NCBI GenBank assembly: GCA_028042835.1
Contig: JAOFOL010000003.1
Location: forward strand, 1-64,000
DNA: 64,000 nt
Direction: 5' to 3'
From: Opitutales bacterium
GTDB lineage: Bacteria; Verrucomicrobiota; Verrucomicrobiia; Opitutales; Seribacteraceae
A program made the position numbers and the translations under genes. Shown here piece after piece: positions 1-64,000 of the stretch. The number at the start of each line of letters is the position of its first letter. The stretch's first letter is position 1. Below the pieces are notes generated by a model. That model did no database searches. It was not told where the DNA came from and saw nothing but the letters and a program-made list of their open reading frames with translations.

Positions 1-2
1 CC

Positions 3-1838
3 GGGAGTGGGGTCATTATTCGAAAAGATGGCCTGATTGTAACCAATCACCACGTAGCTGGTAAAGCCACCCGTCTAACTTGCCGCCTTTATGATGGTGA
101 AGAAATAATGGCCGATCTCCTCGGTGCTGATGCGATGACAGATCTTGCGGTTCTGAAACTTCGTCTACATGAAAGTAAAAGAGGGACAAAAAAGCTGACA
201 ACCGCAACTTTTGCCAACTCCGATCAAGTAAAAGTGGGTGATACATGTTTCGCCATGGGCAGTCCTGCCGGTCTAACTCAATCTGTTACCCGTGGAATTA
301 TTTCTAACCTCGCAATGATTTCACCCAATGCAGGCAGCTTTAGACTGGATGGAGAAAATGTTGGCGAGTTGGTCAGATGGTTGGGCCATGATGCGGTAAT
401 TTTCCCTGGAAACAGCGGTGGACCACTGGTAAACAAGAATGGAGCTATCATAGGGATTAATGAAGTGGGTATCGGAAGTTTGGGTGGAGCGATCCCTTCT
501 AACTTAGCTAAAGAGGTTTCAAAAGAATTAGCCGAAAAAGGATATGTATCCCGGGCATGGACAGGTCTAGAATGTCAACCCAACCTTGATCTTAACAGTA
601 GTGGTTTGCTTGTATCTGGAGTGATTGATGGATCCCCAGCTGAAAAAGCTGGATTCAAACCCGGAGATATCATCACTCATTTTGGAGAGCAAGCTGTACA
701 GGCCCGGATTCCAGAGGACATACCACTGTTTAATCAAATATCATATGGTGCTGAAATCGGAAAAAACATTCAAGTTAGAGGACTTAGTCATGGAAAAACT
801 AAAAAGTGGAAATTAAAACCAGACCCGAGAGAATCTGCTTTTGCCAAAGAAAAAGAACTAAAAAGTTGGGGGCTCACTGTGCGCAACTTCACTCTGATGT
901 CATCCCTCGAAGCAAGAAGAGAAAATAAAGCAGGTGCCCAGGTTCACTCTGTTGGACGTGGAGGACCTTCATACAGTGCTAAACCGACGCTACTTCGGGG
1001 TGATGTTATCACAGGCGTAGACAAATTCAGCATAAACTCTATTTCAGACTTGCTAGATGCATCTCGCAAAATCACTCGGGGCAAAGGCGAACCCATTCCT
1101 GTACTGGTCAGATTCGAGAGAGGTCTGGCAAAGCTTCTCACAGTTGTAAAAATTGGCCCGGAAGCTGAAGAAAATCAACCACTGGAAGCGTGGAAGCCAT
1201 GGGTAGGCATTTCCACGCAAATCTTAACCCGCGACCTATCTGAGATCTTAGGATTACCACTTACCACTCGGGGCATTCGAATTGCACAGGTTTTCCCTGA
1301 AACACCTGCTGAAAAAGGAGGTTTGTTGGCCGGAGATTTACTTTTTCGAATTGATGGCCAAATTATCATGGCCCACCGTCAAGAAGATGCTGAAGTCTTC
1401 GGGAATATGATCAAGGAGTACCGTACAGATGCTACTATTCAGTTGGCTGGCCTCAGGAATAACTCACCATTAGACTTAAATCTAACTTTAGAAAAGCGCC
1501 CTCCACCTTCCAATGAACTCCCCAAGCTTAAAGAAAAATCCTTCGAGTTTGCCGTCCGCGAACTTTCATTCGCAGATCGGGTAAATGCCAGATTAGATAA
1601 TCAGCACCCAGGCCTTCTTGTCGAAAATGTTGAACCTGCAGGATGGGCCGCTCTAGCTGGTGTACGGCAAGGTGATTTACTTTTACAAATCGATGGAGAG
1701 ATTCAAGTTTCAATCGGTCAGTTCGAATCAACGCTGACAAAACTCATCGAAAATAAATCCAAACGGGTAATATTTTTCGTACGAAGAGGCATTCACACCA
1801 TGTACTTGGAACTCGAACCCGATTGGGACGATAATTAA
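3..1838 (+). CDS. HtrA/DegP-like trypsin-fold serine protease with multiple PDZ domains (5' end outside window)
   Basis: Frame is open from the window edge (GSGVIIRKDGLIVTNHHVAGKA...), so the ATG at 108 is internal. Triad motifs TNHHV (His), DAMTDLAVLKL (Asp), GNSGGPL (Ser); repeated PDZ-like GLLV..V..GSPAEKAGFKPGDII blocks. Confidence 0.9.
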   Translation, partial: GSGVIIRKDGLIVTNHHVAGKATRLTCRLYDGEEIMADLLGADAMTDLAVLKLRLHESKRGTKKLTTATFANSDQVKVGDTCFAMGSPAGLTQSVTRGIISNLAMISPNAGSFRLDGENVGELVRWLGHDAVIFPGNSGGPLVNKNGAIIGINEVGIGSLGGAIPSNLAKEVSKELAEKGYVSRAWTGLECQPNLDLNSSGLLVSGVIDGSPAEKAGFKPGDIITHFGEQAVQARIPEDIPLFNQISYGAEIGKNIQVRGLSHGKTKKWKLKPDPRESAFAKEKELKSWGLTVRNFTLMSSLEARRENKAGAQVHSVGRGGPSYSAKPTLLRGDVITGVDKFSINSISDLLDASRKITRGKGEPIPVLVRFERGLAKLLTVVKIGPEAEENQPLEAWKPWVGISTQILTRDLSEILGLPLTTRGIRIAQVFPETPAEKGGLLAGDLLFRIDGQIIMAHRQEDAEVFGNMIKEYRTDATIQLAGLRNNSPLDLNLTLEKRPPPSNELPKLKEKSFEFAVRELSFADRVNARLDNQHPGLLVENVEPAGWAALAGVRQGDLLLQIDGEIQVSIGQFESTLTKLIENKSKRVIFFVRRGIHTMYLELEPDWDDN

Positions 1839-1856
1839 TCACAAAGCAGAAATTAT

Positions 1857-2618
1857 ATGAAAACATTTCTTTTCTCATTCGTACTTTTACTACCCTTCCT
1901 TGTTTTTGCCGAACCCCACGAAAATGTGTGGAAAAAACTTCTTAAAAAAAAGGCAGATTGTGTCACCTGGGTATCAATCACCATGCGGGTCGAAGTTAGT
2001 GCTGGAGGCAGAAGTATGCCTCCTCAGGAACAGAAACTGGAAGCCCTTGGAACTATCCTTGCGGAAGATGGACTCACCGTGTTATCGCTAAGCACCGTTG
2101 ACCCAAGATCAAAAATCCTTTCCCGTATCCGTACAAGTGGAGCATCTGTGCAAGTTAATTACACCGAGGTTTTAATATTGATGCCTGATGGCTCTGAAAT
2201 TCCCGCTAAAATTTTGCTGAAAGATAATGACCTAGATTTAGCATTTGTTCTACCTTTGGAAAACAAAGATGAACAGGCAAAAGGTACCAGTAAAAAATTC
2301 TCCTTTATACCCAACCAGGCTACCAGACCATCTACCCCTACTGTTCTTGATGAAGTTGTTTCTATGAGTAAACTCGGTAGAAATCTCTACCGTCAATCGA
2401 CCCTCAGACGAGGATGGGTAAATGCAGTTATCGAGAAACCCCGCCAGTATTATGTAATTGAGAACACCACTCCGGGTACGCCTGTATTTAACAAAGAAGG
2501 AATATGGTTAGGTATAGTAGTTTATAAAATGGAACGCGGAAGACCGTCTGCAGTCGTAACCCTTCCAGCTAAAGACATCCTGGAAATAGCCGAACAAGTC
2601 CGCACTCGTACTCCTTGA
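1857..2618 (+). CDS. Secreted trypsin-fold protease-like protein lacking canonical catalytic residues (putative pseudoprotease)
   Basis: Signal peptide MKTFLFSFVLLLPFLVFA; GTILAEDGLTVLSLSTVD at the His position, DNDLDLAFV at the Asp position, NTTPGTPVF in place of GNSGGPL; directly downstream of the HtrA gene. Confidence 0.65.
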   Translation: MKTFLFSFVLLLPFLVFAEPHENVWKKLLKKKADCVTWVSITMRVEVSAGGRSMPPQEQKLEALGTILAEDGLTVLSLSTVDPRSKILSRIRTSGASVQVNYTEVLILMPDGSEIPAKILLKDNDLDLAFVLPLENKDEQAKGTSKKFSFIPNQATRPSTPTVLDEVVSMSKLGRNLYRQSTLRRGWVNAVIEKPRQYYVIENTTPGTPVFNKEGIWLGIVVYKMERGRPSAVVTLPAKDILEIAEQVRTRTP

Positions 2619-2669
2619 GTTTTCCATTGCGATAATGTTTATCTCACGCTTAGATTAAGCTTCAGATCT

Positions 2670-3947
2670 ATGAACACGCACCGTTGCAAAAATTTCACTA
2701 AGCATGCCCTTATCTCATGGCTTTGTCTCTTCTTGTCTTTTGCCTGCACCGAGAAAAAACTAGGCCCTGATGATGTTGAATATCGAAAAGATGATAATGG
2801 GAGCCTCATTCTTTACCAAATAGAAAGCAATGAACCCTTCGGTACTGATGAGGAAGCATACATTGTCAGTGATTATAAAAATGGTAACAAACACTACAGC
2901 ATTTCATTTCTAAACGGATTAAAAGATGGGCCTTTTACCTTTTGGCAAAAAAATAAACTTCCACTGGTCTCCGGTTACTACACAAAAGGTAAGAAAAATG
3001 GACTCTTCATTGCCTACGGTAAAATTGGTGAGATCGTTTATGAAAAAACATATGGAATGGGTGAATTGGATGGAAACTTCTCCCTTTACTACCCTGCTTC
3101 CAATCACGATCTTTTTCGATACAAAGCAGAACTAGAAAAAAAAGACCTGAAGCCTGGAGAATTAAAAGTTAAAAATCATCTTCGCCTTAAAACCCAATTT
3201 AAAAACGGGAACCCAAATGGTTCCTACCAGGCCTATATTCACCCACGTGGAAAAAATCTCAGCTTAAAGGAACTTATTAAAGAAGAAGGGTCTTTTAATG
3301 AAGAAGGCTTGTTATCTAAACAACAATTTCGATACTTCCCTCGTACATCTGGACTTGGCGTTGTCTTACCTGTACTCGGAAGACTGGAAGAGGTTTTTCA
3401 ACCCAACGAACTAGGTTTTTCTGAAGCTATTGACCAAGCATCTGATGAAATAGCCAAAATACCAGCGTACCGGAACCCTAAGAATTTGCCGGCATATGTT
3501 TACACTTTGGATGACAAGGGGAACGAGATTGTCCCTATCTGGTCTACTCATATAAATAAATTTGCAATCCGGAATATGGATGGATACCTCCTACCTGATC
3601 GGTTTGAGCCCAAGTACGAATACTTCACTCGTAAAGCAAAACCATCCGCAGTAAAGCTTGTGCAAGCCTTAGATTTAAGCGGAGACCCCAACCTTTCATA
3701 TTACGAGAAAAAAGGAGGGGCGGTTGAAGTTGTCGGGCTTGATTCGGAAAATGTTATCGTTGATATTCTATGGAGCAGCCGCGAAAATAATGAAGTAATT
3801 CCTCTTGATGAGCGAATTAATGCCCGTCGCACTAGAATTCGTAGAACCTGGAACGATGGATTTGCAAGAGAAGCCGATTGGTTACTTCGCAATGGAAGCC
3901 AACTTTCCCTACGAGCACAGGATGAAATGTCTCGCTTTGGGATTTAA
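2670..3947 (+). CDS. Lipoprotein with MORN-like (GxxxGxFxxY) repeats
   Basis: Lipobox-like LFLSFAC; repeats such as NGLKDGPFTFWQKN, KGKKNGLFIAYGK, MGELDGNFSLYYP. Confidence 0.6.
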   Translation: MNTHRCKNFTKHALISWLCLFLSFACTEKKLGPDDVEYRKDDNGSLILYQIESNEPFGTDEEAYIVSDYKNGNKHYSISFLNGLKDGPFTFWQKNKLPLVSGYYTKGKKNGLFIAYGKIGEIVYEKTYGMGELDGNFSLYYPASNHDLFRYKAELEKKDLKPGELKVKNHLRLKTQFKNGNPNGSYQAYIHPRGKNLSLKELIKEEGSFNEEGLLSKQQFRYFPRTSGLGVVLPVLGRLEEVFQPNELGFSEAIDQASDEIAKIPAYRNPKNLPAYVYTLDDKGNEIVPIWSTHINKFAIRNMDGYLLPDRFEPKYEYFTRKAKPSAVKLVQALDLSGDPNLSYYEKKGGAVEVVGLDSENVIVDILWSSRENNEVIPLDERINARRTRIRRTWNDGFAREADWLLRNGSQLSLRAQDEMSRFGI

Positions 3948-3966
3948 TAAATTCTCCTTTTAAAAT

Positions 3967-4983
3967 CTAGGGTTCGAGCGAATCGAAAGGATTTATGTCC
4001 GGAGACTTTCCCTTAGTAGGATTGTTTGGATTTGCACTTGGGGGAACTCCATCAAATGGGTTGGAAGGACTTGCATCCTTGGGTGCAACTTGATCAAAAG
4101 GACTTTGAGTAGGCATTGCTGAATCAAATGGGTTTGTTGTTGGAGCAGACTGTTCAAATGGATTAACCGTACCTCCACTTTTAGGAACGCTGTCAAAAGG
4201 ATTTGCCCCACTTGGCGGCTTGGGTGCGACAGCATCAAACGGATTTAAGGTACCCCCGGGAGGTGCCACCGAATCAAATGGGTTAGGCTTCTTGTCGTTG
4301 AGCATATCAAATGGATTGACGGGTTTAGTTTTGAATGAATCTTTTACACCTCCGGGAGGTCCCAACCATGGTGGGACATCCTCTAATTCATAAAAAGGCT
4401 TAAAAGAAATTTCTTCACGGGTCACCAAACGGGTGATCCGGGGACGCAATTGATAATTCCATTCAAAAAGGATTGGGTCTGTCGGTTTGTGCTCCCGCAA
4501 AGGTTCGATCACCTGATGATCATACCCTCCTCCATTTTTAGGATATCCACCAACCCAGGGCAAATAGAAGCGCCATGGAATTTGTTCATCTGAATTTTGG
4601 ACATCAATCCAACGATCTCCAATCTCAAGCAGATAGCCCTCGAACATACCACTTGTTTTTGAAGGTCGAAGAATCTCAATTTCATTTGCCCGTAAATGTC
4701 CATCCCAATGCCAACTTAGAGAAACACGGTTTCCGACAATCACCTCTTCGAAACGGCTAAGCATAGCCCGGTTAAAACCACCGCCCCGAGATGGCCCCAA
4801 TCCCTGCCATGGTGCAAGATAGCGATGGGCATATCCTTTATCATCTTTAACCTCGATCCAAAATTCACCCTTGGAAACCAGAATTCCCTGTAAATGCCCT
4901 TTTTGAAGTAAAGGACGATCCACTGACCAGACTGTCTGGACAAGCAGAAAAAAGATACCCAGATAAACTTGCTTAAACTTCAC
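3967..4983 (-). CDS. Secreted protein with two related N-terminal modules and a C-terminal NPFD-repeat tail
   Basis: Signal peptide MKFKQVYLGIFFLLVQTVWS; duplicated WIEVKDDKGYAHRYLAPW / WIDVQNSDEQIPWRFYLPW modules; nine NPFD/NPFE/SPFD units in the C-terminal third. Confidence 0.65.
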   Translation of the reverse strand: MKFKQVYLGIFFLLVQTVWSVDRPLLQKGHLQGILVSKGEFWIEVKDDKGYAHRYLAPWQGLGPSRGGGFNRAMLSRFEEVIVGNRVSLSWHWDGHLRANEIEILRPSKTSGMFEGYLLEIGDRWIDVQNSDEQIPWRFYLPWVGGYPKNGGGYDHQVIEPLREHKPTDPILFEWNYQLRPRITRLVTREEISFKPFYELEDVPPWLGPPGGVKDSFKTKPVNPFDMLNDKKPNPFDSVAPPGGTLNPFDAVAPKPPSGANPFDSVPKSGGTVNPFEQSAPTTNPFDSAMPTQSPFDQVAPKDASPSNPFDGVPPSANPNNPTKGKSPDINPFDSLEP

Positions 4984-6532
4984 ATCGATTTATTGACAAT
5001 GGGTTACCTTCCTTTAGTTCTGCAGGTAACCAGTCATCTGGAAACCCTTGATAACAAACCGGCCGGGCAAAACGTAAAACCGCTCCTGTACCAACAGAAG
5101 TTGACCGACCATCAGTGGTCGCAGGGTAAGGCCCACCGTGGACGATTGCTTCACAAACTTCAACCCCTGTGGGAAATTGATTAAAAAGAATTCGTCCCGC
5201 TTTCAATTCAAGGTGATCGATCAGTAATTCCTGAGATTTGAGATCTTGCTTCTCTCCAAAAATAGACACGGTTAGCTGACCCTCAAGGTATTGAACCAAA
5301 TCGAGTAACTGATCGACGGAATCATAAGATACAAGCAGAGTGGATGGACCAAAAACTTCTTCCATCATCGAAGAATCTCTAGAAAAATCAGCGATTGAGG
5401 TACGTAAAACGCAGGGACCAGCATAACTGCTCTTACCATCACATTCACTTTCAAATTCATACTCAACCTTCACTCCCTCGCAACTAGCCAAACTTGATAA
5501 GCCTTGTTTATATGATTCACAAATCCCTTGATGAAGCATCGGGCATGACTCCACACTTTTCATTTTTTCAACATAAGCAGAGATTAATTTATCTCCAAAC
5601 TCACCACCAGGATGAAATACAATGCCAGGATTGGTACAAAATTGTCCAACCCCCAAGGTCGCTGAACCCATAAGTCCCGTGGTAAACTCTTCGATCCGCT
5701 CACGATTCATCCCTGGGAGGAGAAAGACAGGATTAATACTACTCATCTCTGCAAAAACAGGGATGGGTTCTTCTCTCGCATTCGCCAGATCAAACAATGC
5801 ACGGCCACCCGCTCTCGATCCTGTAAACCCGACCGCCTTGATTTGAGCATTCTTCACCAAGGACTGCCCGACCGACCTACCCTCTCCAAACATCAAGGAA
5901 AAAGCACCTTCTGGCCACTCACATTTCTTAAGAGTACTGACTACCACCTGACCTACCAAAAGTGCGGTTCCAGGATGTGCGTGATGGGCCTTTACAATGA
6001 CCGGGCAACCTGCGGCCCATGCAGATGCAGAGTCCCCACCTGCAACCGAGAAAGCCAAAGGGAAATTACTCGCACAAAAAACGGCCACCGGGCCGATTGG
6101 TCTTAACATCGCACGCAAATCAGGCTTGGGCAATGGTTCACGATTGGGTTGAGCGCGATCGATACGGGCGTCTACCCAGTGCCCTTCTTCTACTAATTTT
6201 GCAAACATTCTTAGCTGCCCACAAGTCCTGCCGGTTTCTGCTCGAACACGAGGCTCTGGCAAACCAGTCTCCGCAGTCATCACCGGAACTAAATTTTCAA
6301 CGATTGCTGCAATTCCATCTGCAAGGGTTCGTAAAAATACAGCTTTCTCAGCACCACTAATCTGAGACAATGGAATCGATGCCTGATTAGCTAGACGGCA
6401 AGCATCCATAACCTCTTCCTCCGAAGCCATAGCATAGTTTGTGGGCAATTCCTCTCCATTGGCCGGGTTGGTTGCCTGAAAGGTTTTGGCACTGGCATCG
6501 CCTCGAGAGTATCCAATTAGTGAGCTTTCCAT
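4973..6532 (-). CDS. Aldehyde dehydrogenase, alpha-ketoglutaric semialdehyde (2,5-dioxovalerate) dehydrogenase type
   Basis: ALDH fold signatures FTGSRAGGRALFDLA, FAEMSSINPVFLLPG, GQFCTNPG; N-terminal LIGYSRGDASAKTFQATNPANGE typical of the KGSADH subfamily. Confidence 0.85.
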   Translation of the reverse strand: MESSLIGYSRGDASAKTFQATNPANGEELPTNYAMASEEEVMDACRLANQASIPLSQISGAEKAVFLRTLADGIAAIVENLVPVMTAETGLPEPRVRAETGRTCGQLRMFAKLVEEGHWVDARIDRAQPNREPLPKPDLRAMLRPIGPVAVFCASNFPLAFSVAGGDSASAWAAGCPVIVKAHHAHPGTALLVGQVVVSTLKKCEWPEGAFSLMFGEGRSVGQSLVKNAQIKAVGFTGSRAGGRALFDLANAREEPIPVFAEMSSINPVFLLPGMNRERIEEFTTGLMGSATLGVGQFCTNPGIVFHPGGEFGDKLISAYVEKMKSVESCPMLHQGICESYKQGLSSLASCEGVKVEYEFESECDGKSSYAGPCVLRTSIADFSRDSSMMEEVFGPSTLLVSYDSVDQLLDLVQYLEGQLTVSIFGEKQDLKSQELLIDHLELKAGRILFNQFPTGVEVCEAIVHGGPYPATTDGRSTSVGTGAVLRFARPVCYQGFPDDWLPAELKEGNPLSINRCEV

Positions 6533-6565
6533 ATTTTTAATGTAGAAGTTTTAAATTACAGTCAT

Positions 6566-7414
6566 TCAATGACCAACAAAATTTATCAATGTACCAATGG
6601 ATTCGATCTCTATAGAAACTTTATCCTCGGCCATTAGAGTAAAATCTGTTCCGGGCACGATTCCTGTTCCTGTCATCAGAAAAACCCCACCAGGAAATGA
6701 AGTTTCTCGAAACAAAAAACTTACAAGTTCCTCCGGAGAACGTTTCATTTGTTCAAGACTGGTCTGATCAGAAAAGACTTCCGATCCAGACCGTTCAATC
6801 GTCATTTCAATTTTCGTTTTCGAAGACAAAGGCTCCTCCGGTACGTATAAGCAGGGACCGAGGCAGGCACACCCATCAAATGTCTTGGCTTGCGGAAGAT
6901 AGAGGGGGTTTTCGCCTTCAATGCTGCGAGATGACACATCATTTCCGGCTGTATATCCTACTATCTTACCCGAAGATGTTACAAATAAGGTAAGTTCAGG
7001 TTCCGGAACATCCCAAGTCGAATCTTTTCGAATACGGAACTCCTTTCCTGGTCCCACCGTCCGTGCAGGTGTTGCCTTAAAAAAAATTTCCGGACGATCC
7101 GCTCCATAAACCCGACTATAAAAGTCACCGCCACCTGCATCCTTGGATTCTTCCATTCTTGCCAACCTACTAGAATGATAAGTCACTCCTGCTGCCCAAA
7201 TCTCCTGAGATCCAATCGGTGTCAATAGACGGTTTTCGTCTAAACCATCATGCAAAACCTGCCCTTCTTTCCATGCACTCATTAATGCACTATGTAAATC
7301 CTCACGATCAATAAAATCATTCCACGAGGTGTCAATTTGGATTGATTTGAAAACTTTTTCATTTTCTAAAATAACGCCATCAATTGACCGGTAGAGTTTC
7401 ATATTCGCTATCAT
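6566..7414 (-). CDS. Fumarylacetoacetate-hydrolase superfamily protein, probable sugar-acid dehydratase (XylX/AraD1-like)
   Basis: GVTYHSSRLARMEES, DVPEPELTLFVTSSGKIVGYTAGNDVSSRSIEGENPLYLPQAKTFDG, TGTGIVPGTDFTL; adjacent to the KGSADH gene. Confidence 0.8.
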   Translation of the reverse strand: MIANMKLYRSIDGVILENEKVFKSIQIDTSWNDFIDREDLHSALMSAWKEGQVLHDGLDENRLLTPIGSQEIWAAGVTYHSSRLARMEESKDAGGGDFYSRVYGADRPEIFFKATPARTVGPGKEFRIRKDSTWDVPEPELTLFVTSSGKIVGYTAGNDVSSRSIEGENPLYLPQAKTFDGCACLGPCLYVPEEPLSSKTKIEMTIERSGSEVFSDQTSLEQMKRSPEELVSFLFRETSFPGGVFLMTGTGIVPGTDFTLMAEDKVSIEIESIGTLINFVGH

Positions 7415-7514
7415 TAGGGATTAGAGAAATAATTCAAACGATAAAAGTAATATAAGTTGAAACAGACATACTTGGAAATTACCGTTTGCTCATACCTTAT
7501 TTTGATAGCCCATT

Positions 7515-8204
7515 ATGAATACTAATCCAAAATTGCTCCTATTGATGATTACCTGCTCTACCTTTTGGGAGCCAAACCTGTTTGCAAAATCCAAGAATCC
7601 TGAAGCGGAAAGATTTAAAGATAGTTTCATAAAATTTAATCAGGAAGATAATAAACAGAAATCTAAATTCACCAACCTCACTCTCTTTACGGGAAGTTCA
7701 AGTATTAGAAGATGGCATTCATTATCCTCTGACTTCCCTCAGGTTAATTTACTTAACCGAGGATTTGGAGGAGCACACATCTCGGATGTCCTACACTTTT
7801 ACGATCAACTATTTCTTACCTACCGACCAAAGATGATCGTTCTCTATTGCGGAGAAAATGATTTATGGTCAGGGAAAACAGTAAAGCAAGTACACCACGA
7901 CTTTCATACTTTATGGATCCGAATCCAAAAAGATTTACCCAGCACTTCACTTATTTATCTATCCTGCAAACCATCACCAAAACGTATTTCAAAGTGGCAA
8001 ACTTACCAGGCCCTTAATCTAAGAATAAAGAATAAATGCCTGCAGGACCCGCAATTATATTTCGTCGATCTTACCCCCACCCTACTTCGACCAAATTTAA
8101 CTTTTTATCCAGGACTTTGGGACTCAGATAATCTTCATGTGAATCAAGCTGGTTACGATCGTTGGAAAAATTGGTTAAAACCAATACTCTACGCACAAAA
8201 ATAA
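7515..8204 (+). CDS. SGNH/GDSL-type esterase
   Basis: FTGSSSIRRW, NRGFGGAHISD, YCGENDLWSG and SDNLHVNQAGYDRW blocks; signal peptide. Confidence 0.8.
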   Translation: MNTNPKLLLLMITCSTFWEPNLFAKSKNPEAERFKDSFIKFNQEDNKQKSKFTNLTLFTGSSSIRRWHSLSSDFPQVNLLNRGFGGAHISDVLHFYDQLFLTYRPKMIVLYCGENDLWSGKTVKQVHHDFHTLWIRIQKDLPSTSLIYLSCKPSPKRISKWQTYQALNLRIKNKCLQDPQLYFVDLTPTLLRPNLTFYPGLWDSDNLHVNQAGYDRWKNWLKPILYAQK

Positions 8205-8288
8205 TTTTCCGTCTGTGCCACCCGGCATTCCCCCCCCCCTAGAGATAAACACCTTACCAATTTACTTTTTCTAAAGGAATTCTTTAGA

Positions 8289-8861
8289 TTAACTACCCGG
8301 TTTGGTGATGGGTATATCGGCAAGTTCAAGGGGTAATTGATCTGCTTGATAAGTAGGGAAGGATAATTCAGCCAAGCTCATAAAAGGGGTGCCGAAATCC
8401 GGGGCACCTCCACTACGATCAACAATAACGGTTACCGCAACTGGGATTCCTCCTTGATCTCTAACGATTTTCAAAGCTTCCTCCACGCGACCTCCCCGTG
8501 TAACCACATCTTCAGTGATTAAAACCTTTTCCCCCTTGCGAATTTTAAACCCCCTGCGCAGAGCAAGATCGTCGTCCTGTTTTTCAAGAAAAATATATCG
8601 CTTAGCAGCTTGCCGGGCAATTTCCTGACCAATTACTAAACCTCCCATCGCGGGGGCAACCACGGTTTCAAATTCAAACTCTGCAACTTTATCCAAAGTC
8701 AGTTCTGCCATACGGGTAACAGCTGCCATATCTTGGCAAACCTGTGCACATTGAAAAAAATGTCCGCTATGTAAACCGGAACGGAGCACAAAATGACCTT
8801 TCAACAAGGCACCCGTTTTTTCAAATAAGTGGAGAACTTCTTCTTTCGCATCCATATGCAA
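8289..8861 (-). CDS. pyrE: Orotate phosphoribosyltransferase
   Basis: ALLKGHFVLRSGLHSGHFFQCAQ, VVAPAMGGLVIGQEIAR, EKVLITEDVVTRGGRVEEAL (PRPP loop). Confidence 0.92.
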   Translation of the reverse strand: MHMDAKEEVLHLFEKTGALLKGHFVLRSGLHSGHFFQCAQVCQDMAAVTRMAELTLDKVAEFEFETVVAPAMGGLVIGQEIARQAAKRYIFLEKQDDDLALRRGFKIRKGEKVLITEDVVTRGGRVEEALKIVRDQGGIPVAVTVIVDRSGGAPDFGTPFMSLAELSFPTYQADQLPLELADIPITKPGS

Positions 8862-8933
8862 ATACCACTAAGTGGAAGTTGATAATTGCCAAGCAAGAGT
8901 TATTCGCAACCGCTTATTTTAAAAGTGGAAAAA

Positions 8934-9104
8934 TCACCTAACTCCTTCGAACATTTTACGAATTTCTTCCGTTTCCTCAGCATGATCAATATCCCATTTT
9001 GCAATCGCTGCCTGATTCTCCAGATACTTTCGAACTCCAAGCCCAATTATGATAAAGGCAAAAACTCCAAAAAAAAGAGTAGGAAGTGTCAGTTTACTTT
9101 TCAT
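8934..9104 (-). CDS. Small membrane-anchored protein, 56 aa (below the ORF-track cutoff)
   Basis: Manual reverse-strand translation: MKSKLTLPTLFFGVFAFIIIGLGVRKYLENQAAIAKWDIDHAEETEEIRKMFEGVR*; fills the gap between sulfatase and pyrE. Confidence 0.5.
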   Translation of the reverse strand: MKSKLTLPTLFFGVFAFIIIGLGVRKYLENQAAIAKWDIDHAEETEEIRKMFEGVR

Positions 9105-9126
9105 TACAACCTTCTAAAAAAACAAA

Positions 9127-11304
9127 CTAATATACCGGAGGTTTCCAACCATCTGGCAACCTCCCTTGGGGGCGCACCCCTTTTGAACCCTTTGGGATCC
9201 CGTGCTGTTTTACTGAGAGTAGAGGTAAATTATCAGCTAGGTGTTTAATTTTCATTTCTTTAAACTCAATTATCATCGGTGGACCTTTGTGTACCTGCAT
9301 AGCAAGTACACCTTCCATCGAGCGTCCTTTTTTGTCTAAATCGATCAGGTCTGCTGTTGGATGTCCGTCTATCCAGTGACGGTGATGATTTGCTTCCACT
9401 AACACCCGGTAGTCATGCCATTCCCCTGGAGTAAACTCTTTCACCTCAAAAGCTCCAACGACCCAGGGTTGTCCAGATGGATCAACAATGACTTTCTCAC
9501 CGGTATGGGAAAGAATTCGCCTCCCTCGCTCCTCATACAGCATACCATTGTATTTAGACTGATTAGCTACCACATCACATTGGTATCCAGTTACCACATC
9601 GAGTCCGATATCTGCTCGGGAACGTCCACGGTATTGAATACCGCTGTTCCCTCCCTCCGTAACTCGAACTTTTACCCGAAGATCAAAATTTCTAACTGTA
9701 GATGCCTTCCAGGTAATAAAACGATTCATTTTCAAAGAACCATCCGTTCGGCCGATCAGCACCCCATCTTGCTTGGACCAATATTTTGAATCTCCCGACC
9801 AGTTACGGATTCGGTTTCCGGGTGCTATCAGATTGGCGAAACCATCGACACTAGGGCGATTGGCCACTTTAGCCGCAGAAACCGGATGTGGGTCCGTTGA
9901 TCTGGAAAAAGGTTGTTTCATAGGAGATAAGGGACCCCCCAGTTCCTTGACTCGTCGATCCGTCAATCCCCTCATTTGCTTGAGAGTGTCTAAATACTTG
10001 GGATTACTTGCCAAGTTGGTCAGTTCATCAGGATCGATTTTTAAATCATGCAGGAATTCGTAATTTTTTTCATCCACATAGCGAACATACTTATAACGCC
10101 CACCTCGTATCCCTTCGAATGCAGGAATTCGATGGCGCACCGCAAAGTGTTCGTGAAATGTATATTCACGCCAAGATGATGGATTTGAATCAGAAATTAA
10201 TTTTGCAAAAGTTTTACCCTGGTATCTTTTCGGAATTTCTACCCCTGCCCAAGAAAGAAAAGTCGATGGAAGATCGAGATTCAAAACAGATTCCTGCCGG
10301 ACCTGTCCACGGGCTTTTCCTTTAACCCGTGGATCATACACGACCATCGGAACACGGAGTGATTCTTCATAGTGTGACCATTTACCGGCAAATCCGCGAT
10401 TCCCCATGTGATATCCGTTATCTGCGGTGTAAACAATAATGGTATTTTCAGCTAATCCTTGTTTTTCCAATGCTTTCAGAAACCGACCAATTGCATTATC
10501 AATTCCACTGACCATTCGGAAGTAAGCCCGCATATTGGTTCGATAGCGTTCATCTGTATTCCAACGCCAAAAAAATCGTTCCCGATTAATAGTTGTCTTC
10601 AGAAAGTCTGGTTGTTTTTCAAAAATCGCCGGATCATTCAATCGAGGAGGAGCAATCTCATCATCCTCATACATTCCATCCATCGTTCGGGGCCAGGGGA
10701 AATGTCCAATTCCTGGACGCCGGTCACCATCTTCAGCATGGCACGCATTAAACCACATATTCATGGCAAACGGTTTATCCTTAGGCTGAGCTTCAATAAA
10801 TTCGATCCCCCGATCCACGATCAGTTCCGTTTCATGGCGAAGGGTTCCATCCTCCTGTTTTTTATAAAACGGATTTCTGCCAATTGGATGAAACTCATCA
10901 AAATGATCCTGAGCTTTCCATCCTTTGGGCATTTTCGCATGCCACTTCCCTGCAAAGCCAGTCCGGTATCCCGCGTCCCTTAGATAATCAACATACAATT
11001 TATCCACCGCTTCCGGCTTAGCCATATCATGATTTCCAGGTACGCCATAACTACGTCCAGTTAAGCCTGTAAGAATAGTCGTTCGGCTAACCCAGCAAAT
11101 CGACTGGCTCACAAACGCATTTTCAAAACGGGTGCCCTCTTTTGCTAATCTATCAATATGTGGAGTCTCCACCAAAGGGTGCCCGTAGCACCCAAGCACG
11201 CTTGAAGTCTGATCATCTGTAAAGAAGAAGACTATATTTGGCTTTTTAGCTAAAACCGTGCTGATGAAGTGAAGAAATACAAGGAGGAGGAAATAATTTT
11301 TCAT
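9127..11304 (-). CDS. Sulfatase with C-terminal DUF1080 (3-keto-disaccharide hydrolase-like) domain
   Basis: KPNIVFFFTDDQTSSVLGCYG, SQSICWVSRTTILTG, GKWHAKMPKGW; C-terminal NWSGDSKYWSKQDGVLIGR...GNSGIQYRGR...PGEWHDYRVLVEANHHRHWIDG is DUF1080-like. Confidence 0.9.
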   Translation of the reverse strand: MKNYFLLLVFLHFISTVLAKKPNIVFFFTDDQTSSVLGCYGHPLVETPHIDRLAKEGTRFENAFVSQSICWVSRTTILTGLTGRSYGVPGNHDMAKPEAVDKLYVDYLRDAGYRTGFAGKWHAKMPKGWKAQDHFDEFHPIGRNPFYKKQEDGTLRHETELIVDRGIEFIEAQPKDKPFAMNMWFNACHAEDGDRRPGIGHFPWPRTMDGMYEDDEIAPPRLNDPAIFEKQPDFLKTTINRERFFWRWNTDERYRTNMRAYFRMVSGIDNAIGRFLKALEKQGLAENTIIVYTADNGYHMGNRGFAGKWSHYEESLRVPMVVYDPRVKGKARGQVRQESVLNLDLPSTFLSWAGVEIPKRYQGKTFAKLISDSNPSSWREYTFHEHFAVRHRIPAFEGIRGGRYKYVRYVDEKNYEFLHDLKIDPDELTNLASNPKYLDTLKQMRGLTDRRVKELGGPLSPMKQPFSRSTDPHPVSAAKVANRPSVDGFANLIAPGNRIRNWSGDSKYWSKQDGVLIGRTDGSLKMNRFITWKASTVRNFDLRVKVRVTEGGNSGIQYRGRSRADIGLDVVTGYQCDVVANQSKYNGMLYEERGRRILSHTGEKVIVDPSGQPWVVGAFEVKEFTPGEWHDYRVLVEANHHRHWIDGHPTADLIDLDKKGRSMEGVLAMQVHKGPPMIIEFKEMKIKHLADNLPLLSVKQHGIPKGSKGVRPQGRLPDGWKPPVY

Positions 11305-11364
11305 ACAAGGGTCTATGTCTTAAAAAAGATAATTATTATGTTTTGAAAAAAAACACGAACAGTT

Positions 11365-12732
11365 TTACTTCTTAAAATTCACCAGTTCATCTTGGTTCGC
11401 TTTTGCCAATTTTATGAGAGTTTGAACTCTGTCCGGATATTCTGCTGCCCAGTTTCTTTTTTCTCCTGAATCTTCCTTCAAATTTACAAGAAATAATTTC
11501 TTATCCTGTCTGTTCATTTCGGGAATGTCATCTGGACGAATGTTCTCCCTAGCATTCGCGTATAATTTCCAATCTCCTTCCCTCATCACCCATTGCCCAT
11601 TCTGATTACCAAGCTGCCAATAGTATCGTTTGTGGGGGGATTCAGATTTGGAATCGTGCACGACTTCAGATATTGATTTACCGTCTAATCTATGACCTTC
11701 AGGAATCTTTGCCCCAGTCCATTCGGCAAGGGTTGGCCACCAGTCAGTACCGGCTACAAACTGATCTCTTGTCTCACCCTTGGCAATTTCTGCAGGCCAC
11801 GAAACCACTGATGGTACTTTAATCCCACCTTCAAATAAATTGCCCTTATGCCCACGGTAAGGACCGGCACTCCCACCACCGCCAAAAGTACGATCCTCCA
11901 CACTATGCCCATGATCAGACTGAAAGATAAAAATGGTATTTTCCCGTAAGCCCTCTTCCGTAAGATGACTAAGTACCTGGCCTATCAATTCATCGGTCGT
12001 ACTCATAAACGCCGCATATTTATCCCTTGGATGGGCTAGGCCCTGAAATTTTTCACGCCATTTATTTGTTGCCTGTAAAGGATAGTGCGGCCAATTGATC
12101 GCCCAATAAATAAAAAAGGGAGTGGATTTATTTTTTGAAATAAAAGAATTACACTCGGATACCATTAAATCTCCAAAATATTCCCCATCTCTCCAAATTT
12201 CCTTACCTTGCCTCCAAAGGTCATGGCGATTTGGACCAGACCAGTAAAAAAAATGACTGTAATTATCAATACAGCCTCCCATATGTCCGAAAGAATAATC
12301 AAAACCCTGTCCATTCGGCATAGTCTCGGGAGTAAAGCCTAGGTGCCACTTTCCTATATGACCAGTGCTATATCCATTGTTCCTTAAGAGTTCCGCAAGA
12401 GTGATCTCAGAACTGGGCATCCCCGGTTTCCCTCTAGATGAACTGACATTGGCAGGGACGCCTGCTCTTGCCGGGATCCGACCAGTTAACAAACCTGCCC
12501 GTGAAGCCGAACATATTGCAGAAGGTGCATACATATTGGTAAATCGAATACCCGTCTCCGCCAATCGGTCGATAGTAGGTGTATACAAATCCTTCGCACC
12601 GTAACATCCAGCATCCACGCTTCCCTGATCATCGGTGTAAACAAAAATGACATTTGGTTTTGATTGATTTGCATGGACGAACCCTATGCTGAAAATAAAA
12701 AGGAATAGATTAAATTGAAAGTAACCGTTCAT
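11365..12732 (-). CDS. Sulfatase (arylsulfatase A-like)
   Basis: KPNVIFVYTDDQGSVDAGCYG, SAICSASRAGLLTG (FGly motif CSASR), GKWHLG, FQSDHGHSVE. Confidence 0.92.
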   Translation of the reverse strand: MNGYFQFNLFLFIFSIGFVHANQSKPNVIFVYTDDQGSVDAGCYGAKDLYTPTIDRLAETGIRFTNMYAPSAICSASRAGLLTGRIPARAGVPANVSSSRGKPGMPSSEITLAELLRNNGYSTGHIGKWHLGFTPETMPNGQGFDYSFGHMGGCIDNYSHFFYWSGPNRHDLWRQGKEIWRDGEYFGDLMVSECNSFISKNKSTPFFIYWAINWPHYPLQATNKWREKFQGLAHPRDKYAAFMSTTDELIGQVLSHLTEEGLRENTIFIFQSDHGHSVEDRTFGGGGSAGPYRGHKGNLFEGGIKVPSVVSWPAEIAKGETRDQFVAGTDWWPTLAEWTGAKIPEGHRLDGKSISEVVHDSKSESPHKRYYWQLGNQNGQWVMREGDWKLYANARENIRPDDIPEMNRQDKKLFLVNLKEDSGEKRNWAAEYPDRVQTLIKLAKANQDELVNFKK

Positions 12733-12833
12733 AAAAATTATAATATCTCTGTGGATTAATCTTCATCAATTTAAAAGGGAAGAATCAAAGAAGTAATTTC
12801 AGACAGTGCGGAAATGATCGAATTTCTTGATCC

Positions 12834-13493
12834 TTGCTAATGAATAAAATTTCTACCATTTATGTAAATCATTATTATACACATAATCTCATGACATCTA
12901 CCGTTATTACACTTATCGTTATAGGCATATTAGGCCTATTTATTATCTTCGCTATTATTGGTGTTTACAACAAACTGGTTACTTTAAAAAATCGGTTTGA
13001 AAATGCGTTCTCTCAAATTGAAGTTCAATTACAAAGACGCTATGACCTGATTCCCAACTTGATTGAAACAGTTAAAGGATACATGGCTCATGAAAAGGAA
13101 ACTTTAGAAGCGGTTATCCAGGCTCGTAATCAGGCACAGAGCAGTCTGCAAACTGCATCACAAAATCCCGGTGATGCATCAGCCATGGCGGGACTCGCGG
13201 GAGCGGAAGGCATGCTTGGCGGAGCTCTTGGCAGAATCTTCGCGCTTTCCGAAAGCTACCCTGACCTCAAAGCCAATCAAAATATGGCAAATTTACAGGA
13301 GGAATTAAGCAGTACGGAAAACAAGGTCGCTTTCTCCAGGCAAGCATTCAACGATTCCGTGACCACTTATAATACATACAAGCAGACTTTTCCCCCCGTA
13401 TTTTTTGCAGGCATGTTTGGACATGGACAAGACGCCACCCTTTTAGAATTCGAGACTGAAAAAATTAAGAAAGCACCAAAAGTCCAGTTTTAA
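12834..13493 (+). CDS. LemA family protein
   Basis: N-terminal TM helix and LKNRFENAFSQIEVQLQRRYDLIPNLIETVKGYMAHEKETLEAVIQARN. Track start is TTG; an ATG lies at 12840. Confidence 0.9.
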   Translation: MLMNKISTIYVNHYYTHNLMTSTVITLIVIGILGLFIIFAIIGVYNKLVTLKNRFENAFSQIEVQLQRRYDLIPNLIETVKGYMAHEKETLEAVIQARNQAQSSLQTASQNPGDASAMAGLAGAEGMLGGALGRIFALSESYPDLKANQNMANLQEELSSTENKVAFSRQAFNDSVTTYNTYKQTFPPVFFAGMFGHGQDATLLEFETEKIKKAPKVQF

Positions 13494-13524
13494 TCTTTTA
13501 TATTAGTGCCCAGGCATCTGCTCA

Positions 13525-15414
13525 ATGGACTTCTTCTCGGAACAAGATCAAGCACGAAAGCGTTCAAAATGGCTTGTTTTGCTTTTCTGTCTCGCAGTCA
13601 TCAGCATTGCACTCTCCGTCTTTTTTTTACTCAGTTATTTTTCCGAACCTAGTTGGGAGCTTTTTTGGCTAACCGGTGGAGGAACCGTTGGCGTGGTTGC
13701 CTTGGCAAGTATTGGTCGAATTGCATCCCTCTCTTCTGGGGGATCTGTAGTGGCAGAATCTCTCGGTGGGCACCTCATCTCTTCCAATACCAAAGATCCT
13801 CAAAAGCGTAGAATTCTTAATATCGTGGAGGAAATGGCAATTGCATCTGGAACTCCCGTACCGCCTGTATATCTCATGGAAGAAAAAGGAATCAATGCAT
13901 TTGCGGCGGGGTATTCTGCAAACAACGCGGTAATTGGAATTACCCGAGGTTGCGCAGAGAAATTAAATCGTGACCAACTTCAAGGAGTAGTCGCCCATGA
14001 ATTCAGCCACATCCTCAACGGAGATATGCGATTAAACATCAAACTTACCGGTTTAATATTCGGGATCGTATTCCTATCAAGAATCGGACAAATCCTCATG
14101 CGTGTGGCTGCCCTCTCCGGTGGAGGAAGAAGAAAGAAAGATGATGGAACTGCCGCATTGCTGGTTCTTGGACTTGCTCTTTTACTTCTTGGATTAGTTG
14201 GTGGCTTTTTTGGATCTTTAATCCGGGCAGCGGTCAGTAGACAAAGAGAATTTCTTGCGGATGCATCCGCAGTTCAGTTTACCCGCAATCCGGAAGGCAT
14301 TAGCGGAGCACTCAAAAGAATTGGTGGATTCTCTACTGGGTCCACACTGGAGACTGCAACAGCAAGTGATTTTTCCCACATGTTTTTTGGATCAGCCCTC
14401 AGCAGTATTTTTGCAACCCATCCACCCCTCGAACAACGTATTAGAAAAATTGAGCCTAACTGGAAAGATTCGTATCCAAAAACAGATGAAATCGTAGAAA
14501 AAATCGATCCAAAATCAGAAAAAATTTCGGGGTTTGCAGGGGCGACTGGTACATCTTCTTCTTCTCAATCCAAAGTCACACCCAAGAGGGTCTCTGAAAA
14601 CTTTGCTGATGTATTTGTAGGTCCCACACCCGATAATATCATACAGGCCCGCGAACTCTTAGCAGGTATACCCGCCACTCTACTCGATCTTTGCAAGGAA
14701 CCTTTCGGTGCCCGATGCGTTATTTTCGCAATTCTTTTGGATACTGTAGATCCAGCGATGCGAGACCAACAGGTCAGTTTTATCCAAAACCGATTGGAAA
14801 CAGATACCGATATTCTAACACTCAAAATCTTTTCCCTGTTAAACTCGATTTCCTGTTTTGAAAAATTTGCCTTAATTGAGGAGTGTGCCTCTCCGTTACG
14901 GGAACTTTCTTCTCGCCAACTTGAGGGATTTTCCGAGGTGGTTGACATCTTAATCAAGATGGACCAGAGAGTTGACCTTTTTGAATGGAGTATCCAAAAA
15001 GTGATTTTTAATCATTTAAACATGGAGGAAAAAGCAAAGTCTCACAATCCTCACGGATCAGCTGGATTGACTGCCAACCACGATAGATGTGCTCAATTCC
15101 TCGGAGCACTTGCTCATTACGGAGGTGATAAAAAAAATGCTGAGGCCGCTTTCCTAAAAGGGATCAATCTATTGAGCCCAAAATCTCAGTCCACGATACC
15201 TGCCATTGAATATTGTGGGATTGATGCATTGGAAAAAATCCTGCCCCGCTTACAAAAAATGAGTGCTTCAGCCAAACGAACATTTCTTTCTGCCTGCATA
15301 GCCACCGCTACACATGATAATCAAATTTCAGAAATCGAATTTTTAATTTTGAGGGGACTGGCGGCGGCAATTTCATGCCCGATGGGGCTACATCTTCCAG
15401 AGAGTCCTGCATAG
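13525..15414 (+). CDS. M48-family (HtpX-like) zinc metalloprotease with long C-terminal extension
   Basis: VAHEFSHILNGDMRL (HExxH), TM segments, AAVSRQREFLADASAVQFTRNPEGISGALKRIG; follows lemA. Confidence 0.9.
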   Translation: MDFFSEQDQARKRSKWLVLLFCLAVISIALSVFFLLSYFSEPSWELFWLTGGGTVGVVALASIGRIASLSSGGSVVAESLGGHLISSNTKDPQKRRILNIVEEMAIASGTPVPPVYLMEEKGINAFAAGYSANNAVIGITRGCAEKLNRDQLQGVVAHEFSHILNGDMRLNIKLTGLIFGIVFLSRIGQILMRVAALSGGGRRKKDDGTAALLVLGLALLLLGLVGGFFGSLIRAAVSRQREFLADASAVQFTRNPEGISGALKRIGGFSTGSTLETATASDFSHMFFGSALSSIFATHPPLEQRIRKIEPNWKDSYPKTDEIVEKIDPKSEKISGFAGATGTSSSSQSKVTPKRVSENFADVFVGPTPDNIIQARELLAGIPATLLDLCKEPFGARCVIFAILLDTVDPAMRDQQVSFIQNRLETDTDILTLKIFSLLNSISCFEKFALIEECASPLRELSSRQLEGFSEVVDILIKMDQRVDLFEWSIQKVIFNHLNMEEKAKSHNPHGSAGLTANHDRCAQFLGALAHYGGDKKNAEAAFLKGINLLSPKSQSTIPAIEYCGIDALEKILPRLQKMSASAKRTFLSACIATATHDNQISEIEFLILRGLAAAISCPMGLHLPESPA

Positions 15415-15431
15415 AAGAATACAACTGATCC

Positions 15432-16532
15432 TCAAATAGTGATCTCTGCTCCACCTTTCGCAGCAGACTCCATAGATGCCATCATCAGTCTCTGGGTAAG
15501 TAAGGTAATCATTGGCCAGTGAGGATCCGGCTCACCTCCCATTGCCAAGCCCGAAAAAGTACGAAATAAATTCGTCTCCTGAGCATTCCGATGACTACTT
15601 GCATATTCATCCACTTGATGACTGGTTTCTTTCCGTTCCATTCGAAAGTCACAAATATCACAATCAAAGGAAGCATTTGATGAAAGAAAACCAATTCGGT
15701 TTCCATAGTAAGGAAGAACAAAATCATCGACTCTTATATTTCCCTTGGTTCCACTGATATGAGCGAACTGTTGATGTTCAGTCAAAAAGGAACAATAGAA
15801 AGAGGCGGACACACCATCAAAAAATACTTCACCGGTGAATTCAGTGGGGACGGGTCGGGGACTATCTGATCTTGCAGAAGAATTCAAAATTCGCCCAGTT
15901 ATCTTTTTTGGTTTTTCATACTTCATTGCCCAAAGAATAAAACGGAGAGTATACCATCCCAAGTCACCCAGGCAGCCATGCGGTTCAAGATCACTGTGCA
16001 TACGAATATTTTCTGTTAGAAACTCATCAGGTGCACAAAAGCTAAACTGAGTATTTATACGGCGAAGCTTACCGATGCTGGTGCCATCCTCCATAACTTC
16101 TCTAATCCTGTTTAACCGATTACTGTGCATAAACATAACCCCGTCCATAAACTGAACCCCGGCACGGTCACAGGCAGTTATAATTTCCTCAACCTGCTCG
16201 ACAGTCGTACCACATGGTTTTTCGCTTAATAAATGTTTACCTGCAGCCGCCACTTTCAATGCCCATTCTGCCCGTAACCCAGTGGGAAGTGGTAGATAGA
16301 TCGCATCTATGTCGTCGCGGGCAAGAAGCTCATCATAACTACCCATCGCTTCTGGAGTAACTTCATGAACCACCTGGGAACTACAACGGTCAATAAAATC
16401 CTGCGATTTAGAAATATCACGACTCGCCACTGCGACCAGTTCAGCATTTTCTGCATTTCGTATTGATTGCCAATTTTTTTGGGCTATCCCTGCAGATCCA
16501 AGAATTCCCCAACGACATGTTTTTTTGCTCAT
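15432..16532 (-). CDS. Gfo/Idh/MocA family oxidoreductase
   Basis: WGILGSAGIAQKNWQSIRNAENAELVAVASRD; GKHLLSEKPCGTT; MDGVMFMHSNRL. Confidence 0.9.
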   Translation of the reverse strand: MSKKTCRWGILGSAGIAQKNWQSIRNAENAELVAVASRDISKSQDFIDRCSSQVVHEVTPEAMGSYDELLARDDIDAIYLPLPTGLRAEWALKVAAAGKHLLSEKPCGTTVEQVEEIITACDRAGVQFMDGVMFMHSNRLNRIREVMEDGTSIGKLRRINTQFSFCAPDEFLTENIRMHSDLEPHGCLGDLGWYTLRFILWAMKYEKPKKITGRILNSSARSDSPRPVPTEFTGEVFFDGVSASFYCSFLTEHQQFAHISGTKGNIRVDDFVLPYYGNRIGFLSSNASFDCDICDFRMERKETSHQVDEYASSHRNAQETNLFRTFSGLAMGGEPDPHWPMITLLTQRLMMASMESAAKGGAEITI

Positions 16533-16639
16533 AAAATTTTTTAATGCACATAAAAAGGAAAAGGGTCGAGTCAGAATAATCCTCCTAATTAGCCTGACCC
16601 CCTTGACTCATGCTTATCAAATCTCAATGGTAAGACTTT

Positions 16640-18163
16640 ATGAATATTTTAAAAAGAGTTCTTTTCATTCATACTTTTATCCTTTCGAATATGGTCTCTT
16701 ATGGTGCCGATAAGAACATAATTTTTTTTATAACCGATGATCAATCTCCGACTCTTGGATGCTATGGTGATCCTGTAGCCAGGACGCCGGCAATCGATGC
16801 TCTTGCGAAAGATGGTACACTTTTCCTTAACGCCTTTGCCACCACAGCCAGCTGTTCTGCAAGTCGTTCCGTGGTAATGAGTGGACTGCATAATCATGCC
16901 AACGGTCAGTACGGTCACCAGCATTCATTTCACAAATTTTCCAGTTACTTTAATATCATCGGTCTGTCCCTACCTCGCAACCTGGCCAAAGAAGGCTACC
17001 GTACTGGACATATTGGTAAATACCATGTCTCTCCCGAAGAAGTTTTTCATTTTGATACCTACCTTAAAGGAAATTCTCGTAATGCAGTGCAAATGGCCGA
17101 GCAGGCAAAAGAATTCTTATCAGCGAAAAGCGACCAGCCCTTCTTTCTCTATTTTGCAACTTCTGACCCTCACCGCGGGGGAGGCAAGGATATGACCTCG
17201 AAAAATAAACTCAAACCTGACCTCTTTGGTAATAAGCCGGAGGGAAAATCCCATGATGGAGTTGAGGAAGAATTTTATGACCCCAAGAAGGTTCCGATTC
17301 CATCTTTTCTGCCCAACACATCGGAGACTCGTGAAGAACTTGCTCAATATTACCAAAGCGTATCTAGAATCGATCAGGGAGTTGCAAGACTCGTTAAAAT
17401 CCTCCGTGAAAATGATCTTTATGATAAGACCATGATTGTGTTCACCTCCGATCACGGCATGGCATTTGCCGGAGGTAAGACCACCGTGTACGAAGGCGGC
17501 CTCCGTGTTCCATTTGTTGTGAGAAACCCTTATCTAAAAAAGCGGGGTGTTCGTCACTCCGCGATGATCAGTCATATTGATATCACTCCATCTCTTCTCG
17601 ATTTTGCCGGGGCTTTGGACTCTAAACATAATCGCCCTCTTCGATGGGAGGACCCAAATAAAGCCTTTCCCGTCCCCAAGTCCAAAGCACCCAAGGACAA
17701 CCGTGGAGTCACTGCCAAAATGTCATCCTATCATGGAAAGTCATGGATAGGAATTTTGGAGCAAGCCGAAAACACTCATTGGAATAGCATCTTTGCATCT
17801 CATACTTTTCATGAAATTCAAATGTATTACCCCATGCGAGTCTATCGTGATAAGGAATATAAACTGATCTGGAATATTGCACACCCCCTTCCCTATCCTT
17901 TTGCCTCGGACCTTTGGGCAGCAAGCAGTTTTCAGGCACAGTATCAGAAGTCTCTAAGTGCTCCCTATGGTAAAAAAACCGTCCGAGAATACATCCATCG
18001 CCCTGAATTTGAATTCTTCAAGATAAAGGATGATCCCGAAGAATCTGATAACCTAGCCGGGAATCCCAAGTTTTCTGCCAAACTAGATGAATATAAAGAA
18101 AAGTTGAAATCTGCTCAAAAAAAATTCCAAGACCCATGGATCATGAAATGGTCATATGAATAA
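16640..18163 (+). CDS. Sulfatase (heparan N-sulfatase/sulfamidase-like)
   Basis: KNIIFFITDDQSPTLGCYGD, TTASCSASRSVVMSGLHNHANGQYGHQHSFHKF, GKYHVSP, TSDHGMAFAGGKTTVYEGGLRVPF. Confidence 0.9.
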   Translation: MNILKRVLFIHTFILSNMVSYGADKNIIFFITDDQSPTLGCYGDPVARTPAIDALAKDGTLFLNAFATTASCSASRSVVMSGLHNHANGQYGHQHSFHKFSSYFNIIGLSLPRNLAKEGYRTGHIGKYHVSPEEVFHFDTYLKGNSRNAVQMAEQAKEFLSAKSDQPFFLYFATSDPHRGGGKDMTSKNKLKPDLFGNKPEGKSHDGVEEEFYDPKKVPIPSFLPNTSETREELAQYYQSVSRIDQGVARLVKILRENDLYDKTMIVFTSDHGMAFAGGKTTVYEGGLRVPFVVRNPYLKKRGVRHSAMISHIDITPSLLDFAGALDSKHNRPLRWEDPNKAFPVPKSKAPKDNRGVTAKMSSYHGKSWIGILEQAENTHWNSIFASHTFHEIQMYYPMRVYRDKEYKLIWNIAHPLPYPFASDLWAASSFQAQYQKSLSAPYGKKTVREYIHRPEFEFFKIKDDPEESDNLAGNPKFSAKLDEYKEKLKSAQKKFQDPWIMKWSYE

Positions 18164-18215
18164 GCTATATTTTCAAAGATTGAAATCTTTACCCCCTCAA
18201 TTGGTAAAGCTTGTT

Positions 18216-19709
18216 CTATTTTTTTAATCCTAATATGGATTCAGCAGAGGAACTCCACTTTTCAAATTCCTCAATCTCTTTAACTTTGGAAATTACACGA
18301 AGATTTTTCCCAAAAGTGGGAATCATCATCGTAAGTTTTTTCTGCACATCTTCTTTTGCAAATAAACCCGGAAAGCATTTTTGAGCGACATCCAGGACAA
18401 TATTCACACAAACGGAAGCACCGGGAGAAGCCCCCAGTAAAGCGGAAATACTTCGATCTTCGGTGGTGACAACTTCTGTCCCAAAATGAACAATACCGGC
18501 ATCTCCATCCTCTTTTTTAATTGCCTGCACTCGAATCCCAGCATCGATCAGTTTCCAATTCTCCGCTTTTGCTTCAGGATAAAAATTTTGCAGCTCTTTA
18601 ATCCGTGTGCTCATTCTCTGCAAGCCCTGCTGGATCAAGTACCCAACGAGAGGAAGATTTGTAATACCCACTTTTACTAAAGTCAGCCAGTTATGAATTT
18701 TAATCGAGCCAGGTAAATCAAGAAAACTACCGCCCCGATGTAAAAACTTAGTCGTCCAGGCAGCGTAAGGTCCAAAAAGGAGTGCCTTTTTCCCATCCAG
18801 TATCCGACTATCTAAATGCGGGACAGCCATAGTTGGTGCCGCCCCCGGAGATAATCCATAAACCTTGGCATGATGTTTCCGTACTACCTCCGGCTCTTCA
18901 CAAATTAACCATTGTCCACCGATAGGGAATCCGCCATAGCCACGAATTTCCTTCACTCCCGCTTTTTGTAGAAGTGGAAGTGAACCTCCACCGGCACCGA
19001 TAAATACAAACTTTGTCCGTACTGTACGAATGCTTCCATCCACTAAATTTTTAATCTTAACATGCCATCCATCTGTACTTTGGTTCAGATCTACCACCCG
19101 GGCTTGAACATGAAATGAACACCCCTCCTGCTTCCCCAACCACTGAATAAGTTTACGGGAAGCCTCACCAAAATCGACATCTGTTCCCGCCTCCATATAT
19201 GTTGCCGCAACCGGTTCTTCATCCCGACCATCCACCAGCAATGGTGCCCACTGACGGATCTGTTCTCGATCCTCAGAATATTTCATCTTTGCAAAAAATG
19301 GATGTTTTTTAAGACCCGTATACCGGGACTTCAGAAAATCAACCTGTTCCTGCCCGTAGACAAAGCTAATATGAGGGACCTGATTGATAAACTCCGAGGG
19401 TTGATCGATCATTCCAGTCCTGACTGCATGTGCCCAAAACTGCTTGGTCTGCTCAAATTCCTCAAAAATTTCAATCGCCTTTCCCACTTTGACCTCACCG
19501 TCATCACCTCTCTCCAGTGTGTACGCGACTTCACATATACCAGCATGTCCGGTACCCGCATTATTCCATCCGTTCGAGCTCTCGTGGGATAAATCCTTGG
19601 TCACCTCAAATAACTGAATCTTCAACCCGGGGTCCAATTGTTTAAGCAAAGGACCTAGATTTGCAGACATTACACCACTACCAATTAATATAACGTCAGT
19701 TTCTTCCAT
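18216..19709 (-). CDS. mqo: Malate:quinone oxidoreductase
   Basis: DVILIGSGVMSANLGPLLKQLDP, NGWNNAGTGHAG, QVPHISFVYG, LLGASPGASVCVNIVLDV. Confidence 0.93.
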   Translation of the reverse strand: MEETDVILIGSGVMSANLGPLLKQLDPGLKIQLFEVTKDLSHESSNGWNNAGTGHAGICEVAYTLERGDDGEVKVGKAIEIFEEFEQTKQFWAHAVRTGMIDQPSEFINQVPHISFVYGQEQVDFLKSRYTGLKKHPFFAKMKYSEDREQIRQWAPLLVDGRDEEPVAATYMEAGTDVDFGEASRKLIQWLGKQEGCSFHVQARVVDLNQSTDGWHVKIKNLVDGSIRTVRTKFVFIGAGGGSLPLLQKAGVKEIRGYGGFPIGGQWLICEEPEVVRKHHAKVYGLSPGAAPTMAVPHLDSRILDGKKALLFGPYAAWTTKFLHRGGSFLDLPGSIKIHNWLTLVKVGITNLPLVGYLIQQGLQRMSTRIKELQNFYPEAKAENWKLIDAGIRVQAIKKEDGDAGIVHFGTEVVTTEDRSISALLGASPGASVCVNIVLDVAQKCFPGLFAKEDVQKKLTMMIPTFGKNLRVISKVKEIEEFEKWSSSAESILGLKK

Positions 19710-19761
19710 ATGATAAAATCTTAATTTAACTAAATTTCACAAAATCTCTAAACACATAAAC

Positions 19762-20496
19762 CTAGCTCCGAATATTTTCACCTAACCAATCAATCACTGC
19801 TTCACACATTGGTTCCATCGCTGCTTCCGAAAAAACATGATTAGCTCCCGGTATTTCCAAAAGCTTCTTTGGTTCGTTCCCTAAGGCGAAAATTTCCCTT
19901 GAATCCTCAACCGGTACCACATCATCTGCATCTCCATGGATCAAAAGCCAAGGAATTTTTATCTCTGTTGCGAGTTTGGCCACAGATCCGATATCATAAA
20001 GATCAGATTTGTAGGCGGATGAAAGCGGGCAACTGGGCTCTTCCCACATACATCCCTCATCCGGCTTTTCTTCACCAAATTCCCGATCATAAAAATCTTT
20101 CGTATTTACCATTCCAGCTAAGGAGATGAGGTGCTTTATACGTTCATCATTCGATGCGGCCAGTACCCCCACTGCACCTCCCATACTGTGACCTGCGTAA
20201 CTTACCCGATATCCATTCGCCACCGCTACAGTAATCACGGCCTTCAAATCTTCCACTTCCTTAGAAATAGTAGAATTACGAAAGTCCCCACCGGAAGCTC
20301 CGTTTCCCGAAAAAGAAAATCGTAAAACTGCCAATCCTTCTTTGGCCACTGATTCTGCCAACTCTACCACAAACGGACGGTCTTTATTTCCAGTCACGCC
20401 ATGCCCTATGATTAACAAATCAAGCGAGCGCACATCGGGATTGTGAAAAGTATAGTCCAGTTTTTCCCCTTGGGAGTTAGTTATGATTTCGTCCAT
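19762..20496 (-). CDS. Alpha/beta hydrolase
   Basis: LLIIGHGVTGNKDRPF, VSYAGHSMGGAVGVLAA (GHSMGG elbow), LLIHGDADDVVP, GANHVF. Confidence 0.88.
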   Translation of the reverse strand: MDEIITNSQGEKLDYTFHNPDVRSLDLLIIGHGVTGNKDRPFVVELAESVAKEGLAVLRFSFSGNGASGGDFRNSTISKEVEDLKAVITVAVANGYRVSYAGHSMGGAVGVLAASNDERIKHLISLAGMVNTKDFYDREFGEEKPDEGCMWEEPSCPLSSAYKSDLYDIGSVAKLATEIKIPWLLIHGDADDVVPVEDSREIFALGNEPKKLLEIPGANHVFSEAAMEPMCEAVIDWLGENIRS

Positions 20497-20565
20497 GCGG
20501 TCAGCCTTACTTCACCCATCCATCCTTGGCAAGTATTCAATCAATCTACAGAGATTATCCTAAAT

Positions 20566-20597
20566 AAAAAGAGCCAGTCATAAAACCGGCTCTTTTT
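20566..20597 (-). terminator. Rho-independent, symmetrical terminator
   Basis: AAAAAGAGCC...GGCTCTTTTT perfect arms flanked by A/T tracts, just 3' of the minus-strand gene ending at 20625. Confidence 0.85.
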
Positions 20598-20624
20598 AAT
20601 AAATTTTGGTAAATCTAGACCGGC

Positions 20625-21062
20625 TTATGCGATCTCAGATGAATGGAATTCCAACCAATCATCTAGATTGTTTAGGTTGATTGCATCTTTAGGGTCACCA
20701 TCTGTTAGACCGTTTGCAGATAAAATCCCCTGACGGGTTGCATCATCATGGATATATCCGGTGATGGAATCATTAAGAGTCTTGATGGTTTCCGCATCCA
20801 ATTTCACTCCAGGTTGCTCAGCAATCCAAGCCTCAAACTGAGGGTAGGTAGGTTTGGAATCAGTGATAAAGGAACGAACCGTATCTGCACTCAAACCAAG
20901 GGCATCAATCACCATAGAATCATACCCGGCTCCGATTCCAGGGTAACCGTCAGCAATTTTACCGGCTGCTTCCAAAGAAACTTTTTGCCAAAGGCGTGGG
21001 AGGTGAAGAACACCGTTAGGACCGGCGGTTCCAGAACTTATTAGAGGTACAATTTTAGACAT
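20625..21062 (-). CDS. DUF5069-like protein
   Basis: GVLHLPRLWQKVSLEAAGKIADGYPGIGAGYDSMVIDALGLSADTVRSFI resembles DUF5069. Confidence 0.55.
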   Translation of the reverse strand: MSKIVPLISSGTAGPNGVLHLPRLWQKVSLEAAGKIADGYPGIGAGYDSMVIDALGLSADTVRSFITDSKPTYPQFEAWIAEQPGVKLDAETIKTLNDSITGYIHDDATRQGILSANGLTDGDPKDAINLNNLDDWLEFHSSEIA

Positions 21063-21226
21063 AACTTCTCTATTATTTTATTGGTTTAGGTTAGGGTTAA
21101 AGAAAGAGGCTGACTTTTTAAAGAATCTTAGAATTCTCAAAAATAAGTTCGACAAACTCAGCATGCCATTCATCAAAGGTAAAGTCTTTAATACCTTAAC
21201 CTCAAAATAAAAAACTATTCCTCACT

Positions 21227-22126
21227 ATGAATTCTAAAGAGAAAAAAATCGGATTTGTCGGAGTCGGACGCATGGGAGCCAATATGGCCCGTAACCTCAA
21301 GGACAAAGGCTACACTATCAGCTGTGTAAACGATGTAAACAAGGATGCTGCCTCGGCACTCGCCTCCGAGCTTGGCTGTGATCACGCTGAGACTCTTGCC
21401 GCAGTTACAACCCAGTCGGATATTGTACTTACCGTAGTCACCAACGATGCCGCTATGGAATCCATCTTCTTCGGTTCCGAAGATAATCTTTTCCAGATGG
21501 CGGCTGGTACTCTTTTTATCAACTGCGCCACCCTCTCCCCTGCCATGCATGTCAGGTTGGAAAATTCGGCTGCGGAAAACGGATCGACCACCCTTGAAGG
21601 CTGCATGGCGTCCAGTATCACTCAGGCTCGCGATGGTACCCTTTACCTGATGATCGGTGGACAACAGGAGGTATTTGACAGCGCCAAGGATCTGCTCGAA
21701 GACTTAAGTATCAATTTACGCTTCGTTGGGGAAGCCGGCCGGGCCGCTCAGGTCAAGGCGCTGGTAAACATGGTCATGAATATCAACACCGCCGCCCTTG
21801 CTGAGGGCTTGGGTATTGGTGATGCTCTCGGACTCGACCTTGAAATGCTTTGCGAAATCTTTTCCCAGACTGGAGCCAACTCCCGGGTTTTGGAAACCGA
21901 TGCTGAGGATATGCTCGGTCGTGATCATGAGTGCTATTTTTCGGCCGAACATGCCGCCAAAGATTCAGGTATCGCCATTGCAGTGGCCGAGGAAGCCGGT
22001 ATTCAGGTACCACTTGCGAAGGCCACCCTCGCCCAATACGAAAAGTTGGTCGCCGCTGGATTGGGAGACTTGGACAAATCAGGCGTGGCCGAATTAACCT
22101 TCAAAGGCCGAGGCCCCGGAAACTAA
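21227..22126 (+). CDS. NAD(P)-dependent oxidoreductase, 3-hydroxyisobutyrate dehydrogenase family
   Basis: KIGFVGVGRMGANMARNLKDKGYTISCVNDV; DGTLYLMIGG; GEAGRAAQVKALVNMVMNINTAALAEGLGI. Confidence 0.88.
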   Translation: MNSKEKKIGFVGVGRMGANMARNLKDKGYTISCVNDVNKDAASALASELGCDHAETLAAVTTQSDIVLTVVTNDAAMESIFFGSEDNLFQMAAGTLFINCATLSPAMHVRLENSAAENGSTTLEGCMASSITQARDGTLYLMIGGQQEVFDSAKDLLEDLSINLRFVGEAGRAAQVKALVNMVMNINTAALAEGLGIGDALGLDLEMLCEIFSQTGANSRVLETDAEDMLGRDHECYFSAEHAAKDSGIAIAVAEEAGIQVPLAKATLAQYEKLVAAGLGDLDKSGVAELTFKGRGPGN

Positions 22127-22206
22127 GTTTATTTCCCAGCAAAGTCGCATCTTGTTGTTGCTAAATAGAGGTTGTGGACTTTTCTCTTTGTTTGTGAGCG
22201 ACAGAG

Positions 22207-22242
22207 CATCGCCACGGGCTTTTCAGACCTTGCGATGACAAG
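22207..22242. repeat. Dispersed intergenic repeat, partial copy 1 (ATCGCCACGGGCTT...TGCGATGACAAG)
   Basis: Shares catcgccacgggctt...gcgatgacaag and flanking ttttctctttg with the copy at ~36342. Confidence 0.7.
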
Positions 22243-22321
22243 AGTCAAGGATTAACAGTCCAGTGCGGTTACAACACACACATTGTCAATTGCGGGATTT
22301 GAAGCAAAGATTTTGGAACTA

Positions 22322-22951
22322 TCAGGTTCCAAACATCCGGTCGCCCGCATCTCCCAAACCGGGCACAATGTATCCCTTCTCGTTAAGTTTTTCATCGAGA
22401 GATGCAGTGTAAACCGAAACTTCCGGATGAGCCTCTTGTATCCGGGCTACGCCTTCGGGAGCGGCAAGTAAGCTAAGCAGGCGGACTTCCTTTGCTCCAG
22501 CTTCCTTTAGACGGTCGATTGCCGCAACCGAAGAATTCCCCGTCGCAAGCATCGGATCCACCGCAATCACCAACCGGTCTTTCAATTGATCGGGAACCTT
22601 GCAGTAGTATTCAACCGGTTCGAGAGTACCTTCGTCTCGGTACATCCCAACAAAACCGACCCGGGCCGCCGGTATTAATTCGAGGATACCGTCGAGTAAG
22701 CCGTTACCGGCTCGCATGATTGAGACAAGGGCTAATTTTTTTCCGGAAAGTAAGGGAGCCCTTGTTCGGCAAACAGGAGTTTCCACAGAAACTTCCTGCA
22801 GAGGAAGATCCCTCGTAATTTCATACGCCAAAAGCATAGAAATTTCCCAGAGTAATTGTCGAAAGGATGAACTTGGGGTTTCCTTTCGGCGCATCAAAGT
22901 AAGCTTATGCTGAACCAATGGATGAGTGATAATTGTTAGGTTTTCATTCAT
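22322..22951 (-). CDS. upp: Uracil phosphoribosyltransferase
   Basis: [58 protein letters not shown]. Confidence 0.95.
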
Positions 22952-24264
22952 GAGTTTTTTGAAATAGTTTCAATAATCAAAGGTTTTGAGTTTATCGTAT
23001 TTTGAGAATAACCGAAAGCCTTGGATAGTAAAACTTGTGCCCGTTCAATGTCCCGATCATTTGAGGAATGAATGCGAAGAAGAGCATCTCCCTTGCTTAT
23101 TTTCTGACCGATCCTCAAAAAACGATCGAATCCGACTGAGAAATTCAAGGTATCATCGGCCTTTGTACGACCTCCACCCATTTCAATGATGGCCTGCCCG
23201 AGCAATCTTCCATCGACACTTTCTAAAAAGCCGGATTCAGGTGATGTAAATTCAACCCATTTTTTAGCCTTGGGTAAGTATTCGTCGTATCTTTCAACAA
23301 AATCAGTCGGTCCACCCAGAGCAGACACCATTCGACCAAAGATCTCGGCCGCTTTTCCTGAGCTCAAAGAATTTACTAGTAATTCCCTGCCCTCCTGTGC
23401 ATCCTTTACTAAATCTGCGGTAACCAGTAAATACGATCCCAGTCTCAGAGTTACTTCAAGCAACCGTTCCTCTCCCGGCTCATTCTTCAAAACTATCAGT
23501 GCAGACTTTACTTCAAGTGCATTTCCCGCGGAATCGGCCAATGGTTCATTCATATCAGTAAGCAGTGCGGTTGTCCTGCAACCTGCACCATTAGCAACGG
23601 AAACCAGAGATCGGGCAAGTTCGCGGGCCTGCCCCACATCCTTCATAAAAGCACCACTCCCCACCTTCACATCAAGCACCAGTGCTTCCAGTCCGGCGGC
23701 TAGTTTTTTGGAAAGAATGGAGGAAGTTATCAGATCTATACTCTCCACAGTACCCGTGATGTCGCGGATAGAATATAGTCTTTTATCCGCCGGAGCAATT
23801 CCTTCACCTGCACCGACGATCGCACACCCGACTTCCTTGACAATCCTAGTACAATCATCACTTGTAACTTGGGTTCGGTATCCTGGGATTGCCTCAAGTT
23901 TATCCAAGGTTCCCCCGGTATGCCCAAGTCCACGTCCTGAAATCATCGGTACATAGCCCCCACAGGCAGCAAGCATTGGAGCGAGGACTAAAGATACATT
24001 ATCCCCAATCCCTCCAGTTGAGTGCTTATCGATAACCGGACCAGGTAAATCCCACTCCTGTACATTACCCGAGTCACGCATGGCCAAAGTTAAACCTACC
24101 CGTTCATTTTCGCTCAATCCTGTTAGACATACTGCCATCGCAAAAGCGGCAGCCTGAGCATCGCTGACTGAACCATTGGCAAGTCCGTCAGAAATAATCT
24201 TTAATTCATTCCTGGATAAAGGAATTTGATCCCTCACCTTAGCCAAGATAAAAGGAATATTCAT
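22948..24264 (-). CDS. deoA: Thymidine/pyrimidine-nucleoside phosphorylase
   Basis: [59 protein letters not shown]. Confidence 0.95.
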
Positions 24265-24656
24265 AAGCCTGCAAGATGTTCGGAACCGAAGGAATCGGGT
24301 AGTAAATCACCAATCGTTCTTTGAGTCCGTTCGCCTTTGAGATCTGCAAGAATCACGATGGTTTCCGGATTTGAAAATTCGGCAATTTTTTGCCGACAGC
24401 CCCCGCAGGGTGCAATCGGTTGGGTACTATCCGCCACGATACAAATTTCTGATATTTTATTTTCCCCAGCCGCAATCATTGCTGATATTGCACCTGCTTC
24501 CGCACATAATCCCTGAGGGTAGGCAGCATTTTCCACATTGCATCCGACATATATTTCTCCGCTGGAGCTTCGAAGAGCTGCCCCAACTTTGAAATGAGAA
24601 TATGGAGCATATGCATTTTCCCGAACAGTCCGGGCACTATCAAAAAGTTCGCTCAT
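24261..24656 (-). CDS. cdd: Cytidine deaminase
   Basis: APYSHFKVGAALRSSSGEIYVGCNVENAAYPQGLCAEAGAISAM; PIAPCGGCRQKIAEF zinc motif. Confidence 0.95.
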   Translation of the reverse strand: MSELFDSARTVRENAYAPYSHFKVGAALRSSSGEIYVGCNVENAAYPQGLCAEAGAISAMIAAGENKISEICIVADSTQPIAPCGGCRQKIAEFSNPETIVILADLKGERTQRTIGDLLPDSFGSEHLAGL

Positions 24657-24696
24657 TGAATGAAAGTTTGCCCTGCTTATTCGAAAAGATCAAGCC

Positions 24697-25719
24697 TTGC
24701 AAGAGAAGCCAAATATTCCAATGATTGATAGATTCCCTATTTTCATGAGTAAAAGCAGTCCCCCAAATGAACTTTTCCGAAACTCAGGTACCGAGCTAGA
24801 TCTCGACTGGGCTCTTTCTGTACAGGCAAACACTTCAGCCATTGAACGCCGCTGCAAAACCCTGCCGGGTAGACGTTCGATCAAGAAAGCCAACCAGGCG
24901 GCCTGGCTCCTCAAAGCCATTACCTGCATTGATCTGACCACCTTATCTGGAGATGACACCGAACAACGGGTACGAAGGTTATGTCAAAAAGCGAAATATC
25001 CAGTGCGAAGAGATTTACTCGAAGCAATGGAGATTGAACCGGGTACGATCCATACTGGTGCCATTTGCGTGTACCATGAAATGGTTCCCGCCGCCGTTTC
25101 CGCTCTCGAAGGAACAAACATTCCAGTCGCAGCAGTATCCACTGGATTCCCTGCCGGTCTTTCTCCCTATGCACTTCGCTTGGCCGAGATTGGGGAGTCC
25201 GTAAAGGCAGGGGCCCAAGAAATTGATATTGTGATTTCGCGTCGTCATGTACTGACCCAAAATTGGCAGGCTCTGTACGATGAAATGAAAGCATTTCGGA
25301 AGGCCTGTGGCGATGCCCATGTCAAAGCAATTTTAGCCACTGGAGAACTGGGAACCCTGCGCAATGTGGCCCGGGCTTCCATGATCTGCATGATGGCGGG
25401 TGCAGATTTTATTAAAACTTCAACCGGGAAGGAAAGTGTAAATGCCACCCTGCCGATCAGTCTGACCATGATCCGGCAAATCCGGGATTATTACGAGAGA
25501 ACCGGGTACCATGTCGGTTACAAACCGGCCGGGGGAATATCCAAGGCAAAAGATTCGCTCACCTATCTTTCTCTAATCAAAGAGGAACTTGGAGATCGAT
25601 GGCTCCAACCTGATCTTTTCCGCTTTGGTGCTTCCAGCCTGCTAGGGGATATCGAACGACAACTAGAACACTTTGTAACCGGGCACTACTCGGCCAATTA
25701 TCGACACGCAATCGGATAA
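24697..25719 (+). CDS. deoC: Deoxyribose-phosphate aldolase
   Basis: EIDIVISRRHVL, VKAILATGELG, ADFIKTSTGKESVNATL (Schiff-base Lys), GYKPAGGISKAKDSL. True start may be an internal Met. Confidence 0.93.
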   Translation: MQEKPNIPMIDRFPIFMSKSSPPNELFRNSGTELDLDWALSVQANTSAIERRCKTLPGRRSIKKANQAAWLLKAITCIDLTTLSGDDTEQRVRRLCQKAKYPVRRDLLEAMEIEPGTIHTGAICVYHEMVPAAVSALEGTNIPVAAVSTGFPAGLSPYALRLAEIGESVKAGAQEIDIVISRRHVLTQNWQALYDEMKAFRKACGDAHVKAILATGELGTLRNVARASMICMMAGADFIKTSTGKESVNATLPISLTMIRQIRDYYERTGYHVGYKPAGGISKAKDSLTYLSLIKEELGDRWLQPDLFRFGASSLLGDIERQLEHFVTGHYSANYRHAIG

Positions 25720-25722
25720 GAA

Positions 25723-28095
25723 ATGAAAGTTAAGGAAATTTTGGAAACAATGGATTATGGAGAGGCACCGGAAAGTGCTGAACAGGCAAAGGAATGGATT
25801 GCTAGACATTCCGGAAAAATGGGCCTGTATATTAATAATTCGATTGAATGCCCCGACGGACGCGATTCTTTGGAAAGCAGGAACCCTGCTAACGGAGAAC
25901 TCCTAGCCCATGTCTGTCAGGCAGACAGTGATGATATTGACCGGGCAGTACATGCCGCCCGTAAAGCGCAACCGGAATGGGAAGGAATCGGCGGTCCGGC
26001 ACGGGCGAAATATCTCTACGCCCTTGCCCGTCTGGTTCAGAAACATTCGCGCCTCCTGGCCGTTCTTGAAACCCTGGACAACGGAAAACCAATCCGGGAA
26101 AGCCGGGATATCGATATCCCCCTGGTCGCCCGTCATTTTTATTATCATGCCGGAGCCGCCCAGTTAATGGAAAAGGAAATGCCCGACCAGCAGGCACTGG
26201 GCGTGGCCGGCCAGGTCATTCCATGGAATTTCCCACTGCTGATGCTGGCGTGGAAAATTGCTCCCGCCATTGCCATGGGTAACACGGTGGTTCTAAAACC
26301 GGCGGAATATACCTCCCTGTCCGCACTTCTCTTTGCAGAAATTTGTATCGAAGCTGGTCTACCCGCTGGTGTGGTCAATCTCGTTACCGGGGACGGACGG
26401 GTTGGAGAAATGCTCGTGACTCATGAAGGCATTGATAAAGTTGCTTTTACCGGGTCAACCGAGATCGGTCGTAACATCCGTCAGGCTATTGCCGGACAGG
26501 GCAAGGAACTCACTCTCGAACTCGGAGGCAAATCCCCTTACATCGTATTCGACGATGCCGATCTTGACAGTGCGGTGGAAGGATTAGTCGATGCAATCTG
26601 GTTTAATCAGGGACAGGTATGCTGTGCCGGATCCCGCCTTTTTGTGCAGGAAGGAATCGCGGAAATATTTCATAGAAAACTCAGGGCACGAATGGATAAA
26701 TTGCGCATCGGGGACCCGATGGACAAATCCATAGATGTGGGAGCCATCGTCGATCCAAGCCAGCTCGAATCCATCACCTGTATTGTAGAGGAAGGATTAA
26801 AGGAAGGCGGTGTACGACACACCTGCCCAGCTAAGCTACCGGAGACTGGTTGTTTTTATCCGCCCACACTCATCACCGAAGTGGACCCCGCATGTCAACT
26901 CATGCAGGAGGAAATTTTTGGCCCCGTTTTAGTGGGGACCACCTTCCGCACACCCGCAGAAGCGGTGGCTCTGGCCAATAATACCCGTTATGGCCTGGCC
27001 GCATCCATCTGGACCGAAAATATCAATCTCGCCCTCGATATTGCCCCCAAAGTGATCTGCGGAGTGGCCTGGATTAATTCAACCAATCAATTTGACGCCG
27101 CCGCTGGATTTGGCGGAAGACGGGAAAGTGGATTTGGCCGAGAAGGCGGTAGGGAAGGACTTTTCGCCTACACCCGTTCGAAAAATGCCCCCACGAATGA
27201 ACTGGCTGAAGTGAAGGCTCTCCCAGGTAAGTCCGAACCGGTGGGTGCAGAAATTGACCGTACCGCCAAGCTCTTCATTGGGGGCAAGCAAGCCCGTCCG
27301 GACAGTGGATATTCCACCCCGGTCTTTTCCACCGAAGGAAAACTGCTCGCCCAAGTCGGACAGGGAAACCGTAAGGATATCCGCAATGCAGTGGAAGCGG
27401 CAGCCGGTGCCAAAGGATGGGGAAAATCCACCGCCCATCTGCGTGCTCAGATTCTTTATTATCTCGGGGAAAATCTTTCCGCCCGTAAAAACGAGTTTGC
27501 CGAACGCATTCTTAGTATGACCGGATGCGAACTAGAAACAGCCGAACTGGAAGTGAACAGTTCCATCGACCGATTATTTACTTATGCTGCATGGGCGGAT
27601 AAATATGACGGAGCTGCCCACGGCGTTCCTATCCGTGGAGTCGCTCTGGCGATGAACGAACCGGTAGGAGTGATTGGAATGATCTGTCCGGACGAGTCCC
27701 CCCTGCTTGGATTAATCTCACTCCTCGCCCCTGCGCTTGCTATGGGCAACACCTGTGTGGTGGTTCCTTCTGAACCCTTTCCCCTATCCGCCACCGACCT
27801 CTATCAGGTATTTGAAACTTCAGATTTACCGGCAGGCGTGGTTAATCTGGTCACCGCAAAACATGCTGAAGTCGCCGAAACCCTCGCCGGGCATATGGAG
27901 ATCGATTCCCAATGGTATTTTGGATCGGGCGGACTCTCCCCCTTAATTGAAAAAGCCTCCGCGGGGAACCTCAAGCGGACCTGGGTAAATCAGGGAAAAT
28001 CAATCGACTGGAATGATTCCCGGCAGGCCGAAGGAAAAATGTTTCTCCGCCAAGCAACCGAAGTGAAAAATATCTGGATTCCCTATGGCGAATAA
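25723..28095 (+). CDS. Two-domain aldehyde dehydrogenase (ALDH16-like: catalytic N-domain plus Cys-less C-domain)
   Basis: First domain FTGSTEIGRNIRQ, LELGGKSPYIVFDDADLD, NQGQVCCAGSRLF; second ALDH-like domain from ~LFIGGKQARPDSGYSTPVF lacks a GQxC motif. Confidence 0.88.
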   Translation: MKVKEILETMDYGEAPESAEQAKEWIARHSGKMGLYINNSIECPDGRDSLESRNPANGELLAHVCQADSDDIDRAVHAARKAQPEWEGIGGPARAKYLYALARLVQKHSRLLAVLETLDNGKPIRESRDIDIPLVARHFYYHAGAAQLMEKEMPDQQALGVAGQVIPWNFPLLMLAWKIAPAIAMGNTVVLKPAEYTSLSALLFAEICIEAGLPAGVVNLVTGDGRVGEMLVTHEGIDKVAFTGSTEIGRNIRQAIAGQGKELTLELGGKSPYIVFDDADLDSAVEGLVDAIWFNQGQVCCAGSRLFVQEGIAEIFHRKLRARMDKLRIGDPMDKSIDVGAIVDPSQLESITCIVEEGLKEGGVRHTCPAKLPETGCFYPPTLITEVDPACQLMQEEIFGPVLVGTTFRTPAEAVALANNTRYGLAASIWTENINLALDIAPKVICGVAWINSTNQFDAAAGFGGRRESGFGREGGREGLFAYTRSKNAPTNELAEVKALPGKSEPVGAEIDRTAKLFIGGKQARPDSGYSTPVFSTEGKLLAQVGQGNRKDIRNAVEAAAGAKGWGKSTAHLRAQILYYLGENLSARKNEFAERILSMTGCELETAELEVNSSIDRLFTYAAWADKYDGAAHGVPIRGVALAMNEPVGVIGMICPDESPLLGLISLLAPALAMGNTCVVVPSEPFPLSATDLYQVFETSDLPAGVVNLVTAKHAEVAETLAGHMEIDSQWYFGSGGLSPLIEKASAGNLKRTWVNQGKSIDWNDSRQAEGKMFLRQATEVKNIWIPYGE

Positions 28096-28135
28096 ATTCT
28101 TACGAATTTTAAATTTTTTCTAAGAAAATGAATCC

Positions 28136-28157
28136 TCGTTCGTCCTAATGCGAACGA
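28136..28157. other. Hairpin/inverted repeat TCGTTCG-N8-CGAACGA
   Basis: Perfect 7-bp arms between the ALDH and the giant secreted ORF; no T tract. Confidence 0.45.
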
Positions 28158-28204
28158 TCAAATGATTCCACCCGCTTTCTTTCCTTCCTCACATTAAAAC
28201 TCAT

Positions 28205-34717
<6,513 letters not shown>

Positions 34718-34724
34718 ATCACTT

Positions 34725-34850
34725 TGTCATTGCGAGGAGGACGACAGTCCGACGCGGCAATCCATCGTGTCTCGGTGAAAGTGAACGCATTTGTCTCTTC
34801 GCTTACTGGTTCACAGTGGATCGCCACGGACTTACGCCCTCGCGATGACA
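34725..34850. repeat. Dispersed intergenic palindromic element, full-length copy
   Basis: TGTCATTGCGAGG...GGCAATCCA arm pairs with TGGATCGCC...CCTCGCGATGACA arm. Confidence 0.75.
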
Positions 34851-34901
34851 AATAATCAGATGATCTAAGTACTTTCCCGCGTAGGAAATTCCTTCGCTTA
34901 C

Positions 34902-36263
34902 TTATGACTTTTTCAAGCCCGCAAAATACTTTTTGGCCGCCTCATTCACTCGAGGAGCCAGTAAAATACTTGATAAAATCGTGGGAATTGCCATCAGGCC
35001 AAAGGCAATATCCAAAAAATTGATAATCTCCGCCATGGTGGCAACAGCAGAGACGATAATGGTGAGCAAATAAAAGCCAAGCATGGGCAAACGGGCCTTT
35101 TGTCCAAAAAGAAAACATCCACATTTAACCACATAATAGGAAAATCCGAGCATCGATGAAAAGCTCAGACACAGCACTCCGGCAAGAAGCAGGTAGGGCC
35201 CAACTCCGGGAAGGGCATGCTCAAAGGCCTGCGTGGTTAGGAGCACACCATCCCCCTCGCCTGATCTCCACACATCCGTAACCATCAGGACCAGTCCGGT
35301 GAGGGTGCACATAAATAAAGTATCAATCACGGGACCCCACATCGCGACCAAGCCCTCACGAATGGGTTCCTTGGTTTTGGCAGCTCCATGAGCCATCGCC
35401 TCCGTACCCATTCCGGCCTCGTTGGAAAAAGCGGCCCGGCGCACCCCGGTGACAATCACCATACCCAAAGCACCCCCAGCCACTGCCTGTCCGGTGAACG
35501 CATCAGATAAAATCAAACTAAGAGACGGTAAAATACGGTCGGCATGAAGTAAAATAATCACCAGTGAGGTTCCTCCGTAGAGCAGAACCATTCCAGGTAC
35601 AAGCCTGGCGGCAAAGGCTCCAATTCGCTTGATTCCCCCGACCACCACCATTCCAACAAGAACCGCAAGTAACAGACCGAATAAAGCATTTCCTGTCTGC
35701 ACGGTCTCCTCAGTCCCCACAAACCAGCCCTGTGGTTCGAAGAACATCGAACGTACAATTTGGGTCAGTTGATTTGATTGCAGAAGAGGCAAACAGCCAA
35801 ACATGCCACATGCTGCAAAAAAGACCGCCACTGGTTGCCACTTCTTTCCCAGTCCTTCCTGAATAAAATACATCGGTCCGCCCTGAACCACGCCATTATC
35901 ATCCTTTCCCCGGTACATTACTGCCAAGGAACAGGTGTAGAATTTTGTAGCCATCCCCAGTAACGCACATACCCACATCCAAAATAAAGCTCCCGGTCCA
36001 CCCTGGGCAATGGCCACCGCCACACCGGCCACATTACCCATCCCCACCGTGCCAGACAAGGCACTGCAGAGTGCCCGAAAATGACTGACCTCGCCTGGGG
36101 CATCCTTTTCCTGATGCTTCCCAAAGAGCAGTTGGAGGCCATGCCCGAGATAACGGAAAGGAGAAAAGCGGGAAAAAAGGGCAAAAAATCCTCCGCCACC
36201 CAAAAGAATGAAGAGAAGGTTGCCCCAAAGCCAACCAGAGAACGATGATAAAAATTCGGCCAT
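34902..36263 (-). CDS. AGCS-family sodium:alanine (amino acid) symporter
   Basis: LCSALSGTVGMGNVAGVAVAIAQGGPGALFWMW; GGPMYFIQEGLG; RRAAFSNEAGMGTEAMAHGAAKTKEPIREG. Confidence 0.93.
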   Translation of the reverse strand: MAEFLSSFSGWLWGNLLFILLGGGGFFALFSRFSPFRYLGHGLQLLFGKHQEKDAPGEVSHFRALCSALSGTVGMGNVAGVAVAIAQGGPGALFWMWVCALLGMATKFYTCSLAVMYRGKDDNGVVQGGPMYFIQEGLGKKWQPVAVFFAACGMFGCLPLLQSNQLTQIVRSMFFEPQGWFVGTEETVQTGNALFGLLLAVLVGMVVVGGIKRIGAFAARLVPGMVLLYGGTSLVIILLHADRILPSLSLILSDAFTGQAVAGGALGMVIVTGVRRAAFSNEAGMGTEAMAHGAAKTKEPIREGLVAMWGPVIDTLFMCTLTGLVLMVTDVWRSGEGDGVLLTTQAFEHALPGVGPYLLLAGVLCLSFSSMLGFSYYVVKCGCFLFGQKARLPMLGFYLLTIIVSAVATMAEIINFLDIAFGLMAIPTILSSILLAPRVNEAAKKYFAGLKKS

Positions 36264-36341
36264 TTCCCTTTCTAAGTTGCAGGAAATGACCAGTGGGTCA
36301 CGCTCGAAATGGAGTTTTCTCTTTGATTACTGACTCAGAGA

Positions 36342-36384
36342 GGATCGCCACGGGCTTCGCCCTCGCGATGACAAGGGTGAAGGT
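36342..36384. repeat. Dispersed intergenic repeat, partial copy 3 (GGATCGCCACGGGCTTCGCCCTCGCGATGACAAG)
   Basis: Near-identical to the 3' arm of the 34725-34850 element. Confidence 0.7.
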
Positions 36385-36499
36385 AAGAGAACGGTGGGTC
36401 GACCAGCAGAGATCTTACTCTTTCGATTATTCGAAATTTCGTTCCTCATCCATCATTTCATGCTTGTGAGGACACTGAAGTCCGCTTGAATGATGGAAT

Positions 36500-36892
36500 A
36501 TGATCGCACCCATTGAAAAACAAGGTCCTAAAAATGTATTAGGGGAGACACTCGTTCCCTGTTGTAATGAACTTAGTACCGGATGGTACCGAAACGGTAC
36601 TTGTGAAACCGATGCAAATGATGGGGGCAGGCATGTAATCTGTGCCCACATGACCGAAGAATTTCTTTCTTTCAGCAAAGCAATGGGTAATGATTTATCC
36701 ACCCCAATGCCTCAATATAATTTTCCAGGTCTCAAAGAGGGCGATTGCTGGTGCCTATGTGCTGCCCGTTGGCAGGAAGCATTGGAGTCTGGCGTGGCAC
36801 CTAAAGTTAAATTGGCGGCCTGTGAGGAATCTGCACTCGAAGTAGTAAGCCTCGAAGATCTTAAAGCTCATCAGATAAAAGAATCGGAATAA
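36500..36892 (+). CDS. DUF2237 family protein
   Basis: NVLGETLVPCCNELSTGWYRNGTCETDANDGGRHVICAHMTEEFLSFSKAMGNDLSTP...GDCWCLCAARWQEA. Confidence 0.85.
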   Translation: MIAPIEKQGPKNVLGETLVPCCNELSTGWYRNGTCETDANDGGRHVICAHMTEEFLSFSKAMGNDLSTPMPQYNFPGLKEGDCWCLCAARWQEALESGVAPKVKLAACEESALEVVSLEDLKAHQIKESE

Positions 36893-37373
36893 ACATAGCC
36901 CCCGTTACTGGAAACGAGGGAATGATTGATTTACGATGTGATCGCGATTCTCTGGCTCATATTCATGAAGGTTACCCTTGGCTTCCCACTGCCAACTCCA
37001 TTCATTGGGTGCCCATTAGTTCCAATGGAATCAACCAACCCGAAACAGAACTAATCCGCAAAACGGTCTACAATCACCAGTCCGCCCTGCTCGATTTGAC
37101 GGAGAGCGTTCAAAACAGCCATTCCCCCGAGTGCGGGTTAAAAGAAAGCATGGCCAAGGTTCGTTTTGTTCGGTCCGTGTTTGCCTCACACTTAGTAAAT
37201 TGACAATCCATTGGATTTCCCCTGCAAATGAGAAAGCATCCTTTATCGGCCCTGTAAGAAAACTTTTTATCTTACAATTTCTTGCTTATTTAGCAAAAGA
37301 TTACAAAAAATCAATTGCGGTGATCGCCTTCTTTCATCAGAAACAGACAATCTATTGGGATGGAAATTAAGTA

Positions 37374-37931
37374 ATGCCGACGATCGAAAAAGACTTGTGG
37401 TACAAAATCAGGGATGGAGACTCCTCCGCTTTTGGTGAGCTGTATGATGGATTCGCCGGTGCAATGTTCTCTCTTTCACTAGAAATTCTCGGCGACCGAT
37501 GGGAAGCCGAAGAGGTCATTCAGGATATCTTTGCTTTTTTATGGAGAAAGCCGGAATCCTATGCCCCTGACAAAGGGAAATTTACCAGTTGGCTTTTAGT
37601 ACTAACCCGTAACCGCAGCATTGATCGTTTCCGTTCACGTAAAAGAAGACTCGATCGGGGGGAATCCGATGAAATTCTTTCCGGAAGGGAAGATCAGAAT
37701 GCTGCAGATGGTGCGGTGGAAGCAACCGCAAGCGATGAACGTAACTATTTACGCCAAGCCTTCGCGAAACTACCACCCGAGCAAAGTAAGGTCTTAGAAC
37801 TGTCTTATTTTCGTGGTCTTAATCATGAAGAGATTTCGAAAGTGCTCGAACTCTCCCTGGGTACTGTAAAATCAAGGATCCGCTTGGGAATTGAAAAGTT
37901 ACGTCATACATTATCCACTTTACGAACATGA
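37374..37931 (+). CDS. ECF-type RNA polymerase sigma factor
   Basis: DGDSSAFGELYDGFAGAMFSLSLEILGDRWEAEEVIQDIFAFLW (region 2); LPPEQSKVLELSYFRGLNHEEISKVLELSLGTVKSRIRLGIEKLR (region 4). Confidence 0.93.
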   Translation: MPTIEKDLWYKIRDGDSSAFGELYDGFAGAMFSLSLEILGDRWEAEEVIQDIFAFLWRKPESYAPDKGKFTSWLLVLTRNRSIDRFRSRKRRLDRGESDEILSGREDQNAADGAVEATASDERNYLRQAFAKLPPEQSKVLELSYFRGLNHEEISKVLELSLGTVKSRIRLGIEKLRHTLSTLRT

Positions 37932-38026
37932 TCTTCCTTGCTAATGAAACCTTTAATTACCTTACATAGCCCAAAACTCTCCTGCTAAGCTTGTGATGCC
38001 CTTTAACCTCACTATTATGTTTTTCG

Positions 38027-39227
38027 TTGGAATCTCTTAAACAACAAGCTCTCGATTACACCCTAGGTGTTTTACCCAAAGAAGAATCTCTCCTCTTTGA
38101 AGCTCAACTTGAAAAAGATGATGATGCACAAATGTACCTGGTCGAAGCTCAGGAAGATTGTGCCAATCTTTCCCTGACCGCCAATCCGGCAACCTTGGGA
38201 AATGAAGTCCGTACCCGGGTCATGGAATATTGTGAACCCCACATGGATTTCGAACCATTTTTAAACTGCATGGAGATGGAACGGTTGCGTAGCAGTTTTT
38301 CTCCTTCTGAAAACCGATACCAAGGGGGGGGGGCTTTCGGTCGATCTTAGTGATATTCAAGTAGGGGCGATCAAGGATAATGTACGGACAAATTACGACA
38401 ATCTCCTACAGCTTCTTCCTCTACTCTCAGGAAAATCGAAAGCAGCAGCTGGTGAGTTTTCTGAGCTTCAAAAAACTCTCCGGTCCACTCCCTCCTTCAA
38501 TTCGGGCATCGAACGTGTCTTGGATCATGATCTTTCGAGCGAAGACCCGGCCACTCGTTCAGTCCTGCGGACGACTTTAGCCACTCTGCCCTCGCTCTCC
38601 TTTTTCTCTGACCGTCTGCGTGAAGATCAGGCAAATCTCGCGGACACCCGCAGGCTATTTTATTTGTGTCGGGACCAACTCAAAATCATGCGGGCTTCTT
38701 TTAAAGATCTCGACCCTGACCGACTGGTAGATGATGAAAAGTTGCGCCTGCATGGAGCCGGGCTTCTCCAAACTAAATGGTGGGGAGCCGAGCATGCTTA
38801 TTTTTCCTCAAAAGGTCAGGTGAAATGCGGACATTTCTTTGATGGGCCCGTCACCGAGAGATGCGTAGAATTTGCGGAATATGATGCAAATATGTATTGC
38901 CTGGCCAATTTACTCGCACCCCGTTCATCGACTGGAGACTTTCATATGGAGTTGATGAAAGATGCGATTCCCGGAGCCACCCTTGCTGTGGCCACTGCCA
39001 AAATGTCAGAGTCAAGTTTTCAATCCATGAAATTCATAACTGGAAACATCTCTGACGTTTCTGGCTCGTTTAAGCAGGACCATTTCCTTTGGAAACTGAT
39101 TGAAGACTCCATGGTCCGGGGTCATCAATCTGACCATCTTGGTGAACTTATGGAAAAGAAAGTTTTCGGGGCTAACCGTCTCGGGGATCAGGTCTACCTG
39201 TGGTTTGCCTGGCCCGCCATTACATAA
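38027..39227 (+). pseudogene. Anti-sigma-factor-like gene split in two frames at a G10 homopolymer (38324-38333)
   Basis: 5' part (TTG start) MESLKQQALDYTLGVLPKEESLLFEAQLEKDDDAQ... continues in another frame as GGGLSVDLSDIQVGAIKDNVRTNYDNLLQ...DHDLSSEDPATRS... to 39227; removing one G joins the frames. May be an intact phase-variable gene or a sequencing artefact. Confidence 0.65.
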
Positions 39228-39940
39228 GCCCACTGCGGGGCAGAGGCTTCCACCGAAAATCCTTTGCAATAATGGGCAACCGCCGGTGCCACCAAAGGCT
39301 CCGGCATTCCCTGAGATTGAAAAAGCTCTCCTGCATAGGAAGCGTTATCCAGCCTGAATCCATCGTACGGACGATGTCTGACTTCTGCCGAGCTCAGATT
39401 ATTATGCAAGCTACGTTGGGCCCAGAAACGGTACCGTTCCAACAAAAAGCGGTCCAGAGGATCCTTCGCCGGGTGACTTGTTTTGGAGATATTTTTTATC
39501 TGACCTTCCAAACGGGACGGAACCTTGCTGGAAATCGAACGGGTGCATGAATTGTATACAAGAGATTTCCCTATCTTGCTGTGGGAAATAGATGCAAACC
39601 GGTAATTTAAACCATAGAGCATCTTGGCTCCTGCAACGGCAAACAGATCTGTTGAATCAAGTGAATGGAACCAAACGCCTTTCTTGCCCTCGGCGTTACG
39701 GACATAAGTTCGTAGGTTAACCTCGTTAAAACTCCCCCACGGTATCCAACGGGCAGGACGGATTCGCAGTCCCGACAAATGAAACCCGACAACACTTGCC
39801 CAGGGTTCCCCTTTATAAAGATCAAGTTCCAAATCATCCGGAATGGTCGGCCGTAGAATCTCAGCCGGCAAAGGCCAATGTAATAAGAGGAGGTCTCCCC
39901 AGTGCTGAGACATGAAGGTATCCAAAAATGACCGAATCAT
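39194..39940 (-). CDS. DUF2071 (YqjF-like) protein
   Basis: HWPLPAEILRPTIPDDLELDLYKGEPWASVVGFHLSGLRIRP...NEVNLRTYVRN...GVWFHSLDSTDLFAVAGAK. Confidence 0.85.
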   Translation of the reverse strand: MIRSFLDTFMSQHWGDLLLLHWPLPAEILRPTIPDDLELDLYKGEPWASVVGFHLSGLRIRPARWIPWGSFNEVNLRTYVRNAEGKKGVWFHSLDSTDLFAVAGAKMLYGLNYRFASISHSKIGKSLVYNSCTRSISSKVPSRLEGQIKNISKTSHPAKDPLDRFLLERYRFWAQRSLHNNLSSAEVRHRPYDGFRLDNASYAGELFQSQGMPEPLVAPAVAHYCKGFSVEASAPQWAYVMAGQANHR

Positions 39941-40395
39941 CCGGGCTTTCCAAAAATTTCTTCCAGCTTAACTTTTCGGTAATCGAAAACTCGCTGAAGT
40001 GTTCGCCTGACAAAGAGAAAATTTGCAAGCAAGCCAAGTGGTCCCAACGGAACGAGATAGCGGATATCATCGGTCATTTGGGTGCCACCCTCCACCTCTT
40101 CAAGTTTATGTGTATGTAACCATAATTTATAAGGACCCACTCGCTGCTCATCCATAAAAGAAAAACCTTCTTCCACATATTTAATTTCTGTAAGCCAAGT
40201 GGACCAGCCAAGGAGAGGTATCTTCACGCGATACTCCAGTAATAACCCGGCATATGTCTTCTCGGGGGATTCCCCAATGATTTCAAATGCCATGTCGGGT
40301 GGCGTAATTCGATTTAAATTTTGTGGCACAGAAATGAACTGCCAAAGGTCTTTTCTCGCAACAGGGAGAGTTTGGGTTTGATGTAGATGATGCAC
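39937..40395 (-). CDS. SRPBCC-family ligand-binding protein
   Basis: QTLPVARKDLWQFISVPQNLNRITPPDMAFEI...LVPLGPLGLLANFLFVRRTLQRVFDYRK. Confidence 0.82.
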   Translation of the reverse strand: MHHLHQTQTLPVARKDLWQFISVPQNLNRITPPDMAFEIIGESPEKTYAGLLLEYRVKIPLLGWSTWLTEIKYVEEGFSFMDEQRVGPYKLWLHTHKLEEVEGGTQMTDDIRYLVPLGPLGLLANFLFVRRTLQRVFDYRKVKLEEIFGKPG

Positions 40396-40474
40396 AAATT
40401 TTTAAACTATCAACGATTGGTGTTCCTCGCAACCTCCCCTTGACGATATCGAGATCTGTAAGTAAAAGAAATTA

Positions 40475-41341
40475 ATGAAATTTCTTGGTATTCTCCCCCT
40501 CTCTTTATTTATAATTTCGATCCAATACGGTTCCGCACAGGAAGGTATGTCAGAATTGGCTGCTGTGCGACTGGCCTACGAAAATAGCTCGGACCGTGAA
40601 CTTAAAGGACTCAATGCCGAAATTGGTTACGATCAATGGGAAATCCGTACGCCGGTCTTTTTCAAAGAATGGGGAGACTGGAAATTTGCCGGTGGAGTAC
40701 GCTATCAATCCACTGATATCGATGTAAGTGATCCCACTGTCCTTGACGAGAATAGACTTCATTCATTGGACCTGGCTTTTTTCCTCAGCAAAAAAAAGAG
40801 CGAGACTTTGGACTGGCTATTGCTTTTTAACCCAAGTCTTGCCGGAGATTATGAAAACACTGGAAGCGAAGCATTTAATTACCTAACCATTGCAGGTGTA
40901 AAATGGAAACAAAGTGAGACCTTACAATGGATATTCGGTGCGGTTTACACCACTGGAATTGGAGATGATCTGTTCGTCCCGGCAATCGGTTTTATCTGGG
41001 AACCTTCGGATCGATCGAGCTTGGTGTTTGCTGGTCCAATCCTTCGGTATAGCTACGAAATATCCGACTCCTTGGAACTAAACCTGGGAGGACAGTTTGT
41101 GGGCAATCGTTGGAATACAGAATCGATCTATGGTGGAAACCTGGAACAACGAAACTTTCGCTACCGTTCCTACCGCCTATCTGCCAACTTGAAATGGAAT
41201 TTGGATGATCACAATTCCCTCTTTGTTGGGGGTGGCTATGATTTTGCAGGAGAAATCGAAATTGAATCCACCTCCCTCAATTCAGATCGCGATGTGGAGA
41301 ATGGTGGAGTTTTCGAAATCGGCTATCAATATCAGTTTTAA
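40475..41341 (+). CDS. Outer-membrane beta-barrel protein (DUF6268-like)
   Basis: Signal peptide; alternating amphipathic strands; C-terminal FEIGYQYQF ending in Phe. Confidence 0.65.
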   Translation: MKFLGILPLSLFIISIQYGSAQEGMSELAAVRLAYENSSDRELKGLNAEIGYDQWEIRTPVFFKEWGDWKFAGGVRYQSTDIDVSDPTVLDENRLHSLDLAFFLSKKKSETLDWLLLFNPSLAGDYENTGSEAFNYLTIAGVKWKQSETLQWIFGAVYTTGIGDDLFVPAIGFIWEPSDRSSLVFAGPILRYSYEISDSLELNLGGQFVGNRWNTESIYGGNLEQRNFRYRSYRLSANLKWNLDDHNSLFVGGGYDFAGEIEIESTSLNSDRDVENGGVFEIGYQYQF

Positions 41342-42297
41342 AGAATAATTGAATCGGCGGCATCCCAACCCGAAAGGGCTGCATTTTCGATTCTCTCCCC
41401 ACCGAATCCGTCACCCGCCAAGGTTAGGTTTCGCTCGGATGAGTGCCAATGGCTTGCCCCAAAGGTAACCACGGGCTTGGCAAAACCCCAGCGATGAGAA
41501 GCCCAGGAAGTAATTTTAACGCCCAACTGGTCTTCTGTAACGGATAGTAATTGTGGAATTCTTTCCGGGTCCGGTGCATCCCAAAATTTCTGCGAATATT
41601 CATCCGAGGCATGAATAGTACAGGATGGATCTTCGGAAATCCCTTTGATTTGATTATCGGATATCCAATCAATTTCATCCACTGGATGAGTAATGGTACC
41701 CGGATGCTCAAGCATAGATGGTCGGTCCATAATACCCAAAACTGCCAAGCAGCGGGTATGGCGGATTGAACGCAGGCGTGACAAGGTGAAATCATCCAAC
41801 TCATATTCACTTCTTTGAAAAAGATCCAATAATTGAACCGAGGGGATCGTTAAAACTAAATGATCGGACTTTAACATGCGTCCCTCCCCACCCTTTTCCT
41901 CCACGGACCATCCGGATTCATTTCTATAAATATGTTCCACGAAAAAGCGGGTCTCCACCCTGAACTCTCTCGCTAAAATCTTTGCCGGAGAAGTCATTCC
42001 ATCCATGCCCCGATATCTATGACCCGTGGGAAGGTCAGGGCGGCCAGGTATATGGTCGTACCATGGAGTGACCGCATTTTCCTTTTGCCAATGAGATAAA
42101 AGTTCCAGCATTCGTGGATCACGGGCCGTAAAAAACTGAGCACCATGATCTATCCTGGCACCCTCCATTCGACGGGTTGCCATTCGGCCACCAACACCCC
42201 TACCCTTTTCCAAAAGAGTTACCTCATGACCTGCTCTCTCGAGACGCCAGGCACAGACACAACCAGATATTCCAGCTCCCACAACTATTATTTTCAT
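41338..42297 (-). CDS. FAD-dependent oxidoreductase, renalase-like
   Basis: IIVVGAGISGCVCAWRLERAGHEVTLLEKGRGVGGRMATRRMEGARIDHGAQFFTARDP. Confidence 0.85.
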   Translation of the reverse strand: MKIIVVGAGISGCVCAWRLERAGHEVTLLEKGRGVGGRMATRRMEGARIDHGAQFFTARDPRMLELLSHWQKENAVTPWYDHIPGRPDLPTGHRYRGMDGMTSPAKILAREFRVETRFFVEHIYRNESGWSVEEKGGEGRMLKSDHLVLTIPSVQLLDLFQRSEYELDDFTLSRLRSIRHTRCLAVLGIMDRPSMLEHPGTITHPVDEIDWISDNQIKGISEDPSCTIHASDEYSQKFWDAPDPERIPQLLSVTEDQLGVKITSWASHRWGFAKPVVTFGASHWHSSERNLTLAGDGFGGERIENAALSGWDAADSIIL

Positions 42298-42388
42298 TAT
42301 GTAGTACCCTATCGTATTCTTGGCCGATGAAAAGAAATACTCAAAGAGAGGCCTTGGAAGAATCCATCTAAATGGGTAATAATAAATC

Positions 42389-43099
42389 GTGAAAATTAAA
42401 CCTAGACCTGCCCATGAAAGAGGACAAGCCGAGCATGGTTGGTTACATGCACGCTTTACCTTCTCGTTTGCAAACTACTACGATCCCGAGCATTGCGGGT
42501 TTCATTCCCTCATCGTGATGAATAACGACATCATTGAGCCAGGTGGAGGGTTCCCTTCGCATCCCCATAGCGATGCTGAAATTTTCACCTATGTCATGCG
42601 TGGAAAACTTGAACATCAGGACAGTATGGGAAACGGTTCAGTAATCGAAGCCGGCGATCTACAGTACATGAGTGCAGGAGAAGGTGTCAGGCATAGCGAG
42701 TTTAATCCCTCAACGGATGAACAAACCGAACTTTACCAGATTTGGATGCTTCCAGACCAAAAAGGCGGTACTCCTCGGTATGCTGAAAAGAAATGGGGGG
42801 AAGAAAAAATGGAAGGCGAAAACAGACTCCTTTTCTCAGGAAGTGGACGGGATGGATCAACTAAGATAAGACAATCCGCAGAATTTTCCATGGCATACCT
42901 GAATGAAAAAAATGACCTAACATTAAACATACAGAAAAAATTTCCTCATCTATGGATTCAAGTAATTGAAGGCGAAATCAACCTTGATCCTCACATACTG
43001 GGAAAAGCGGATGGAGTGGGAATTGAGAACCAAGATTCACCTCTGATCATAACGGCCAACCAAAACACTCGTTTATTTATTTTTCGGTTAGGAACCTAA
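42389..43099 (+). CDS. Pirin family protein
   Basis: FSFANYYDPEHCGFHSLIVMNNDIIEPGGGFPSHPHSDAEIFTYVMRGKLEHQDSMGN...MSAGEGVRHSEFN. Confidence 0.93.
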   Translation: MKIKPRPAHERGQAEHGWLHARFTFSFANYYDPEHCGFHSLIVMNNDIIEPGGGFPSHPHSDAEIFTYVMRGKLEHQDSMGNGSVIEAGDLQYMSAGEGVRHSEFNPSTDEQTELYQIWMLPDQKGGTPRYAEKKWGEEKMEGENRLLFSGSGRDGSTKIRQSAEFSMAYLNEKNDLTLNIQKKFPHLWIQVIEGEINLDPHILGKADGVGIENQDSPLIITANQNTRLFIFRLGT

Positions 43100-43109
43100 A
43101 TTTATTAAC

Positions 43110-43135
43110 AAAAAAAGAGAGTTCGGAACTCTTTC
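43110..43135. terminator. Candidate intrinsic terminator AAAGAGAGTTCGGAACTCTTTC
   Basis: Hairpin GAGTT/AACTC extended by A/T-rich flanks, downstream of pirin. Confidence 0.55.
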
Positions 43136-43201
43136 ACTCAGAAATATAATCTATTTCTTTGACCTATTCCATTTCCGTGGTACGGATAAAGGTCTATTTT
43201 T

Positions 43202-44101
43202 ATGAACGATATCCCTGCAGAATATCACAACCTAGTGGAAAGTCTGGCTGGAGAACTCCCAAGCATTCCTCTGATAATGAATGACTTACTCAAGATCATT
43301 TCTGATTCAAACGCGGCCTTATTTGCTTTGCGTGACATAATTAAGAATGACAAAGCAATATTTTCAAAAGTCTTAAAATTCGCCAACAGTGTGGAAATTC
43401 GTCAGGGGACAACTGAAAGAATTACCAGTATTTCGGATGCTATCCAAAGATTAGGACTGGAAAATGTAAAAAAAATAGCCCTTAATACATCCGTTTTTAA
43501 ACTTTTTGAAGAGCTTGATAATCAGGAAAATTTTAAACTCGATGACTTATGGATGCATAGTTGCGGAGTTGCCATTGCGACGGAAACTCTTGCCGAAAGA
43601 TTTGAATCGAAATTATCCGAACATGCCTACTCCTGTGGATTATTACATGACCTTGGAAAGCTAGCCAAAATAAAATTCTCACCTAAAAATTTTGTGTTCG
43701 AAATTAATCATGCATCGGAAAATAATTTCTGCATCCACACCACCGAGCACAATTTGCGATCCTTGAAACATGATGTGCTCGGAGCCTTAATCGTACAAAA
43801 ATGGGGAATTTCCCCCGTCGTTGAAGAGACCACGCGCTGGCATCACACGGTAAAGAAAAGCGATAGAGGTGGTATTGAAGACCCCAACATGCACAAACTG
43901 ATCGACTTGGTAAAACTTGCGAATCATTTAATTAAAGAACTTCAATTTGGAAACAGCGGGTACTCTGCGAAACCAGATCTACCCCCGGAATTTTTAAGGA
44001 GAAGAAAAATTGACGCAGAGGAGTATAAGAATTGCAAGGAAGCAGTGGAGACAGCACTGGATGCAGAAGCCGATCATCTTGCAATATTTTCCAAAGAGTA
44101 A
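43202..44101 (+). CDS. HDOD domain protein
   Basis: LAGELPSIPLIMNDLLKIISDSNAALFALRDIIKNDKAIFSKVLKFANS...ISDAIQRLGLENVKKIAL; HDLGKLAKIKF. Confidence 0.88.
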   Translation: MNDIPAEYHNLVESLAGELPSIPLIMNDLLKIISDSNAALFALRDIIKNDKAIFSKVLKFANSVEIRQGTTERITSISDAIQRLGLENVKKIALNTSVFKLFEELDNQENFKLDDLWMHSCGVAIATETLAERFESKLSEHAYSCGLLHDLGKLAKIKFSPKNFVFEINHASENNFCIHTTEHNLRSLKHDVLGALIVQKWGISPVVEETTRWHHTVKKSDRGGIEDPNMHKLIDLVKLANHLIKELQFGNSGYSAKPDLPPEFLRRRKIDAEEYKNCKEAVETALDAEADHLAIFSKE

Positions 44102-44122
44102 ATTACCAATAGTCTGTGAGAT

Positions 44123-44707
44123 ATGAATATCCCGCTACCTGATGCCCAAATTCAAGTCTTTGAAAATCACTTCGAAGAACAACAAGCCTTACAATTATTT
44201 AACAGATTGGAAAGTAATATTCCATGGGTTCAAAACAAAATACGATTTTATGGAAAAGAGAGTTTGGTTCCCCGTCTTGAATCATGGCATGGTGATGAGG
44301 GTATGTCGTATACTTATTCGGGAATTTCAATGCAGGCCAAGCCTTGGACAGAAGAGTTACTGGAAATTAAACATTCGATAGAACCGATCGTCGAAACGAC
44401 CTTTAATTCCGTTTTAATTAATTTTTACAGGGATGGAAAAGACCGGGTGGCCTGGCATAGTGATGATGAAAAGGAACTTGGAGAAAATCCCGTTATCGGA
44501 TCTGTGAGTCTTGGAGCAGAGAGAAGGTTTAAACTTCGACATAAACGCTACAAAGAAAACCAACTTTCGCATGAAATTATGCTGAACAATGGAAGCTTGC
44601 TGCTCATGAGTGGAACAACTCAGCATAATTGGCTACATGAAATTCCCCGCACGGCCAAACCGATTGGTCCACGAATCAACCTTACCTTTCGAGTAATAAA
44701 ACAGTAG
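44123..44707 (+). CDS. alkB: Alpha-ketoglutarate-dependent dioxygenase AlkB-like
   Basis: LINFYRDGKDRVAWHSDDEKELGENPVIGSVSLGAERRFKLRHK; LLLMSGTTQHNWLHEIPRTAKPIGPRINLTFR. Confidence 0.9.
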   Translation: MNIPLPDAQIQVFENHFEEQQALQLFNRLESNIPWVQNKIRFYGKESLVPRLESWHGDEGMSYTYSGISMQAKPWTEELLEIKHSIEPIVETTFNSVLINFYRDGKDRVAWHSDDEKELGENPVIGSVSLGAERRFKLRHKRYKENQLSHEIMLNNGSLLLMSGTTQHNWLHEIPRTAKPIGPRINLTFRVIKQ

Positions 44708-44766
44708 AAAATAAATTCACTGCCTGACCGATCCCGTATTGCTCAATTTGCAAAATTGTATTCTAC

Positions 44767-45378
44767 TTGATCCAACATCATACTTTACGCGATTTATTCC
44801 TATTGAAACACTTGTTTATAGTTTTATTTTTTTCCCTCACGACATCGGTCTCATTCGCCTACGAATCCATGCATGAAAAAACTCCAGTCGGAAAAATCAT
44901 GATCCTTGATCTGCCTGCTCGAACCGCATTGGAGGCTTCGACGGAAAAATCATATTTCAGTGAAAATAATGGTCTTTTCAGGAAACTATTTAAATACATT
45001 AACAATAACGATATCTCAATGACTACGCCGGTCGAAGCCGATATTAAACCCGGGAAAATGAGATTTTTTGTCGGATCGGATGATCAAGTAAAACAAATTT
45101 CATCGTCCAAAGATGTTACTGTTCGGAAATTGTCTCCTTCGAAAGTTGTCGCGATCGGGATCCGTGGAAGTTATTCCGAAAAAAGATTTGTTGAAAATAA
45201 GTCTAAACTTACAAGCTGGATTAAAAATAATAAGCAGTATGAACCATCCGGCGAAGCTTACGGAGTTTATTGGGATGGCCCTTTCATACCAGGCTTCTTT
45301 AAGCGTTCAGAAATACATCTTCCTGTGAAAATATTGGAAAAGAAAAAAAAACAAAATCCTAAAGAATCTCAAAAATGA
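44767..45378 (+). CDS. SOUL heme-binding family protein, secreted
   Basis: RTALEASTEKSYFSENNGLFRKLFKYINNNDISMTTPVEADI...VVAIGIRGSYSEKRFVENKSKLTSWI; non-ATG start. Confidence 0.82.
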   Translation: MIQHHTLRDLFLLKHLFIVLFFSLTTSVSFAYESMHEKTPVGKIMILDLPARTALEASTEKSYFSENNGLFRKLFKYINNNDISMTTPVEADIKPGKMRFFVGSDDQVKQISSSKDVTVRKLSPSKVVAIGIRGSYSEKRFVENKSKLTSWIKNNKQYEPSGEAYGVYWDGPFIPGFFKRSEIHLPVKILEKKKKQNPKESQK

Positions 45379-45911
45379 AAATTCAGTTACTCTTACTCTT
45401 ACCTATCCTTACTATGAGCTTATCCGCTAAATCCATTTACGAACACGACCTCAAATCAATCGATGGGGAATCAACCAACCTGGCCGAACATAAGGGGAAA
45501 GTTATCCTTATGGTCAATGTCGCTTCACGTTGCGGATTCACCCGTCAATATAAAGGATTGGAAGAATTATATGCGAAATACAAGGACAAGGGATTGGTTG
45601 TCTGTGGATTCCCATGCAATCAATTTGGAGGACAGGAACCAGGTACAGAAGCAGATATAAAAGAATTTTGTTCCACAAAATTTGGTGTTTCCTTCCCCAT
45701 GTATTCAAAAATTAATGTGAATGGTCCGGATCGTCATCCGATATATAATGATATTATTGGTGAAAGTGGTCCTTTGAAAGGGAATATCAAATGGAATTTT
45801 GGAAAAATTCTTGTTGGAAAAGATGGTAAACCAATTGACCGTTTTGGAAGTATGACTTCTCCCTCATCCAAGAAGTTAATCAAGGCAATCGAAGAGGCTC
45901 TTCAGGGATAA
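45375..45911 (+). CDS. Glutathione peroxidase
   Basis: IYEHDLKSIDGESTNLAEHKGKVILMVNVASRCGFTRQYKGLEELYAKYKDKGLVVCGFPCNQFGGQEPGT; Cys-type active site. Confidence 0.94.
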   Translation: MKIQLLLLLPILTMSLSAKSIYEHDLKSIDGESTNLAEHKGKVILMVNVASRCGFTRQYKGLEELYAKYKDKGLVVCGFPCNQFGGQEPGTEADIKEFCSTKFGVSFPMYSKINVNGPDRHPIYNDIIGESGPLKGNIKWNFGKILVGKDGKPIDRFGSMTSPSSKKLIKAIEEALQG

Positions 45912-47242
45912 AAACGCTTTTTAGATTTGTTATTCCCGCACTCACTCTGCTTTCTTTAAGTGGGTGTGTAAACATGGAATGGCGGGGTGGAATGATACCC
46001 CATTTTGGATTCTCCAAAGGCAAAACACTGAATGATGAGCGATCAAGGGATTTCTATCGACCACCACTACGAGATACCTCTGAAAATTGGAATCAGTTTC
46101 GTGGACCCGAAAGGAATGGTCACATCCCGTTGCAGTCTGTTTCCACCGACTGGACCAAACCTCCGAAAACGAGATGGTCTACCCCGTGCGGACTTGGGCA
46201 TTCCTCCATCATAACCTCTGGTAGGCTTGCTATCACCATGGAGCAGGATCAGGATCAAGAGATTCTGATTGCGAGAAGTTTTGAAGATGGACAGGAAGCG
46301 TGGAGGGTTGCGGAGAAGACCAAGTGGCACGATATGTTAAGTGGAACAGGCCCCCGCTCCACCCCAACCCTGCACAATGGTAAGTTATACACTCTCTTTT
46401 CCCATGGTAAACTCTCCCGGGTGGATGCAAGTTCCGGAAATGTGGAATGGAGCATACAGGTTACTTCTGAAAGTTATGAATTCCCTGAGTGGGGTCTCGC
46501 TATCTCTCCCTTGATTTGGAACGACATGATTATCCTCAGTCTTGGTGGAGAAAAATCTGCGATTAAGGCCTATTTAATCAATTCGGGAGAACAAATCTGG
46601 CAATCCGAAGTCTCCGGAAAAGCTGTATACTTATCCCCTGAAGTTCTCCGCCTCCTGGACGAAGATCACCTCATTGTCTCCTTGGTCGGAAAAATTGTAT
46701 CCCTGGATCCAATGAACGGTAAAACCCTATGGGAAAAACCGTGGAAGATTTTTATGAATAATGTCCAAATTGTACAGCCTATCGCGGTCTCCAACGATTC
46801 CATTGTTATGGCTGCAGGCTATGGGAAAGGTGCGGAATGCTTCAGCATTTCCCGCGACGAAGAGAGCAAAAAGTACCGCGTTCAATCGTCCTGGAAGTCC
46901 AAAGATTTAAAAGCCAAATTTTCCAACCCCATACTCAAGGATGGCTATCTCTACGGACTTAGCGAAAACCTGCTGGTTTGCCTGGAAGCGAAAACAGGCA
47001 AACTTATGTGGCGGGGAAAAAAGTACAGCTACGGTAGAATTCTCTTGGTTGATCAAAAATTGTTGATTCTTGGCCATTCCGGCGTGCTTTCAGTCATCGA
47101 TTCCACTCCCGAAGAATTTCGTGAAATTTCCTCCCGGCAACTCCTAAGTAATGCCCGTTGCTGGAACGGACCCGCCTTTGTCAATGGCTACCTGCTTGCC
47201 CGTAACGGTGAACAGATCGCCTGCTTCGACTTCGGGAAATAG
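45908..47242 (+). CDS. PQQ-like beta-propeller lipoprotein; start extended relative to the ORF track
   Basis: NWNQFRGPERNGHIP...TRWSTPCGLGHSS propeller signature. In-frame extension upstream of the ATG at 45974 reads (I)KTLFRFVIPALTLLSLSGCVNM-, a lipoprotein signal with lipobox LSGC, beginning at ATA 45908 overlapping the gpx stop. Confidence 0.75.
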   Translation: MKTLFRFVIPALTLLSLSGCVNMEWRGGMIPHFGFSKGKTLNDERSRDFYRPPLRDTSENWNQFRGPERNGHIPLQSVSTDWTKPPKTRWSTPCGLGHSSIITSGRLAITMEQDQDQEILIARSFEDGQEAWRVAEKTKWHDMLSGTGPRSTPTLHNGKLYTLFSHGKLSRVDASSGNVEWSIQVTSESYEFPEWGLAISPLIWNDMIILSLGGEKSAIKAYLINSGEQIWQSEVSGKAVYLSPEVLRLLDEDHLIVSLVGKIVSLDPMNGKTLWEKPWKIFMNNVQIVQPIAVSNDSIVMAAGYGKGAECFSISRDEESKKYRVQSSWKSKDLKAKFSNPILKDGYLYGLSENLLVCLEAKTGKLMWRGKKYSYGRILLVDQKLLILGHSGVLSVIDSTPEEFREISSRQLLSNARCWNGPAFVNGYLLARNGEQIACFDFGK

Positions 47243-47248
47243 AATTAA

Positions 47249-47356
47249 TTTTCTAACTTGATTTCCCGCATCCCTTTGTTGGTGAAGGAGAATGACGAGG
47301 TTTCCGAAGTTATTGAAACCGGATTTGGCTTCCATGTGATTAAAATAACCAACTAA
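47249..47356 (+). pseudogene. C-terminal remnant of a parvulin-type peptidylprolyl isomerase
   Basis: Open frame between stops: FSNLISRIPLLVKENDEVSEVIETGFGFHVIKITN*, matching the conserved parvulin ending (GEVSEPVETxFGxHIIKV). Confidence 0.6.
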
Positions 47357-47377
47357 TTCAGATTCATTTACTTTAGA

Positions 47378-47413
47378 AGTCTCTTTTATTAGAATGCATA
47401 AGAGGCTTTTTCT
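47378..47413 (+). terminator. Candidate intrinsic terminator AGTCTCTT...AAGAGGCTTTTT
   Basis: 8-bp stem with one G-U pair followed by a T run. Confidence 0.6.
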
Positions 47414-47773
47414 TTAATGAACAGCACTTAAAGACAGGAGAAGATTATGCTTTGCCAAAGAGAATTCAATTAAGTCGGCGGAGTTTAAAATCTAAGAATA
47501 CAGAAATAAGCAAATTCCTTGTTTTACTCAAATTCGAGTATAATAAAAATCTACTGATAAATTCCTTAAAAATAAGGAAATCAAAGCGTGGTATTATTCC
47601 CCAATCAAATCGGTTGGAATTAGAAATAATACCCATCTTTTACTGAAGCCCACCTTTCTAATACCCAGCAGAATACACTCTAAATTATGATAATCAATGA
47701 CTTATGATTTCATCAACTGATTGGCACAAAATATGAATAAGTTAGTCTAACAATTCCTAATAATAAAAAATAA

Positions 47774-48151
47774 ATGAAAACAAAATTACTTATTACAATA
47801 CCTCTATTTCTTTCTGCTACTTTGTTTGGAACTCCAGACCAAAAGGATAAAACCACAACAACTAGTTCTCTAATCCGTGCTGAGATTTTGAAGATATTTG
47901 ATAGCGATGGAGATGGAAAGTTGAGCATGACTGAGCGATTTGCGATGCGAAAGAAAATGCAGGGTAGAAAAAAGGAACTTATCCAAAAGTTTGATAAAGA
48001 TGGGGATAGAAAGCTAAATGATGAGGAACGAGCCACAGTCAGAAAAGCATTTGAAAAACGTAAGCCGGAATTCTTTGAAAAGTCTGATACAAGCAAAGAG
48101 GAAATTCGTGATCAGGCTGAAACGAACGCTAGCCGGACATCCGATCTTTAA
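47774..48151 (+). CDS. Secreted EF-hand protein
   Basis: Signal peptide; two loops DSDGDGKLSMTE and DKDGDRKLNDEE. Confidence 0.85.
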   Translation: MKTKLLITIPLFLSATLFGTPDQKDKTTTTSSLIRAEILKIFDSDGDGKLSMTERFAMRKKMQGRKKELIQKFDKDGDRKLNDEERATVRKAFEKRKPEFFEKSDTSKEEIRDQAETNASRTSDL

Positions 48152-48171
48152 TTAATAATTGAATATTTGTC

Positions 48172-48666
48172 ATGATTGAATCAAATGGAATTTTAGGCCC
48201 ATTGATGTCACAATCTCACACGCTAGGTCGTTCACACTTAACAGATAAACAATCTCAACATATTACAGAGACATTAAGTAAGTACGATCCAAATAATCTC
48301 ACTAAAGCTGATGCTAAAGAAATTGTATCAAGTTTCCGGGAAGCGGGAATCCGACCCAGCAAAGCATTAAAAGAAGCAATATTGGCTGAAGGGCTTGATG
48401 CAAAAATACTTGCTAAAAAAGGTGGCCTTCAGCCTCCGCACCCCAGTGGTACAACGGAAAAGAAGGAAAGCCTCAATATTAGTGAGAATCAGTTGAGCGA
48501 ACTCTACAAACTACTTCAACAATACCACAATGATGATTCATTAGATAAAGATCGAAATTCTTTATTAAATTCCATCCAGGGAGTGTTAGGGAGCGTGGAG
48601 ATGATTGGAACCAAAGAAGTTGCTAGGGCTCATGAAACTAATCAGAAAATGATCAAAACCGTTTGA
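48172..48666 (+). CDS. Hypothetical helical protein (EF-hand-associated type)
   Basis: LSKYDPNNLTKADAKEIVSSFREAGIRPSKALKEAILAEGLD; cotranscribed spacing with the EF-hand gene. Confidence 0.55.
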   Translation: MIESNGILGPLMSQSHTLGRSHLTDKQSQHITETLSKYDPNNLTKADAKEIVSSFREAGIRPSKALKEAILAEGLDAKILAKKGGLQPPHPSGTTEKKESLNISENQLSELYKLLQQYHNDDSLDKDRNSLLNSIQGVLGSVEMIGTKEVARAHETNQKMIKTV

Positions 48667-48929
48667 ACAAAATATTCTCAATAAACTCGTATTCATTCTT
48701 TGAATAAAAAATCTATTTAACGGATCCTTTACGTAATCAGAATAAAAATATAACTGATTTCGTTATGAGAGACTCCTTGAAGGGGATTATTTAGTAAGTT
48801 TAGCGGATAAGCCTTTGGCAAAAATTAGCAATCGTTGACAAAAATACTCTCACATTCTTCTTAAGAGTTATTGAAATTGAAAAAATAGAAGCAAAAGGAG
48901 GACTCGTACGATAGTAAAGTTGGGTAGCA

Positions 48930-50267
48930 ATTAAAAAAGACAAAAAATTTGAGAAAAAATTCTTCATTTCAGTAATAACAATTTTAACTTTTATTTTAAA
49001 TGGCAAATCACAAGATACTCTTGTGTCAGCTTTTTTTGGACTTGATAATGCACTACCAAGTTTAATGTGTGGTCAATTCGGAAGCCTGTTAGATGGTATG
49101 CCTGTTAATTTTAGATTCCCATTAAATTCATCCAGTTTATCGGGAACTGATTTTGAAGTTGTAGATAGCCTTGGAAATATACACATCCCAATGTGTGCTG
49201 TTTTAGCCCCAGCTAATGAAAACGGAGAAAATCGAACTGTGCTTCTGTTAGGTGAATTTGGTACCGCTGTTACCAATCCACCTGTTGAAGTCAGAGTTGT
49301 AGGGGATTTATTTACAATTGATACTTTATCTGGAGAGTCCGCTTGTTCAGAAATCATAAACCTGAACGGAACTACTAGCACGAATGTTATTCCGCTTGCT
49401 GATGGACCAAGTTTATTCTTTGCCCAAAGAATTGATGGCAATCTGAATGAATGTAATTCAGGAACACAAACGATTCAAGTTGCCTGGGATGGTGGTATTA
49501 CACCGTGTATAAGTGGTGATACAGAATCTGACTTGTTTCAATACTATATTGGTTATTCTGATAGTTCAGGAGTTCTAATCCCGCATGTACCTATTTCGAT
49601 AACCGATATTGATGACAACGACAACTTTCACCAACTTTGTTTTTCTACAAGTGATGAAATTGTTAAAATTTCAATGATGGCTAACACTGTCAAAGACCCA
49701 AACCACGATCCAAATTTATACAGCGAAATTTATGTTAGTTATTCATACTCACTATCCACTTCATCCTCTCCTTCTAATTCTGGTACCGTAAGTGGTGATG
49801 GTACTTACAACTCAGGCTCAACGATTTCTATCTCTGCAACTCCATCCAATGGCTATCAATTTAGCCATTGGTCTGGCGACACTTCGGGCTCCAGTAATCC
49901 GCTTTCGATTACCATCAATCAAGATACAAGCATCGTCGCAAACTTCTCTGTAACTGGTACGAATAATACTTCTGACAACAATAGTTGGTCGAGTGCTGTT
50001 AATCTTGGTAATGGTTGGAGATCTTTTTCTTGGTTTGGAAAATTTTTTGAAGTTTCTCAAAATTGGATCTATCATGTGAAAATGGGATGGCTCTACCGAT
50101 TTGGTGATGACCTTAATTTATTATGGTTTTACTCTCCTCAACACGGTTGGCTTTTCACTTCAAAATCGATTTTCCCCTACCTCTATGCTCATAATTCAAA
50201 ATCCTGGCTTTATTGGTCAGAAAGTAAGCTTTATATTTGGAATAATTCGCAATGGAATACGATTTAA
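48930..50267 (+). CDS. Secreted protein with InlB-type bacterial repeat and W/Y-rich C-terminal domain; start extended relative to track
   Basis: Frame extends upstream of GTG 49023 as (I)KKDKKFEKKFFISVITILTFILNGKSQDTLVSAFF-, a signal peptide with no ATG/GTG/TTG; GTVSGDGTYNSGSTISISATPSNGYQFSHWSGDTSG...ITINQDTSIVANFS repeat; C-terminal WIYHVKMGWLYRFGDDLNLLWFYSPQHGWLFTSKSIFPYLYAHNSKSWLYW. Confidence 0.65.
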   Translation: MKKDKKFEKKFFISVITILTFILNGKSQDTLVSAFFGLDNALPSLMCGQFGSLLDGMPVNFRFPLNSSSLSGTDFEVVDSLGNIHIPMCAVLAPANENGENRTVLLLGEFGTAVTNPPVEVRVVGDLFTIDTLSGESACSEIINLNGTTSTNVIPLADGPSLFFAQRIDGNLNECNSGTQTIQVAWDGGITPCISGDTESDLFQYYIGYSDSSGVLIPHVPISITDIDDNDNFHQLCFSTSDEIVKISMMANTVKDPNHDPNLYSEIYVSYSYSLSTSSSPSNSGTVSGDGTYNSGSTISISATPSNGYQFSHWSGDTSGSSNPLSITINQDTSIVANFSVTGTNNTSDNNSWSSAVNLGNGWRSFSWFGKFFEVSQNWIYHVKMGWLYRFGDDLNLLWFYSPQHGWLFTSKSIFPYLYAHNSKSWLYWSESKLYIWNNSQWNTI

Positions 50268-50276
50268 TGCATGTCA

Positions 50277-51551
50277 TTACTCGACCTCCAGAATTTCATT
50301 CCAATCAGTCGTGTAGCGGGGCGTGCGCATCTCCCGGCGCATCCGCCATTGTTTTCCAATCCCCTGCCCTCCCCAAAAAGCACCTCCTGCTCCATAGCGA
50401 CTGGCGGCTTCCTCCACCGCATTAACAAATTCACTACGACGGGAACTGCCATGTTCTTCAAATAATAACCCCTGTCGAAAAGAAGAGGATACTAAATCTA
50501 AAAGAATAACCCCGGCCTTTTTGTAGGCATAACCGGGGCGGAACATACTCCGAAGTAAACGCTTCGCATTCTGAACAATCCGAATGGGATCATCAGTGGG
50601 CTCATCCAATGTCAATGTCCGGGAATTTGCATACTGAGGCTGATCTTCACGAAAACGGTTAGTCATGATAAAAACTTGCAATCCAGAAACCAGGGATCCC
50701 TCAGAACGAACCTTTCGGGTAGCCCGGATAGCATAATTGGCAACCGCTTCCTCCAGTTCCTCCAAGTCTATGACTGGTTTTCCAAACGAGCGGGAACAAC
50801 AGGTATTTTTACGGGGAGGAGCCACTTCCTCAAGTTCCAGGCACGAAACACCGGCAAGTTCGCGTTGTGTTCGCTCCAGGGTAACTCCCCCAATTGCCCG
50901 AATTGAGGCTGAGGGTACACGGGCGAAATCCCAGGCATTCAATACCCCAATCCTGCGTAACCGGACACTGAGGCGGCGACCGACACCCCAAACATCTTCA
51001 ATGGTAAGGCTTCGTAAGATCTTTTCATCACCACAATGAATCATACTGCACCCCGTTCCCTTTTTTTTCGCTAAACGATTGGCTGCTTTAGCCAAAGTTT
51101 TTGTCGACCCAAGGCCAATAGAAATTGGAATACCCGTCCATTTTTTGACCTGATCACGTATTCGAATACTTATATCCAAAGGATTCGTTACGCCTGTAAG
51201 ATCAAGAAAGGATTCATCAATCGAATACACTTCCAATTCCGGGGCAAAACGGGCAAGTACAGAAACCACCCGCGATGACATATCCCCATAAAGCTCATAA
51301 TTGGAGGAAAGCACCACCACTCCATTGCGTTCACAAAGATTTCGAATTTGGTGATACGGTGCTCCCATAGGAATCCCAATCGCCTTCGCTTCATTCGAGC
51401 GGGCCACTGCGCACCCGTCATTGTTGGATAATACAATTACCGGTCGTTTATCGAGGGACGGGCGAAAGACGCGTTCACAGGAAACATAAAAATTATTACA
51501 GTCAGCTAAAGCAATCAAAGAGAATGGACTACATTGGTAACCACTCCCCAT
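50277..51551 (-). CDS. umuC: Error-prone DNA polymerase V subunit UmuC (Y-family)
   Basis: [88 protein letters not shown]. Confidence 0.95.
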
Positions 51552-52033
51552 AAATGGGTATCATCCTGCTCTTGAAAATCGATGGGGGGATAGTCGGGGT
51601 TTTCAGGCATAAGCCAGGTTCTGCCCTTGGATCGACGGAACCGCTTGACTGTAAGCTCTCCATTAATCGAGACGATAACGACCTTGCCATTGATCGCTTC
51701 AAGACTACGGTCCACCACCAATAAATCGCCATCATGGATACCGGCTCCAATCATCGAGTCTCCACGGGCCCGCACGAAAAAAGTAGCAGTGGGTTCACGA
51801 ACGAGATGAGTATTTAAATCCAAGACCCCTTCCGCATAATCATCTGCTGGCGAGGGGAAACCGGCGGGCACTGCGTGACCGTAAATAGGCACAGCATCTT
51901 CTCGTTCCCTCACAAAACGGAGTACTCGATCAATCTTACTGACAGGTATACGCACAGGTTTGGTGGGTTCACCATAATAATTGGTTCCTTGAGGGCGCCC
52001 TGCACCGGTTCTTTTTCCTCCACGAGTCGTCAT
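51515..52033 (-). CDS. umuD: UmuD-like S24 autoprotease with N-terminal basic extension
   Basis: [12 protein letters not shown] (Ala-Gly cleavage site), [23 protein letters not shown] (Ser), [12 protein letters not shown] (Lys); N-terminal [17 protein letters not shown]. Confidence 0.93.
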
Positions 52034-52038
52034 AAAAT

Positions 52039-52061
52039 TTGAATAATGTTACAATATTCAA
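52039..52061. promoter_or_regulatory. Candidate operator TTGAATA-N9-TATTCAA in the umuD/SDR divergent intergenic region
   Basis: Perfect 7-bp inverted repeat immediately upstream of the umuD start. Confidence 0.55.
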
Positions 52062-52124
52062 AAAAAGCAAGTAAACGATCTGTAAAAACTTGATCTAAAG
52101 GAAGAACTTCTACGATCTATACTT

Positions 52125-52838
52125 GTGGAACTTATAAGCAAATCAAATTCTATCAATCATCTAATCATTGGCGCATCCCGTGGAATCGGGCGGGCACTGG
52201 TGGATATATCAATAGAAGCAGGTAATCAAGTGTACGCTCTTTCCAGGAGTGCCCCCGAAAATGAAAGGGAAGGATGCAAATGGATCACTGCCGATGCGAC
52301 GCAGCCAGATACCTACATGGATTCCCTTCCTGAAAAAATCAACGCTCTCACATTTTGCCCTGGCAAAGTAATCCTTGGCCCAATCAAGCGACTGAAAGCT
52401 GAACAGATGTTGCAGGCTTATCAAACCAGCGTGTTGGATGCATTTACAGTTATACAATCTTTATTGCCCAGACTGGAAGGTTCCATCGCATTACTTTCAT
52501 CGGTAGCAGCCAGAACCGGGCTCCCCAATCATTGTGCGATTTCTGCAGCCAAGTCGGCTTTGGAAGGCTTTGCTATTGCCTTGGCAGCTGATTTAGCACC
52601 GAAAGTTAGGGTAAATGTAGTGGCCCCCACTCTTACCCCCACAGAAATGGGTACCGCGATGGTGGGCGGAGAAAAAATGCTCCCCATGATCGAGCAGAGA
52701 CATCCATTAAAGAGAATTCCTGCAGTTACTGAGATTGCATCCACCCTCGCCTTTCTCCATTCAGCAGCGGCCACATCCATAACCGGACAGGTATTGAAAG
52801 TGGATGGTGGTCTTTCACAGTTACGATTGAATTCATGA
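52125..52838 (+). CDS. SDR family oxidoreductase
   Basis: LIIGASRGIGRALVDISIEAGNQVYALSRS; ISAAKSALEGFAIALAADLAPKVRVNVVAP; ATG overlap with the photolyase. Confidence 0.9.
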   Translation: MELISKSNSINHLIIGASRGIGRALVDISIEAGNQVYALSRSAPENEREGCKWITADATQPDTYMDSLPEKINALTFCPGKVILGPIKRLKAEQMLQAYQTSVLDAFTVIQSLLPRLEGSIALLSSVAARTGLPNHCAISAAKSALEGFAIALAADLAPKVRVNVVAPTLTPTEMGTAMVGGEKMLPMIEQRHPLKRIPAVTEIASTLAFLHSAAATSITGQVLKVDGGLSQLRLNS

Positions 52839-54286
52839 TTGCGGAAGTTTCCTCCTCCGCTCCCGTTCTTGTCTGGTTTAGAAAAGATTTGCGCTTACGG
52901 GATAATCCATCCCTAAACGCCGCTCTTACTGCTAAGCGTAAGATCATCCCTGTATATATATGGGATGAGGAAGAAGGCGGGCAATGGAGCCCCGGAGCAG
53001 CGGCTCGCTGGTGGCTACACCATGCGTTGGAAAGCCTGGGGAAAGAAATCAGTAATTTAGGGGGTGAGCTTATTCTAGCCAAAGGAAAGGCAGCCGATTT
53101 AATTTCTCAAATCGCTCAAGATCATGGAGCAGATCAAGTTCTTTACGGCAGGGCTTACGACCCTCCCGGATTGGCCACACAGGAAAAAGTGGAAGAGACT
53201 CTTGATCAAGCCGGGATCGATACAGCCTCTTTTAACGCCTCCCTTTTGCAGGAGCCATGGGAAACCAAAAATGGATCAGGAAAACCCTTCCAAGTATTTA
53301 CTCCTTATTGGCGGAAATCCCGTTCAATTATTTACCGTGAACCGTCTGAATACGAGATAACAGAGCTGTCGTTTCATAATTCGCCTACTTCTAGAAATTC
53401 ACTTAATCAACTTGATCTACTCCCGGATCACTCCTGGCATGAAAAGCTTACGGAACACTGGGTAGTCACAGAATCCGCAGCCCATGAGCAACTTGAAAGA
53501 ACGGTCAACGAAGTAACTCATTCCTATGCTACACGCAGGAATCATCCATCTGTCAATGGCACCTCCCGCCTGTCACCCTACCTTGCCTGGGGTTTAATTA
53601 GTCCCCGACAAATCTGCCAGAATGTCCTTCAGGCTGAAAACGAAGGAAGCCACCGTGGAGAGAACAAATTTCTGGTCGAAATCGGATGGCGTGAATTTTC
53701 CTACCACCTACTCTATCACTTCCCATCGATTCCAGACCAACCTCTACGGCCCAAATACGCGGCATTTCCTTGGCTCGATGACAAGGAAAACCTCAAACGC
53801 TGGCAATTTGGAAACACGGGCTACCCTATGGTCGATGCCGGTATGAGGCAACTCTATGAAACCGGTTGGATGCATAACCGGGTGCGCATGGTGGTGGCAT
53901 CGTTCTTAGTCAAACATCTGCTTATTTCTTGGACGGAGGGTGCCCGATGGTTTTGGGATACTCTGGTCGATGCTGATCTGGCAAGTAATACTCAGGGATG
54001 GCAATGGGCTGCCGGTTGCGGGGCGGATGCGGCCCCCTATTTTAGAATTTTCAACCCAATCACCCAAGGGGAAAAATTCGATACCCGCGGACTTTATGCC
54101 AAACGCTGGATTCCATCTCTCGAAAAACTTCCATCCAAATGGATATTCCGTCCTTGGGAAGCCCCTGCTACCATACTCGAAGAAAATGGTGTAGATTTAG
54201 GAAGCAACTATCCGGAACCATGTGTTGACCACGCAGAAGGTCGAGCCCGTGCTCTCGCTGCCCTTGCCACCCTTAAGACACCGTAA
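52835..54286 (+). CDS. phrB: Deoxyribodipyrimidine photo-lyase, class I CPD type
   Basis: VLVWFRKDLRLRDNPSLNAAL; RLSPYLAWGLISPRQI; GYPMVDAGMRQLYETGWMHNRVRMVVASFLVKHLLISW; DADLASNTQGWQWAAGCG. Confidence 0.94.
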   Translation: MIAEVSSSAPVLVWFRKDLRLRDNPSLNAALTAKRKIIPVYIWDEEEGGQWSPGAAARWWLHHALESLGKEISNLGGELILAKGKAADLISQIAQDHGADQVLYGRAYDPPGLATQEKVEETLDQAGIDTASFNASLLQEPWETKNGSGKPFQVFTPYWRKSRSIIYREPSEYEITELSFHNSPTSRNSLNQLDLLPDHSWHEKLTEHWVVTESAAHEQLERTVNEVTHSYATRRNHPSVNGTSRLSPYLAWGLISPRQICQNVLQAENEGSHRGENKFLVEIGWREFSYHLLYHFPSIPDQPLRPKYAAFPWLDDKENLKRWQFGNTGYPMVDAGMRQLYETGWMHNRVRMVVASFLVKHLLISWTEGARWFWDTLVDADLASNTQGWQWAAGCGADAAPYFRIFNPITQGEKFDTRGLYAKRWIPSLEKLPSKWIFRPWEAPATILEENGVDLGSNYPEPCVDHAEGRARALAALATLKTP

Positions 54287-54333
54287 GTGAGAGGCTTTCT
54301 CCACACTCCACCTTCACTCTTTTCCATTCCATC

Positions 54334-55920
54334 ATGAAAACCGCAGTCTTATGGTTTCGGAAATGTCTTCGTTTAGACGATAACCCATCCCTCGTTCAGG
54401 CATGTGAAGACAGCAATGTGGATTCCATTCTGCCAATTTTTATTTTGGACCCGGGAATTGTTGGTGAAGGCTTTGAAAAATATGGAAAAAACCGCTTACG
54501 ATTTTTACTTGAAAACCTTGAAGATCTTGATCAGCAATTACAGGCTAAAGTATCCAATCCTCTGCATATCTTTCATGGTTCCCCATCCAACGCAGTTGTC
54601 GGTTTACAAAATTATTTAAAAGACAGGATGTATTCCTTTCATTCTGAATACTGCTCTGAACCTCATGGAAGATCGATATCCCAAAGTATACAGGATACCC
54701 TTTCAATAGATAAAGATATACCCTGTCACTTTCACCCTGCTTCCCATACCATCCTGGATTTGGAAAAAACAATCTCTGTGGACGGATTTAAAAATCCAAA
54801 ATCGATGAAGGATATTCAGAAGATTTTTTCCTCAACATTCTCTATTGATCAGGATGGTTTTTTTCAGATTCCGGAGATTTCACCGGAACCAAAAGTTTTA
54901 AAACCGCCTCCGAGTGATTTTAATTTCCAATCCTGTGCCCAACTCTTCAAAGGAGACCTGCACACCTGTTCTTCCCTACGAATCAAATTTTCAAAACTTA
55001 AATTTTTAGATACGACTGATGAGAACTGCTATTTCAAAGGCGGAGAAAGCATAGCTCGGGAGCGCTTAAAAGAAAAAGTTTCCACCCGTCATGATTATGT
55101 AAACACATTCAAAAAACCAAAAACATCTTCAACGAACATACCCTCTAATCCCCGCGAACCGAGTACCACGGGTCTTTCTCCTTACATAACAATTGGTTCA
55201 TTATCAGTCCGCCGACTGTGGAAAGAAGTTGAAAAAGCAAATCGGACGGGTCCCCATAGTACCCCACCCGAATCCTTACACGGACAACTACTTTTCCGTG
55301 AAATGTTTTATCTCCTTTCGCGATCCGTAGAAAATTGGGATCAGGATCAGAACAATTCTATGTGTAAGGAAATCAAGTGGGGAGAACACGATGATATAAA
55401 GATGACTGCATGGGAAGATGGTAAGACTGGATTCCCGTTAATTGATGCCCTGATGAGACAGTTGAAATCCACCGGTTGGATGCACCATCTTGGCAGGCAT
55501 GCGGTTTCCTGTTTCCTCACCCGCGGACAACTTTGGCAGCATTGGAAAAGTGGGCGTGATATATTTGACCACAAACTACTCGACAGTGACTGGGCTTTAA
55601 ATAATGCGAATTGGCTTTGGCTATCTGGCGTGGCTCCATTTTCCATGCCCTATTTTCGTTTATATAATCCCTGTCCGGATGGAAAATCCAGCCTCAATGT
55701 AGATGCAGAAACCGCAGGTTTCATTAGGCACTGGGTCCCGGAATTAGAAAATTTTCCTGTCAAATATATCTACGAACCCCATCTTGCTCCCCTTGGTATT
55801 CAGGAATCGGCAGGATGTATAATTGGAAAAGATTATCCTCTACCCATAGTTAACCGTAAGGAAGTGGCCAAAGAAAACCTCGCCAGTTTCAAAACCAGTT
55901 TAGCCCAGCTATCTGCTTAG
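54334..55920 (+). CDS. Cryptochrome/photolyase family protein of animal CRY / (6-4)-photolyase type
   Basis: LWFRKCLRLDDNPSL; GKNRLRFLLENLEDLDQQL; PSTTGLSPYITIGSLSVR; GQLLFREMFY; GKTGFPLIDALMRQLKSTGWMHHLGRHAVSCFLTRGQLW; FPVKYIYEPHLAPLGIQESAGCIIGKDYPLPIVN. Confidence 0.85.
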   Translation: MKTAVLWFRKCLRLDDNPSLVQACEDSNVDSILPIFILDPGIVGEGFEKYGKNRLRFLLENLEDLDQQLQAKVSNPLHIFHGSPSNAVVGLQNYLKDRMYSFHSEYCSEPHGRSISQSIQDTLSIDKDIPCHFHPASHTILDLEKTISVDGFKNPKSMKDIQKIFSSTFSIDQDGFFQIPEISPEPKVLKPPPSDFNFQSCAQLFKGDLHTCSSLRIKFSKLKFLDTTDENCYFKGGESIARERLKEKVSTRHDYVNTFKKPKTSSTNIPSNPREPSTTGLSPYITIGSLSVRRLWKEVEKANRTGPHSTPPESLHGQLLFREMFYLLSRSVENWDQDQNNSMCKEIKWGEHDDIKMTAWEDGKTGFPLIDALMRQLKSTGWMHHLGRHAVSCFLTRGQLWQHWKSGRDIFDHKLLDSDWALNNANWLWLSGVAPFSMPYFRLYNPCPDGKSSLNVDAETAGFIRHWVPELENFPVKYIYEPHLAPLGIQESAGCIIGKDYPLPIVNRKEVAKENLASFKTSLAQLSA

Positions 55921-57575
55921 AAAAGAAGGAGGTTCCCTGCGGAGTCAATTTTAGTTCCGTCACCTAGTTTCCCTTTCTCATTCATTCCGGCAAATCCCCG
56001 AATGGTAGAAAGATGATCCGCGTCCTCGATTTTTTTATCATTTCGCCAGCGGTGAATTCTAGGAAAGCGTAATGCAACTCCTGATTTGTGCCGACCAGAA
56101 GCCTGTACTCCCTCAAATGCAATTTCAAAAACAAGTTTTGGTTTTACACTGCGGACAGGACCAAATTTTCCGGTTATATTTTTCCTTACGAACTTATCAA
56201 CCTTTTCAATTTCTTCATTGGTCAAACCGGAATAAGCTTTTGCCACAGTGACCAATTCTCCGGATTCATTCCATACAGCCAAGGAATAATCCGAATATAA
56301 ATTGGCTCTTTTTCCGTGGCCAAGCTGGGCACTCACTACCACCATATCTGCCAAAAACGGATCTACTTTCCACTTATACCAAGCTCCCTTAATTCGCCCG
56401 CTTTCATACTTTGAATTCTTTCTCTTAAGCATAAAACCCTCCACTCCACGCTCGCGTGACTCCTCCCTGCGTTTTCCCAAATCACTCCAGGTTTTTTCAT
56501 TCACTTCCGGGGATATTCTCAGTGGCAAATGTTCCGGTAATCCCTGCATTAAAAATTCCAACTTCGCTCTTCTCTCCAGCATGGAGATTGATCTTAGATC
56601 CTCTCCATTCATTCGGAGTAAATCATAAGCTTGAAAACAAACGGGTTCTTTTTTCTGAATAGTGGAGCTAGGATTTTTTCGCCCCAACCTTTTTTGTAAC
56701 CGCGAAAAAGAACGGAGACCTTCCCTTCCCCAGGCTAAAATTTCTCCATCCAGACATGTCCCCGCCGGAAGATAAGGAATGCATTCCAGTAATTCAGGGA
56801 ACGATTCAGCAATTGACTCTTCTCCTCTCGACCAAAGCATCCCACCGCCGGCAGTCGTAGTCAATAGTTGGGCCCGTATGCCATCCCATTTCCATTCGAC
56901 CTGCCAGTCAACCACTTCCCCCAGAGTCCCGGGATCTTCCTGTAAGGGAGAAGCCAGACAAAAAGGAAAAGGTTTCCCCCTGCCCTCATTCTCACCAACA
57001 GGGTTGAGGATTTCCTGCATCGTTAAATCATCGCAAGTCCAATTCCCTGCAATCCTCTGAGAAATTACTGCGGGTTCTACATTTCCAACCCTTGCGAGAG
57101 CCTTACATAAATTACCTTTGGACACTCCCATTCGGAAACCACCTGTAAGTAATTTATGAAAAGGAAGCATTTCATCCGCAGAAAGATGATCCCAGGTTCT
57201 CTCAAGTAATACTTTTCGTTCTTGCGTATCTTGACCTCGCAGGGGAAGTAAATATTTTCGAATTGTATCATTTAGTCCCAGGTTCGACTTTTTTGATTTG
57301 GAACCGGCAAGTAGAGAAATCGTTTCGGCGAGGTCTCCTACCCTGTCATGACATTCTTCGATTAACCAAACAGGCAAGTTTGCACGCGCGGCGATAAAGT
57401 TTCGCAGTTCACCAGTTTTAACTGCACCTTTTATTCGATTGCCCGATAAAAACCAGCATACCCAAATGGAGTCCTCTCCGGGTGCATCTTTAAAATATTG
57501 GACCAGACGATCCAGACGATCATTTGTTTTGGTCAATGAATCGAGATCATGAAAAAGAGCCGCAAATTCTCTCAT
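55917..57575 (-). CDS. ATP-dependent DNA ligase (ligase/exonuclease-cluster type)
   Basis: WKWDGIRAQLL (KxDG), DGEILAW, GFMLKRKNSKYESGRIKGAWYKWKVD; MREFAALF start gives an ATGA overlap with the upstream exonuclease (track start 57620). Confidence 0.93.
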   Translation of the reverse strand: MREFAALFHDLDSLTKTNDRLDRLVQYFKDAPGEDSIWVCWFLSGNRIKGAVKTGELRNFIAARANLPVWLIEECHDRVGDLAETISLLAGSKSKKSNLGLNDTIRKYLLPLRGQDTQERKVLLERTWDHLSADEMLPFHKLLTGGFRMGVSKGNLCKALARVGNVEPAVISQRIAGNWTCDDLTMQEILNPVGENEGRGKPFPFCLASPLQEDPGTLGEVVDWQVEWKWDGIRAQLLTTTAGGGMLWSRGEESIAESFPELLECIPYLPAGTCLDGEILAWGREGLRSFSRLQKRLGRKNPSSTIQKKEPVCFQAYDLLRMNGEDLRSISMLERRAKLEFLMQGLPEHLPLRISPEVNEKTWSDLGKRREESRERGVEGFMLKRKNSKYESGRIKGAWYKWKVDPFLADMVVVSAQLGHGKRANLYSDYSLAVWNESGELVTVAKAYSGLTNEEIEKVDKFVRKNITGKFGPVRSVKPKLVFEIAFEGVQASGRHKSGVALRFPRIHRWRNDKKIEDADHLSTIRGFAGMNEKGKLGDGTKIDSAGNLLLF

Positions 57576-58570
57576 TCCTCCTCCTCTCCACGAATACTTG
57601 CCCCGGACAAAATCGAACAATTCATACCCTGCTCTCCCAAATATCGAGTCAACGCATCCCCATTGCCATGAGTTACTTTAATCTCCTCGGCTCCAGTTCC
57701 CTTGATTACATCAATCAGTCCATTCCAATCGGCATGATCAGAAAGAATAAACCCACGATCCAAGTTCCGCCTTCTACGGGCTCCCCGTATCGCCATCCAT
57801 CCTGAAGCAAAACCTTTTCGAGCACTTCGAAACTTTCGGGTCCAGGTGGAATCTTCCACTGCCGGAGGTGCAATAATTATCGATCCATTAAAATCATATT
57901 CTTTACCCCGTTCGATTTTCATAACCTGAGGTAGTTTGATTCCTGCCTGCTCATAGTGCTCTAAAAAAGGATAAACCGCACTGTGTACATAAATGGATCC
58001 GATTTCTTTTCGTAAGCCTGCCAAAACCCTCTGTGCTTTTCCCAAAGAATAAGAAAATAAAAGGGAAGGTTTATCATCCTGCTTATTTTCAAGCCACCAT
58101 TCATTGATTTGTTGATGAATCTTTTCTTCAGGTAACCATCGATAAACGGGCAGCCCAAAAGTACATTCCGTTATAAACCCATTACATTTTAGTAGTTCAA
58201 AAGGCTCACAAGTCTGATCCTCCTGTGGTTTATAGTCGCCACTTACAACCCATACCCGACCATTTACTTCCACCCGAATTTGAGCAGAACCTAAAATATG
58301 ACCAGCGGGATGAAAAGATACCAAAGAATTTCCAATCTTAATTTTTTCCCCAAAAGGCAGACTTTCCACGACCGCATCTTTTCCAATACGAATTTTCAGC
58401 AGGCTCTTGCAGGTATCAGAGCAAAGATATGAGTTATGCCCGGGCCGGCCGTGATCGCTATGTGCATGAGTAATCAATGCCCGATCCACCTTTCCTCTCG
58501 GATCTATGTAAAAATCACCAGCAGGACAGAATATTCCTTCTCGCCTCAGCTCTAAAACTTCATTTTTCAA
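57572..58570 (-). CDS. Ligase-associated DNA exonuclease (metallo-beta-lactamase fold)
   Basis: ALITHAHSDHGRPGHNSYLCSDTCKSLLK; SFHPAGHILGSAQIRVE; VVSGDYKPQEDQTCEPFE; LSDHADWNGL. Confidence 0.92.
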   Translation of the reverse strand: MKNEVLELRREGIFCPAGDFYIDPRGKVDRALITHAHSDHGRPGHNSYLCSDTCKSLLKIRIGKDAVVESLPFGEKIKIGNSLVSFHPAGHILGSAQIRVEVNGRVWVVSGDYKPQEDQTCEPFELLKCNGFITECTFGLPVYRWLPEEKIHQQINEWWLENKQDDKPSLLFSYSLGKAQRVLAGLRKEIGSIYVHSAVYPFLEHYEQAGIKLPQVMKIERGKEYDFNGSIIIAPPAVEDSTWTRKFRSARKGFASGWMAIRGARRRRNLDRGFILSDHADWNGLIDVIKGTGAEEIKVTHGNGDALTRYLGEQGMNCSILSGASIRGEEEE

Positions 58571-58655
58571 TTATAAAAACCTGATTATTATATAGTTAAG
58601 AAAAAAACATTCAAAATCTACTTTTACTGCAACTAATGAACCTTATAAATTTTAT

Positions 58656-58673
58656 CTAATAAGTAACTATTAG
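58656..58673. promoter_or_regulatory. Inverted repeat CTAATA-N6-TATTAG upstream of the sigma-factor gene
   Basis: Perfect 6-bp arms in the intergenic region preceding the sigma/desaturase operon. Confidence 0.4.
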
Positions 58674-59657
58674 GTGATCTTTAAAATACAACCCCTCGTT
58701 TTATTTACTGTTATGACCAATCTTAATTCATCTTCTTCTACTGCAGGAAACAATTTAGATCCCATTGGTAGATTCATTTCTGATCGTTCACGCATGGCAC
58801 CACCTACTAAGGAAGAGTGTGATGATTTATTCATCAAAATGTCAGAGGGTTCTGACGAAGCAAGAAAAGAACTCATTGAAAGACATGTCCGTCTAGTTGC
58901 TTCCATTGCACTTAAATTTCGACAAACTTGTGTCCCAATGGAAGACATTATGGCAGAAGGCATTCATGGCTTAGTTGTGGCGATGGATAAGTTTGATCAC
59001 ACCCGTGGAATCAAACTTAGCACTTACGCCGCATGGTGGATTCGTCAGCGTATCCAGCGTCTGATTGGTAAAATGTCAAGTGCTGTCGCTGTTCCCCATG
59101 ATGTTTCACAGGGAAAGAGGAAAGAAAACCTTGTCCGGACACAACTCCAAGTGGATCTTGGACGTAATCCTTCAGAAAATGAAGTTAATGATGTGCTTGG
59201 CAAAGATAGAAATCTTTCCAACCGTGTAAAATTTGCCCCTGGTAGCACTCTCTCTCTCGATGAACCATTGGGTGAAGATTCCAACCAAACTCTTGCCGAT
59301 ATGATGTCGGCTGAGGAAGAAGTAAAAAATTCCTACCGTGAAGACGGTTCACTTTCTGATGATATGTCAGTTGCCCTAAGCTTTTTGGGACAGCGTGAAA
59401 GAAAAGTTTTAGCTATGAGGTTTGGAATTGGACAGGATGATTCTATGAAACTGGATGAGATTGCCGATGTTCTTAATGTTTCCGGAGAAAGAGTCAGACA
59501 ATTAGAAGCACTTGGACTCAGGAAGTTAAGAGCAGTTCTCATGCAGAGTGGAAAACTTGACTTTAGACAACTAGATAAGCTTGTGGGAAAAGATTTACGT
59601 GGTAAAACCAAAATGAGTCCCCTTGAATTATCACTCATTGCGGACACTGCCGCGTAA
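58674..59657 (+). CDS. Sigma-70 family (group 2-like) RNA polymerase sigma factor
   Basis: ELIERHVRLVASIALKFRQTCVPMEDIMAEGIHGLVVAMDKFDHTRGIKLSTYAAWWIRQRIQRLI; ALSFLGQRERKVLAMRFGIGQDDSMKLDEIADVLNVSGERVRQLEALGLRKLR. Start likely ATG 58713. Confidence 0.93.
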   Translation: MIFKIQPLVLFTVMTNLNSSSSTAGNNLDPIGRFISDRSRMAPPTKEECDDLFIKMSEGSDEARKELIERHVRLVASIALKFRQTCVPMEDIMAEGIHGLVVAMDKFDHTRGIKLSTYAAWWIRQRIQRLIGKMSSAVAVPHDVSQGKRKENLVRTQLQVDLGRNPSENEVNDVLGKDRNLSNRVKFAPGSTLSLDEPLGEDSNQTLADMMSAEEEVKNSYREDGSLSDDMSVALSFLGQRERKVLAMRFGIGQDDSMKLDEIADVLNVSGERVRQLEALGLRKLRAVLMQSGKLDFRQLDKLVGKDLRGKTKMSPLELSLIADTAA

Positions 59658-60572
59658 ATGTCATTTTCTATATCTAAGTGGGTTTGCCCACCTCCTGAGA
59701 CATTCTCAGAGCCTGCCACTTCGGGTGCAAAAGTGGAGTGGTTTCGTTGTGTTCCTTATATTATCATTCACGGATTGGTTCTACTGGCCTTTTTTCATCC
59801 GTTTGTATGGCCCTGTTTGATTCTTTGCCTTGCATCATACTCAATCAGGATGTTTGCGATCACTGCCTTCTATCATCGATATTTCTCTCATCGGGCATTC
59901 AAAACAAGTCGTGCTTTCCAATTTATCGGCGGCTTTATCGGATGTGCTTCCGCACAAAGGGGTCCCTTGTGGTGGGCGGCTCATCACCGCCGTCATCACC
60001 GCCATTCAGACACGGACAAAGACATGCACTCACCCAAAACAAATAGTTTGTTTTGGAGTCACACCCTTTGGTTTATGACAGATTATGCAGTCCCCACATT
60101 TTTAAAAGAAATACCAGACTGGGTCAAATTTCCGGAACTTCGTTTCATAAATCGTTATGATTGGATTCCTGTCGTTATTTGGGGTGGTTTTTCCTATCTT
60201 CTCGGAGAATGGGCATGGTTTAGCACAGTTACCGGGATGACCGGAATGATGACTTTTATCTGGGGATTTATAGTTCCCACTATCATTTTGTATCACGCTA
60301 CATTCGCGGTCAATTCCCTCACACATCTTTGGGGTAAAAAACGCTTCGATACCGGGGATGAAAGCAGGAACAATTCTTGGGTTGCCCTATTTACTTTCGG
60401 CGAAGGTTGGCACAACAATCATCATTTTTTTCCGGGATCTGCCCGACAGGGATTTTTTAGGGGTGAACTAGATATCACATATATCTGTCTCCGTTTACTT
60501 TCAATTTTCGGTTTAGTCCGTGATCTTAGACCAGTCCCTGATTGGGTTAAAAAGAAGGCTTTAGACCAATAG
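59658..60572 (+). CDS. Acyl-CoA/fatty-acid desaturase
   Basis: His boxes HRYFSHRAF, AAHHRRHHRHSD, GEGWHNNHHFF. Confidence 0.93.
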   Translation: MSFSISKWVCPPPETFSEPATSGAKVEWFRCVPYIIIHGLVLLAFFHPFVWPCLILCLASYSIRMFAITAFYHRYFSHRAFKTSRAFQFIGGFIGCASAQRGPLWWAAHHRRHHRHSDTDKDMHSPKTNSLFWSHTLWFMTDYAVPTFLKEIPDWVKFPELRFINRYDWIPVVIWGGFSYLLGEWAWFSTVTGMTGMMTFIWGFIVPTIILYHATFAVNSLTHLWGKKRFDTGDESRNNSWVALFTFGEGWHNNHHFFPGSARQGFFRGELDITYICLRLLSIFGLVRDLRPVPDWVKKKALDQ

Positions 60573-60588
60573 CCTATCCATCCTCAGG

Positions 60589-61824
60589 ATGAGAATAGGA
60601 ATTGTAGGGTCCGGAATTTCCGGACTTATTTGTGCTTATTTATTACAGAAAAATCATCATGTCTCACTTTTTGAAGCAGACTCGAAACCCGGTGGACATG
60701 TCAATACGGTTACCACAAAAGGGAAAACAGGAACCTTTCAGGTAGATACAGGGTTTATAGTATTCAATCAGGAAAACTACCCCAATTTCGTTCGACTACT
60801 TGATAAGTTAGACGTCGCATCTCAGAAAACCCGCATGGGATTCTCTGTAAAATCTGACACTACGGGTATCGAATATAATGGAGAATCACTTACCGGTCTA
60901 TTTGGACACCTACGAAACATAACCAACCCCGGTCACTGGGGCATGGTCCTAGACATTTTAAAGTTTCATAAATTAGCAGATACTCTACCAGATCCGCAGG
61001 AAACAGTAGATCAATTCATTAACCGAACGGGACTGGGAAAAAGATTTCGCGATGCATTCCTACTTCCGTTGGGTTCCGCACTTTGGTCATGCCCTATCGA
61101 AAGATTTGGACAGTTCCCCATGGAATTTGTTACGGATTTCTTATCCAACCATCAAATGCTCCAGGCAAATAACCGACCCATATGGAGGGTCCTCGAAGGT
61201 GGGTCAAACACTTATGTAAAAGAAATCATCAAACCGCTGGGGGATCGTTTAAAACTGAATTCCCCAGTCAAAGAAGTATCCCGTAACGGTGACGCAGTTA
61301 CAATTTCATTTCCCGATGGTACATCTCAGCATTTCGACGAAGTCATTTTAGCATGCCATGCCGATCAATCCCTTCGAATGCTCAGTAAACCACAAATAGA
61401 AGAGACCAGCCTGCTCTCTTCTTTTCCTTACGAAGATAATCTCGTAACCCTGCATTCTGATGACTCCATACTTCCTCGCCGAAAATCGGCACGGGCCAGT
61501 TGGAATGCCTACCTGCCAAAAGGTAGAAATGAGCAGGCACTGGTCAGTTACGATATGAATATCCTCCAAAGTCTTCCCACCCCCGAGCCATTTTGCGTAA
61601 CCCTCAACCAGGAGAATCAGATTGATCCGAGTATGGAACACGCTAATTTTAAGTTTTCGCACCCCACCTATCATGCGGGTCGAAAAAAAGCCCAGCTCAG
61701 ACATGCTGAATTTATTCGTCGCCAAGGAATCTCTTTCTGCGGAGCCTACTGGGGCTTTGGATTTCATGAGGATGGACTGACCAGTGGCTTGCGGGTTTGC
61801 GAGGCATTCGGGGAAAAACTTTGA
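60589..61824 (+). CDS. FAD/NAD(P)-dependent oxidoreductase (amine-oxidase-like)
   Basis: RIGIVGSGISGLICAYLLQKNHHVSLFEADSKPGGHVNTV; FCGAYWGFGFHEDGLTSGLRVCE. Confidence 0.9.
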   Translation: MRIGIVGSGISGLICAYLLQKNHHVSLFEADSKPGGHVNTVTTKGKTGTFQVDTGFIVFNQENYPNFVRLLDKLDVASQKTRMGFSVKSDTTGIEYNGESLTGLFGHLRNITNPGHWGMVLDILKFHKLADTLPDPQETVDQFINRTGLGKRFRDAFLLPLGSALWSCPIERFGQFPMEFVTDFLSNHQMLQANNRPIWRVLEGGSNTYVKEIIKPLGDRLKLNSPVKEVSRNGDAVTISFPDGTSQHFDEVILACHADQSLRMLSKPQIEETSLLSSFPYEDNLVTLHSDDSILPRRKSARASWNAYLPKGRNEQALVSYDMNILQSLPTPEPFCVTLNQENQIDPSMEHANFKFSHPTYHAGRKKAQLRHAEFIRRQGISFCGAYWGFGFHEDGLTSGLRVCEAFGEKL

Positions 61825-62588
61825 TGGATAGTTCGCTTTATTTCGGCAAAGTCAGCCACCATCGAAAGTCTCCCAAGATCCATAACCTAGAATACAAAGT
61901 CTTCATGGCTCATCTTTTTTTGGATGAACTTCCCATGGTTTTTAAAAACCGATTATTTTGGGCAGTCAATCGTCCGAATTTATGCAGTTTTCAAAGATCC
62001 GATTATCATAGACCTGAAATAAATTCACTTGATGAAGCTATCAGGGAAACGATGAGTGAGCAACTTTCCGAGGACATAAAAGGTCGGATTTCTATTCTTA
62101 CTCATTTACGAACATTCGGATATTGCTTCAATCCAGTCACTTTTTACTACCTTTGGTCTGACGACCTGACGACCCCATTGGTCGTAATGACCGAAATAAC
62201 CAATACCCCCTGGGGCGAACGCTATGTTAAATGTTTCCGGTGGGCTGAATCAGAAAAAAATTCCAGATCTGCTCATGAGTTTCGAAAAGAATTTCATGTT
62301 TCTCCGTTTATTGGAATGGATGTGGAATATGACTGGAGATTTCAAACCCCCAAAGAAAAAAACCATATCGATATGTTTCTTCGACAGAACGGTAAGCTCT
62401 TCTTTTCTGCACACCTACATTTAAAACAAAGAATTATAAATTCTGGAAATCTGGCCTGGGCTCTTCTTCGTTTTCCATTCATGACTATTAAAGTAACTGC
62501 GGCCATTTATTGGAATGCACTTTTACTTCGCCTTAAAGGTTGTCCTTTTTATTCTCATCCCGAGCAATCGAACGTAAAACATGACTAA
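61797..62588 (+). CDS. DUF1365 domain protein
   Basis: LYFGKVSHHRKSPKIHNLEYKVFMAHLFLDELP; RISILTHLRTFGYCFNPVTFYYLW. Confidence 0.9.
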   Translation: MRGIRGKTLMDSSLYFGKVSHHRKSPKIHNLEYKVFMAHLFLDELPMVFKNRLFWAVNRPNLCSFQRSDYHRPEINSLDEAIRETMSEQLSEDIKGRISILTHLRTFGYCFNPVTFYYLWSDDLTTPLVVMTEITNTPWGERYVKCFRWAESEKNSRSAHEFRKEFHVSPFIGMDVEYDWRFQTPKEKNHIDMFLRQNGKLFFSAHLHLKQRIINSGNLAWALLRFPFMTIKVTAAIYWNALLLRLKGCPFYSHPEQSNVKHD

Positions 62589-63849
62589 TCAGGAACGAGC
62601 AACAACAGAAAGAGATTCACCCCGGGATATTCTAAAAGCTGGATTTTTTGAGAAAATTTTATCTCACCAGCTTAAATTATCCACGACTGGTATACTCGAT
62701 CTCAATAGCCCGTCCGGAAAAAAAAGATTTGGTAATCCAGATAACGGAGGACTCGAAGCAGATCTCCAAGTTCACAAAGGAGAATTTTTTCGAAAAGCCT
62801 GCCTCGGCGGTTCTCTTGGGGTGGCTGACAGTTATTCCAATGGAGATTGGGATACGGCAGATTTAGTCTCTTTTTTTCGTTTTTTCCTCCAAAATCAAGA
62901 GGTAATGGATGGCATGGAAAGTGGCTGGGCCACCCTCCTCAACAAACTCGCCAGATGGGCCTACCTTATCGGGCAGAAAAACACCATTCAGGGAAGCCGC
63001 AAAAATATTTCACTGCATTACGATTTAGGCAACGACTTTTATGAATTAATGCTCGACCCGACTATGACCTACTCATGCGGGATTTTTGAATCAGAAAACT
63101 CGACTCTCGAAGAAGCATCACTTGCTAAATATGACCGAATTATTGATCAGCTTAAAATTGAACCCCACCATCATGTTTTGGAAATCGGATGTGGATGGGG
63201 GGGATTTGCCGAGAGACTTGCCCAACGGACGGATGCCCGACTCACCGCCACCACGATTTCCAGTGAACAGTTCAAATATGCAGAAAATCGAATAAATAAT
63301 CTTGGTGCATCTGATCGCATAACAATCGTCAAGCAGGACTATCGTAATCTTTCCGGAGTGTTCGATCGAGTCGTATCCATTGAAATGATCGAAGCGGTTG
63401 GGCATGAATATTTACCCACTTACTTTTCAAAAATTGCAGAACTTCTTTCCCAAAATGGTGCTGCTATCATTCAGGCTATCACCATGCCTGACCACCGGTA
63501 CTCTCAGTATCTTAAAGAAGTTGATTATATCCGGACTAGGGTATTCCCCGGAAGTAATGTACCCTCGGTATCGGCGATGGTCCAAGCCGTTGCCAAAAAG
63601 TCAGACCTACGGCCAACCAATATTTTTGACTTTGGTTATCATTATGCCAGAACCCTCAGGGAATGGCGCCTTCGCTTCTTACAAAACGAAGATAAAATTG
63701 CCAGGCTTGGATATGATCAGTCATTTCGACGGGCTTGGCTTTACTATCTTTGTTACTGTGAGGCCGGGTTTGAAGAAGGCTACACCGGAGACGTCCACCT
63801 TCTACTGACCAAGCCTGAATCAAAGTTATCCAAAGGATTCCCCGAATGA
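62581..63849 (+). CDS. cfa: Cyclopropane-fatty-acyl-phospholipid synthase family protein
   Basis: NISLHYDLGNDFYELMLDPTMTYSCGIFE; HHVLEIGCGWGGFAERLAQRTDARLTATTISSEQFKYAENRI; ALREWRLRF-like ARTLREWRLRF. Confidence 0.94.
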   Translation: MTNQERATTERDSPRDILKAGFFEKILSHQLKLSTTGILDLNSPSGKKRFGNPDNGGLEADLQVHKGEFFRKACLGGSLGVADSYSNGDWDTADLVSFFRFFLQNQEVMDGMESGWATLLNKLARWAYLIGQKNTIQGSRKNISLHYDLGNDFYELMLDPTMTYSCGIFESENSTLEEASLAKYDRIIDQLKIEPHHHVLEIGCGWGGFAERLAQRTDARLTATTISSEQFKYAENRINNLGASDRITIVKQDYRNLSGVFDRVVSIEMIEAVGHEYLPTYFSKIAELLSQNGAAIIQAITMPDHRYSQYLKEVDYIRTRVFPGSNVPSVSAMVQAVAKKSDLRPTNIFDFGYHYARTLREWRLRFLQNEDKIARLGYDQSFRRAWLYYLCYCEAGFEEGYTGDVHLLLTKPESKLSKGFPE

Positions 63850-64000
63850 ATGCCGGGGTTTCATTTGTTCTTGATTTGATTGTTTTTCAAATCGCATGGT
63901 TTTGTTGTGTCCTGGCAACTAAGACTCCTTTTCCTGAGCTTGCTCCCTACCTTGGAGTTGCTCTTGTTTTGATCCGGGTGCTATGGGCAGATCGATTCCG
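63846..64000 (+). CDS. DUF2878-like membrane protein (3' truncated by window)
   Basis: MNAGVSFVLDLIVFQIAWFCCVLATKTPFPELAPYLGVALVLIRVLWADRF; ATGA overlap with cfa. Confidence 0.65.
   Translation, partial: MNAGVSFVLDLIVFQIAWFCCVLATKTPFPELAPYLGVALVLIRVLWADRF

Follow-up and report, generated by a model that had tools for sequence, protein, structure and literature searches.

A gene of the eukaryotic (6-4) photolyase/animal cryptochrome subfamily in the slot of an Fe-S (6-4) photolyase in a marine genus of Verrucomicrobiota

In the window analyzed here, a 64,000-nucleotide stretch from an Opitutales bacterium, two photolyase-like genes stand side by side. The second of them, here called V64, raises the question of whether a bacterium can carry a photolyase of the animal cryptochrome/(6-4) type, and what such a protein does there. 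The V64 open reading frame starts with ATG, is intact over 528 codons and contains all motifs quoted in the original prediction; its matches to PF00875 (75.8 bits) and PF03441 (216 bits) were both far over cut-off. The neighboring gene had been proposed to encode a CPD photolyase on the basis of its GWMHNRVRM motif, and this was borne out: its top PDB match was the class III CPD photolyase PhrA of Agrobacterium, with which it also clustered in the tree. Given the 4 bp overlap between the short-chain dehydrogenase (SDR) gene and the CPD photolyase gene, and the 47 bp gap between the CPD photolyase stop and V64, the three genes resemble an operon (Table 1), and we presume that they are co-transcribed. 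Promoter and terminator scans returned nothing above chance level.

Table 1 Coordinates of the genes around V64 and of V64 codons matched to Drosophila (6-4) photolyase (Dm) residues.
Feature	Position in the window	Strand	Remarks
Short-chain dehydrogenase (SDR)	52125..52838	+	Overlaps the CPD photolyase start; first gene of the presumed operon
Class III-like CPD photolyase	52835..54286	+	Motif GWMHNRVRM; directly upstream of V64
V64, animal-type (6-4) photolyase-like gene	54334..55920	+	528 aa; without long C-terminal extension
Lys261 = Dm(6-4) Lys246	55114..55116	+	Mostly other residues in CPD/DASH
Gln318 = Dm(6-4) Gln299	55285..55287	+	Glu in nearly all CPD and all DASH compared
Phe321 = Dm(6-4) Trp302	55294..55296	+	Phe in 12/12 V64
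Trp349 = Dm Trp330, Trp tetrad	55378..55380	+	
His385 = Dm(6-4) His365, catalytic	55486..55488	+	From alignment; PDB titles of H365N/H369M mutants
His389 = Dm(6-4) His369	55498..55500	+	Met in CPD, Gln in DASH, Asn in Drosophila CRY
Trp401 = Dm Trp381, fourth tetrad Trp	55534..55536	+	Tyr in CraCRY, Phe in At(6-4)
Trp404 = Dm Trp384, Trp tetrad	55543..55545	+	
Asn423 = Dm Asn403, near FAD N5	55600..55602	+	Cys in insect CRY, Asp in plant CRY
Trp427 = Dm Trp407, FAD-proximal tetrad Trp	55612..55614	+	
Tyr444 = Dm(6-4) Tyr423	55663..55665	+	Phe in nearly all CPD and in DASH
Cisplatin-damage-response ATP-dependent DNA ligase (TIGR04120)	55917..57620	-	Convergent to V64; lower border of the slot
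Ligase-associated DNA damage response exonuclease (TIGR04122)	57572..58570	-	
Sigma-70-family factor, desaturase, FAD amine oxidase-like, DUF1365-type and CFA synthase-like block	58674..63849	+	Downstream of the slot; family-conserved

V64 is a member of the eukaryotic (6-4) photolyase/animal cryptochrome subfamily. When searched against PDB sequences, it scored 331 bits with CraCRY of Chlamydomonas, 327 bits with the Arabidopsis (6-4) photolyase and 314 bits with the Drosophila (6-4) photolyase; the best chain of a CPD class reached 146 bits. Identity to five eukaryotic references was 31–39%. In a maximum-likelihood tree of PDB references, bacterial CPD, DASH and unclassified members and 12 V64 proteins of the genus, the latter grouped with the five eukaryotic (6-4)/CRY sequences with a support of 100/99 and a long shared stem, and this support was still 100/99 after Drosophila CRY had been removed. 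The references (CraCRY, At(6-4), Dm(6-4) and others) were taken from PDB alignments; in the case of Drosophila CRY, Drosophila (6-4) photolyase and E. coli photolyase, query and PDB chain agreed completely over the part used. The initial description of V64 as animal CRY/(6-4)-like holds at the level of the subfamily, with V64 branching as sister to the eukaryotic (6-4)/CRY sequences sampled and not inside the animal clade. Its expected position outside the class I CPD and DASH-type clades was confirmed, with AU tests rejecting trees in which V64 was forced to group with class III CPD enzymes (p = 1.8e-41) or with DASH (p = 9.6e-5).

Other class identities were discarded as well. A class III CPD identity is rejected, as V64 reads MHHLxRH instead of MHNRxRM and the PhrA grouping was rejected. 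For CRY-DASH, the TIGR02765 score of 167.5 bits stayed below the 317-bit cut-off, in addition to the rejected grouping. As for an Fe-S PhrB identity, V64 matched only PF00875/PF03441, and PF04244 was not found in the genome.

An AlphaFold model of V64 based on a 56-sequence alignment had a pLDDT of 90.9 and a pTM of 0.93; an earlier model from 14 close homologues had reached a pLDDT of 62.6, and the deeper alignment fixed the quality. When the model was compared with PDB folds, CraCRY and (6-4) photolyases filled the first 20 places, and mouse and bird cryptochromes came next. The model was less certain at residues 437–460 (pLDDT 68–78). V64 stops at the final helix of the fold (residue 527 in the model) and lacks the C-terminal signaling tail of animal cryptochrome photoreceptors.

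We then mapped the V64 residues onto the numbering of the Drosophila (6-4) photolyase and compared the 12 V64 proteins with each other. V64 H389 and W429 fit the class-diagnostic table of PMC7560933, with positions matched via the residue pattern across classes. The (6-4) lesion-pocket set, i.e., the two catalytic histidines together with Gln, Lys and Tyr, was complete in V64; the Drosophila pocket residues besides the two histidines follow the structure papers. H385, H389, Q318, K261, Y444, N423 and W349/401/404/427 were constant in 12/12 V64 proteins, a single unreadable X at 423 being the only exception. Among the CPD and DASH proteins of the comparison, Asn plus Met/Gln nearly always took the place of the His pair, with Glu for Gln, Phe for Tyr and a non-Trp residue at the fourth tetrad position. 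The FAD-binding residues checked, a loss of which would have spoken against the original prediction, were kept, including the Arg-Asp pair (R388, D417). V64 departs from (6-4) enzymes at the lesion-pocket Trp (Dm 302), where Trp was seen in all CPD, DASH and eukaryotic (6-4)/CRY proteins of the comparison, with Leu in AtCRY2; Trp at this position can be called typical, though not a proven hallmark. There are also two inserts in the lesion loops, of about 5 aa after Lys261 and about 5 aa around 437–457. The proposal that HHLxRH represents the (6-4) histidine pair was correct in that H385/H389 align with Dm H365/H369, but the motif alone is no proof of repair, because mouse CRY2 has HHLxRH as well. 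Vertebrate CRYs retain both histidines, yet do not repair DNA.

The strongest sign that V64 works as a (6-4) photolyase came from its place in the genome. The order of the block is conserved in the family: SDR, CPD photolyase, a slot, [ligase, exonuclease], sigma factor, desaturase, FAD oxidoreductase, a DUF1365-type gene and a CFA synthase-like gene. The slot directly downstream of the CPD photolyase contains V64 in the genus, and in sister genera the same slot holds an Fe-S PhrB-type (6-4) photolyase (9/15 genomes). In one of these (G394, L084:9624-11171), the slot gene encodes a 515-aa PF04244 protein with the Fe-S cysteines (C-x2-C...CP) and a GYGHHIQR motif, whose best PDB match was Agrobacterium PhrB, an Fe-S bacterial (6-4) photolyase, at 467 bits. 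PF04244 was present in 7/8 genomes of genus g200 and 2/5 of genus g201, each copy following the CPD gene immediately on its downstream side; it was absent from all 27 genomes of the V64 genus. The CPD gene followed by an adjacent PF04244 gene on the same strand was also found by comparison of coordinates in twelve more genomes (G085, G088, G091, G108, G140, G205, G261, G275, G293, G352, G361 and G382) from two other families of the order, which makes the CPD-PhrB pairing older than the family. The simplest reading is that V64 replaced an Fe-S PhrB-type (6-4) photolyase at one operon position in the genus, presumably in one event at its base; a stepwise loss followed by a gain, or a chance landing in the slot, would be less simple.

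V64 was detected in 19 of the 27 genomes of this marine genus, as a full-length gene in 15 and cut by a contig end or split in four. The full-length copies were 57–80% identical within the genus, with pairwise dN/dS of 0.09–0.19, indicative of purifying selection; with such homologues in other genomes of the genus, V64 is not a chance reading frame. Most of the eight genomes without a copy also had no detected CPD photolyase or ended at contig edges. One of them (G412; C63, L085) has the CPD photolyase, but another ORF with a PQQ-repeat-like start in V64's place, which suggests that V64 was either lost in this member of the genus or never present in it. V64 was absent from the 15 genomes that represent the family's three other genera. 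The sensitive search covered two phyla, Verrucomicrobiota (~760 genomes) and Bacteroidota (346 genomes). No further V64 was found in 388 genomes across Verrucomicrobiota, nor in 373 genomes of the order, where four weaker matches (220–248 bits) were left unclassed, nor in the Bacteroidota as judged from the best 12 matches (~250 bits), which turned out to be DASH proteins and one CPD enzyme. IMG/VR viral contigs, phages and plasmids yielded other photolyase classes or nothing, and a scan of the whole collection for close relatives returned only the Verrucomicrobia MAG TMED44.

In this subfamily, FAD is reduced by light via the Trp tetrad, the lesion is flipped out, FADH- donates an electron, and the two histidines guide proton transfer, so that two pyrimidines are restored. 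Judged from sequence, modeled fold and gene position, V64 is probably a light-driven (6-4) photolyase of the eukaryotic subfamily that replaced the Fe-S PhrB-type enzyme in the slot. We infer FAD binding, photoreduction and (6-4) repair as follows: V64 would bind folded FAD, light would reduce it via the Trp tetrad, and the (6-4) photoproduct would be flipped into the FAD pocket, where FADH- would give an electron to the lesion with the assistance of His385/His389. The class III-like enzyme encoded one gene upstream would repair cyclobutane dimers, and in the marine genus V64 would have taken over the operon position of the sister genera's Fe-S PhrB-type (6-4) photolyase. An 8-HDF (FO) antenna occurs in several subfamily relatives; the FO synthase CofH was over cut-off in 0/27 genomes of the genus, which makes this antenna unlikely for V64 unless it is imported.

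CraCRY (6fn0/5zm0), which is also a (6-4) photolyase, was the best PDB match of V64 in both sequence and fold, with the same His pair, Gln, Lys, Tyr and FAD residues. The two proteins share 37.5% identity, and differ in the fourth tetrad residue (Tyr in CraCRY, Trp in V64), in Phe321 and in the loop inserts. Full-length CraCRY bears a C-terminal extension for which V64 has no counterpart. The Drosophila (6-4) photolyase (2wb2/3cvu) shares H365/H369, Q299, K246, Y423, N403 and W407/384/330/381 with V64, but is eukaryotic, 38% identical and has W302 in place of Phe. Among bacteria, the (6-4) photolyase homologues of Gloeobacter also belong to the eukaryotic (6-4)/animal CRY subfamily and have the Trp tetrad (PMC7560933, PMC9498864, PMC4564169). 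The subfamily was listed in bacteria for Gloeobacter violaceus only (Mei and Dvornyk, PMC4564169 Table 1), and the G. violaceus protein is reported to be 50–56% identical to eukaryotic enzymes and to lie near algae (Miles et al., PMC7560933, where two Gloeobacter species are discussed). In contrast, V64 reaches the above 31–39% and stands beside the eukaryotic clade, Gloeobacter being compared here by its published figures. The Fe-S bacterial (6-4) photolyases (PhrB/CryB, PF04244, 'prokaryotic 6-4') presumably act on the same lesion and occupy the same slot, but form a different subfamily and Pfam family with Fe-S cysteines. An operon of Synechococcus sp. PCC 7335 likewise combines two photolyases of different specificity, although its second gene, unlike V64, encodes a putatively bifunctional, class II-related enzyme of the PhrSph98 type (PMC9649867). 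What is new here is the swap of PhrB and V64 together with the Trp-to-Phe change in the lesion pocket.

The same features leave some room for other functions. V64 might be a blue-light photoreceptor, i.e., a bacterial cryptochrome that signals, e.g., to the nearby sigma factor rather than repairing DNA. Vertebrate CRYs of the same clade share the His pair and tetrad, a sigma-70-family gene lies within the conserved neighborhood, and Phe321 takes the place of the lesion-pocket Trp. We regard this as improbable, as V64 has no C-terminal signaling extension beyond the last helix, carries the N5-Asn of photolyases instead of Cys/Asp, is the presumed operon partner of a CPD photolyase in what is a (6-4) photolyase slot, and the sigma gene occurs in the same block also in genera without V64. 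The pocket change and the loop inserts could instead indicate a light-driven repair enzyme with shifted substrates (e.g., CPD plus (6-4), Dewar isomers or single strands), and Phe321 is indeed found in 12/12 V64 proteins and the inserts are lineage-specific. Such a shift seems quite improbable to us: Gln318, His389, Lys261 and Tyr444 agree with (6-4) enzymes, at positions where CPD/DASH proteins usually show Glu, Met/Gln, other residues and Phe, respectively, and the same genome already encodes both a CPD photolyase and a DASH protein. Eukaryotic DNA contaminating the assembly, for which nothing but the eukaryotic affinity of V64 speaks, is refuted by the synteny of V64 in many genomes; the gene is found at the same position there and in the named MAG NHCX01000054.1, is intron-free and lies inside a bacterial gene cluster. 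V64 is a real and conserved bacterial member of the subfamily, and most likely works as a (6-4) photolyase in the place of PhrB.

Its origin is a separate matter. We lean slightly towards a horizontal acquisition from a marine protist or alga followed by fast divergence, which would be compatible with (6-4) repair. V64 is confined to one genus in the genomes sampled, grouping with plant/algal forms was not firmly rejected (AU p = 0.069), and algal transfer was once proposed for the Gloeobacter precedent (PMC7560933). On the other hand, V64 fell outside the eukaryotic sequences, which were monophyletic in the full tree (97/99) and remained apart from V64 without the unclassified long-branched rows (100/100) and without Drosophila CRY (100/100 as a group, 99/98 in the printed tree). 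There was also no composition anomaly, the GC3 of 0.38 being within the range of the neighbors. The alternative, a bacterial lineage that diverged ahead of all eukaryotic (6-4) photolyases and animal cryptochromes and has persisted as V64, is considered rather unlikely; if true, V64 would be a bacterial sister lineage of the proteins ancestral to animal clock cryptochromes. Grouping V64 with Drosophila CRY was not firmly rejected (p = 0.135), and grouping with the Drosophila (6-4) photolyase alone was rejected (p = 0.013). These tests covered five eukaryotic reference sequences, so that a protist transfer and a bacterial stem lineage are both candidate origins.

As a more divergent branch found across a genus of marine Verrucomicrobiota, the V64 lineage could help to root the family, with a bearing on the origin of animal cryptochromes. 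The exchange of V64 and PhrB in one slot amounts to a natural experiment in organisms of sunlit sea water, in which distant subfamilies apparently share one role with or without an Fe-S cluster. With Phe321, the way in which (6-4) enzymes hold their substrate could readily be probed by mutation.

Several observations concern the surroundings of V64 and the rest of the genome. A umuC/umuD-like pair at 50277-52033, kept in most relatives examined, is divergent from the photolyase genes and puts UV damage tolerance alongside light repair. The convergent ligase (TIGR04120) and exonuclease (TIGR04122) pair is missing from the block in some genomes of the family (G405, G399 and G428) and seems to have been gained or lost as a module of its own. 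The set from sigma factor to CFA synthase-like gene resembles photo-oxidative stress gene sets of other bacteria. Elsewhere in the same genome, a DASH cryptochrome (TIGR02765, 473 bits) is encoded at G000:C45, ~49400-50700 (L005:1480-2766), and a 507-aa photolyase/cryptochrome paralogue with the motif GFLNFRMRAM at G000:C45, ~67350-68880 (L058:673-2193). Together with the CPD photolyase and V64, this makes at least four photolyase/cryptochrome genes in the genome. The 507-aa paralogue had no NCBIfam class over cut-off and formed a long branch with proteins from Bacteroidota (L070) and a Nostoc plasmid (L060).
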